From positions 1 through 43,083 of the forward strand of contig MHAR01000011.1 of assembly GCA_001803045.1 (NCBI GenBank): DNA of 43,083 nt. The letters are read 5' to 3'. The notes below the pieces were generated by a model. The model was not told the DNA's origin, made no database searches, and saw only the letters and a program-made list of their open reading frames with translations. Shown in pieces: positions 1 to 43,083 of the stretch. Positions within the stretch are counted from its first letter, which is position 1. Each line of letters opens with the position of its first letter. This DNA is from Ignavibacteria bacterium RIFOXYB12_FULL_35_14 (lineage in GTDB: Bacteria; Bacteroidota; Ignavibacteria; Ignavibacteriales; Ignavibacteriaceae). Both the position numbers and the translations under genes were made by a program.

Positions 1-12
1 ATATCTCACGGG
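1..12 (-). repeat. End of a second GIY-YIG element copy at the window edge
   Basis: The first 12 bases, ATATCTCACGGG, are identical and in the same orientation to positions 1006-1017, where the GIY-YIG element meets the recombinase N-terminal half. Here they follow directly on the recombinase codons for LLGHNSV, exactly where the family consensus (TTMIYTHV with the catalytic Tyr) should continue. I infer a second copy inserted in the same gene, running off the left edge with its nuclease on the minus strand. Only 12 bases are visible, so an assembly join at a repeat is also possible. Confidence 0.6.
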
Positions 13-747
13 ATGAACTGAATTATGCCCCAACAATTCTTGTATTGTCCTAATATCATAGCCAGACTCTAAAAGATGCGTAGCAAAAGAGTGTCTGAAT
101 GTATGAGAAGTAGCTGGCTTTAATATTTTTGCTTTTTTACAAGCTAATTTAATTGCTTTTTGTATTGTACTTTCATGGATATGATATCTATATATCAAAT
201 CACTATTATCATCCTTTATAAACTTATCTGCAGGAAATACAAATTGCCAATAGTAATCTTCATCTGCGTGCGGATACTTAATTGCTAATGCGTTAGGTAG
301 TTTTGTCCTTCCCTTTCCTTTCTTCAAATCAGCTTTATGCTGCAAATATATTTTATTCAAATGCTTCTTTAATTCCGGAATAATTGATTTCGATAATGTG
401 GTTATTCTATCCTTACCCCCTTTTGCTTCACGTACAATTATTTGATTCAAATCGAAGTTAATATCTTTTATGCGCAAATTTAACGCCTCTCCTAATCTTA
501 AGCCCGAACCATATAATAGCGAACAAATAAGTTTTACAACTCCTTCAAGATGCTTGAATACCTCTCTAACCTCACTTCTTGTGAAAACGACAGGAATTCT
601 TTTACTTCTTTTGGCTATTATTAAATCTTCTAACCAACCAAAATTTTTTCCTAACACATTTTTATATAAAAACAATATTGAACATAGCGCTTGATTTTGT
701 GTTAAGCCCGTGAGATAATCTCTATTTAATGTTAGTTGATTGATCAT
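1..747 (-). pseudogene. Integron-type tyrosine recombinase, C-terminal half (interrupted, runs off window)
   Basis: This is the catalytic half of an IntI-like tyrosine recombinase. The frame starts at ATG 747, inside the GIY-YIG element ([14 protein letters not shown] comes from the element tail), and becomes recombinase sequence at LTQNQAL. Visible catalytic landmarks are [10 protein letters not shown] (first Arg), [17 protein letters not shown] (HxxR) and LLGHNSV (second His). The stretch [20 protein letters not shown] resembles the extra segment typical of integron integrases. The catalytic Tyr is not in view, because at the window edge the frame runs into what looks like a second element end. 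The start overlaps the GIY-YIG stop by ATGA, so it could be made by translational coupling. Alternatively it is simply dead. Recombinase identity is firm; function is unknown. Confidence 0.85.
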
Positions 748-1021
748 ATTTGTAAATAATTCTTTATACGGTTTTTAATGTATCTTTTCCCCCAAGCAGT
801 TTTAAGATATTTTTCTCTTACCGTAGCATCCTGTTTGTTTAAGCAGCCTTCCCAATAGACTAATTTAAATGGATATCTATTTTTTGTGCTTATTACGATT
901 CCTTTATTATGTTCTGCTAACCGTCTGTTGATGTTATTAGTATAACCGGTATAAAACATTCCATCTTTTAGAGATTTCAAAACATAGACATAATAATAAC
1001 TTTTCATATCTCACGGGTTAA
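701..1021 (-). mobile_element. ~312-bp GIY-YIG element with terminal inverted repeats and target duplication
   Basis: The element proper is about 706-1017, flanked by GTTAA at 701-705 and 1017-1021 (TTAA 702-705/1018-1021; the exact boundary is ambiguous by one base). Its ends are 11-bp inverted repeats: CCCGTGAGATA at 707-717 and its complement TATCTCACGGG at 1007-1017. Removing one target copy plus the element rejoins the minus-strand recombinase in frame as VSALT-QNQAL, the expected family sequence. Nearly all of it is one nuclease gene plus a tail of about 40 bp. The nuclease's GTGAG ribosome-binding-like bases lie within the terminal repeat. No transposase other than the GIY-YIG protein is encoded. 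Confidence 0.85.
744..1007 (-). CDS. Small GIY-YIG nuclease carried by the element
   Basis: An 87-residue, single-domain GIY-YIG protein of the UPF0213/YhbQ-like size class. The first motif is YYYVYVLKS (residues 3-11), the second is [13 protein letters not shown] with the conserved Arg of the RR pair. Downstream are LVYWEG and the helix [12 protein letters not shown], as usual in this family. There is no extra DNA-binding domain. The family cuts DNA, and in group I introns and phages such proteins act in homing. Here the gene fills an insertion with inverted repeats, so a role in moving that insertion is inferred. Its start overlaps the recombinase N-half stop by ATGA (1004-1007), and its stop overlaps the C-half start by ATGA (744-747). 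Confidence 0.9.
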
Positions 1022-1237
1022 AGCTGATACATGTTTATCAACGGCAAGATGATTTAAGAATTGTTTTACCTCATCCGCACCCATATCCTTAGGATGGCGT
1101 TTGTTATGAAAAATAAAAAACCTTTTAATCCATGAAACGTAGCTTTCTTCTGTACTCTTCGCGTAGTGGGCTGCCCGCATCGTAATTCTCACCTGGTCGA
1201 GCAGTTTAGGTTTGTTATTTGATGCATAATCTTTCAA
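1004..1237 (-). pseudogene. Integron-type tyrosine recombinase, N-terminal half (interrupted)
   Basis: This encodes the N-terminal SAM-like DNA-binding domain of the recombinase: KLLDQVRITMRAAHYAKSTE, ESYVSWIKRFFIFHNKRHP, then ADEVKQFLNHLAVDKHVSA. The frame starts at TTG 1237, preceded by an AGGTG ribosome-binding site about 7 bases upstream. It ends at REI-stop, where the last codons are the terminal repeat of the inserted element. Its natural continuation is found at 704 and below. No attC-like cassette array was seen in the 140 bp upstream. It may still be translated, but alone it lacks all catalytic residues. Confidence 0.85.
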
Positions 1238-1378
1238 AAGAGCACCTAATAATTCCAGTTAAAACTAAGAAAGGAAAATTACATTATCAATCTTTATCAG
1301 AAATTAACTAAAAATGTCTTGTGTTAAACCTATGTTAATTCCAGAAGAAAGAATTAAAATAACGATCGCCTGATAAAT

Positions 1379-3745
1379 TCACCTTAACAACAACATCTTT
1401 TTCATTTCAACATATTCACCGGCTTGAAGCCGATAAATATAAATTCCACTTGCCAATCCGCCTTTGGCGGAAAACTCAACCTCATAACTCCCCGCAGGTT
1501 TGTATTCATCAACCAATGTCGCAACTTCATTTCCAAGTACATCATAAACTTTTAATGTTTGCCAACCTGCCTTGCCGTCAGGCAGGCTGCCTACTGGCGA
1601 CTGCCAACTGATTTTGGTGCTCGGATTAAACGGATTCGGATAGTTTTGCTCAAGCTTGAATTCGTTCGGGGCAATATATTTATCTTTAACACTTGTAACT
1701 AAGTTGCTGCTCCCGGGTGTTGGATTCATAAATTGCCAAGCAGCAGAACCATCAGGAAATCTTCCATAGGAAGTATCCGTTTTTTGCGGACCAAAGGAAA
1801 GCGAATCAAGTATCGAAACTCCGTCTGTATCAACCAAGGCAATGTATTCTCCGCTTTTGCTAAGCTTAAAGCTTGAATGAACACCCGGCTGGGTCAGATT
1901 ATCATCACACCAAACGATTAAAAACTCTCCAGGATTTAAATAAAGTGACGGCTGAGTAAATCTCCATTTAGTTAGGTTAGCTGGATTATCAGTCAAATAT
2001 CTTCCACTTAACAGAACTGGTGAATTAGTGTTATTATAAAGCTCAATCCAATCATCATGTTCTCCGCTCGGATCAGTAAATGAATTAGCATTGTCAGCAA
2101 GGAATTCATTAATTACAACATCACTAACAGATGGCAATAAAGCAGCAATGCTAATCGACGACTTCCTTGGATAAACTTGGAATTGATTCTGTGTGTCTTC
2201 AACGTAAATTGAAAATTTGCCTGAACCATTATTACCAAGTGGCGGAATAACACCGACATACCTGTCTGCCTCATCAACATTTTTTGTATTGGTAATTGGA
2301 GAAAACTGCATCGGATAGTTTTCTATTGCCGTTGAACCTGCTCTTGTAAATTGAATCGTCACTTCATTCAAACCAATATTGCTAAATGCAGAAACATAAA
2401 CTCGAATTGTGTCACTTGGTCCCGGGTGTTTTGGTTCATAGTTAATTTTATAAGCCATTGGTTTTGCACTTAAATAAGCAAGTTGTGTGAATGTTGAACT
2501 GTTCCTGAGATTTACAAACTGCTTCAACCCATTCTTTACATGCTGATTTGAGTATGCACTTAATGAATATGAATTAAAGAAATCGTTCAAGGTAAATCCC
2601 CAATCGAGAGTACGAAACGTATCCTCAATTGCCGGTGCAGTTATCATTTGTTTGATGCTATCTATGTGAGCTTCCCAAAGATTGAGTGAGTAAACATTGT
2701 CTCGAATAAACTGCATAAAATGTGTATAAAGATTACGATATTGAGAGTTTGCTATTAATTTTTCAGCAAGAGGTCTCGGACCATCAACAACCTTTGAAAA
2801 ATTATATGGATTGGCAGTTGCCCAATCAATATTAAACCAATCTATGCCGTATGTGTTGTCATAATCATATGGAATTATGTGAAAAATATCGTTTGAAGGT
2901 TCATAGTAGAGATAGTAATTATTCATCAACGACCAATAATCATCCCAGCTGCCCATCAGAACATTCATTGCGAAGTATTTTAACACACCCGGAATATCTA
3001 TAGCCGATTCAATCGAATCAGGTAAAGCAGCATCAGGCGTATTGTTTAGAATTGCAATTAATCTTACAAGCTTTGAAAAATCCATTTGCTGTTCATTTGT
3101 TTTTAACTCGTAGGCAGGTCTTCCACCGCTGTTAAGATTAATATAGACAGATGGATCACTACCTTGATAGGTTAAATCAGCCGGATAAAGACACTTCCAC
3201 AAATTACCGGAATCATCAGCAAAATTTTTCTTAAGAAATTCTTCATCAATGTGTTCAACATTTATGTACAAACCGTAATATTTCCCGTTGACATAAACTT
3301 CAACATGATTTGCCCTGCTTGCATTAAAGTCAATGGTTTCAAAATGATCAAAGCAAAGCTTGCTTCGTATGATTGATGGATCATTATGCTCACCGTTAAG
3401 ATTTAACTTCTCAACATCATAAAAATTTCTCCCTTTTTTGAAAGTGTTAAATGAAATTTTAAATGATTTCTTGGTCGATACTCGTGATGTATTTCCTCGT
3501 AATCTAAATCCAATTGAATCAACGGTTTCATCAATCCAATTATTTCTAAAACGAACTGATGCTACATGTTCGGAATCACTTTGAACATTATTGTAAATCC
3601 ATTGCAAGGATGCAGGATTAATTGTTATGTCTACTCTTGCAACATGGGAATCATCGTAAAGTTTCCAGCTATTGTCTGTTTGTGCTGATAGTTGAAGCGC
3701 AAAGGAGAGAAAAAAAGCTGGAAAAAGTATTAAGGAGTTTTTCAT
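1379..3745 (-). CDS. Exported CotH-like protein with lamin-tail and type IX sorting domains
   Basis: A 788-residue secreted protein. A signal peptide (MKNSLILFPAFFLSFALQLSAQ) is followed by a CotH-kinase-like region with RLRGNTSR, KSFKISFNTFKKG, KLNLNGEHNDPSIIRSK and, later, IIPYDYDNTYG. Residues about 545-690 are a lamin-tail-like domain (VVINEFLADN…DWIELYN…GEYIALVD). The last about 85 residues are a type IX sorting domain (FKLEQNYPNPFNPSTKI to the final LLLR). CotH proteins are known in spore coats as atypical kinases. Bacteroidota members of this surface-protein type are uncharacterised, so the substrate is unknown. The start is supported by AAGGGAAGT just before ATG. The sorting domain carries two palindromic inserts (1457-1471 and 1566-1586). 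Confidence 0.9.
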   Translation of the reverse strand: MKNSLILFPAFFLSFALQLSAQTDNSWKLYDDSHVARVDITINPASLQWIYNNVQSDSEHVASVRFRNNWIDETVDSIGFRLRGNTSRVSTKKSFKISFNTFKKGRNFYDVEKLNLNGEHNDPSIIRSKLCFDHFETIDFNASRANHVEVYVNGKYYGLYINVEHIDEEFLKKNFADDSGNLWKCLYPADLTYQGSDPSVYINLNSGGRPAYELKTNEQQMDFSKLVRLIAILNNTPDAALPDSIESAIDIPGVLKYFAMNVLMGSWDDYWSLMNNYYLYYEPSNDIFHIIPYDYDNTYGIDWFNIDWATANPYNFSKVVDGPRPLAEKLIANSQYRNLYTHFMQFIRDNVYSLNLWEAHIDSIKQMITAPAIEDTFRTLDWGFTLNDFFNSYSLSAYSNQHVKNGLKQFVNLRNSSTFTQLAYLSAKPMAYKINYEPKHPGPSDTIRVYVSAFSNIGLNEVTIQFTRAGSTAIENYPMQFSPITNTKNVDEADRYVGVIPPLGNNGSGKFSIYVEDTQNQFQVYPRKSSISIAALLPSVSDVVINEFLADNANSFTDPSGEHDDWIELYNNTNSPVLLSGRYLTDNPANLTKWRFTQPSLYLNPGEFLIVWCDDNLTQPGVHSSFKLSKSGEYIALVDTDGVSILDSLSFGPQKTDTSYGRFPDGSAAWQFMNPTPGSSNLVTSVKDKYIAPNEFKLEQNYPNPFNPSTKISWQSPVGSLPDGKAGWQTLKVYDVLGNEVATLVDEYKPAGSYEVEFSAKGGLASGIYIYRLQAGEYVEMKKMLLLR
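1457..1471. repeat. 15-bp palindrome inside the CotH sorting domain
   Basis: TCCGCCTTTGGCGGA is a perfect palindrome around a central base. It encodes the SAKGG of the FSAKGGLASGIY segment. A diverged form (TCCGCCTCTGGTGGA) sits at the matching place of the M14 peptidase gene (9817-9831). A related CCGCCTTTGGAGG lies in the intergenic region near 20712. Confidence 0.7.
1566..1586. repeat. 21-bp palindromic insertion unit, in frame in the CotH sorting domain
   Basis: CCTGCC-TTGCCGTCA-GGCAGG adds exactly seven codons (LPDGKAG) between SPVGS and WQTLKVYD. The GH13 gene has SPVGSWQTLKVYD with no insert and nearly identical flanking DNA (GTTTGCCAA|CTGCC…ACTGGCGAC), so it serves as the empty site. 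A 20-bp version is at 20649-20668. Confidence 0.8.
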
Positions 3746-3925
3746 TACTTCCCTTTCGGCGTAAACATCATTTTAATTAACAAATACCTGTCGAATTTGA
3801 TTCAAACTTAAGAACAATACGTTCAACTTTCAATTTATATTCGCATTCTTTGAAAAATATCACGCTTAAACTCACACAAACATTCAGTAAATTAACGAAG
3901 TAAATTTTTATTATTTGGAGAACAG

Positions 3926-5740
3926 GTGAAAGAGATTAGAAATATTGCAATCATTGCTCACGTAGATCATGGTAAAACAACTCTTGTAGATCAAATACTG
4001 AAACAATGCGAAGTGTTCCGAAAAAACCAGGTCGTAAGGGAAAGATTTCTTGATTCCAATGATCTTGAAAGAGAACGCGGAATTACGATTCTTGCTAAGA
4101 ACATCAGCATTCCTTACAAAAATTATAAAATTAATTTAATTGATACACCGGGTCATGCGGACTTCGGCGGTGAAGTCGAACGCGTTTTAAAAATGGCGGA
4201 CGGAGTTTTGCTCTTAGTCGATTCTTTTGAAGGACCAATGCCGCAAACTAGATTCGTGCTTGAAAAGGCGTTAAATCTTCATCTCAAACCAATTGTGGTT
4301 ATTAATAAAATTGATCGCCATGATAACCGTCCTGCTGAAGTTCTTGATGAAATTTATGATTTATTTATAGATCTTGGAGCAAATGATCATCAACTCGATT
4401 TTCCAGTTATTTATGCAAGCGGACGTGATGGATGGGCTGTTAAACATTTAAAGGATCAACACAAGAATCTTAATCCGCTGCTCGATTCAATTATTAAAGA
4501 TATTCCTTCGCCTCCAATCATCGAGGGTACGGTACAAATTCAAATTACTACTCTTGATTACAGCGATTATGTAGGAAGAATTGGTATCGGACGAGTTTTT
4601 AGAGGCACATTGAAAAGATCGGATAAACTTTCCATTATAAAACGAAACGGTATGATTCATGAAACCTCACTTAAACAATTATTCGTATTTGAAGGATTAA
4701 ATAGACTTGAAGTTGAGGGAGTTACTTGCGGTGATATTTGTGCAATGGTTGGTATTGAAGATGTAGACATAGGTGATACAATTGCAGACGCAGCTAATCC
4801 CGAACCTTTGCCTTATGTCTCGGTTGATGAACCGACAATCAGCATGACCTTCACGGTTAATAATTCTCCTTTCTATGGCAGAGAGGGTAAGTTTGTTACA
4901 TCAAGACAGTTGAGAGATAGATTATTCAAAGAGCTTGAACAGAATGTTGCATTACGAGTTCAGGAAACATCATCACCGGATACATATAGAGTTTCGGGCA
5001 GAGGAATTTTGCATCTCTCAATTTTAATTGAAAACATGCGGCGCGAAGGGTATGAATTACAAATAAGAGAGCCAAAAGTTATTTACAAAGAAATTAAAGG
5101 AAGAAAAGCAGAACCAATTGAAGTGCTCGTTGTTGATGTTCCTATAGAGTCTGCCGGTAAGGTGATTGAGCTTGTTGGTCAGCGCCGCGGTGAGTTAATG
5201 AAAATGGAAAACAAAGGAAGCATGAATACGCTTGAGTTTCACATTCCTTCCCGCGGTATAATGGGATTAAGAACAAAAGTTCTAACTGCAACTTCAGGTG
5301 AAGCAATTATGCATCACAGATTTTACCAATACGAATATTTCAAAGGATCAATCGGAACTGCTAAAAATGGGGTAATGATCTCTATGGGCGAAGGAGCTTC
5401 AACTGCCTATGCAATTGATTCGCTTCAAGATAGAGGACGATTTTTTATTGATCCCCAAGATATTGTTTATACAGGTCAAATCGTTGGCGAGCATACAAAA
5501 GAAAATGATATTGAAGTTAATGTTCAGAAAGGAAAAAAGCTTAGCAATATGAGAGCATCAGGCGCAGATAAAGCAGTTAAGATTACACCAGCCGTTAAAT
5601 TTTCTCTTGAGGAAGCGCTAGAGTATATCGAAGATGACGAGATGGTTGAGGTAACACCAAAATCCATAAGGATGCGCAAGCTTTACCTGGATACAAATGA
5701 ACGTAAGAGATATAACTTGGGAAAGAAAGTCGTGGTTTAA
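3926..5740 (+). CDS. typA: Translational GTPase TypA/BipA
   Basis: A 604-residue ribosome-associated GTPase of the EF-G-like family, involved in ribosome assembly and stress adaptation. The G1 loop is AHVDHGKTT (residues about 11-19). The switch region RERGIT, G3 [12 protein letters not shown] and G4 NKIDR follow. The C-terminal part has the family-typical SRGIMGLR and [13 protein letters not shown], and ends in a basic tail. Full length for the family. The start is GTG at 3926 with TTTGGAG 6-11 bases upstream; no ATG fits better. It lies alone on the plus strand between minus-strand exported-protein genes, so it is probably its own transcription unit. Confidence 0.97.
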
Positions 5741-6225
5741 TTACTGAAGTTACATAAGTATAGAAATCAGATGCTGATATTTACTAATCTTATGGACGTT
5801 AGCTTAATTTCTTTATTTTTCAAGATTATTATATGATCGTAAAATTAAATTGAAGCAATTCAAATTTAATTTAGTTTTTCAACATAAAAATTGGCATTCT
5901 TTTCTAAATTTAGTTCATCTATTTCATCCCATACGGGATTCTAATTATGGGGTGTTTTATTATGCTATAGATATTTAATCCCTAACGGGATTAGAAATTT
6001 TTAATCCCAAAGGGATGTCATATTTATAGAAAAAATTAACAGAAAGAGTTACAAAATCCCGTAGGGATGACATCTAAAAATTCCTGTTTTAATAATAAAC
6101 CAAACAAATTGTGCTAATTCCAAAAAAAAATTCTGTTGTTAATTCTAAATCTATACGATTAATCGGGACAACGTGAATTATACACAATTTCAACTCTTGA
6201 TTAACGGATTTAACAAAAATCATCG
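5741..6225. other. Intergenic region with a cluster of ATCCC…GGGAT hairpins
   Basis: A 485-bp convergent region between typA and the Rossmann-fold gene. No coding frame is convincing. It holds four short palindromes at 5926-5939, 5976-5993, 6004-6021 and 6055-6073. No clear U-tract terminator for typA was found; the hairpins may serve that purpose. Confidence 0.7.
5926..6073. repeat. Four related short palindromes (ATCCC-n-GGGAT)
   Basis: ATCCCATACGGGAT, AATCCCTAACGGGATT, ATCCCAAAGGGATGTCAT and AATCCCGTAGGGATGACAT occur within 148 bp. The last two share a GATGNCAT tail. Arm sequence is conserved while loops vary, as in REP-type dispersed palindromes. Spacing is irregular, so this is not a CRISPR array. 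Confidence 0.75.
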
Positions 6226-6876
6226 CTAAACTTCGAATATCTGATCTAGATCAAAGATTGATATTTTAGTTTTATTCTCCATATTAGCTGCTTTAAGCAT
6301 AGCTTCAGCAACCGTTTCAGCTTCAATTGGTCGGTACTTTCTTAGCAGTGGAATTATATCAGCTACAAACTTAATGACACTAATACCAATCTCTTCCCCT
6401 CTTCTTCTTTCTTTTCTTTCTCCAGCAAGAATTGACGGTCTGAAAATGTAAAGTTGTCTGAAAGGAAGTACAGATATTTTTTCATCGAGTTCCCCTTTCA
6501 TTCTAAGATAAAAATTCCCCGATTTAATATTGGCTCCGGCGGATGAAACCAGCAAATATTTCCCTACTCCATTTTCAGACGCTGCTTTAGCACATTCATA
6601 TTGATAAGTAAAATCGATTTTGTATTGTGCTTCCTTACTTCCAGCTTTCTTTATCGTTGTTCCCATTGTAGAATAAAGTTCATCACCGGAAATTTCATGC
6701 TTCCAGGTTTCAAGCTTATCAAAATCAACTACATGTTCTTCAAGCTTCGGATAGGTTATGCTGCTAGATTTACGAACAAATATTTTTACAAGCTTGTAAC
6801 GATTATCGTTCAATAGTTTTATAGTTAGCTGGCTCCCAACTAAACCTGTAGCACCAATTATTATTACTGTTTTCAT
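6226..6876 (-). CDS. NAD(P)-binding Rossmann-fold (atypical SDR, NmrA/HTATIP2-like) protein
   Basis: A 216-residue cytoplasmic protein. The N-terminal nucleotide-binding loop is IIIGATGLVGSQL (GxxGxxG type, residues about 5-17). Later come STMGTTIKKAGS, a YLLVSSAGA segment (atypical-SDR Ser), and LYIFRPSILAGER, which is characteristic of the HTATIP2/YwnB-like group. These proteins bind NAD(P)H and often act as oxidoreductases or regulators; the substrate cannot be told. It starts 9 bp after the M28 peptidase stop, so the two genes likely share a transcript, though no functional link is evident. Confidence 0.85.
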   Translation of the reverse strand: MKTVIIIGATGLVGSQLTIKLLNDNRYKLVKIFVRKSSSITYPKLEEHVVDFDKLETWKHEISGDELYSTMGTTIKKAGSKEAQYKIDFTYQYECAKAASENGVGKYLLVSSAGANIKSGNFYLRMKGELDEKISVLPFRQLYIFRPSILAGERKERRRGEEIGISVIKFVADIIPLLRKYRPIEAETVAEAMLKAANMENKTKISIFDLDQIFEV

Positions 6877-6885
6877 TTTACTTTT

Positions 6886-9474
6886 TTATCGGAGAAGAAT
6901 CATTTTCTTCGTTTCCACAAAACTCCCAGCTTTCAATTGATAGAAATAGATTCCTGATGCTAGATGCTGGATACTGGATGAAGTTTCAAATTCCACTTCA
7001 TATCTTCCCGCTGGCTTTTCTTCGTTCACTAAAGTTGCAACTTCATTGCCAAGAATATCATACACCTTCAATGTTTGCCAACTGCTCACTGGCAACTGCC
7101 AATTTATTTTAGTACTTGGGTTGAATGGGTTTGGATAGTTCTGCTCTAGCTTAAATGCGATAGGAATTTCTGGCCGATCTTCTACTCCAACCAATGTGGA
7201 TACTATCATTTGAATTGGCACTATCACTGAAGGAGAAAACGGATCGCTGTTATTTATAATTATTGAAGCATAATAATCACCCGTATCAACTTCTGTGGCA
7301 TCAAAAAGAAGTTCAATATCAATTGATGTATTTGGTAAGCATACACCAGAATCCACGTTTATAAAAAACCACCCTGGTTTCATCGGCGTTAGTGAATTTA
7401 CCCAATTCACACCATTGTGAAGAGAACCATGATTAGCATTTATGGTTTTATCAAACGAATTACTACCTATTCCTTCGTCAAAGCACCAGTAACCTAATAA
7501 GCCCGTTTTTGTTCCTGTTAGTTGCTCATTCATAAATGTTTGAATCTCGTCCTGAGTGCGTGCCACATTCCAAATTCTTACTTCATCTAACTGACCTTTA
7601 AAGTAGGGATAATAATCAAAATCATACGTCCCCATTCGAAATGGTTGACCAGTATCTCTATCCATTAAAATTATGTTAGTATTTTCAGTAGCGATTAAAA
7701 CTCCATTAGTATATATTTTAAGTGAGTGAGTATTTCCATCGAATACCGTTGCAATATGAGTCCAAATTTGAGTTTGAATGGGATTACTCAGAACATTAGC
7801 ACGAATGGTTTCGCCTGAAACTCCAGAGATTCCAACTTCAAAAATTCCTGATGGATGTATATTAATACAGTACTCGTCATCTTCAGTCCATCCAACGCCC
7901 CATTTACCTAAAACTTCCTGTGTGGTGTTTGGATACTCTTCAACTTTTATCCAAAATTCCAAAGTAAACTCCGAACCCATTGCGCTTAATTCTGGATTAT
8001 CTGGTACTTCTACGTAGTCATTAATGCCATCAAATTGAAGTGCATAGTTCGTTGAGCTAAATCCACCACGTATATCAAAGTAAAGATTGCTTGGGCCTTG
8101 ATTATTTATAGTAAGAGTTTTTGTTATTGTTGAACCGGGCAAGACGCCAACAACAATTGAATCAGGATTGACAACTATAATTGCCGGTGGCGGAAGAATG
8201 TTAAAGCAATCCACTTTAGTAACAATTCCATCGATGGAACATTCTACATTTACATTCCATGGACCTAAGGGTGCTAATGCTGGAATTTGAAAATAGGCAT
8301 TTAATATTGTGTTACTATTTACAATAAAGCTATCTGCTACGATTGTTTCCTGAGCTTTCGATAACCAGACTTGCTGTGTACCTGAACCTTCCAGGAAGTG
8401 AGTGTTAACTCCCTTGATCTTAACATTTGATGGATATGTTTGATATCCTATATCAGGTGTAATGGAAGCAAGAAGTGTATCTTGGGTAGCTTCGAGCAGT
8501 GTTGAAATCGTGCCCATCGAGAGCTTGCTCAATTTATGAAAATAAGGAAGGTTGAATTTATCTATCCGATCTTCAATACCGTGATAACAAGGATTTAAAT
8601 CACCTCCATAATAAGCTTCAATCAGTAAAACTGCACCAAAGCCATAATTCCAGAAAGATGAATGATCACTTTGCCAGGTTCCGGGATTATATATAATAGG
8701 ATTCAGTTGTAATTCGTACAACCAATTCACAATTACCATCAGGTTGGCGATATCGTTTGAGTTGGCTGTATTCTGTGTATGAATGTCAAGAAGATTATCA
8801 TTGTTTCCATCCCAGGCAAGCATATCCATATTCAATACACCTTGAATCTGATCATGCTTCGATGCCGCCTGCGACGCATAATAGTTACTTCCAACTAAAC
8901 CTATTTCCTCTTCATCCCATAAAGCATAAATAAGTGTGTACTTAAAATCATATTTCGACAGAATCCTAGCAGCTTCTATGACTGCAGCTGCACCGCTAGC
9001 ATTATCATCGGCACAATAGACATCCACGGCATCATAATGTGCACAAATGATAAATTGTTTTTCAGGATACAGATAACCTTGCTGTACAGCATATATATTC
9101 CTTCCGGTATTACTATAAGTTTGATCCTCAACATTGAGATTATATGACCCTAATTTTTGAATAAGATAATCAGCCGCTAGATCACTTCCGCTGCTTCCAC
9201 GATTCTGTAGTAATACTTTGGTACTACCAATCCAGACAGAATCTTCTCCCGTGAGAATACGGACATAAGAAATTAGGGAATCCAGGTTCGTTTGATTGAT
9301 GATATCTGCTACAATCGGATCATAGCCAACAGTGTTTTCAGGAATTGTCCCTGGAGTAGAATGCCAAATTTTTGCAACATCAACTTTCTCCAACAGACGG
9401 GGATACTTATCCTGTCCCATTATTATTGAGGAAAGGATTATAAACATTCCTAAAAAAAGAATATTTTTTTTCAT
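6886..9474 (-). CDS. Secreted M28 family zinc peptidase with LamG-like and type IX sorting domains
   Basis: An 862-residue exported aminopeptidase-like enzyme. A signal peptide (about residues 1-20) is followed by the M28 domain at about 85-340. Two-zinc ligands are visible: H146 and D148 in AHYDAV, D157 in CADDNASG, E189/E190 in WDEEEIG, D217 in NMDMLAWD, and a later His in SDHSSFW. A linker Ig-like region follows. A concanavalin/LamG-like domain (YALQFDGINDYVEVPD…LDEVRIWNVARTQDEI) spans about 480-660, and the sorting domain is C-terminal. ATG is preceded by AGGAGGAG. Likely a secreted or surface peptidase that feeds amino acid uptake. The sorting domain contains an in-frame repeat at 6955-6981. 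Confidence 0.93.
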   Translation of the reverse strand: MKKNILFLGMFIILSSIIMGQDKYPRLLEKVDVAKIWHSTPGTIPENTVGYDPIVADIINQTNLDSLISYVRILTGEDSVWIGSTKVLLQNRGSSGSDLAADYLIQKLGSYNLNVEDQTYSNTGRNIYAVQQGYLYPEKQFIICAHYDAVDVYCADDNASGAAAVIEAARILSKYDFKYTLIYALWDEEEIGLVGSNYYASQAASKHDQIQGVLNMDMLAWDGNNDNLLDIHTQNTANSNDIANLMVIVNWLYELQLNPIIYNPGTWQSDHSSFWNYGFGAVLLIEAYYGGDLNPCYHGIEDRIDKFNLPYFHKLSKLSMGTISTLLEATQDTLLASITPDIGYQTYPSNVKIKGVNTHFLEGSGTQQVWLSKAQETIVADSFIVNSNTILNAYFQIPALAPLGPWNVNVECSIDGIVTKVDCFNILPPPAIIVVNPDSIVVGVLPGSTITKTLTINNQGPSNLYFDIRGGFSSTNYALQFDGINDYVEVPDNPELSAMGSEFTLEFWIKVEEYPNTTQEVLGKWGVGWTEDDEYCINIHPSGIFEVGISGVSGETIRANVLSNPIQTQIWTHIATVFDGNTHSLKIYTNGVLIATENTNIILMDRDTGQPFRMGTYDFDYYPYFKGQLDEVRIWNVARTQDEIQTFMNEQLTGTKTGLLGYWCFDEGIGSNSFDKTINANHGSLHNGVNWVNSLTPMKPGWFFINVDSGVCLPNTSIDIELLFDATEVDTGDYYASIIINNSDPFSPSVIVPIQMIVSTLVGVEDRPEIPIAFKLEQNYPNPFNPSTKINWQLPVSSWQTLKVYDILGNEVATLVNEEKPAGRYEVEFETSSSIQHLASGIYFYQLKAGSFVETKKMILLR
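6955..6981. repeat. GATGCTGGATACTGGATG-type repeat within the M28 sorting domain
   Basis: A short degenerate tandem (gatgc-tagatgctgg-atactggatg) encodes the SSSIQHLA stretch (residues about 832-840) between YEVEF and ASGIYFYQL, where sister domains are shorter. It has the look of a dispersed low-complexity repeat that has become coding. Confidence 0.55.
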
Positions 9475-9534
9475 AACTCCTCCTATTAAAATTATTAATG
9501 ATAATTAATTAACAGTATTTTCCGTCGCTTACAC

Positions 9535-9738
9535 TAACCTCCGAGGTTTCATTTCGTAAGAGGTTCACAAACCTCGGAGGTTTCGCCGAACGCACTATTT
9601 TTTTTACTAGTCCCGCCATTCATGGCGGGTTAAAATGAAAACCAAAACACCTGGGCTTTAGCCCAAAATATTTTTGGCTGAAGCCAATTCATTTTTTTCT
9701 TTTTATTCCCCCGACCTGAAGGTCGCGGCTATTAAAAA
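9535..9738. repeat. Composite intergenic block A: four different hairpins in fixed order
   Basis: In order on the plus strand: AACCTCGGAGGTTT; CCCGCCATTCATGGCGGG; GGGCTTTAGCCC followed by GGCTGAAGCC; and CCGACCTGAAGGTCGCGG. These are separated by AT-rich spacers and end in GGCTATTAAAAATT immediately before the M14 gene's stop. Block B at 12050-12248 has the same order, spacing and much of the spacer sequence. The block lies in the 264-bp gap between the M14 gene and the downstream M28 gene. Confidence 0.85.
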
Positions 9739-12006
9739 TTATCGCAGCAATATCATCTTCTTCGTACTAACAAACTCTCCAGCTTTCAATTGATAGAAAT
9801 ATATGCCGGAGGCATATCCGCCTCTGGTGGAAACTCCACTTGTAAGATTCTCTGCATTAAATTCAACTTCATACCTTCCAGCTTCTTTCTCTTCATCAAC
9901 AAGTGTTGCGATTTCATTTCCAAGCACACCATAAACTTTGAGTGTAACATACATGTCACTCTGAGCTTGTCGAAGAGTGACCGAAGGTATGTTGTATGTT
10001 ATTTTCGTTGTTGGATTAAATGGGTTAGGATAGTTCTGCTCTAGCTTAAATGTTAACGGTTGCTGTAATGCTTCTTCTACTCCGGTTACTATTACTTGCG
10101 TTGAATCTTCCCAGTATGTCCAGCCATCAACTTTTATTTCTGCCCTTAAGTTGAAATAACCAGGAAATAATGAGTCAATCACTTTTACTGCAAGCCATGT
10201 GGAAATTCCAACTGTTGAATTAGTAGAAATATTCGGAAGCGATAAATCACTTTGGCCTATTGATGCTATCCATGGATCATTGCAGATGAATCTAAGTTTA
10301 GCATTTGTTATTGTTGTAACATTACTCCAATTGTGTACGTATGGTCGTAGATAGTGGTTTGATAATAAACCCTTTCTATATGAAATACTATCCAACACAA
10401 CCGGACCTGCTGTTGTAAATTTTAAGTTGTTATAAATTAACTTCGAAGGAATATCAATTCCATTTTGCTGCAATAGTATTTTGTAAAACTCTTCATTTGC
10501 TGAATTCAAGAATAAGGAACCAATAAAAGAAGAATCATTTTGATTTAGTTGAAACTCACTAATCAGACTATCATTTAAGTTGAGAACTTTAGCGATAACA
10601 TAACTTGAATGATTATCAGGATTAGTTTCGATTGCAAATATTTTAACTGTATCGAGAAGTGGACGACAATAACTTGGATTTATTGATGCATTAGAAATGT
10701 AAGGTGGGTTTTCAATTATCCCTGGCGCCCAAGCGTAAACTAAATTTGGATAAAGATTTTCTTCACAATTTAAAAGTATTCGTTCTAGACTTGGCCAATT
10801 GGTGCCATTTTTTTCTCCAATTTCTGGTATAATTCCAAAAATTTTATTTTTTTCATTGGTTTCGCCATACATCCAATCCGCAACGTCTCCATTATTGCGC
10901 CCAATACCCGCTCCATTAGAATAGTTGTTGAGAGCAATTACAAGTCTTATTAATTGATTATAAATAGTTGAGTCAGAGGTTTGCTCCAGATTATAACCCC
11001 AAGGTGGAAATACAACTCTCCAATAAGCCATTCCTGATGTAGTATGATAATTTACACCAATTAAAAAATTGTGGTTAATACAGTAATCTCGAACTACTTG
11101 TGTTTCCGGTTCTGAAAAAGGTCCAGTGCCACGATAAAAGTTGCTGGTTGTGACTGGACTTGATCCAATGTCATCATACCCCCATTGATATCCAAAATTA
11201 GAGTTGAGATTAACACCAATACTTCCATCCCCATTATCTCGTCTGTTTTTATACCACATTCCACCACCATTAGGACTGATTGTTTCATTATATATATATC
11301 CATCTGGATTAATCACCGGCATAAAATATAGTTCTCTATTATCCACTAAATATGTTACTTCAGGCAATACTCCATAGTTTTCCAGTAAATAATACATAAA
11401 GTACATTATGGCCATCATACCACCTGGCTCACGAGCATGAGTTAAAGCGTTATAAAAAACTTGCGGTTCATTTTCATTCACATCCGGATTATCTGAAATC
11501 TTTACTGCCCAAATAGTTCTTCCTTCTATTGAAGAACCAGTAGAATCTTTCACCGTTATTAAATTTGGGTATAGCAATCGCATAGTGTCTAGTTGTGCAA
11601 CTACTTCATTAAAAGTATAAAATCCACCCATACTTCCGAATCCAAATCCCAAACCTTTACAAGGTTTATTTAGTTTGATCTTTTCCCGGGAATCCTTCGT
11701 TCGCTCAAGATAGTCTTTGGTTACATCATCTATAATTATTTCATAAAGGTAGCCTGACTTTCTCAGCTTTTCTATTTGAAAACTGTCAAGTATGGCATCA
11801 AAATAATTATCGTGTAATTTGATGTGCTCAAATCCAAGACCTTGTTTCCTTAATTCGAATACATCCGATTGGTCATTGATAAAAATTCTCACCTTACTGA
11901 CTTTATAGTAATCAGGTTTCTTTGTGCTATCTTTTTGTGCCATCAAATTAAGACTTGTGAAAAGAAGTAAACCGATCGAAAGGGATAAAACTAGTTTTGT
12001 TTTCAT
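9739..12006 (-). CDS. Secreted M14 family zinc carboxypeptidase with type IX sorting domain
   Basis: A 755-residue exported metallocarboxypeptidase. A signal peptide (MKTKLVLSLSIGLLLFTSLNLMAQ) is followed by a propeptide-like region. The M14 domain (about 125-440) has zinc ligands H189 and E192 in HAREPGG, then NPDGY, GVNLNSNFGYQWG, the third ligand His in YHTTSG, and the catalytic Glu in EIGEKNG near 393. β-rich domains and a sorting domain (FKLEQNYPNPFNPTTKI) end the protein. AAGGAAGTGTT precedes ATG. It probably cleaves C-terminal residues from extracellular peptides alongside the M28 enzyme. Two repeat-derived insertions (9817-9831, 9955-9981) lie in the sorting domain. Confidence 0.94.
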   Translation of the reverse strand: MKTKLVLSLSIGLLLFTSLNLMAQKDSTKKPDYYKVSKVRIFINDQSDVFELRKQGLGFEHIKLHDNYFDAILDSFQIEKLRKSGYLYEIIIDDVTKDYLERTKDSREKIKLNKPCKGLGFGFGSMGGFYTFNEVVAQLDTMRLLYPNLITVKDSTGSSIEGRTIWAVKISDNPDVNENEPQVFYNALTHAREPGGMMAIMYFMYYLLENYGVLPEVTYLVDNRELYFMPVINPDGYIYNETISPNGGGMWYKNRRDNGDGSIGVNLNSNFGYQWGYDDIGSSPVTTSNFYRGTGPFSEPETQVVRDYCINHNFLIGVNYHTTSGMAYWRVVFPPWGYNLEQTSDSTIYNQLIRLVIALNNYSNGAGIGRNNGDVADWMYGETNEKNKIFGIIPEIGEKNGTNWPSLERILLNCEENLYPNLVYAWAPGIIENPPYISNASINPSYCRPLLDTVKIFAIETNPDNHSSYVIAKVLNLNDSLISEFQLNQNDSSFIGSLFLNSANEEFYKILLQQNGIDIPSKLIYNNLKFTTAGPVVLDSISYRKGLLSNHYLRPYVHNWSNVTTITNAKLRFICNDPWIASIGQSDLSLPNISTNSTVGISTWLAVKVIDSLFPGYFNLRAEIKVDGWTYWEDSTQVIVTGVEEALQQPLTFKLEQNYPNPFNPTTKITYNIPSVTLRQAQSDMYVTLKVYGVLGNEIATLVDEEKEAGRYEVEFNAENLTSGVSTRGGYASGIYFYQLKAGEFVSTKKMILLR
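9817..9831. repeat. Diverged copy of the TCCGCC…GGCGGA palindrome in the M14 sorting domain
   Basis: TCCGCCTCTGGTGGA encodes part of the VSTRGGYASG stretch that lengthens the sorting domain just before SGIYFYQL. It is the same location and sequence family as 1457-1471 in the CotH gene. Confidence 0.6.
9955..9981. repeat. 27-bp GTCACTCT…AGAGTGAC palindrome coding within the M14 sorting domain
   Basis: Arms GTCACTCT and AGAGTGAC are perfect 8-bp inverted repeats around GAGCTTGTCGA. The palindrome encodes VTLRQAQSD (residues about 676-684), placed between ITYNIPS and the LKVYGVLGNE strand. Similar CTGAGC-TTGTCGAAG palindromes are common intergenic repeats in this type of genome (general knowledge). 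Confidence 0.75.
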
Positions 12007-12049
12007 AACACTTCCTTTTTATAAATGATTAAATTTTTATGCTTCACGC

Positions 12050-12248
12050 CCACCTCCAAGGTTACCTATCGCCAGGGTTTGCAAACCTCGGAGGTTTCGC
12101 TGAACTCCCTATTTTTTTTCTAGCCCCGCCATTCATGGCGGGGTTTAATAAAAACCAAATAAATGGGCTTTAGCCCAAAATATTTTTGGCTGAAGCCAAT
12201 TATACCTTTCATATTTTTCCCTGACCTAAAGGTCGGGGCTATTAAAAA
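12050..12248. repeat. Composite intergenic block B: four different hairpins in fixed order
   Basis: AAACCTCGGAGGTTT, CCCCGCCATTCATGGCGGGG, GGGCTTTAGCCC with GGCTGAAGCC, and CTGACCTAAAGGTCGGGG, ending GGCTATTAAAAATTAACG at the 3' end of the YCF48-like gene. It matches block A (9535-9738) across its full length with scattered differences. Many changes keep hairpin pairing; for example, CCCGCC…GGCGGG has become CCCCGCC…GGCGGGG. Confidence 0.85.
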
Positions 12249-13898
12249 TTAACGAAGCAAAATCATCTTCCTCGTATCTATGAAACTTCCTGCTTTCAAT
12301 TGATAGAAGTACACCCCACTCGAAAGTTTTTCTGCGTTCCATTCAACCTCATAATTTCCCGCGTCTTTCTCTTCATTTACTAATGTTGCCATCTCATTCC
12401 CAAGTACGTCATAAACTTTTAAAGTTACGTTTGACATTTCACTTTTCACGTTTGACGGAATACTGTAATGTATCCTAGTTGTTGGATTAAATGGGTTAGG
12501 ATAGTTCTGCTCAAGTTTGTAAGTGGTGAGTGGACTCCAATTTACTTCTACAGTCTGTGAGTACTCATACTTTCCACCGTAGTCTATCTGTTTGAGGCGG
12601 TAAAAATATTTTCCAGCATTCATTAGTTTATCAACATAAGTATAATTATTCGGAGAAGTAGCTGTACCGTGTCCTTTCACTGAACCAACTGTTACAAAAT
12701 CATTTGAACCAAATTTTCTCTGAACTTCAAATCCTTGGTTGTTAAGCTCCGTTACAGTTGACCAGCTAAGTGTTACATCTTTACCATTCGCCGATGCTGT
12801 GAATGAAGTTAGCTCTACTGGAACAACTCCTCCATTGGTTGTGTGAAGGATAATGCCATTCGCACCGACAGCCCAACCAGTCAAAAAATCAATAAAATTG
12901 ACAGCGAATAAAGGTAAAGTATCCTGACAGACTTGTTCTGTCCAAGTTAATCCTCCATCGATTGTTTTGAAAATTATAAGTCGATTACCATATACTCGAG
13001 ACTCGTCCCATCCCCCAACAACATAACCTGTCGTGGGGTTTACAAAATGAACGTCATAACAATTTAATAAACCACCTATCATACTACTATCATAGAATAA
13101 TTGATTTTCCCAGATTGAGCCCCCATTCGTTGTGATGAAAAAATGATTACCACCGACAGCCCAACCATTATTTATATCAATAAAATGTACATCATTTAAT
13201 ACAATTTCTGGATTTTGAATTTGCGGTGCCCAATTAACTCCTCCATTAGTTGTTTTCATGATTGTACCGTGGTTCCCTACTGCCCATCCTATTTGTTGGT
13301 CGGAAAATTGGACTGCATTTAAGATACCATTCTTTCCTGTAGTATCTATCCATTCAGTTTGAGACGTCCAACTTATTCCACTATTTGTTGTTCTCAAAAA
13401 AGCTCTATAAAAATGAGGTTTTTCTTCACCGTCTGTGCCTCCCCCAACAGCCCATCCATTATTTTCATTTATGAAATGCACGGATGATAATTGGCCGAGT
13501 GGACCAATAGAATCATTGAATTGTAGTTGCCATGTCACGCCACCATTGGTAGTTGCCAGAATAATCTGCTTGCGATCATAAGTTGAATACCAATCATCAC
13601 CTCCTACTACCCAGCCAGTGCTGGAATTGACAAAGGTTACATCATTTAAGGGAAACACTGAACCACTTGATTGTGTTATCCAATTTGTCCCACCATCAGT
13701 TGTCTTGATAATTATTTCACTATCACCCACAGCAAAACCATTATTGGAATCTGTGAAAGTTACCGCATAGAGATTTTTTATTGTACCGCTGTTTTGCTCA
13801 TACCACTGCGCAAAACACATTTGCGTTATCAGCAAAAAGAAAAACAAAGTTTGTAATAAGGTTTTTCCCGCTTTGCGGGATTTCGTAAGACTCAACAT
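12249..13898 (-). CDS. Exported YCF48-like β-propeller protein with type IX sorting domain
   Basis: About 549 residues from the chosen start at ATG 13898, which has AAAGGAG 7 bases upstream. An earlier in-frame start 60 bases up lacks a site and would put charged sequence ahead of the signal peptide (KAGKTLLQTLFFFLLITQMCFAQ). The body is a run of YCF48/BNR-type blades with repeated TTNGGxxW and GWAVG motifs (for example TTDGGTNW, GWAVGNHG). A fibronectin-like domain (VELTSFTASANGKDVTLSW) and the sorting domain follow. YCF48 relatives assist photosystem II in phototrophs. Secreted versions in this lineage have no assigned function and are probably surface binding proteins. Confidence 0.88.
   Translation of the reverse strand: MLSLTKSRKAGKTLLQTLFFFLLITQMCFAQWYEQNSGTIKNLYAVTFTDSNNGFAVGDSEIIIKTTDGGTNWITQSSGSVFPLNDVTFVNSSTGWVVGGDDWYSTYDRKQIILATTNGGVTWQLQFNDSIGPLGQLSSVHFINENNGWAVGGGTDGEEKPHFYRAFLRTTNSGISWTSQTEWIDTTGKNGILNAVQFSDQQIGWAVGNHGTIMKTTNGGVNWAPQIQNPEIVLNDVHFIDINNGWAVGGNHFFITTNGGSIWENQLFYDSSMIGGLLNCYDVHFVNPTTGYVVGGWDESRVYGNRLIIFKTIDGGLTWTEQVCQDTLPLFAVNFIDFLTGWAVGANGIILHTTNGGVVPVELTSFTASANGKDVTLSWSTVTELNNQGFEVQRKFGSNDFVTVGSVKGHGTATSPNNYTYVDKLMNAGKYFYRLKQIDYGGKYEYSQTVEVNWSPLTTYKLEQNYPNPFNPTTRIHYSIPSNVKSEMSNVTLKVYDVLGNEMATLVNEEKDAGNYEVEWNAEKLSSGVYFYQLKAGSFIDTRKMILLR
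12428..12457. repeat. ACGTTTGAC direct repeat within the YCF48 sorting domain
   Basis: ACGTTTGAC occurs twice, separated by ATTTCACTTTTC, and encodes the extra VKSEMSNV between HYSIPSN and TLKVYDVLGNE. A similar TTTCACATTTGACGTTTGAC lies in the intergenic DNA at 20748-20767. Confidence 0.6.
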
Positions 13899-13943
13899 AT
13901 CATTTCTCCTTTTATAAATTATTTTACCGAACCCCTCCTTCAT

Positions 13944-13966
13944 CCTCCCCTTTAGCAAAGGGGAGG
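13944..13966. repeat. CCTCCCCTTT…AAAGGGGAGG palindrome
   Basis: A 23-bp perfect palindrome (10-bp arms, loop AGC) upstream of the YCF48-like gene. It is followed by a second small palindrome TCCCG…CGGGA at about 13979-13997. Together they fill most of the gap to the orphan sorting domain. Confidence 0.75.
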
Positions 13967-14004
13967 AACGAGCGCTTGTCCCGGATTTATTTCGGGATGG
14001 GGTT

Positions 14005-14319
14005 TTATTTAATTAATTGCATTCTTTTTTCAATTGAATAATCTCCGGCTTGAAGTCGGTAAAAGTAATCTCCAATTGCCAACTGCCTACTGCCTATTGC
14101 CGACTGGAATTCGACCTCATACGTGCCGGGCTTCTTCTCTTCATCAACAAGTTTTTCAATTTCATTTCTTTCAGCATCCAATACAGTTAGGTTAACATGA
14201 GTTTTGTATGAAACACAATATTTTATTGTTGTCTTATCTTTAAATGGATTAGGGTAATTTTGGCTAAGGTAAAATTCGAGCGGGGTAACTTCTTCAGCAA
14301 TTGAATTGTTGTTTAGCAT
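14005..14319 (-). pseudogene. Orphan type IX sorting domain (gene remnant)
   Basis: The 104 residues are almost entirely a sorting domain: FYLSQNYPNPFKDKTTIKY, NLTVLDAERNEIEKLVDEE, PGTYEVEF, YFYRLQAGDYSIEKRMQLIK. There is no signal peptide and no cargo domain, so it could not be exported as it stands. I read it as the 3' end of a larger gene whose upstream part was lost or replaced by repeats (14355-14771). The domain contains an insert SAIGSRQLAIGD that derives from a GCCAACTGCCTACTGCC-type repeat (about 14076-14108). An ATG with a weak GGAAAG upstream exists, so a small cytoplasmic protein cannot be excluded. Confidence 0.6.
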
Positions 14320-14827
14320 TTCGTTCTGCTTTCCATTTAATTATTCAAAATTGTCAGTCTGAGCTACCCTCGTCGCATGACGAGGGTAAGTCGAAGACTT
14401 ATTTATTCGGTAACTATCACACTTCGATGGCAATGCCACTCTGTGTGACAGGCTCATTTAACTATGATAAAAGAAAAAATTTTACAATGGTATGGTAAGG
14501 ATTAGGAAGGAATTAATCTACCAATTTTGCGTCAAAAACTATCACTTTTGCGCCGAAGGTTGCGAATTTCGCAAAATTTGAATATGGGTAATATTTTCAA
14601 GAAAAAATCGTGAGACGTCAAAACACACAAAACATATACTGACTATACAGTAATATTTTTTAAGAATTACCCCTGAAAGGGGAAGAGTTCAAAGTTTTAA
14701 AGTTCGGTGAGCTATTATAATCAAACCCGTTTCTTGACGAGGTAAGAACACGAAACTGAGAAACTGGGTTTGTAATGCTGACATTGTGTAAGGCCAGTTA
14801 CCAACTATCATGACTTACACTCACTTC
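14320..14827. other. Gene-free region with several different inverted repeats
   Basis: A 508-bp stretch without a convincing gene. Palindromic units lie at 14355-14399 (TACCCTCGTC-GCAT-GACGAGGGTA inside an AGTCT/AGACT outer pair), 14415-14450 (TCACAC…TGGCAATGCCA…GTGTGA), about 14670-14683 (CCCCTGAAAGGGG) and 14723-14771 (AAACCCGTTTC … GAAACTGGGTTT). Their density suggests decayed or repeat-colonised DNA upstream of the orphan sorting domain. Confidence 0.7.
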
Positions 14828-15958
14828 TCAGACAATCCCCAAAAAGCTGCCGTAGTTTTCTACATTAATAACATCAGAGTTTTTAATTTGATAAGTTCTG
14901 GAAAACGTCAATGGTATTTTTTTCTTATTATTTTTATTCAATGAGAACTCGTAAACGTATAGATCACCTTCTGTTTCCTCGATGTAATCTATTTCCTGCT
15001 GCTGAGAAGTTCTCCAAAAAAATGTTCTGGCGTCAATGTTTAATGCGGAGTTCATTTTTAATTTTTCGGCGATAAGAAAATTTTCCCATAAAGCACCTTT
15101 GTCAGTTCTCGAAGCTAGAGAATTAAAATTAGAGATCAGCGCATTTCGTACACCGGTATCGTAAAAATAAATTTTTCGCATTTTGGTTAACTCTGTTCTG
15201 ATATTCCGGCTAAACGGATGCAGCCGGAATATTACAAATGCCTTTTCAAGAATGTCGAGGTATTTATTGGTGGTGTCTTTATCAATTCCTACAGTTCCAG
15301 CAAGTTCATTGTACGAAACCTCACTGCCAATTTGTGCTGCAAGAGCCATTAAAAGTTTTTCCAATACTTCCAGTTTCCGAATCCCTTCATAGCTTAAAAC
15401 ATCTTTGAATAAATAGCTTCGGGTAATTGATTTAAGCAGATTTTTTTTGTCATCAGGATTAAGAACCACTTCCGGATACATTCCAAATAAAATTCTTTCC
15501 TCCACTAATCTGTTAGCTTCCAACCACCCAAACTCACTACTTAGCTCTCTCATTGAAAAAGGATAAAGGGTGAATTCATATTTTCTGCCTGTTAATGGCT
15601 CATTTATTTCATTTGATAGTTCAAAAGCAGAGGAGCCGGTAGCAATAACCTGGACATCCTTGATTTGATCTGCAAAAAGCTTTAAGGTGATACCGATATT
15701 TTTTACCCGCTGTGCTTCATCAATCAGAACAATTTTTTTTTGCCCAACAATGTTTTTTAACTTAGTGGAGGTTGCATCAGTTAATAATTCTCTCACATCC
15801 GGCTCATCACAATTAAGATAGATTTGCTCATTGACAAATTTATTTCCAATTTCCTTTATCAGCGTGGTTTTGCCGACCTGCCTTGCACCATATATTACTA
15901 CAAGCTTTCCGGTGAAGAGTTTAGCTTCGATGGATTTTTGAATTTCTCTTTTAATCAT
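14828..15958 (-). CDS. AAA-family ATPase with DUF4143 (DNA-binding-like) C-terminal domain
   Basis: About 376 residues from ATG 15958 (MIKREIQKSIEAKLF); a TTG start 24 bases upstream is possible. Walker A is VVIYGARQVGKTTL, Walker B is KIVLIDEAQRV, and a sensor motif VIATGSSAFELSN follows. The middle has a winged-helix-like segment (GSEVSYNELAGTVGIDKDTTNKYLDIL). The C-terminal DUF4143 region, RTFFWRTSQQQEIDYIEE, resembles PD-(D/E)XK nuclease folds. Such genes are very common in Bacteroidota and archaea and are poorly understood; some may be linked to toxin-like or mobile functions. It has its own upstream palindromes (15996-16039), suggesting autoregulation. Confidence 0.88.
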   Translation of the reverse strand: MIKREIQKSIEAKLFTGKLVVIYGARQVGKTTLIKEIGNKFVNEQIYLNCDEPDVRELLTDATSTKLKNIVGQKKIVLIDEAQRVKNIGITLKLFADQIKDVQVIATGSSAFELSNEINEPLTGRKYEFTLYPFSMRELSSEFGWLEANRLVEERILFGMYPEVVLNPDDKKNLLKSITRSYLFKDVLSYEGIRKLEVLEKLLMALAAQIGSEVSYNELAGTVGIDKDTTNKYLDILEKAFVIFRLHPFSRNIRTELTKMRKIYFYDTGVRNALISNFNSLASRTDKGALWENFLIAEKLKMNSALNIDARTFFWRTSQQQEIDYIEETEGDLYVYEFSLNKNNKKKIPLTFSRTYQIKNSDVINVENYGSFLGIV

Positions 15959-15995
15959 AATTTTGCTCTGATTTTGGAACAAACATAAGATTTTT

Positions 15996-16039
15996 CGATT
16001 ATAATCGCAAATCTTTATAATATTTTTCGATTACGATCG
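15996..16039 (-). promoter_or_regulatory. Paired CGATTAtaATCG palindromes upstream of the ATPase gene
   Basis: CGATTATAATCG (15996-16007, perfect palindrome) and CGATTACGATCG (16028-16039, near-palindrome), each preceded by TTTTT, have centres 32 bp apart, about three helical turns. They begin 38 bp upstream of the ATPase start. The arrangement fits a dimeric operator pair. The ATPase's winged-helix segment is a candidate reader, by inference. Confidence 0.55.
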
Positions 16040-16151
16040 CCGAATATCATAAAATTTCAGCTGTTGACGATTTGAAGTGAAAAACAGGACAGCATTCTAT
16101 CTGGTAATTATTCAAAATTGGTTTTTTTAATGAAGTTAATCGGTCTTAATT

Positions 16152-19100
16152 TTATCTGTATTTTTTATTAGAGGAATGAAATTGTGAGGGAGAAACACCG
16201 AACTGCTTCTTAAAGCACTCAGCAAAGTAGGATGGATTGTTGAATCCAACTTCAAGTGCAATCTGCGAAACATTCCCGAAATTCTTTTCAATAAGTTTTG
16301 CTGCACTATGTAATCTAATACGCTTTATCAGTTCAATTGGAGATTCCCCAATGAGGGCTTCAATCTTTTTGAGAAGTACTGATCTGCTTACAAGCATATT
16401 TTCTGCAAGTACTTCTACTCCGAAAGATGTATCGGCGATGTGTTTGTTAATAACTTCAATACATTTCTCCAAAAACTTTTTATCAATGGGGGTAATATTT
16501 TTTTCATCAAGTTCAAGCAAACCATGCTGTCGAAAATGTTCATGCAGTCTTTTCCTCTGCTCAAGAAGATTTTTTATACGTGCTTTCAGTTCATCTGCTT
16601 CAAAGGGTTTTATGATGTAATCGTCTGCCCCAATTTCCAAACCGCTGATTTTATTCTCTATTGTTGCTTTAGCAGTAAGCATAATAATTGGTATATGACT
16701 GGTTCGTGAATCAGTTTTCAATTTATAGCACATCACAAATCCATCCATCTTCGGCATCATAATATCGCTAATGATAATATTCGGAATGCACTCAAATGAT
16801 TTATTGAGTCCCTCTTCACCATCTGCCGCTTCGATTATGCTATACTGGTTTTCAAGAATCATGCTTATGTATTTTCGTACATCTGGATTATCCTCAACAA
16901 TTAAAAGAGTTGGAACAGCTTCAATTTCATAATTTTCAGAAGCAAAATTTTTACTTCGAATCCTCTGCTCCAACAAAAGACTCAGTTCATCTTTATCCTT
17001 ATCTTCATCTTTATCCTGATCTACTTTCCCACATTTCTCCTCCTCACAAATTTCTTCCTTACTCAAGTGAGATTTACCAAGTGGAAACAATAATCTAAAT
17101 GTTGTTCCCTTTCCCTCCTCGCTTTCAACTTCAATTCTGCCTTTATGCAGAGCAATCAATTCTTTTGTAAGAGATAAACCAATACCTGATCCTCCATACA
17201 TTCTTGTGTGGCTTCCATCAACTTGATAGAAGCGGTCGAATATCTTATCAAGTTGGTTTTTGGGAATGCCGATGCCCGTATCGCGGATGGTGATTTCAGC
17301 AAAACCGTAACCTTCATTCCGAACTTGTTTCGGAATCTTAGAATTTGCCAGAGAAGCTGAAACAAGTTCAGCTTGACAACTGATTATCACTTCTACTTTC
17401 CCGCCTTCGGGAGTGAACTTGAATGCGTTTGATAGGACGTTATTTAAAATTTTGTCGAATTTATCTCTGTCGATGTAAGTGATTATTTCTTCTTCATCTG
17501 TGCTTAATTTAAATTTTATCTTTTTTCTTTCGGCAAGTGATTGAAACGAAAGAGCTGTGCCCTTGACAACTGAAACCAAATTTACCGGGCAAGCTTTAAG
17601 CTTCATTTCTCCTGACTCAATTTTTGAAATATCCAGAAGCTCATCTACAAGCCTGTTCAGCTTTATTGCACTTCTATGAATAAGATCGGCTTCAGTTTTT
17701 ATTTTTTCATCATTGGATTTTTGTAATATTTGTTTTGACGGACCCATGATTAAAGTTATAGGTGTACGGAATTCGTGTGAAATATTTGTGAAGAAGCGGG
17801 ATTTTATTTCATCAACCTCATGCAGCTTTTGTGCTTCAAACCGGCTCATTTCGTATACATGTTTCATTTTTATTTTATTTACTTGCATTTTCCAAGTAAA
17901 ATAAATTATAGTTAGAATCAGAAGGAAAAACAGAAAGTATGCCCAATTCGTGTTCCACCAAGGTGGATTTATCTTAATTCTTAGTGTAGTTCCAGCTTCA
18001 TTCCATATGCGGTTACTGGTTGAACCTTTTACCCTGAATATATATTCACCTGGTTCTATATTTGGATAGGATGCATATCGCCTTGTTCCACAATAAATCC
18101 AATCATTATCTACTCCTTCCATCATGTAGGCATATTGGTTTTCTTTGCTATTCACATAACTTAATGCAGCAAATTCAAATGAGATGAAATTATCTTTATG
18201 AGATAGTTCTACTCCACTGCCAAAAGGAAACGGTCTTTCAAATTTTCTAAATGAAGTTATTACGATAGGCGGTACAAAGGGATTTTCCTTTACGCTATCC
18301 GGATTGAATCGAATAAAACCTTTTCTTCCTCCAAAATACAAATAACCATCTTTCGTTCGATACCCAACCTGTGAGAGAAATTCTATACCCGAAAATTGAC
18401 TGGACGAATAGTAGTTTGCTGATTGCTTAGTGATAGGATTGAATTTGGCCATTCCATCTCTAGTACTAATCCACAAGTTACCAGCATCATCTTCAAGAAT
18501 TTGTCTTACATCATCAGCAAAAAAGTCATCTTTTCCACTGAAGCGAGTAAATGTGTTCGCTTCACTATTGTAAAGATTTAAACCTTTATTAGTACCAACC
18601 CAAAGATTAGCAGAGTGATCTTCAAAAATTGCTATGATTGAGTTGTCGTTTAGGGATGATTTTTCATTTAGCTTTGAACTGAATTGAAAAACAGTATCTT
18701 GCTTTGTGTTAAAACAAAATAAACCTGTAGCAATTCCACCAAACCAAACTAATCCGAATGAATCTTCACAAATAACATTTACTGCATTGTTGATATTTGC
18801 AACTCGCTTTCTCTGATGAGTTAACTCATCAAACAAATATAAATTACCGGTTAGGTTTCCTATCCAGAAGTGATCTCTTTTTGTTTGGTGAAAAGAAACA
18901 AAACGATCTGAATATGAGCCATCTGTGGAATCGATATAACTTAACCATTTATTTTTGTCAGTTAACTTATACAATCCGCCGATGTTGGGCGAAACTAGAA
19001 TATTTCCTTCACAATCCTGAAAAACCGCTGAGAATTCTGAATAGAGTGGTTTACCTGTAAACTTTCTAGTTTTTATATCAAATCTATCCAGACCTTTTGT

Positions 19101-20333
19101 GGTCGCAATCCAAATCTTTCTATCATCGCTTTCATAGAGACTGAGTATATTATCTGATGCAATGCTTTCATCTTTCAAGGGATCAAAGAGATATTTTTCA
19201 AAAAATGTATCAGGTAAATCTATCTTATTCACACCTCCCAGTGTTGTCGAAATCCATACTGAGCCAGATTTATCCTTGAGGATTGATTTAAGTAAATTGC
19301 CGCTTAATCCATTAATGTTTTTTTCATCGTAAACTTGATAACTGAATTTTTTAGAGCTTTTATTGAATACAGCAAGCCCACCTTGAGTGGCAAGCCAAAG
19401 GTTACTTGAACCGACTTCACAAATTGAAAGAATGATATTGTTTGGGCGAATTATAGAATTGTTATGTCGGTAAACATGTCTAACAAATTTCTCTGTCTTT
19501 CTATCAAATTCTACCAGACCTTCATCTGTACCAAGCCAAATTATTTCCGAATTATCCTCGAGAATTGAGAGAACCCAAAACATAGCAGTTTCTCTCTCGC
19601 CCCATCCATTATTTGGGTAATGCCAATAGTGATAGAATTTATTGGCTTCTCTGTCGAATCGATCTAATCCACCGCCTGTTGCTAACCATAGTGTCCCCGA
19701 TCTATCTTCATAAATTGCATTTACTGAATGATGACCAAGACTGTAAGGGTCATTCTCATAAGGTTTAAAAGCAGTAAAGTTCTGATCGTTTTTATTAAAT
19801 CTATAGAATCCATTGCCGGTGCCAACCCACATTACATTATTTTTATCAGCATAAATCGATAGAACGAAGTTACTCCAATCATTTTTCGGTTGTTGAGGTT
19901 CAGGCAAGTAGTTGGTAAATGTATTGGTTTTCGGATTGAGTTTTTCTATTCCGCCGCTGTGTGAAGCAATCCAAATATTTCCTTCATCATCCTCACAAAT
20001 TGAACCGGGAAACTCGTTACGCAGTATAACTGAATCTCCCGGATATTTGTAAGATGTAAATCCGTAACCATCATATCTATCCACACCATTATATGCACCA
20101 AACCAAATATATCCGGTACGATCCTGGTAAATAGCTCCCACATTCGCAGATGATAAACCATGCTCGACTGAAAAATGTTCAAATACGAAATCTGAATTTT
20201 GTGAGTAAATTAGCTCTGCTAGAAGAACAAAAGCTGTTTTACCTAAAAGTTTACCAGGAATGGTAATATATAATGTTATGCAAAAGCGAAGTAAAAAATT
20301 CAGCAAAACTTTTATGTTGGTGACAGTTTGCAC
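16152..20333 (-). CDS. Hybrid two-component regulator: sensor propeller, kinase, receiver and AraC domains
   Basis: About 1393 residues from GTG 20333 (AAGGGG 9 bases upstream; an earlier TTG lacks a site). A hydrophobic N-terminus is followed by two periplasmic seven-bladed two-component propeller domains (repeats such as IWFGAYNGVDRYDG and LWVGTNKGLNLYN). A Y_Y_Y domain, a membrane segment (TNWAYFLFFLLILTIIYF) and HisKA (ISHEFRTP, H853) come next. The HATPase (RDTGIGIPKNQLDKIF, GGSGIGLSL), receiver (ISDIMMPKMDG, D1190) and AraC-type helix-turn-helix complete it. Such regulators sense oligosaccharides in Bacteroides; the GH13 gene beside it fits that idea but does not prove it. An interspersed repeat is inserted in frame in the ATPase domain (17311-17380). 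Confidence 0.93.
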   Translation of the reverse strand: MQTVTNIKVLLNFLLRFCITLYITIPGKLLGKTAFVLLAELIYSQNSDFVFEHFSVEHGLSSANVGAIYQDRTGYIWFGAYNGVDRYDGYGFTSYKYPGDSVILRNEFPGSICEDDEGNIWIASHSGGIEKLNPKTNTFTNYLPEPQQPKNDWSNFVLSIYADKNNVMWVGTGNGFYRFNKNDQNFTAFKPYENDPYSLGHHSVNAIYEDRSGTLWLATGGGLDRFDREANKFYHYWHYPNNGWGERETAMFWVLSILEDNSEIIWLGTDEGLVEFDRKTEKFVRHVYRHNNSIIRPNNIILSICEVGSSNLWLATQGGLAVFNKSSKKFSYQVYDEKNINGLSGNLLKSILKDKSGSVWISTTLGGVNKIDLPDTFFEKYLFDPLKDESIASDNILSLYESDDRKIWIATTKGLDRFDIKTRKFTGKPLYSEFSAVFQDCEGNILVSPNIGGLYKLTDKNKWLSYIDSTDGSYSDRFVSFHQTKRDHFWIGNLTGNLYLFDELTHQRKRVANINNAVNVICEDSFGLVWFGGIATGLFCFNTKQDTVFQFSSKLNEKSSLNDNSIIAIFEDHSANLWVGTNKGLNLYNSEANTFTRFSGKDDFFADDVRQILEDDAGNLWISTRDGMAKFNPITKQSANYYSSSQFSGIEFLSQVGYRTKDGYLYFGGRKGFIRFNPDSVKENPFVPPIVITSFRKFERPFPFGSGVELSHKDNFISFEFAALSYVNSKENQYAYMMEGVDNDWIYCGTRRYASYPNIEPGEYIFRVKGSTSNRIWNEAGTTLRIKINPPWWNTNWAYFLFFLLILTIIYFTWKMQVNKIKMKHVYEMSRFEAQKLHEVDEIKSRFFTNISHEFRTPITLIMGPSKQILQKSNDEKIKTEADLIHRSAIKLNRLVDELLDISKIESGEMKLKACPVNLVSVVKGTALSFQSLAERKKIKFKLSTDEEEIITYIDRDKFDKILNNVLSNAFKFTPEGGKVEVIISCQAELVSASLANSKIPKQVRNEGYGFAEITIRDTGIGIPKNQLDKIFDRFYQVDGSHTRMYGGSGIGLSLTKELIALHKGRIEVESEEGKGTTFRLLFPLGKSHLSKEEICEEEKCGKVDQDKDEDKDKDELSLLLEQRIRSKNFASENYEIEAVPTLLIVEDNPDVRKYISMILENQYSIIEAADGEEGLNKSFECIPNIIISDIMMPKMDGFVMCYKLKTDSRTSHIPIIMLTAKATIENKISGLEIGADDYIIKPFEADELKARIKNLLEQRKRLHEHFRQHGLLELDEKNITPIDKKFLEKCIEVINKHIADTSFGVEVLAENMLVSRSVLLKKIEALIGESPIELIKRIRLHSAAKLIEKNFGNVSQIALEVGFNNPSYFAECFKKQFGVSPSQFHSSNKKYR
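17311..17380. repeat. ~70-bp dispersed repeat inserted in frame in the kinase ATPase domain
   Basis: Read on plus: TCATTCCGAACTTGTTTCGG … GCTGAAACAAGTTCAGCTTGACA. It encodes CQAELVSAS…SKIPKQVRNEG (residues about 985-1008) between the β-strand VEVIIS and YGFAEITIRDTG. The same repeat family lies outside genes at 20583-20680. Such peptides are not part of normal HATPase domains. Confidence 0.85.
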
Positions 20334-20582
20334 TACTAAATTACCCCTTTGATGAATAATTAATACAGCCAATGCAAAAGTACGATAGAATTCAACTAAT
20401 ACAATGCATCCTTCGGGAGAGTGTTCCGTGTGTTGTCTCTGGGATGTTCTGTAACCTATCTCTGCGTTTAACTCTATCGGAGTAGATAATATTATGTGTT
20501 GGAAATTAGCGAATGGAAAAGGTTATTGTCAAGAAGAAAATGATTTTTTTCTAAGTTGTTAATAGGTGAAACTGTTACCCGT

Positions 20583-20680
20583 GTCATTGCGAACTTGTTT
20601 CGGAATCTGATGCCTAGAGATTACACTAAATTTAGATGCTGAAACGAGCCTGCCTGACGGCAGGCAGGTTCAGCTTGACA
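20583..20680. repeat. Intergenic copy of the GTCATTGCGAACTTGTTTCGG repeat, carrying a nested insert
   Basis: Its outer parts match the copy inside the hybrid regulator gene (GAACTTGTTTCGGAATCT at one end, TTCAGCTTGACA at the other). Where the regulator copy reads GAAACAAG|TTCAGC, this one reads GAAACGAG, then a 20-bp palindrome, then TTCAGC. Confidence 0.85.
20649..20668. repeat. 20-bp palindromic insertion unit nested in a larger repeat
   Basis: CCTGCC-TGACGGCA-GGCAGG is nearly the reverse complement of the unit at 1566-1586, with one base fewer in the centre. It interrupts the larger repeat precisely. No target duplication is visible. Confidence 0.8.
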
Positions 20681-20806
20681 AAAAAGATTTTTTCGGAACG
20701 ACCGGGACTTGACCGCCTTTGGAGGTGGTCATTCCATACGTTTTATATTTCACATTTGACGTTTGACTCAGAAATAAACCACCAAAAGCGGACGGAGCAG
20801 GCAATT

Positions 20807-23665
20807 TCACCTTAACAAAAGCATCTTTTTCGTCTCTACAAAACTTCCTGCTCTAAGTTTATAGAAATATATTCCGCTTGAAAGATGGCTTGCATTAAAC
20901 TCTACTTCATAAATTCCAATGTCTTTCTCTTCATTCACTAATGTTGCAACTTCATTGCCAAGAACATCATAAACTTTCAACGTTTGCCAACTGCCGACTG
21001 GCGACTGCCAACTTATTTTAGTACTTGGATTAAATGGATTCGGATAATTTTGGTAAACCTTAAATTCAGTTGGAATTGATTCAGCAAAATCACTCTCAAC
21101 CTCAGTAACTAAACCTGGTTCGGGTGTTGGTAATTTGACTGTAGTATAAATTTTAAATTCCCCGGGCTGCAAAGTTACAAGCATGTTCACATCAGTTACA
21201 TCAATGCTGTCACCGCTGAAGAAGTCATACCACTTCCCTGTTCTGATGAATGAGGGTTGGGAACTGATGGGAATAACATGGAAATTTCCAACTATCGAAA
21301 CATCCATAGCGGGGTGAGCAATATTTAATCTCTTGGCGAAACCAGAAAGAACCGTTGTGTATGTTCCGCCTCGAAATGCTTCATAGTTCTTTTTAAGATT
21401 AATTAGTTCGGTGAATACTTTATAAAGTTTTAATCTCTTATCATCCGAAAAATAATCCCATCGAATTGGTTTTGGTGTCAGCCGATCACTTGAAGTGTTA
21501 GATGGCCAATTAATGGAATAATCATAACCAAGTTCGCCAAACTGCCAAATCATTTTTGGACCTGGGATTGTAAAGAAAAATGCTGCAGCAAGCTTTATCC
21601 TGTCAATACCTGTTTCTATATTTTTTATATTGTAGCTGCCGCTCGAGTTACCATAACTTATATTCTTGAACATCAGCCGTTCTTCATCGTGGCTTTCCAT
21701 GTAGGTAACTAGATGAGGATTTTGCCAACCCTTGTTTTTATAATATCCACCACTCAAGTCCGATGCATACCCCATCGTTGCTTCATTATATTGATAATTC
21801 ATATTTCCCCACAGCATCATTCCATAATTTGAAAGGACAACTTCCTCGCTGTTGTCCGCAAAGTGTTCGAGTATCACATAAAATGTAGAATCAATTGCCC
21901 AAATTTTATCTGCAATATGCTTCCAAATATCAATTCTTGTTTGATCATACTGACCCCAAAGTCCAACATTTCCCAAAGTATTTTTTTGTGTAAACCCTTT
22001 TGATAGATCAAATCTGAATCCATCGACTTTATATTCTTTGATCCAAAATTCAGTTACCCTATCAACGTAATTTTTTGTAGCCGGGCTTTCATGGTTAAAA
22101 TCACTGCCGACATTGAAATCGTGTTTAGGCGTGGGATTAAACCATGGAGAGTTTGTCGCAGGTCTTTTGTTTACTGCATCCCAATAAAGCCGGGCTAAAG
22201 GTGATTGCCCAAAAGCATGATTTAGAACGACATCAAATATCACGGCAAATCCCAATTCATGAGCTTGATCAATGAATTTTTTAAGTTCGTTTTTTGGACC
22301 ATAATACTTATCAACTGCCAAATGGAAACTTACATTATAACCCCAGCTTATGTTTCCTTCAAACTCACTTACAGGCATAAGCTCAATTGCATTCACACCT
22401 AAGTTTTTAAGATAATTTAAAGTATCAATTAAAGTCTGATAATTATGTGAAGATATAAAGTCTCGGATTAGTAATTCATAGATAACTAAATCGGTCTTAG
22501 CTGGCTTTTGAAAATCCATAACCTGCCAGTCGTATGGTGTTTGCGCCGTCTGCAAAACAGAAACTATATCGGTGGTTTTTCCCGAAGGATAAGGTTTTAA
22601 ATTTGGATATGTTGTGCTCGAAATATATTCATCGTGCTCTGGATCAAGAACTTTATCGGCATAAGGATCTCCAATTCTTATCTCGCCATCAACTAAATAC
22701 TGGAAAGAATATTCAACACCCGGGCTTAATCCACTAATCGTAGTCCACCAAACAACATTAGCCGAATCTATTACATCGCGTTTCATGTAGAAATTATTAT
22801 TTACCTTCCAGTCGCTAAAATCGCCGAGCACATAAATAAATTCTTTATTGGGAGCAAAAAGTGCAAGCGTTACAGTGGTTGCATTATCATAGTTAATTCC
22901 ATATACTTTTCCTGCTGGTAACTTTGCATCCTCTACTGGAGAATTGATAAATATTACATAATCAGTCGAATCAACTAATCCGGAAGTATCTACAGCAACT
23001 GCTGATAATTTGTTCGCTCCCAAAAGATTATCCGCACCCATAAACTGATAATTCAAATGATTTGAATTTGTCTGTGCAACCTGTATGTCATTTACATAAA
23101 GGGTAAAATTTGAGACGACAGTTCCAATTTCAACCGTAGTGAGATCAATATTTACGGTATCGTCTTGAAAGGCAAATGCGGGTGCGCGAAGTGGATCGCC
23201 TAATTGTAATGAAATTACAGGATTATTAAAGATAACGGTAATTCCTGGTTCATACAGATTTGTAAAAATATCCGGTCTAGTTTGTCTCGTTCCATCCGCT
23301 GATCTAAAAACTAAAGCCAAAGCAAGAATTTTTTCTGTAGGATCAGTTACACTGTAAAATGATCTTGGATAACCAATTTTAAGTTGATACGAATTTGTGC
23401 CAAGTCTTGTCAAAGCTGGTTGGTTAGAGTTATTTCCCCAACTCCCAATTACCTGCCGCCAATATCCTATGTTTGTGTTTACTCCAGTGTGGGCGTAAAG
23501 GGTTCCAGTATAATTAAGTAATTCCTCTGCTCCGGGTTGTGTTGCATCAAGGTAAATAACAATTGAATCATTCTCAGTCGGAAATGCAGGAGATGTTGTA
23601 ACTACCTGCGGGAAAACAAAAATTGAACAACTATAAATAAAAAAAAATGTCAAAAGCCTTTTCAT
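20807..23665 (-). CDS. Secreted GH13 α-amylase-family enzyme with type IX sorting domain
   Basis: About 952 residues from ATG 23665 (AAGGA six bases upstream; the ATG two codons earlier abuts the site). A signal peptide (MKRLLTFFFIYSCSIFVFPQ) is followed by N-terminal β-domains, including a CBM48-like module with FVLGDFSDW-type sequence (YVLGDFSDWKVN). The (β/α)8 domain begins at LVIYELLIRDF. Catalytic residues are D553 (VDGFRFDLSKG), E600 (VILEHFADN) and D660 (ESHDEE); VVLNHAFG is region I. A sorting domain ends it. It probably hydrolyses α-glucans outside the cell; exact specificity (amylase or pullulanase-like) is open. It is nine bases downstream of the S1/P1-like gene. Confidence 0.94.
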   Translation of the reverse strand: MKRLLTFFFIYSCSIFVFPQVVTTSPAFPTENDSIVIYLDATQPGAEELLNYTGTLYAHTGVNTNIGYWRQVIGSWGNNSNQPALTRLGTNSYQLKIGYPRSFYSVTDPTEKILALALVFRSADGTRQTRPDIFTNLYEPGITVIFNNPVISLQLGDPLRAPAFAFQDDTVNIDLTTVEIGTVVSNFTLYVNDIQVAQTNSNHLNYQFMGADNLLGANKLSAVAVDTSGLVDSTDYVIFINSPVEDAKLPAGKVYGINYDNATTVTLALFAPNKEFIYVLGDFSDWKVNNNFYMKRDVIDSANVVWWTTISGLSPGVEYSFQYLVDGEIRIGDPYADKVLDPEHDEYISSTTYPNLKPYPSGKTTDIVSVLQTAQTPYDWQVMDFQKPAKTDLVIYELLIRDFISSHNYQTLIDTLNYLKNLGVNAIELMPVSEFEGNISWGYNVSFHLAVDKYYGPKNELKKFIDQAHELGFAVIFDVVLNHAFGQSPLARLYWDAVNKRPATNSPWFNPTPKHDFNVGSDFNHESPATKNYVDRVTEFWIKEYKVDGFRFDLSKGFTQKNTLGNVGLWGQYDQTRIDIWKHIADKIWAIDSTFYVILEHFADNSEEVVLSNYGMMLWGNMNYQYNEATMGYASDLSGGYYKNKGWQNPHLVTYMESHDEERLMFKNISYGNSSGSYNIKNIETGIDRIKLAAAFFFTIPGPKMIWQFGELGYDYSINWPSNTSSDRLTPKPIRWDYFSDDKRLKLYKVFTELINLKKNYEAFRGGTYTTVLSGFAKRLNIAHPAMDVSIVGNFHVIPISSQPSFIRTGKWYDFFSGDSIDVTDVNMLVTLQPGEFKIYTTVKLPTPEPGLVTEVESDFAESIPTEFKVYQNYPNPFNPSTKISWQSPVGSWQTLKVYDVLGNEVATLVNEEKDIGIYEVEFNASHLSSGIYFYKLRAGSFVETKKMLLLR

Positions 23666-23674
23666 GGTCATTCC

Positions 23675-24523
23675 TTAATTTAACTCGGTTAAATGTGGTT
23701 TGTCTGCATCTACCCATGCGGAATAAATAAGGGAAGCTAAAACCCCGGAAGCATTCGATATCAGGTCTATCGTGGTGTACTTCGTTCTGAACCACATTAA
23801 ACGATAGTAATCGCTGCTTCCATGCGATTCAGCTTGCTTGTATGCAAGTTTATCTGCATTAAAAATTATTGGTGCGGTTGAGTTTGATATCGATAAATAA
23901 TCGAAGATATAATTTAAAGGATCGGCAACGTATTCAACATTCAGAGTTTTTATTGCTCCGGAAATTTGATCAATATATTTATTAACCATTTCAGATTCAT
24001 ATCGCCCATGAATTCCTTTTTGATCGGTTAACTGACCGTCATAATTTAACATTGTATGAAACGGCTGGTGGCCATCGCCAACATAATGCCCAAGATCAGA
24101 AACAAAAATCAAAACTTTATCCCGGTTCTTTTCCATAAATGATTGTACAAGATTATTATATACTTCAAAAGTAGCCCATGGCAGCAGACCCATTTTTGTT
24201 ACGGTTTCTTCTCCATAAATTGCAATCAACTGATTTTTATCTTGAATCATCATTCCGTTAAGAAACTCCGTATAATAATCTAAATCAATGTAATGCCTTG
24301 GCCATTCAGATGTATCAACTTTAGTGTCACGTCTGACATCTGCATCGGACGCATGTTCACCAATGTAATCACTCCACTTTTTCATTGCGTTCATTTCATC
24401 AGGCAGTAAAGCAACAGCTTTAGAATTTATAAGCTTATGAGCTTCTCTCCCCCAAGCCAATGTAACATTTATATGAACGAGAAGAAAAAATAATGTCAAT
24501 AGAATAATAAGTCTAATTTTCAT
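23675..24523 (-). CDS. Exported S1/P1-nuclease-like or zinc-dependent phospholipase C-like protein
   Basis: About 282 residues from ATG 24523. This start places the signal peptide (MKIRLIILLTLFFLLVHINVTLA) at the N-terminus, and mature protein begins WGREAHKLIN as S1/P1 enzymes begin with Trp-Gly. Zinc-binding motifs typical of the superfamily are visible: an N-terminal Trp/His, ASDADVRR, DLGHYVGDGHQPFHT (HxxxD…H) and GIHGRYESEM. These enzymes use three zinc ions to cut single-stranded nucleic acid or phospholipids. No sorting domain, so probably periplasmic. The start overlaps the yjbQ stop by 11 bp, so translation is likely coupled. Confidence 0.85.
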   Translation of the reverse strand: MKIRLIILLTLFFLLVHINVTLAWGREAHKLINSKAVALLPDEMNAMKKWSDYIGEHASDADVRRDTKVDTSEWPRHYIDLDYYTEFLNGMMIQDKNQLIAIYGEETVTKMGLLPWATFEVYNNLVQSFMEKNRDKVLIFVSDLGHYVGDGHQPFHTMLNYDGQLTDQKGIHGRYESEMVNKYIDQISGAIKTLNVEYVADPLNYIFDYLSISNSTAPIIFNADKLAYKQAESHGSSDYYRLMWFRTKYTTIDLISNASGVLASLIYSAWVDADKPHLTELN

Positions 24524-24950
24524 TCTTTTTATTTCCGGATAGTTGTACAATTATTTCTCTGTTTCTGGGATGAATATCAAAATCTACAAGGATGATTTGT
24601 TGCCACGTACCAAGCAGTAATCTTCTCTTAGAAAACGGGACAGTAAATGAAGCGCCTTGTAAGGAAGCTCTAACATGTGAATGTCCGTTCCCATCATGCC
24701 AGGTATCGTCATGATGGTATCTTTGATTCGATGGGATAATTTTTTCGAAGAAAGAAGGATAATCTTTCAGTAAGCCCGGTTCATATTCAATAGTTGTAAC
24801 TCCAGCAGTTGAACCAACAACAAAAATCAGTGCACTTCCTTCCTCAAATCCTGCTGAGGTGAGCAATGATTGAATGTCACCTGTAATATTATTAATTGAA
24901 GCGTTTCCTTTTGTTTTTATGTTGAACGAAAGAGTTTTAACTGTGTACAT
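24513..24950 (-). CDS. yjbQ: YjbQ / UPF0047 family protein
   Basis: A 145-residue full-length member. Family hallmarks: GSALIFVVGSTAGVTTIEYEPG, RYHHDDTWHDGNGHSHVRASLQG (His-rich metal/phosphate site) and the C-terminal GTWQQIILVDFD. YjbQ has been described as having weak secondary thiamine-phosphate synthase activity; its true role is unsettled. Cytoplasmic. It is first in a minus-strand run with the S1/P1-like and GH13 genes, a neighbourhood without an evident functional link. Divergent from rocD, with 147 bp between starts. No good ribosome-binding site is seen. Confidence 0.93.
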   Translation of the reverse strand: MYTVKTLSFNIKTKGNASINNITGDIQSLLTSAGFEEGSALIFVVGSTAGVTTIEYEPGLLKDYPSFFEKIIPSNQRYHHDDTWHDGNGHSHVRASLQGASFTVPFSKRRLLLGTWQQIILVDFDIHPRNREIIVQLSGNKKNEN

Positions 24951-25097
24951 AAGAATTAAAAATAATATTTCACTTACTGCAACTTAAGAGTATTGGCTTT
25001 TTTATACAATTCATTTCCACTTTTCATTTTCGGCTTCTGGATTAAATTCGATAAATTTATGGTGTAATTTTAAATATCTTTATAAGAAAGGATCCTT

Positions 25098-26318
25098 ATG
25101 CAGTCAAAAGACTATATTGAATTAGAAGAACGATACGGTGCGCATAATTATCACCCGATTGATGTTGTAATTGCAAGGGGAAGAGGAGTATGGGTATGGG
25201 ATGTTGATGGAAAAAAATATTTAGATTTTCTATCTGCCTACTCGGCTGTTAATCAAGGGCATTGCCATCCAAAAATAATTAAAGCATTAACGGATCAAGC
25301 TAATGCTTTAACTCTTACATCACGTGCCTTTTATAATGATTGTCTTGGTGAATATGAAAAATACATAACCACACTTTTAGGTTTTGATAAAGTACTTCCT
25401 ATGAACACCGGTGTAGAAGGCGGAGAAACTGCTGTTAAGCTCGCAAGGAAATGGGCGTACACGGTCAAAGGAATTCCTCAGTATGAAGCAAAAATAATTT
25501 TTGCCGAAGGAAATTTTTGGGGCCGAACTTTAGCTGCGATTTCCTCATCTACAGATCCCGATTGTAAAGAAGGATTTGGACCCTTCATGCCGGGTTATGT
25601 ACTCATTCCCTATAATAATATTCAAGCACTCGAGAAAGCATTAGAGGATCCAAACGTTGCAGCTTTCATGGTTGAACCGGTTCAGGGTGAAGCCGGTGTT
25701 ATTGTTCCCGATGAAGGTTATCTCAAAAAAGCCTTTGATCTCTGCAAATCTAAAAATGTACTGTTAATCTGTGATGAAGTACAAACGGGATTAGGACGCA
25801 CAGGCAAAATGCTCGCATCGGATCATGAAAATGTTAAGCCCGATATTTTAATCCTCGGTAAAGCTCTCTCCGGAGGAGTTATGCCTATCTCGGCAGTGCT
25901 TGCAAGAGACGAAATTATGCTTTCGATAAAACCCGGTGAACATGGTTCTACATTTGGGGGAAATCCTCTTGCATGCAAAGTTGCAATAGCTTCTCTTCAA
26001 GTTTTAGTAGATGAAAAGCTTGCAGATAATGCAGAACATTTAGGAAAGATCTTCCGGGAAGAGATGACAAGTCTAATGCAAAAAACTGACCTGATCACAA
26101 AAGTCCGTGGTAAAGGTTTATTGAATGCAATAGTAATTAGGCGAACGGAAAGCGGCAAAACAGCTTGGGATGTTTGCTTAGCTTTAAAAGAAAACGGTTT
26201 GCTTGCTAAACCGACCCATGGAGATATTATTAGATTTGCACCACCATTAGTAATAAATGGAGAGGAATTGAAATTTGCGGTTGACACAATTATAAAAGTA
26301 ATAATGAACTTTAAGTGA
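25098..26318 (+). CDS. rocD: Ornithine--oxo-acid aminotransferase
   Basis: A 406-residue PLP enzyme that converts ornithine and 2-oxoglutarate to glutamate semialdehyde and glutamate, linking arginine and proline metabolism. It is a fold-type I class III aminotransferase. Visible are [17 protein letters not shown], the PLP-phosphate region [16 protein letters not shown], a conserved [26 protein letters not shown] (Asp to the PLP ring nitrogen) and the Schiff-base lysine in ILGKALSGG. The N-terminal [10 protein letters not shown] is typical of ornithine rather than acetylornithine enzymes. AAAGGA precedes ATG. Single gene with a terminator at 26450-26480. Confidence 0.95.
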
Positions 26319-26374
26319 ACCCACCTATTTCCTATTCTTTGAAAAGGTAAGGATGCAGGAGAGATTAATAAAAA

Positions 26375-26447
26375 CGTAGGGAACGACCTCCCGGTCGTTC
26401 CGTAATTCCACGCTAACTACGGAACAATCAGGAGATTGTTCCCTACG
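26375..26447. repeat. 73-bp perfect cloverleaf palindrome
   Basis: Every segment pairs. The closing stem is CGTAGG 26375-26380 with CCTACG 26442-26447. Arm 1 is GAACGACC 26381-26388 / GGTCGTTC 26393-26400 (loop TCCC). Arm 2 is CGTA 26401-26404 / TACG 26418-26421 (13-nt loop). Arm 3 is GAACAATC 26422-26429 / GATTGTTC 26434-26441 (loop AGGA). No unpaired bases remain at the junction. It lies between converging genes. Confidence 0.85.
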
Positions 26448-26449
26448 AA

Positions 26450-26480
26450 AAACGAAACCCTCAAACGAGGGCTTTATTGT
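26450..26480. terminator. Bidirectional terminator between rocD and the hybrid kinase gene
   Basis: CCCTC-AAAC-GAGGG (26458-26471) is followed on plus by CTTTATTGTTT. On minus the same hairpin is followed by TTTCGTTTTTCG. It suits both the rocD transcript and the converging kinase transcript. Confidence 0.65.
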
Positions 26481-26501
26481 TTATAATATTGAAGAAGAAT
26501 A

Positions 26502-29120
26502 TTAAAGGAGATGTTTTACTATTTCTTTTGTTTGTCCAAACGCAGTTTTAAGGGTTTGAAGTCTTTTTGAAACAGATTCCCAATCATTGTTTTTACCCGA
26601 TAATTCAATTCCCAATGCTTCTTCACCAATCCTCACGGCACCTAAAGAAAAGCTTGATCCCTTAATAGTATGCACTTCTTTGATAACATCTTCCAATTCT
26701 TTCTTTACTACTAGCTCATCAAGTTTACTTAATCTTTGATCCAAATCTTCAAAGTAATCCATTAGAAGCTCTCTTTGAAAATTAACATCACCGAGACTCA
26801 TTTCAGTGAAGCGCTGTAAATCGAATACCCCGTCTTGTGGTTTAATTTCAATTTGTTTCTTTACTTTTAACCCAACTTGCAGGTTAATCCATGAGTCTAA
26901 GACTTTAGATAACTGCTTAGCATTAATTGGTTTAGTAATGTAATCATTCATCCCGGCTTCGAGACATTTTTCCTTATCACCCTTGAGTGCATGAGCAGTA
27001 ATAGCTATGACCGGAATATTTTTTCTTAAGTCTTCCATGTTACGTATTATTCTAGTAGCGGCAAATCCATCCATTTCCGGCATTTGGACATCCATTAATA
27101 CAGCATCAAAATGGTTATTCTGGATTTTCTCTACAGCGTCTTTTCCGTTACAAACCGCCTCAACATCAAATCCTAATTCAGTTAACATTCTTAGCACAAC
27201 TTTTTGGTTCACAACGTTATCTTCCGCAAGTAATATCTTATAATTATTTCTTCTTTCCTTTAGATTATCATCATATGGAGATCTGACTTCCGTTTCATAA
27301 TTATTTAGGTCAAATTGATCCTCGAAAGATGTGGGACTATAAACAACAGCCTCGGTTTTTTGGGGTTCTAATTTGATTGTAAAATGAAAGGTGGATCCTG
27401 TATTTACGGTGCTATTAACTCCTATTTTTCCACCCATCATGTTCACAAATTCTTTACAAATCATTAGTCCTAGGCCGGTTCCGCCATATTTGGATGAGTG
27501 TGAAGCGTCAAGCTGACTAAAAGGCTTAAACAGTGAATCGAGTTTTTCCTCAGGAATGCCGATTCCCGTATCTCGAACTGAAGACATTATCACTAAAGAA
27601 TTATCAGAAATGGTTTCTAATCGCGAATATATTTCAATCTTACCTTTCTCAGTGAACTTGATTGCATTATGTATAAGATTTACGAAAATTTGTTTGATTC
27701 GCGTCGCATCACCACGAAGCGTATGAGGGATTTTTGAATCAACTTCCTTTGAAACATAAAGACCTTTTTCCCGTATTTTGCCAAGGTTAATTGATATTGC
27801 CTGATCAATTATATCATCTAGGTGAAAGTCGACCTCATATAGCTCCATTCTACCAGACTCAATCTTAGTCAAATCGAGAATTGAATTTAATAATTCTAGT
27901 AATGATTCTGCCGAGTTCTTAGCATTTCCAATAAATTGATTTAGTTCATCTTTATTGTCATAATAATCACTTTGGATTAATGATAAGTAACCAATTATTC
28001 CGTTGATTGGTGTGCGGATTTCATGTCCCAGAAAAGCTAAAAATTGACTCTTAGCCAAACTAAGCTGCATAGCTTCATCAGCAAGCATATCGGCTCTTTT
28101 CTTTTCTTCCCTTAATTCTTTTTCAGCAACTTTCTTTTTTTCTTCCGTAATCACTTGCTGAGTAATATCCCTAATACTTCCTTCAAGATATCCACTATTA
28201 TCTTCTTCATCATAGAAGATTCTATCATTTAATTTAACAATTATATCCTCCCCATTTCTCTTTTTAAGCGTTATCTGATAATCTTCTACTGAACCTCTCT
28301 TCATTATTAAATTAATAAGTTTTTCTCTGTCTTCTTGAGATTTAAAAATTTCTGTTGCTATATTCACTTGTAATAGGTCTGATGGATCAGAATATCCCAA
28401 TATTTTTGCCATCGATGGATTTGCAATAATGAATTTTCCATCCAATGTTGATTGAAATATTCCCTCAGCAGAATTGTTGAAAATTGATCTGAATCTTCTT
28501 TCCGATGCAACTACTTTTGCAGCATTCTTTGCTGCTTGAAGCCTCAATTTAAAATTAACCGCACTTCCAATTACTGAGAGAATACTCAAGAACAGAACAA
28601 AGACTACCGATTCATACATATTCGGCAGAAAATAAATGCTGCCATCGTTAACTATGATAGCAAAAGAAAATACAAGATTGTAATAAATGGCAACAATTAT
28701 TTGATTTTTAACCTCCCAGCTCAAAAAAAGTGCGGAGGTGAATATCATTAATCCTACTATTTGAGAATTTGTAATTAAGGTTGAGGGAATAAGGTAGATC
28801 ATGTATCCAGAGGATACTATAATTGTAATAAGTAAAATGTGAACGAGTAATACTGGTTTTTTCTTACCAAATGGTGTATTGGTGATAACAAGTATTGAAA
28901 ACGCAATGATCGTTGCCATCAGCCTTGTGATGTAAACTTGAAGCGAGAATTGCTCAAAATATCGAACCTCAAACATCATGGCAAACAGGCCTGATACTGC
29001 AATCAATAAGGACATTACCTTAATTGGAGTGATCAGAAAATCTTCGGTTTTTCTTTTTAGTCTATTGTAAGATTTTCTGGATAGAAGGGTACCATCATTT
29101 GAAAACAAATCGAAAGCCAT
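26502..29120 (-). CDS. Membrane hybrid histidine kinase with PAS, receiver and HPt domains
   Basis: An 872-residue sensor. The N-terminal about 190 residues hold several membrane helices. A PAS domain (about 205-325; GIFQSTLDGKFIIANPSMAKILGYS) and a charged coiled coil (about 325-355) follow. HisKA has H366 (LGHEIRTPINGIIGY). The HATPase has RDTGIGIPEEKLDSLF and KYGGTGLGL. The receiver has D677 (VLMDVQMPEMDG), and the HPt has H817 (VHTIKGSS). This is the BarA-like tripartite phosphorelay layout; the final output regulator is not next to it. Signal unknown. ATG 29120 has no clear Shine-Dalgarno sequence. Confidence 0.94.
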   Translation of the reverse strand: MAFDLFSNDGTLLSRKSYNRLKRKTEDFLITPIKVMSLLIAVSGLFAMMFEVRYFEQFSLQVYITRLMATIIAFSILVITNTPFGKKKPVLLVHILLITIIVSSGYMIYLIPSTLITNSQIVGLMIFTSALFLSWEVKNQIIVAIYYNLVFSFAIIVNDGSIYFLPNMYESVVFVLFLSILSVIGSAVNFKLRLQAAKNAAKVVASERRFRSIFNNSAEGIFQSTLDGKFIIANPSMAKILGYSDPSDLLQVNIATEIFKSQEDREKLINLIMKRGSVEDYQITLKKRNGEDIIVKLNDRIFYDEEDNSGYLEGSIRDITQQVITEEKKKVAEKELREEKKRADMLADEAMQLSLAKSQFLAFLGHEIRTPINGIIGYLSLIQSDYYDNKDELNQFIGNAKNSAESLLELLNSILDLTKIESGRMELYEVDFHLDDIIDQAISINLGKIREKGLYVSKEVDSKIPHTLRGDATRIKQIFVNLIHNAIKFTEKGKIEIYSRLETISDNSLVIMSSVRDTGIGIPEEKLDSLFKPFSQLDASHSSKYGGTGLGLMICKEFVNMMGGKIGVNSTVNTGSTFHFTIKLEPQKTEAVVYSPTSFEDQFDLNNYETEVRSPYDDNLKERRNNYKILLAEDNVVNQKVVLRMLTELGFDVEAVCNGKDAVEKIQNNHFDAVLMDVQMPEMDGFAATRIIRNMEDLRKNIPVIAITAHALKGDKEKCLEAGMNDYITKPINAKQLSKVLDSWINLQVGLKVKKQIEIKPQDGVFDLQRFTEMSLGDVNFQRELLMDYFEDLDQRLSKLDELVVKKELEDVIKEVHTIKGSSFSLGAVRIGEEALGIELSGKNNDWESVSKRLQTLKTAFGQTKEIVKHLL

Positions 29121-29268
29121 AATTTTTACTATTTTTTATACTTAATTTCAATTTCTGATTCTCATCATTCAAATAATATACCAGAATGAGCCTAATTCAG
29201 CGTCAAAATTTTATGAATAAAGACGTGTTTTTCTTAGATTTCCCCTCGCTAAGAAATAATTTCCGAAT

Positions 29269-29841
29269 ATGTTAGATTTTTTTTACTCAATTGACCTGGC
29301 GATTTTTTACTTTTTTAACCATAGCTTATCAATCGGTTTTTTTGATAAATTCTTCTCAATAATTACGGACGTAAATAACTGGTATATAGCTTATATTGTT
29401 TTATTGGGCATTACTTTTACAAAAGGCGGGGCTAAGGGAAAAATTGCTGTTGCAATGATTATTTTACTTATCATTGTAACGGATCAGTTGGGTCATAAAG
29501 TTATTAAGGAAATCTTTCAGCGAATTAGACCATGTAATACGTTGGCGGATGTTTTTACTCCTCTCGGTTGTAATGGTACATATTCTTTTCCGTCCAATCA
29601 TGCACTTAATAATTTTGCTGCTGCGACTTTCTTCTATCGGTTGTTTCCAAAGTTAAAATGGATTTTATTTATTGCAGCTTTTTTAGTCAGTCTTTCACGA
29701 GTTTATTTAGGACTTCATTATCCGAGTGATATTATTGGTGGTGCAATGATTGGATCAGCATTTGGTTATATATTTTCAATCGCCTCATTAAAAATAGAAG
29801 GGTACTTGCAGTCAAGAAAATCAAAACAACTCGAAGTTTAA
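29269..29841 (+). CDS. PAP2-family membrane phosphatase
   Basis: A 190-residue integral membrane protein with about five to six helices. Lipid-phosphatase motifs are intact: KEIFQRIRP (motif 1), YSFPSNHALNN (motif 2; PSNH where many have PSGH), and SRVYLGLHYPSDIIGG (motif 3 with catalytic His and Asp). The family dephosphorylates phosphatidate, undecaprenyl pyrophosphate or related lipids at the membrane; substrate not determinable. Its TAA stop is immediately followed by the ATG of the GNAT gene, so the two are cotranscribed. Confidence 0.92.
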   Translation: MLDFFYSIDLAIFYFFNHSLSIGFFDKFFSIITDVNNWYIAYIVLLGITFTKGGAKGKIAVAMIILLIIVTDQLGHKVIKEIFQRIRPCNTLADVFTPLGCNGTYSFPSNHALNNFAAATFFYRLFPKLKWILFIAAFLVSLSRVYLGLHYPSDIIGGAMIGSAFGYIFSIASLKIEGYLQSRKSKQLEV

Positions 29842-30339
29842 ATGAAAGAAAACCTCAGGATTCGATCGGCAGATATAAATGATACCCCTATCATTTTGAA
29901 ATTAATTAAAGATCTTTCCATCTATGAAAAACTTTCTCGTCAATTCAACAATAATGAAGAATTAGTAAAGAAATATTTATTTGGCGAACAAAAATTTGCG
30001 GAGGTGCTAATTGCTGAATTTGATGATCATCCAGTTGGATTCGCTTTGTTCTTTCATAATTATTCTACATTTGTGGGAAAACCCGGAATTTACTTAGAGG
30101 ACCTTTTTGTTCAGCCCAAAATGCGGGGTAAAGGAATTGGTAAAAAATTATTTCTGGAAATCGTTAAAATCGCAAAGGACAGAAACTGTGGGCGAGTAGA
30201 ATGGAGCGTTTTAAACTGGAACAAATCCGCAATTGATTTCTACAAAAGCATGCAGGCAATTCCTATGGATGAATGGACAGTCTATCGTCTAACTGCTAAC
30301 AAAATAGATGAGTTGGCTTCACTAAGAAACGATTCCTAA
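29842..30339 (+). CDS. GNAT acetyltransferase, diamine/spermidine N-acetyltransferase-like
   Basis: 165 residues covering one GNAT fold. RIRSADINDTPIILKLIKDL is the first strand-helix. YLEDLFVQPKMRGKGIGKKL is the acetyl-CoA pyrophosphate-binding motif A (Q/RxxGxG/A type). WSVLNWNKSAIDFYKSM is motif B. The motif GIYLEDLFVQP with WSVLNWN is close to the spermidine/spermine N1-acetyltransferase subgroup, so a small amine acceptor is likely. The start abuts the PAP2 stop. Confidence 0.9.
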   Translation: MKENLRIRSADINDTPIILKLIKDLSIYEKLSRQFNNNEELVKKYLFGEQKFAEVLIAEFDDHPVGFALFFHNYSTFVGKPGIYLEDLFVQPKMRGKGIGKKLFLEIVKIAKDRNCGRVEWSVLNWNKSAIDFYKSMQAIPMDEWTVYRLTANKIDELASLRNDS

Positions 30340-30409
30340 ATAAAACTATCGAGAATTACACATTAGAAACTCTAAATTTTATTTATAAAATACAATTAAG
30401 GATAATTTG

Positions 30410-31675
30410 ATGACATCAAATAAAAACCGCAGAGTAGTTGTAACCGGAATGGGAGTTCTAACACCAATTGGGCTTACCGTTCAAGAATTTTGGGATGCAA
30501 TGATGAACTCTAAAAGTGGTGCAGCAAATATTATCAGCTTCGATACTTCAAGAGTTGATACAAAATTTGCATGTGAACTCAAAGGGTTTGATCCATTACT
30601 TTACATAGATAAAAAAACTGTTAAACGTTTAGACCCATATGCTCAGTATGCCTTATCGGCTTCGTCTCAAGCTATTGTTGATAGCGGAATTGATGTTGCA
30701 AATTTATCCGAGTCGGAAAAAGCAAAAATTGGTGTGATCTTCGGAAGCGGTATCGGTGGAATACAAACGTTTTATCAGCAATCCATTATCAATCACACGC
30801 AAGGTCCAGGTCGTGTTTCACCGTTTTTTATTCCTATGATGATTCCTGATCTCGCCGCAGGTTACATTTCCATTCAGTACGGATTTAGAGGACCAAATTA
30901 TTGTATCGTATCTGCATGTGCCACCGCAAACAATAATATGATTGATTCTTACTTCATGATTAAGCAAGGGCTAGCTAACATAATAGTAACAGGGGGAAGT
31001 GAAGCGTCAATAAATGAAATTGGTGTCGGCGGATTTAATGCTTCACGTGCGCTGTCTGTAAGAAATGACTCGCCCGAAACGGCAAGCAGGCCTTTTGACT
31101 TGACCCGCGATGGATTCGTAATGGGCGAAGGAGGCGGTGCATTAATTTTGGAAGATTTAGAACATGCACTAAATAGAAATGCAAAAATCTATGCTGAGAT
31201 AATTGGAGTTGGTCTTTCGGCAGATGCTCATCACATCACAGCTCCGCATCCTGATGGTGCCGGTGCAGTGCTTGCAATGGAAATGGCAATAGGTAATTCG
31301 GATATTGATGCAGTTGATGTCGACTATGTAAATATGCACGGAACATCCACTCCTTTAGGGGATATTGGTGAAACCATCGCAATTAAAAAGGTTTTTGGTG
31401 AACACGCTAAGAAGATGAATCTTTCATCTACTAAAAGTATGACTGGACATTTACTTGGTGCCGCGGGAGCGGTTGAAGCAGTTGCATCAATTTTAGCAAT
31501 TAAAAATGGAATTGTTCCTCCGACAATCAACTTTGCCAATGCGGATCCGGAATGTGACTTAAATTATACTTTCAACAAACCGCAAAAAAGAGAAGTGAAT
31601 GTTGCTCTTAGCAATGCGTTCGGTTTTGGCGGTCATAACACATCAATACTTTTTAGTAAGTTTTTTCACCGATAA
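30410..31675 (+). CDS. fabF: 3-oxoacyl-ACP synthase II
   Basis: 421 residues from ATG 30410; a TTG one codon upstream is less likely, with AAGGA positioned for the ATG. A condensing enzyme of fatty-acid elongation in the cytoplasm. The catalytic triad is visible: C170 in VSACATANN, H310 in NMHGTSTPLGD and H347 in SMTGHLLGAAGAVEA, the latter following the conserved Lys of TKSMTGH. The C-terminal NAFGFGGHN is typical. Unusually, there is no acpP directly upstream, as there is in many genomes; here it follows PAP2 and GNAT genes after a 70-bp gap. Confidence 0.96.
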   Translation: MTSNKNRRVVVTGMGVLTPIGLTVQEFWDAMMNSKSGAANIISFDTSRVDTKFACELKGFDPLLYIDKKTVKRLDPYAQYALSASSQAIVDSGIDVANLSESEKAKIGVIFGSGIGGIQTFYQQSIINHTQGPGRVSPFFIPMMIPDLAAGYISIQYGFRGPNYCIVSACATANNNMIDSYFMIKQGLANIIVTGGSEASINEIGVGGFNASRALSVRNDSPETASRPFDLTRDGFVMGEGGGALILEDLEHALNRNAKIYAEIIGVGLSADAHHITAPHPDGAGAVLAMEMAIGNSDIDAVDVDYVNMHGTSTPLGDIGETIAIKKVFGEHAKKMNLSSTKSMTGHLLGAAGAVEAVASILAIKNGIVPPTINFANADPECDLNYTFNKPQKREVNVALSNAFGFGGHNTSILFSKFFHR

Positions 31676-31714
31676 TTCATCAATAAAAATTTTACAAAAA
31701 ATAGGAGTTTAATA

Positions 31715-32020
31715 ATGCTAGTTAAACCAAGCTCAAAAGAAGAAGAATATATTGCCCGGCTCGAATTTGAAGAGAAGAAAAAACGGGAAGAGGAACGCCA
31801 TAAAAAAATGGTGGCAGATGAAAAGAAAAAACTTAAAGAAATTCACTACATGCGCTGTCCAAAATGCGGGATGGAACTCATCGAAATGTCGTATAAAAAT
31901 CTGAAGATTGATAAATGTTCATCATGCGAAGGCATATGGCTTGATGCGGGAGAATTTGAGATAGTAACTGAAATGGAAAAATCGGCTTTAAATAAATTCT
32001 TTAACGTATTTAAAAAATAA
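31715..32020 (+). CDS. Small zinc-ribbon (TFIIB-type) protein
   Basis: 101 residues. The first half is a charged, probably coiled-coil helix (SKEEEYIARLEFEEKKKREEERHKK). The second half is a zinc ribbon: MRCPKCGMELIEMSYKNLKIDKCSSCEGIWLDAGEFE with CPxCG and CxxC pairs, which matches the zf-TFIIB family. Function unknown; such proteins may bind nucleic acid or partner proteins. AGGAG precedes ATG. It sits 40 bp after fabF. Confidence 0.9.
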   Translation: MLVKPSSKEEEYIARLEFEEKKKREEERHKKMVADEKKKLKEIHYMRCPKCGMELIEMSYKNLKIDKCSSCEGIWLDAGEFEIVTEMEKSALNKFFNVFKK

Positions 32021-32130
32021 AAGCACAGAAATCATTTTCTAAATCGAGTGAGTTTATACTTTAGTAACTATTAATTGAATTAAGCTATTCATCGCACAAA
32101 AAACATTTTTAACCTGATCGGAGAAATAAA

Positions 32131-32886
32131 TTGGAGTGGATTTTCGAACCTCAGTACCTAATTGCGCTGCTAACTTTAACAGTTCTGGAAATTGTTTTAG
32201 GCATAGATAATATAATATTCATTTCTATCCTCGCAGGTAAGCTTCCTGTTGTAAAAAGAAAAAAGGCAAGGATTATTGGTCTTGCTCTTGCAATGATTAC
32301 CAGAATAGCTTTGCTCTTTTCACTCACATGGATTATGCGGTTAACAAATCCTCTATTTAATATTCTTAGTCAAGAAATTTCGTGGAGAGATTTAATTCTT
32401 ATCTTTGGTGGTTTATTTCTGCTTGCTAAAAGCACGCACGAAATTCATGACAAGTTGGAAGGTGAAGAAGGAAAAGCATCTATCAAAATAATCCCATCAT
32501 TCAACGCAGTGATTATTCAGATTATATTGCTTGATATTATATTTTCACTCGACTCAGTTATCACGGCCGTTGGAATGGTTGATAAGCTTATGGTTATGGT
32601 CATAGCTGTGGTTATTGCTGTAATTTTTATGATGTGGTTTTCGGGAAAGATTAGTGATTTTGTTGAAGATCATCCCACAATTAAAATGTTAGCCCTAAGC
32701 TTTCTCCTTTTAATTGGAGTTACATTAATTACCGAAGGTTTTGATCAACATATTCCTAAAGGTTACATTTATTTTGCAATGGCATTCTCGGTTTTTGTGG
32801 AGATGCTAAATTTAAAATTACGAAGCAGACTTTCAAAACCGGTTGAGCTGCGAAAAGCATATGTGGAAGAAGAATTAAAAGTTTAA
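32131..32886 (+). CDS. TerC family integral membrane protein
   Basis: A 251-residue protein with about seven membrane helices. Family motifs with acidic residues in helices: LEIVLGIDNIIFISIL near the N-terminus and DIIFSLDSVITAVGM mid-protein. TerC/Alx relatives are linked to manganese export and metallation of exported proteins; older names refer to tellurium resistance. The start is TTG 32131 with CGGAGAAA upstream. The CYTH gene follows after 17 bp. Confidence 0.93.
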   Translation: MEWIFEPQYLIALLTLTVLEIVLGIDNIIFISILAGKLPVVKRKKARIIGLALAMITRIALLFSLTWIMRLTNPLFNILSQEISWRDLILIFGGLFLLAKSTHEIHDKLEGEEGKASIKIIPSFNAVIIQIILLDIIFSLDSVITAVGMVDKLMVMVIAVVIAVIFMMWFSGKISDFVEDHPTIKMLALSFLLLIGVTLITEGFDQHIPKGYIYFAMAFSVFVEMLNLKLRSRLSKPVELRKAYVEEELKV

Positions 32887-32903
32887 TTAACACTCAGATT
32901 AGT

Positions 32904-33416
32904 ATGTCCAACAAAATAAAAAATAGCAGCTCGAAAAGACTAGAGATCGAACGGAAATTTCTTGTAAAGAATAACGCTTGGAGAAAAGGAGCAAAAGGAG
33001 TTATTTATCAGCAAGGATATTTATCAACCGATTCATCAAGAACTGTTAGAGTTAGATTAGAAGGAAAATTTGGGAAGCTAACGATTAAGGGAAAGAAAAT
33101 CGGTATAGCGGGGGATGAGTTTGAATATGATATTCCTCTAAATGATACGAAGTATCTGCTAAAAAAAATTTGCAAGCAACCAATCATAAGTAAGAAAAGA
33201 TATAAGGTGCCCCATGGAGGGCTGGTTTGGGAAGTTGATGTTTTTGAAGGCGAGAATAAAGGTTTAGTTATTGCTGAAGTAGAATTGAAGAACGCTGAAC
33301 AAAAATTTAAAATGCCAGCCTGGTTAGGAAAAGAAGTAACACGAGATCGGCGATTCAGGAATGCAAATCTTGTGGCAAACCCGTTCTCAAAATGGAAAGA
33401 TAAATTGACACGTTAA
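32904..33416 (+). CDS. CYTH-domain protein (triphosphate tunnel metalloenzyme)
   Basis: 170 residues. The signature EIERKFLV is near residue 14, followed by basic and acidic strands that line the tunnel: QQGYLSTDSSRTVRVRL, KLTIKGKK, EFEYDIPL, KKRYKV, WEVDVFEGENKGLVIAEVEL. Full length for short bacterial CYTH enzymes, which hydrolyse inorganic triphosphate or similar substrates; adenylate cyclase activity is less likely. Cytoplasmic, downstream of terC and nine bases before the membrane-protein gene. Confidence 0.92.
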   Translation: MSNKIKNSSSKRLEIERKFLVKNNAWRKGAKGVIYQQGYLSTDSSRTVRVRLEGKFGKLTIKGKKIGIAGDEFEYDIPLNDTKYLLKKICKQPIISKKRYKVPHGGLVWEVDVFEGENKGLVIAEVELKNAEQKFKMPAWLGKEVTRDRRFRNANLVANPFSKWKDKLTR

Positions 33417-33425
33417 TCAAATATC

Positions 33426-34289
33426 ATGGAATTCCTTTCTTCAATGAGATATTTTGCCTTGCATGGATGGATTGGAATATTTCTCATCATCATTTTTTGG
33501 TTTCTAAACTGGTTTCTTGATGGACTTCGAACTCAGTGGGGATTTTTCCCTCTTTGGTTAGGGTATTGTTTAACGATTGATGCCTTGGTTCTTAAAAGAC
33601 GAGGTACTTCCCTTCTCACCCGTTCACCCAAAAAATATATCGGTTTATTTCTTGTCTCAGCTCCAAGCTGGTGGTTGTTTGAGTTGTTTAATTCCCATCT
33701 TAAGAATTGGCAATACATAGGAAAAGAAAATTTCACGAATTTTGAATATGCTTTGCTTGCATCGCTTAGTTTTTCCACAGTGATTCCCGCTGTTTTTGGT
33801 TCAGCGGAATTAGCATCCTCCTTTAATTGGATTAAGAAAATTAGAATTCCGTTTAGGCTTAAAAACAGCTCAACCACATTACTAGTTTTTTTTACGTTGG
33901 GAATTTTTCTACTTATCTCGATTCTAAAATGGCCAGATGTTTTTTATCCATTCGTTTGGATAACAATTTTTCTGTTGATTGAGCCTTTTAACATTAAGCG
34001 AGGATTTTCCTCATTATTAAACTTCGCAAAGGAAGGAAATTGGCAGCCGGTAATTTCTCTCTCAGTTGGCTGTCTTATTTGTGCATTCTTTTGGGAGATG
34101 TGGAATGTATATTCATATCCAAAATGGATTTACAACCTTCCTCACGTTAATACGCCTAAATTATTCGAAATGCCTTTTCCCGGTTACGTTGGTTACATTC
34201 CATTTTCATTTGAAATCTTCACGATAACCAGTTTTGTATACGGCGTAACGAAAACGAAACTAACTGATTATTTACAAATCGGTCAGTAA
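33426..34289 (+). CDS. Conserved-looking integral membrane protein of unknown function
   Basis: 287 residues, very rich in Trp and Phe, with about seven predicted membrane segments (for example WIGIFLIIIFWFLNWFL and STTLLVFFTLGIFLLISIL). Candidate motifs include RTQWGFFPLWLGYCLTID, APSWWLFELFN, AFFWEMWNVYSYPKW and MPFPGYVGYIPF. No family recognised with confidence and no catalytic pattern evident. It follows the CYTH gene after 9 bp and is likely in the terC operon. Confidence 0.75.
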   Translation: MEFLSSMRYFALHGWIGIFLIIIFWFLNWFLDGLRTQWGFFPLWLGYCLTIDALVLKRRGTSLLTRSPKKYIGLFLVSAPSWWLFELFNSHLKNWQYIGKENFTNFEYALLASLSFSTVIPAVFGSAELASSFNWIKKIRIPFRLKNSSTTLLVFFTLGIFLLISILKWPDVFYPFVWITIFLLIEPFNIKRGFSSLLNFAKEGNWQPVISLSVGCLICAFFWEMWNVYSYPKWIYNLPHVNTPKLFEMPFPGYVGYIPFSFEIFTITSFVYGVTKTKLTDYLQIGQ

Positions 34290-34834
34290 TCTTTTTTTAA
34301 GATTTACTTCCTTATAACATACCCGTCCCAAATAAATTTCAGATTGGTTTAATTTTAATGTTGTGCTGCAAACTATATCCAAAAAAAGAAGGTGATACGG
34401 TTTTATTTCATTAGGTTATTGGTTTTACTAAGGTTTAGAAAAAATATTTATCCAAATACCGATTGCATGTCTGAATATTTTAACCTTAGTAACACATGGT
34501 AAGCTAAGTCTCTTCAACCTTATCACTTTATCTTCATAGATTGAGACTAAGTTTGCTGTTAGAAAATCATTTCTGAAATCAAAGAGCCTTATCTTTTGAA
34601 TCAAGAGAGAAGAATTAAATGAGAGGGGGTTGAATTCATATATAATCAAAATCCAGTCATTGCAGAGAATTAGAAAAACTTTCATCTTATTGCTTATTTA
34701 TTTTGGACAGCAGTGCCTAACAATGTTGTTTGAATTCTTGAATAATTACCAGGATAAAACTAAGTTACCTGTGTGTTAAAAAGTTAACCTGAGGAAACCT
34801 CAGTTTTTACCTGCTTAAAATCTAGGGTATCTAT
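34290..34834. other. 545-bp gene-free region
   Basis: AT-rich, with no convincing coding sequence. An 85-codon minus-strand frame (34428-34685) has no recognisable family or ribosome-binding site. The only structured element seen is the terminator-like hairpin at 34789-34808. Confidence 0.6.
34789..34808 (+). terminator. Terminator-like hairpin just upstream of the HEAT-like gene
   Basis: CTGAGG-AAA-CCTCAG followed by TTTTT, on the plus strand, 27 bp before the ATG at 34835. It is either the late terminator of the upstream operon (500 bp away) or a leader attenuator of the HEAT-like gene. Confidence 0.6.
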
Positions 34835-35485
34835 ATGAATAACTCAAAACTCCTTCAACAAATTGCCCGCAAAGATTCTAACAAAGAGAAGCTCGCAGAA
34901 AGAGTAATTAAAAATTCAGAATTGCTCCAAGAACTTTTCGCCGGTTTGCAAGCTCCTGAAGCACGAATCAAATATGGCTCAAATAAAGTTTTAGTGATCA
35001 TCAGTGAAAAAAATCCGGCAATGCTTTATCCCAAATTAGATTTTTTCGTCGCGCAGTTAGACAGCGAAAACAATTTCCTCAAATGGGGTGCAATTGAAAT
35101 TATTGCAAACTTATGCCAGGTTGATTCAGTACATCATTTTGAAAATATCTTTTCAAAATATTTTTTCCCAATTCACGCTCATCAAATGATAACTGCCGCA
35201 AACACAATAAAAGCCGCAGCAAAAGTTGCTTCCTTCAAACACAATTTAACCGAGAAGATCTCTGAGGAAATATTAAAAGTTGAAGCAGCAGATTATGAAA
35301 CACCAGAATGCAATAATATAGTGATAGGTCAAGCTATCAAGTCCTTGGATGAATTGTTTCCGAAACTAAAAACCAAAGAACCGGTATTCGCATTTGTAAA
35401 ACGACAACTAAAAAATAAAAGACCTGCTACGCGAAAGAAAGCAGAAAATTTTATTAGAAAAAATCAAAAGCTATTAGAAAAATAA
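34835..35485 (+). CDS. HEAT-like α-helical repeat protein
   Basis: 216 residues, nearly all helical. Segments such as APEARIKYGSNKVLVIISEKNP, NNFLKWGAIEIIANLCQVD and ANTIKAAAKVASFK look like paired HEAT-type helices, probably four to five repeats. No signal peptide or catalytic motif. Proteins of this type act as scaffolds. AGGG lies 8 bases before ATG. It ends 18 bp before the SPFH gene, so the pair may be cotranscribed. Confidence 0.75.
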   Translation: MNNSKLLQQIARKDSNKEKLAERVIKNSELLQELFAGLQAPEARIKYGSNKVLVIISEKNPAMLYPKLDFFVAQLDSENNFLKWGAIEIIANLCQVDSVHHFENIFSKYFFPIHAHQMITAANTIKAAAKVASFKHNLTEKISEEILKVEAADYETPECNNIVIGQAIKSLDELFPKLKTKEPVFAFVKRQLKNKRPATRKKAENFIRKNQKLLEK

Positions 35486-35503
35486 AGTTAAAAGGAGAGC
35501 AAA

Positions 35504-36352
35504 ATGTGGTTGATTATCGTTGCAATTGTACTGTTTATTTTTTTCTTAGGAATAAGAATCGTTCGTCCTACTCACAGAGGTTTGATTGAAAGACTTGGCA
35601 AGTATAATAGATTTGCTAATTCCGGATTCAATTGGATTATTCCGGTAATCGACAGAATGTACCAGGTTAACATTACCGAACAAATGGTTGATGCCGAACC
35701 CCAGGAAATAATAACCAATGATAACCTAAATGCAGTCGTTGATGCCCAAGTTTATTTCAAAGTTAAAGACGATGAATTGAATGTTAAGAACTCACAGTAC
35801 AATGTTAATAATGTAAATTTTCAGATTGTGAATCTTGCCCGTACAACACTCAGAAATATTATTGGTACGTTAACCCTAAAATCTGCCAATAGCGAAAGAG
35901 GAAGAATAAATACTGAACTTCATAAAATTCTAATCGAGGAAACAACTACTTGAGGAATTGACATTGTGCGAACTGAACTTAAACAAATTGATCCTCCAAA
36001 AGATGTTCAAGACACAATGAATAAAATTGTAAAAGCCGAAAACGAAAAAATTGCAGCTATTGATTATGCAACCGCAGTAGAAACAGTCGCAGATGGTGAA
36101 AAAAGAGCAGCTATTAAAAAAGCCGAGGGAATAAAGCAAGCAAATATTCTAAAAGCTGAGGGAGAAGCAGAAGCAATTAGATTGGTGAACGATGCAGCCA
36201 ACAAATATTTCATTGGGAATGCACAGCTTTTAAAGAAACTTGAGACAGTGCAGAATTCTTTGCAGAATAATACAAAAGTAGTTGTTCCAGGGAATGCTGA
36301 GTTAGTAAATGTAATCGGTGATTTGGCGGGTGTTCTTCCTATGACAAAATAA
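35504..36352 (+). pseudogene. SPFH/band-7 (stomatin-like) gene with one in-frame TGA
   Basis: The N-terminal membrane helix (MWLIIVAIVLFIFFLGIRIV) is followed by a complete SPFH domain (RPTHRGLIERLGKYNR, QEIITNDNLNAVVDAQVYFKV). At 35951-35953 the frame meets TGA between EETTT and GIDIVRTELKQIDPP. The same frame then continues uninterrupted to 36352 through the coiled coil (EKIAAIDYATAVETVADGEKRAAIKKAEG). Paralogues have Trp (TGG) at this place (…KWGI/V…), so one G-to-A change explains the stop. Otherwise full-length (282 residues) with AGGAG upstream. A GTG at 35966 could restart the C-terminal part. Stomatin-like proteins organise membrane microdomains. Sequencing error or readthrough are alternatives. 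Confidence 0.85.
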
Positions 36353-36407
36353 TATTTTAGATAGCTTATGCTCGGAATTGGAATCTAAATTTTTTACGAG
36401 TTAAGAA

Positions 36408-37115
36408 CTACTTTTTCTTACTCTCAAAAAAAATATCGGGAATTCCAATATTTACTTTATAGTTGGAATAAGAAACATAAACCTTCCCCGCAGTTGTAGG
36501 TTTGTTATCCTTTTTCTTTTTCCCAGATCTCGTGCTTAAATCTCCGCTGAATCCCATTGGAATATTCGTCTTATCAATATTGAAAGAAAAGATCATCATG
36601 CTTGGTAAAGGATAATTTAAATTGGTAAGATCGTACTTAAGCTCTATTGCAAAAGTGCCGTTTGTTTTTGTTGTGCTTTCCATTTTTCTAATAACATTTT
36701 GGGATTTGTCAATCCAAAGAGTTGACAAAATCACCTCATCAGTTTCACCAAGCGGAATTACTTTCACTACTGAAGTTATAATGTTATCTAATGTATCTTG
36801 TCTAACATAAAAAGCGGTATACTTTTTCTTTAGCAAAGCACTTGGAGAAAAATCAAATCCTTCTCGTGGAAGCAATGCAAAAGTTTCAGATTCAAAATGT
36901 ACTTTGTCAGGCTGTTTAAAATAAATTTTTGCTTCTGTATCCGGCACTTTTAAGAAATCCACATCGACTTTAATATTTACGTTCACTTCATAATCTTGAA
37001 CTTTATTGAATGAATCAAGCACTTTTTTAAGGATTGCGTCCGGATCGTTTGTCTGAGGAAATGTAATGGTCGTAAGTGTGATAACTAAGATTATTATTTC
37101 ATTAAGATTTTTCAT
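36408..37115 (-). CDS. LolA-like outer-membrane lipoprotein-sorting protein
   Basis: 235 residues with a signal peptide (MKNLNEIIILVITLTTITFPQ). The body is a LolA/LolB-like half-barrel: AILKKVLDSFNKVQDYEVNVNIKV, a DVDFLKVPDTEAKIYFKQPDKVHFES strand pair, and LSTLWIDKSQNVIRKMES. LolA relatives carry lipid-modified cargo across the periplasm. It lies 50 bp downstream of an ABC permease on the same strand, so it may be that exporter's periplasmic partner (inference). The lysine-rich segment near SGKKKKDNK looks like a loop. Family assignment is by fold-like pattern, moderate certainty. Confidence 0.75.
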   Translation of the reverse strand: MKNLNEIIILVITLTTITFPQTNDPDAILKKVLDSFNKVQDYEVNVNIKVDVDFLKVPDTEAKIYFKQPDKVHFESETFALLPREGFDFSPSALLKKKYTAFYVRQDTLDNIITSVVKVIPLGETDEVILSTLWIDKSQNVIRKMESTTKTNGTFAIELKYDLTNLNYPLPSMMIFSFNIDKTNIPMGFSGDLSTRSGKKKKDNKPTTAGKVYVSYSNYKVNIGIPDIFFESKKK

Positions 37116-37165
37116 TGCATCAATTAAACTATGATATTAAAAATTTGTTTCTTCTGATTAATTCC

Positions 37166-38008
37166 TTAGCTCAGAATATCTTTTTTGTTGAAGATAAAAA
37201 CAGTTGCTCCGAAAAAGAAAATTACGTGACTGATTAAAACCAACGCTGATTTTATAATATCCTGAATGTCTATTGGATCATCAAATAATGAGCGCCAGGA
37301 TTGCATGTAATTTGTAAATAAATACGGACGAATAGATTGAAAAAACTCGATGTCCAATGCTGAAATAATCACAAACACAATTATTATTGCCATCGTTGAA
37401 ACAATTGGACCAATTGCATTTTCAACCAGTGAGGAAAATAAAAAAGCCAACGCTAGAACAACAGTCATGCTAAGAGTCGCAAACCCATAGGCCAAAATGA
37501 AGCGCCAAAAAACATCAGTGCGGGATAATATTAGGATGTTCACATTTTTAATAACGATTAATTCCCCCACTCCAAAAACTAAAAGCCCAATTCCTAAGCT
37601 CATTACTGCAAGAAAAAGTACCAATAAGTTGGTGTAAATAAATCCACCAAGAAACTTTGAGAAAACAATTTTGAATCGGGAAACAGGTCGCGTTACTAAA
37701 ATTCTATACGTGCCGGCAGTTGCTTCTCCGGCTAATAAATCACCTGCAACAAGAGTGATTAAGAAAGGAATATGAACAACTAATGCGTTTAAAATTGCGT
37801 AAGAAATTAAATAGCCGTTGAGAAGATTTCCTACAAAAATAAATGACTGCTGTAAATTGCGAGTCATAAAATTTATACTCTTTTCCCCTTCAACGAGCAT
37901 TGCAATTTGAATTATTGGAACTAGAATAGCTATTGCAAGAAAACCAATATATGTTCTCCACTTCCTGAAAATTTTCGAAAGCTCAATGCTTATTAAAGAA
38001 AAAATCAT
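37166..38008 (-). CDS. ABC transporter permease, ABC-2 type
   Basis: 280 residues with about six membrane helices. GEATAGTYRILVTRPVSRFKIVFSKFLGGFIY is the characteristic cytoplasmic segment of ABC-2 permeases (the 'TRPVSR' loop). Its ATG overlaps the ATPase stop by four bases (38005-38008), so the two are translationally coupled. Substrate unknown; lipids, drugs or protein cargo are all possible for this family. Confidence 0.9.
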   Translation of the reverse strand: MIFSLISIELSKIFRKWRTYIGFLAIAILVPIIQIAMLVEGEKSINFMTRNLQQSFIFVGNLLNGYLISYAILNALVVHIPFLITLVAGDLLAGEATAGTYRILVTRPVSRFKIVFSKFLGGFIYTNLLVLFLAVMSLGIGLLVFGVGELIVIKNVNILILSRTDVFWRFILAYGFATLSMTVVLALAFLFSSLVENAIGPIVSTMAIIIVFVIISALDIEFFQSIRPYLFTNYMQSWRSLFDDPIDIQDIIKSALVLISHVIFFFGATVFIFNKKDILS

Positions 38009-38928
38009 AAGGATTTCTCGGTTATTTGCAGGAAATATTCCTCGAGAGACCTTGTGGGAACCACAGCGCTAACAGAAATTTTATTATCAACCAAATATTT
38101 ATTCAGCTGGGCAATTTCTGTATTCTTGAGCGAAAAAATTACTTGGTTCTTTGTTTTGGAATTCAACTTTTTAATCCATGATGTCTCTTGCAATAATTGG
38201 AGAACTTTATGCGTATCGTCAACTTCGAAACTTACTTTAAGGTCATTCCGGTTAAGTAACTCTTCAACGTTACCTTCAACTTGAGTTGAACCTTTATTTA
38301 TTATTATCATTCTATCGGCAACCATTTCAACTTCGTAAAGAATATGAGAAGAAAGAAAAATTGTTTTCCTCTGATCCTTGCTGAGATGAATAATTAAATC
38401 CCTAATCTCCTTCATTCCTTGAGGGTCCAAGCCGGTGGTTGGTTCATCAAGAATAATTAATTCCGGATCATGTAAAAGAGCTTGAGCAATGCCTAATCGC
38501 TGCTTCATCCCATGTGAAAAAGTTTTAACCTTACTTTTAAATCTTTTGTCAAGTCCAACCAGCTCTAAAACTTCCATAATTCGTATATTGGGTGACTCAA
38601 TCCCGGAAAGTTTTGCGAGTATTTCCAGATTTTTATATGCCGATAGAAAGCCGTAAAAATCGGGCTTCTCAACGATTGCACCAATCTTTCGTAAGATTTC
38701 TATGCGGGATTCTCTTAATGACTTTCCAAATATTTTAATTTCTCCTTTTGTAGGTGAAATTAGAGTAAGCAGCATTCTTATCGTTGTGCTTTTGCCCGCT
38801 CCATTAGGGCCTAAAAAACCAAACACATCGCCTGTGTAAACATTAATGCTCAGATCGTTAACAGCCTTTAGTTCTTTGAACTGTTTTGAGAGATTCTTCA
38901 CTTCTATGATTTTATTATCGTCGGACAT
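38005..38928 (-). CDS. ABC transporter ATP-binding protein
   Basis: 307 residues with the full nucleotide-binding domain. Walker A is GPNGAGKST (about 39-47), the Q-loop region follows, the signature is FSHGMKQRLGIAQALL (LSGGQ variant), Walker B is LIILDEPTTGLDP and the switch His is in FLSSHILYEVE. The C-terminal about 80 residues (FEVDDTHKVLQLLQETSW) match the extra domain of CcmA/DrrA-like exporters. First gene of the ABC - permease - LolA-like unit, divergent from nrdJ. Confidence 0.94.
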   Translation of the reverse strand: MSDDNKIIEVKNLSKQFKELKAVNDLSINVYTGDVFGFLGPNGAGKSTTIRMLLTLISPTKGEIKIFGKSLRESRIEILRKIGAIVEKPDFYGFLSAYKNLEILAKLSGIESPNIRIMEVLELVGLDKRFKSKVKTFSHGMKQRLGIAQALLHDPELIILDEPTTGLDPQGMKEIRDLIIHLSKDQRKTIFLSSHILYEVEMVADRMIIINKGSTQVEGNVEELLNRNDLKVSFEVDDTHKVLQLLQETSWIKKLNSKTKNQVIFSLKNTEIAQLNKYLVDNKISVSAVVPTRSLEEYFLQITEKSL

Positions 38929-39375
38929 TTCCGGTTTTAGAGTTGGATTTAATTCAATTTTAACGATTAATTATTTTTGTAAGCGATTTTTTGTCCAGTA
39001 ATTTGCTTTTGAAAGATAAAAAATTATTTACTCAACACATCTATAAAAAAAATTATGCTTCTGATTGACTTTTGAGAAAATTAATTTATTGAACTTGAAA
39101 GAATTAATTTGGTTTTATCTAAAATTATAGTAAACTTACTATCAGAAGTTCCTGCAAGCAAAAAAATATTTTTTTCGGCAAAAATTAATTTCTTAAAACT
39201 ATTTTCTTTTAAAACTTTTTTATTTAGTTTGCCTGCGGTTGCAGTCTTGTTCATCAACTCTTACAAAATTCAATAATGAAATTATTACAAACAACAATTC
39301 GTAAAAAAATTATTTTAAAAAGCTAAGCAACCTATCTATGAACAAAACTAAATTTGCGTACGAGGGAGTGCATCA
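38929..39375. other. 447-bp divergent promoter region between the ABC operon and nrdJ
   Basis: Very AT-rich with no coding frame. It must carry promoters for both directions. I looked for a cobalamin riboswitch and for paired NrdR boxes ahead of nrdJ and saw neither convincingly. The nrdJ ribosome-binding site is GGGAG at 39364-39368. Confidence 0.6.
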
Positions 39376-42300
39376 ATGCAAATAAAGAGATTTTATACAG
39401 AAAGCGGGAAAGATCCGCTATCATCGTTCAAATTTGAAAAACGAACTTCAGAAATACGAAATCCTGATGGATCAATTGTCTTCAGAATGGAAGACATTGT
39501 TGTTCCCTCACAGTGGTCACAAGTTGCCACAGATATAATCGCTCAAAAATATTTTAGAAAAGCGGGGGTTCCTAAGCTTTTGAAAAGGATTCGTGAAAAA
39601 GGAGTTCCTTCCTGGTTACAATCATCCAGAGCTGATGTCGAAAAATTAGAACTGCTTCCAGAAAAGGAACGTTATTCTTCTGAAGTAGATTCAAGACAGG
39701 TATTTCATCGTTTAGCCGGATGCTGGACTTACTGGGGCTGGCAAGGTAAGTACTTTGGTTCCGAGGAAGATGCAAAAGTCTTTTATGATGAGCTTGTTTA
39801 TATGCTCGCAAATCAGATGTCAGCACCAAACAGTCCGCAATGGTTCAATACGGGTTTGAATTGGGCTTATGGAATCAGTGGTCCATCACAAGGTCATTAT
39901 TATGTTGATCATAAAACCGGCGAACTCACTGCTTCATCAGACGCCTATACTCATCCGCAACCGCATGCATGTTTCATTCAATCTGTAAGTGATGATTTGG
40001 TTAACGAAGGCGGAATCATGGATCTTTGGGTTCGTGAGGCACGTTTATTTAAATATGGTTCAGGAACAGGTTCAAACTTTTCTGATGTTCGCGGATCAAG
40101 TGAACCATTGAGCGGGGGCGGTAGATCTTCGGGTTTAATGTCATTTTTGAAAATTGGTGATAGGGCTGCCGGCGCAATCAAATCTGGTGGAACAACAAGA
40201 CGCGCTGCTAAAATGGTCACTATCGATATAGATCATCCGGACATTGAGGAATTTATTAATTGGAAAGTAATTGAAGAACAAAAAGTTGCTTCATTAGTTG
40301 CCGGTTCTAAACTATGTAATTATCATCTTAATGCAATAATGAAAGCCTGTTATGATGAACACCCGGAGAATGACCGTTTCAGTAAATCATTAAATAAAAA
40401 ATTAAGAAATGCTGTTATCGAAGCGCGAAAAGTAAATATTTCAAATAATTATATCGAAAGAGTGATCCATCTCGCAAAGCTTGGATTTAAATCGATTGAA
40501 TTTCCTACTTACTCTACAGATTGGAACTCAGATACTTATTCTACTGTATCTGGTCAAAATTCAAATAACTCGATTAGAGTTACAAACGAATTTATGAATG
40601 CCATATTAAATGATGGTGATTGGAATCTTTATTGGAGAATTGAAAAGAAAAAAGCTACTAAAGAAAATAGAGAACCCAAACCTTACAAGACACTTAAAGC
40701 AAATGCCCTTTGGGATGAAGTTGCTTTTGCAGCATGGTCTTGTGCAGATCCTGGAATTCAATTTCACACAACAATAAATGAATGGCACACATGCCTTGAG
40801 AACGGTGAGATCAGAGCTTCTAACCCCTGCAGCGAGTATATGTTTTTAGATGATACCGCTTGCAACCTTACATCACTTAATCTTGTAAAATTTTATGATA
40901 ATCAGACTAAAGGGTTTAAAGTTGATTCTTTGCGTCATGCAACAAGAATTTGGACAATCGTTTTAGAAATAAGTGTTTTGATGGCTCAATTTCCAAGTAA
41001 AGCAATTGCACAAAATAGCTACGACTTTAGAACTTTAGGATTAGGTTATGCAAACTTAGGTTCTTTGCTGATGCTTCAGGGCATTCCCTACGACAGTAAC
41101 GAAGCTTTTGCAATTTGCGGTGCAATAACTTCTATAATGCATATGTCTGCGTATGCAGCTTCAGCAGAAATGGCTAAAGAGCTTGGCACTTTCACGCACT
41201 ACGATATAAACAAAAATCACATGCTGAAAGTAATTAGGAATCATCGAAGAGCAGCTTACAATGTACCTAACGATGAGTATGAAGGATTAACGATCTATCC
41301 GATGGGAATAAATCCCAAATACTGTCCTTCTGATTTACTGAAAGCAGCAAGAGAAGATGCGGACAAAGCTCTTGAACTTGGAACTGAAAATGGATTTAGG
41401 AATGCTCAAGTAACAGTTATTGCTCCAACGGGTACAATTGGTATGGTAATGGACTGCGACACTACTGGTGTGGAACCGGATTTTGCTTTAGTGAAGTTTA
41501 AAAAACTTGCCGGCGGCGGATACTTCAAAATAATCAACCAGTCGACTCCTCTTGCCTTGGAAAGACTTGGATACAATAAAGATCAGATAAACGAAATTGT
41601 AAAGTATGCAAAAGGTTCAGGTACTTTGGTTGGTTGCCCTTACATAAATCCGGAATCGCTTAAAGCAAAAGGTTTTACAGAAGAAGTTCTCACTAAAATC
41701 GATAAAGCCCTTCCATCTGTATTCGATCTCAGTTTTACATTTAACAAATTCATCATTGGTTCCGATTTCTTAATTAAAAAACTCAACTTTACGGAAGAAG
41801 AAATTAATGATTATGATTTTAACATGCTTGAGAAGTTAGGATATTCCAAGCAAGAAATAGCGTCAGCAAATGATTACGTCTGCGGAACAATGACCATAGA
41901 AGGTGCACCATTTTTGAAACATGAACATTATCCCGTGTTTGATTGTGCAAATAAATGCGGCAAAAAGGGTACGAGATTTATTCGCTCCATTGCTCACATC
42001 AAAATGATGGCAGCAGCACAGCCATTTATTTCAGGGGCTATTTCCAAAACTATCAATCTCCCGAATCAATCATCAGTAGACGACATTAAAGATTCCTACA
42101 TGCAGTCCTGGAAGCTGGGAGTTAAAGCCAATGCTATTTACAGAGATGGTTCAAAATTATCCCAGCCGCTAAATACGCTGAGCGAAGATGAATTGGAAGC
42201 CATAATTGAAGAAAAAGAGAAGAACGACATAGTTAAAATAGCCGAGCGAATAATTCATAGATACATCGCTAAGAGAAGAAGACTACCATATAGAAGAACC

Positions 42301-42960
42301 GGTTATACTCAGAAAGCAAAAATAAACGGGCAATCTGTTTACATCAGAACCGGCGAGTATGAAAATGGACAAATTGGTGAAATATTTATAGACATGCACC
42401 GTGAGGGTGCCGCTGTTAGAAGTTTATTAAACTGTTTTGCTATTTCCGTGTCGCTCGGTCTTCAGCATGGCGTTCCACTGGAAGAATTTATTGATGCCTT
42501 TGTGTTCACTAAATTTGATCCTAGCGGAATCGTAACCGGAAATGAAAAAATAAAAATGGCCACGTCTGTGATCGATTATATTTTCAGGGAGCTGGCTGTA
42601 TCATATCTTGGCAGGTACGATCTTGCTCATGTAGAACCAACTGAGCTTAATGGTAAAGCTTCTAAAGGAATAATTAAAAAATTCATCGAGCCAGAATTTG
42701 AAAGTGAGGAGCTAATAAGCGAACGCCTGGTTGAGCTAGATAAGAATGATTCCTATGAATATTCTCTATCGACCAATGAAACAAAGTATTCTCCAAGCCT
42801 GGATAGCTTACCTTCAGATTCAATCGCATCAAAAGTTAAAAGTGCAATTCAATCCGGATACACAGGAGATATTTGTCCCGAATGCCAAAGCACAATGATG
42901 GTTAGAAACGGAACCTGCTTGAAATGTTTAAGCTGCGGTTCAACTACTGGATGCAGCTAG
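39376..42960 (+). CDS. nrdJ: Class II (adenosylcobalamin-dependent) ribonucleotide reductase
   Basis: 1194 residues, the long NrdJ type. It reduces ribonucleotides to deoxyribonucleotides using B12, so it needs no oxygen. Active-site features: [13 protein letters not shown] (first redox Cys), [32 protein letters not shown] (radical Cys with Glu), and [20 protein letters not shown] (phosphate-binding loop). The C-terminus carries a zinc-ribbon-like [27 protein letters not shown] that holds the shuttle cysteines. ATG with GGGAG upstream. A strong terminator follows. Single gene; consistent with anaerobic or facultative life. Confidence 0.96.
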
Positions 42961-42981
42961 GATGAAAAGTTGGAATACTCC

Positions 42982-43014
42982 AAAGCCGTTCCATGGGACG
43001 GCTTTTATATTTTC
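42982..43014 (+). terminator. Rho-independent terminator of nrdJ
   Basis: AAAGCCGTTCC-AT-GGGACGGCTTTT followed by ATATTTT, starting 21 bp after the nrdJ stop. Stem of ten or more pairs with a U-rich tail. Confidence 0.85.
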
Positions 43015-43083
43015 GCTCATCGTGGAAGTAAGTGGGTAAAAATGATAACAAGAAACGTCATAACATATGAGGAGATAAGGGGA
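43015..43083. other. Window end; possible start of another plus-strand gene
   Basis: An ATG at 43042 opens a frame that stays open for 14 codons (MITRNVITYEEIRG) to the window edge. No good ribosome-binding site, and too short to identify. Confidence 0.2.

Follow-up and report, generated by a model that had tools for sequence, protein, structure and literature searches.

We describe a family of minimal, apparently promoterless mobile elements of the homing type, which have transposon-like ends and would be read from the transcripts of their host genes. We assign this reading a probability of roughly 0.7. In its best-defined copies the element comprises a left end, TTYACCCCGTKARATA, followed by a GIY-YIG nuclease gene and, as right end, the inverted repeat of the left. 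The member studied most closely, element A, was found in the window, by which we mean the whole 43,083-nucleotide stretch of DNA analysed (contig C11).

Element A occupies 702..1022 on the minus strand (321 bp with its outer ends, TTTAACCCGTGAGATA ... TATCTCACGGGCTTAA). In the sense of the nuclease its left end lies at 1007..1022 and its right end, the inverted repeat of the left, at 702..717, both on the minus strand. As described in the first-pass annotation, the small GIY-YIG gene is enclosed by 11-bp inverted repeats, and the sequence scan of the window found them to be exact, at positions 707-717 and 1007-1017, with an outer span of 311 bp. The nuclease gene (744..1007, minus strand, 87 aa) matched PF01541 with an E value of 2.7e-16 and 60.1 bits against a cut-off of 22.6; its nearest solved relatives were UPF0213 1zg2 and 1ywl. 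It is the sole gene of the element, which is without a transposase of known type. The recombinase gene that had been seen as split on the minus strand was identified as an integron integrase, with TIGR02249 matches in both halves, interrupted at HVSA|LTQNQAL. The stop of its N-terminal half (1004..1237, minus strand; TIGR02249 7.4e-20) overlaps the nuclease start in the sequence ATGA at 1004-1007. A second ATGA, at 744-747, joins the nuclease stop to an ATG added by the tail of the element, and from there the frame crosses the right repeat and enters the C-terminal part of the integrase (1..747, minus strand; TIGR02249 9.2e-93), which is open at the contig end. Both overlaps were thus present as annotated, and so was the GTGAG supplied by the left terminal repeat. 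In the copies of this genome stop codons lie between the host and nuclease frames, and the in-frame fusion to both host parts typical of an intein was not found.

Five close copies of the nuclease were found in this genome, with 66-100% identity, the next match being at 39%, and all five sit inside tyrosine-recombinase genes. Site A is occupied on contigs C11 and C68, site B on C42 (C42:1-330), site C on C52, and site D on C79, where it falls in the N-terminal region of a different tyrosine recombinase. A further copy of the repeat, missing from the first-pass annotation, was located at window positions 2..12 on the minus strand; it is the left repeat of a second element, at site B, which continues in contig C42. 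Since C42 continues the window end by a 57-nt overlap, this second element lies in the same integrase as element A, with the insertion point GHNSV|KTTMIYTHV. Overlaps of 45 and 57 nt place contig C52 next to the ends of C68 and C51; like C11-C42, these are joins inferred from shared sequence. There were 21 integrase-family matches in the genome, only those on C11 and C51 being above the cut-off, and both of these genes carry an insertion.

Other copies and empty sites had been called for, and both were found, in this genome as well as in relatives. In this genome site A is uninterrupted on contig C51; among relatives it is uninterrupted in G060, G059 and G021 and in others. As such uninterrupted recombinase homologues exist, we concluded that the segment is an insertion and not an ancestral feature of the gene. 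The empty site reads GCTTCGACACAG in G060 and G059, GTATCGACACAA in G021 and TCCTCAACGCAG in C51, so that the tetramer at the four printed sites is TCGA or TCAA, not TTAA. The letters GTTAA (701-705) and TTAA (1018-1021), which had been taken for a target duplication, do flank the repeats. Among the 71 family members with well-defined ends, TTYA opens the left end in 60 and TRAA closes the right end in 62; the commonest left/right combinations were TTCA/TAAA (33) and TTTA/TGAA (14), in which the two tetramers differ. From the family-wide tetramers and the empty sites without TTAA it follows that the flanking TTAA copies are the outer part of the element ends, and a TTAA target-site duplication was rejected. 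Elements of the IS200/IS605 group likewise are not known to produce a target-site duplication. Of the VSALT-QNQAL that the first-pass annotation restored in frame by removing the element and one duplication, the L of VSALT is S in the four printed homologues. The host residue at the junction appeared to be given by the left tetramer in some hosts and by the right tetramer in others; this was read by eye against known motifs and is suggestive only.

To define the family, one genome per species was scanned; 122 relatives were confirmed and 80 kept. With our own and other loci added, 98 loci were examined, from which three double entries were removed to leave 95. Both ends, TTYACCCCGTKARATA/TATYTCACGGGGTRAA, each matching at 13 or more of 16 positions, were found in 71 of the 95 loci. 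These best-defined copies measure 271-380 bp (median 287), the nuclease stop lies one base short of the element end in 53 of the 71, and the right end mostly also codes for the last residues of the nuclease and its stop. Variant ends such as GTTAGATA, GTCAAATA, GTAGGATT (one mismatch) and GTTAGAAAT, among others, still had complementary arms. By taxonomy lookup the relatives belong to Verrucomicrobiota, Bacteroidota, Planctomycetota, Ignavibacteriota, Rhodothermota, Acidobacteriota, Myxococcota, Pseudomonadota, Cloacimonadota, Omnitrophota and several Patescibacteria lineages, the genomes being mostly MAGs. Within the same taxonomic family 54 of 80 genomes had a nuclease match at E<=1e-15, many of these being more distant GIY-YIG genes, and 15 of 395 genomes of a phylum sample had one at E<=1e-28. 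A protein-free search for exact repeat pairs at element spacing was positive in one of 390 phylum genomes, this one, with two elements, and its reversed-pattern controls gave 0. Named phage and plasmid records contained no match at 1e-12; one IMG/VR contig did match (locus L083).

Host genes could be labelled for 63 loci. Thirty of these were tyrosine recombinases, mostly integron-integrase-like, in which a dozen or more insertion positions were distinguished by eye; the others included 8 RAYT-like transposases, 6 23S_rRNA_IVP-type genes, 4 DUF1016 nucleases, 2 Bro-N genes, 2 IS91 transposases and 2 epimerase 5' stubs. The RAYT label is based on a single Pfam match (L120), on likeness within the group and on known motifs; the L096 fragment gave no Pfam match at 1e-4. 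Nine of the 63 loci lie directly 5' of a start codon, for example those of MTHFR and gyrA. Under our main reading, labelled insertions would mostly split genes of mobile or multicopy families, and a few may avoid harm through a site just 5' of a start codon or a re-supplied gene end. Because integron integrases are hit repeatedly and both above-cut-off matches of this genome lie in interrupted genes, the elements may affect whether integrons stay active.

Host and nuclease were co-oriented in 46 of 51 assigned loci, or 44 of 47 when near copies were left out. This supports the earlier proposal that the nuclease is placed for reading from the host transcript. The nuclease would accordingly be made off the transcript of the host gene, as suggested by its running the same way as the host and by there being no space for a promoter. 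The five antisense exceptions were L083, L140, L168, L103 and L115. Three of them (L083, L140 and L168) form a subfamily with the ends GTAGGATT that lies antisense to its hosts, an IS91 transposase twice and an integrase once.

To see how often the junctions of element A recur, 38 sense hosts were used, with frames assigned by homology, an overlap defined as 4 or 1 bases and the two wrong frames as control. At the 5' junction stop and start overlapped in 11 of 37 hosts (one locus gave no value) versus 6 of 74 wrong frames (p=0.0047); after four related rows were dropped the counts were 8/33 versus 6/66 (p=0.064). An exact overlap at the 3' junction was found in 4 of 38 (L093, C11A, C68A and L129) versus 0 of 76 (p=0.011), and in 3/34 versus 0/68 after thinning (p=0.035). 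An ATG within 30 nt of the 3' junction was not clearly enriched (14/38 versus 15/76, p=0.067). As 34 of the 38 hosts had no exact 3' overlap, coupling is a tendency and not a rule. The expectation that ATGA junctions recur above frame chance thus held for both overlaps, which were enriched, but they are not universal and the 5' effect weakened to p=0.064 after thinning; similarly, the term translationally coupled cassette suits site A well but describes only a tendency across the family. After terminating within or shortly past the left repeat, ribosomes may often restart on the nuclease, as the overlaps in the sequences would allow. At site A the start codon in the tail of the element may allow separate synthesis of the C-half.

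The same junctions could instead mean that the insertion is tuned to keep the host gene alive as two pieces, with stop and restart at both sides. The two ATGA overlaps at site A and the excess of exact 3' overlaps speak for this. The tail between nuclease stop and right repeat (718..747, minus strand) moreover weakly resembles the integrase helix INNLATNR, which is missing from the C-half: 29 of 2000 shuffles scored as well as the 10-mer peptide, and 105 of 2000 as well as a 15-mer that adds part of the repeat. At the amino-acid level this is suggestive of captured integrase sequence, although the likeness in DNA was not significant (1496 of 2000 shuffles). There is also a precedent, as the Aeh1 nrdA gene split by mobE is reported to work still (PMC2988022). 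Even so, we consider preservation of the host in two pieces unlikely. Besides the tail not being significant in DNA, the 3' overlap is absent from most family members, insertions pile up in the same gene (A plus B on C11/C42), and in site-B copies such as L093 and L094 the downstream host piece is only 20-23 codons long, which makes two working halves implausible there. Comparison of paralogues gave omega values of 0.06-0.10 for the integrase halves, that is, purifying selection; in at least one paralogue the element is a later arrival, so this is silent on the split state.

Mobility was assessed by comparing the divergence of element and flanks. The site A elements of C11 and C68 are identical at 316 of 321 bases, with a dS of 0.02 in the element versus 0.51 and 0.75 in the flanks. 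L099 and L100 showed zero differences in 83 codons (dS 0) against 0.38-0.47 in the flanks, for L163/L167 dS was 0.11 in the element versus 0.82 downstream, and for L127/L144 it was 0.49 versus 1.04. At several shared sites the element is therefore far less diverged than its flanks, the footprint that homing leaves. In several other same-site or same-family pairs (L124 with L114 or L128, L123/L153, and C42B/L093 downstream) divergence of the nuclease equalled or exceeded that of the host, so that these pairs say nothing for recent homing. One clear case of a move to another gene was found, L101/L109, with 89% identity of the nuclease DNA and unrelated flanks. Omega of the nuclease was 0.06-0.39 where computable, 0 in L083/L140, and 0.70 between C11 and C68, the last from four changes only. 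According to our main reading, the nuclease would cut uninterrupted homologous genes and repair would copy the element in, a step that we base on the sequence footprint at several sites.

The nuclease tree (101 rows) was poorly resolved, with 54 of 95 inner branches open. On this tree the inner hexamer of the repeat changed 23 times, versus a mean of 30.6 and a minimum of 28 in 500 shuffles (76 rows). End-repeat types therefore track nuclease clades, which suggests that the nuclease, or a co-evolving factor, recognises the end repeats. Such recognition may permit occasional jumps into unrelated genes, L101/L109 being the one clear case. A stronger version is that the GIY-YIG nuclease is a self-sufficient, transposase-like enzyme that recognises the matched ends of its own 280-bp element and both homes into homologous genes and jumps to new ones, with TTYA at the junction; we offer this tentatively, as possible rather than probable. 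Like a transposon, the family has terminal inverted repeats (71 of 95 loci) and copies in unrelated flanks (L101/L109 and several host families); a transposase of known type and a target-site duplication were not found in it. IS200/IS605 and RAYT/REP elements are small, with palindromic ends and a fixed tetranucleotide at the junction, and in these features they resemble the present family, which differs in having no HUH transposase but only a GIY-YIG nuclease. If the nuclease is indeed transposase-like, the family would stand between homing genes and transposons as a distinct class of autonomous element, spread from Bacteroidota to Patescibacteria. If our main reading is right, its members are among the smallest apparently self-moving elements, made up of a single enzyme of about 85 residues and an end of 16 bp on either side.

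That the ends follow the nuclease also bears on whether the GIY-YIG gene is a mere passenger, with a different enzyme, such as the host recombinase, acting on the ends. Single-stranded or hairpin DNA is a substrate of integron integrases as well as of RAYT and IS91 transposases, the ends are palindromic, and tyrosine-recombinase, RAYT-like or IS91 genes account for 40 of the 63 labelled hosts. Other hosts were hit too, however (DUF1016, Bro-N, 23S_rRNA_IVP, and the MTHFR and gyrA leaders), repeat types follow the nuclease, and hairpin-only copies of the ends, with terminal inverted repeats alone, were not found in any of 390 genomes with the pattern used. We therefore regard a passenger role of the nuclease as improbable. 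One structure like a moved hairpin-only derivative was seen at L107, where a 38-bp palindromic copy of the ends is nested in the left end of the element, near 1950-2000.

An intron-like element, whose end repeats would base-pair within the transcript so that the insert is excised as RNA and the host protein restored, appears very unlikely to us. In the predicted RNA fold the end repeats do form the closing stem of the element, the orientation is sense in 46 of 51 loci, many flanking frames remain open, and 19 of 38 hosts regain their frame when all but four bases of the element are taken out. The frame classes for excision of a fixed length were, however, 19:11:8 of 38 (18:9:7 of 34 after thinning), so that no single excision length restores every host frame. 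The Rfam search of window positions 1-1400 gave no family at E up to 1 and no group I or group II ribozyme core was found there, the energy of the predicted fold was not unusual (z -1.07), and the re-supplied gene ends at L177 and L182 would be needless. RNA splicing as a general rule was rejected on these grounds. Translational bypassing with matched take-off and landing codons fitted site A (TTA/TTA) but, judged by eye, not sites B, C and D, and was also rejected. An assembly artefact is hardly conceivable, even though contigs C11, C42, C51, C52 and C68 each end in or at such elements, because the same structure occurs on contigs longer than 100 kb, Niabella drilacis DSM 25811 and Chryseobacterium sp. 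R2A-55 have it as well, and the reversed-pattern controls were empty.

Among known systems, the free-standing homing genes of T4-like phages comprise the GIY-YIG seg genes and the HNH genes mobE and mobA (PMC2988022). In these phages, as in our family, a selfish nuclease gene can land in a gene and split it, and mobE starts in the upstream stop codon (UAAUGA), comparable to the stop/start overlaps described here; the portions of that source at hand mention no shared inverted ends (PMC2988022). In the present family, by contrast, a single end type, which tracks the nuclease, recurs in elements inserted in many unrelated genes. In the fungi Allomyces (atp6 gene) and Glomus, mitochondrial mobile ORFs consist of an endonuclease gene inserted with a re-supplied gene end (PMC3630166). 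They resemble L177 and L182 in their duplicated gene ends, but are mitochondrial and larger, with no inverted ends mentioned in the sections available (PMC3630166), and in our family re-supplied ends occur at few loci. GIY-YIG insertions that are not group I or II introns have been counted in CPR rRNA genes (PMC11270868), which likewise places a nuclease gene in a non-intron insert. Those inserts are sited in rRNA, and inverted repeats are nowhere mentioned in the accessible text (PMC11270868); our family might explain them. Searches of open-licence PMC papers, also by the literal repeat letters, brought up no description of an element like the present one. We file the family with the homing genes, while its ends give some chance, well below even, of a separate class. 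Homing enzymes are described as not recognising their own mobile DNA (PMC1564403); if our reading is right, the family blurs the line between homing endonuclease genes and transposons, which do recognise theirs.

Re-supplied gene ends were seen at a few of about 105 loci examined. At L177 the element is followed by a near-copy of the first bases of the gene, with which a complete epimerase start opens. At L182 a complete integrase lies upstream, followed by the element and then by a repeat of the last 14 residues of the integrase. At L174, L177 and L180 alike, the element lies in a 5' stub duplicated from a sugar-nucleotide epimerase gene, and an epimerase start is found just downstream; L174 and L180 resemble L177 but are diverged, L174 only narrowly exceeding the control's 99% mark and L180 having been recognised by eye.

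In L148 (Parcubacteria) and L156 (Doudnabacteria), both from CPR genomes, the element adjoins AGGAAAGTCCGA, a sequence resembling RNase P RNA. A gathering-level Rfam search of these two loci gave no RNase P match; each genome had a single RF00010 match, scoring 91.9 and 81.4 bits where the cut-off is 100, and by coordinates these matches begin within the right end of the element. We take the RNase P-like insertion point to be the P3 region. Tandem arrays of more distant GIY-YIG genes with regular spacing were observed at G048 C1:120135-122168 and 1911893-1912823 and at G043 C1:1384628-1385516.
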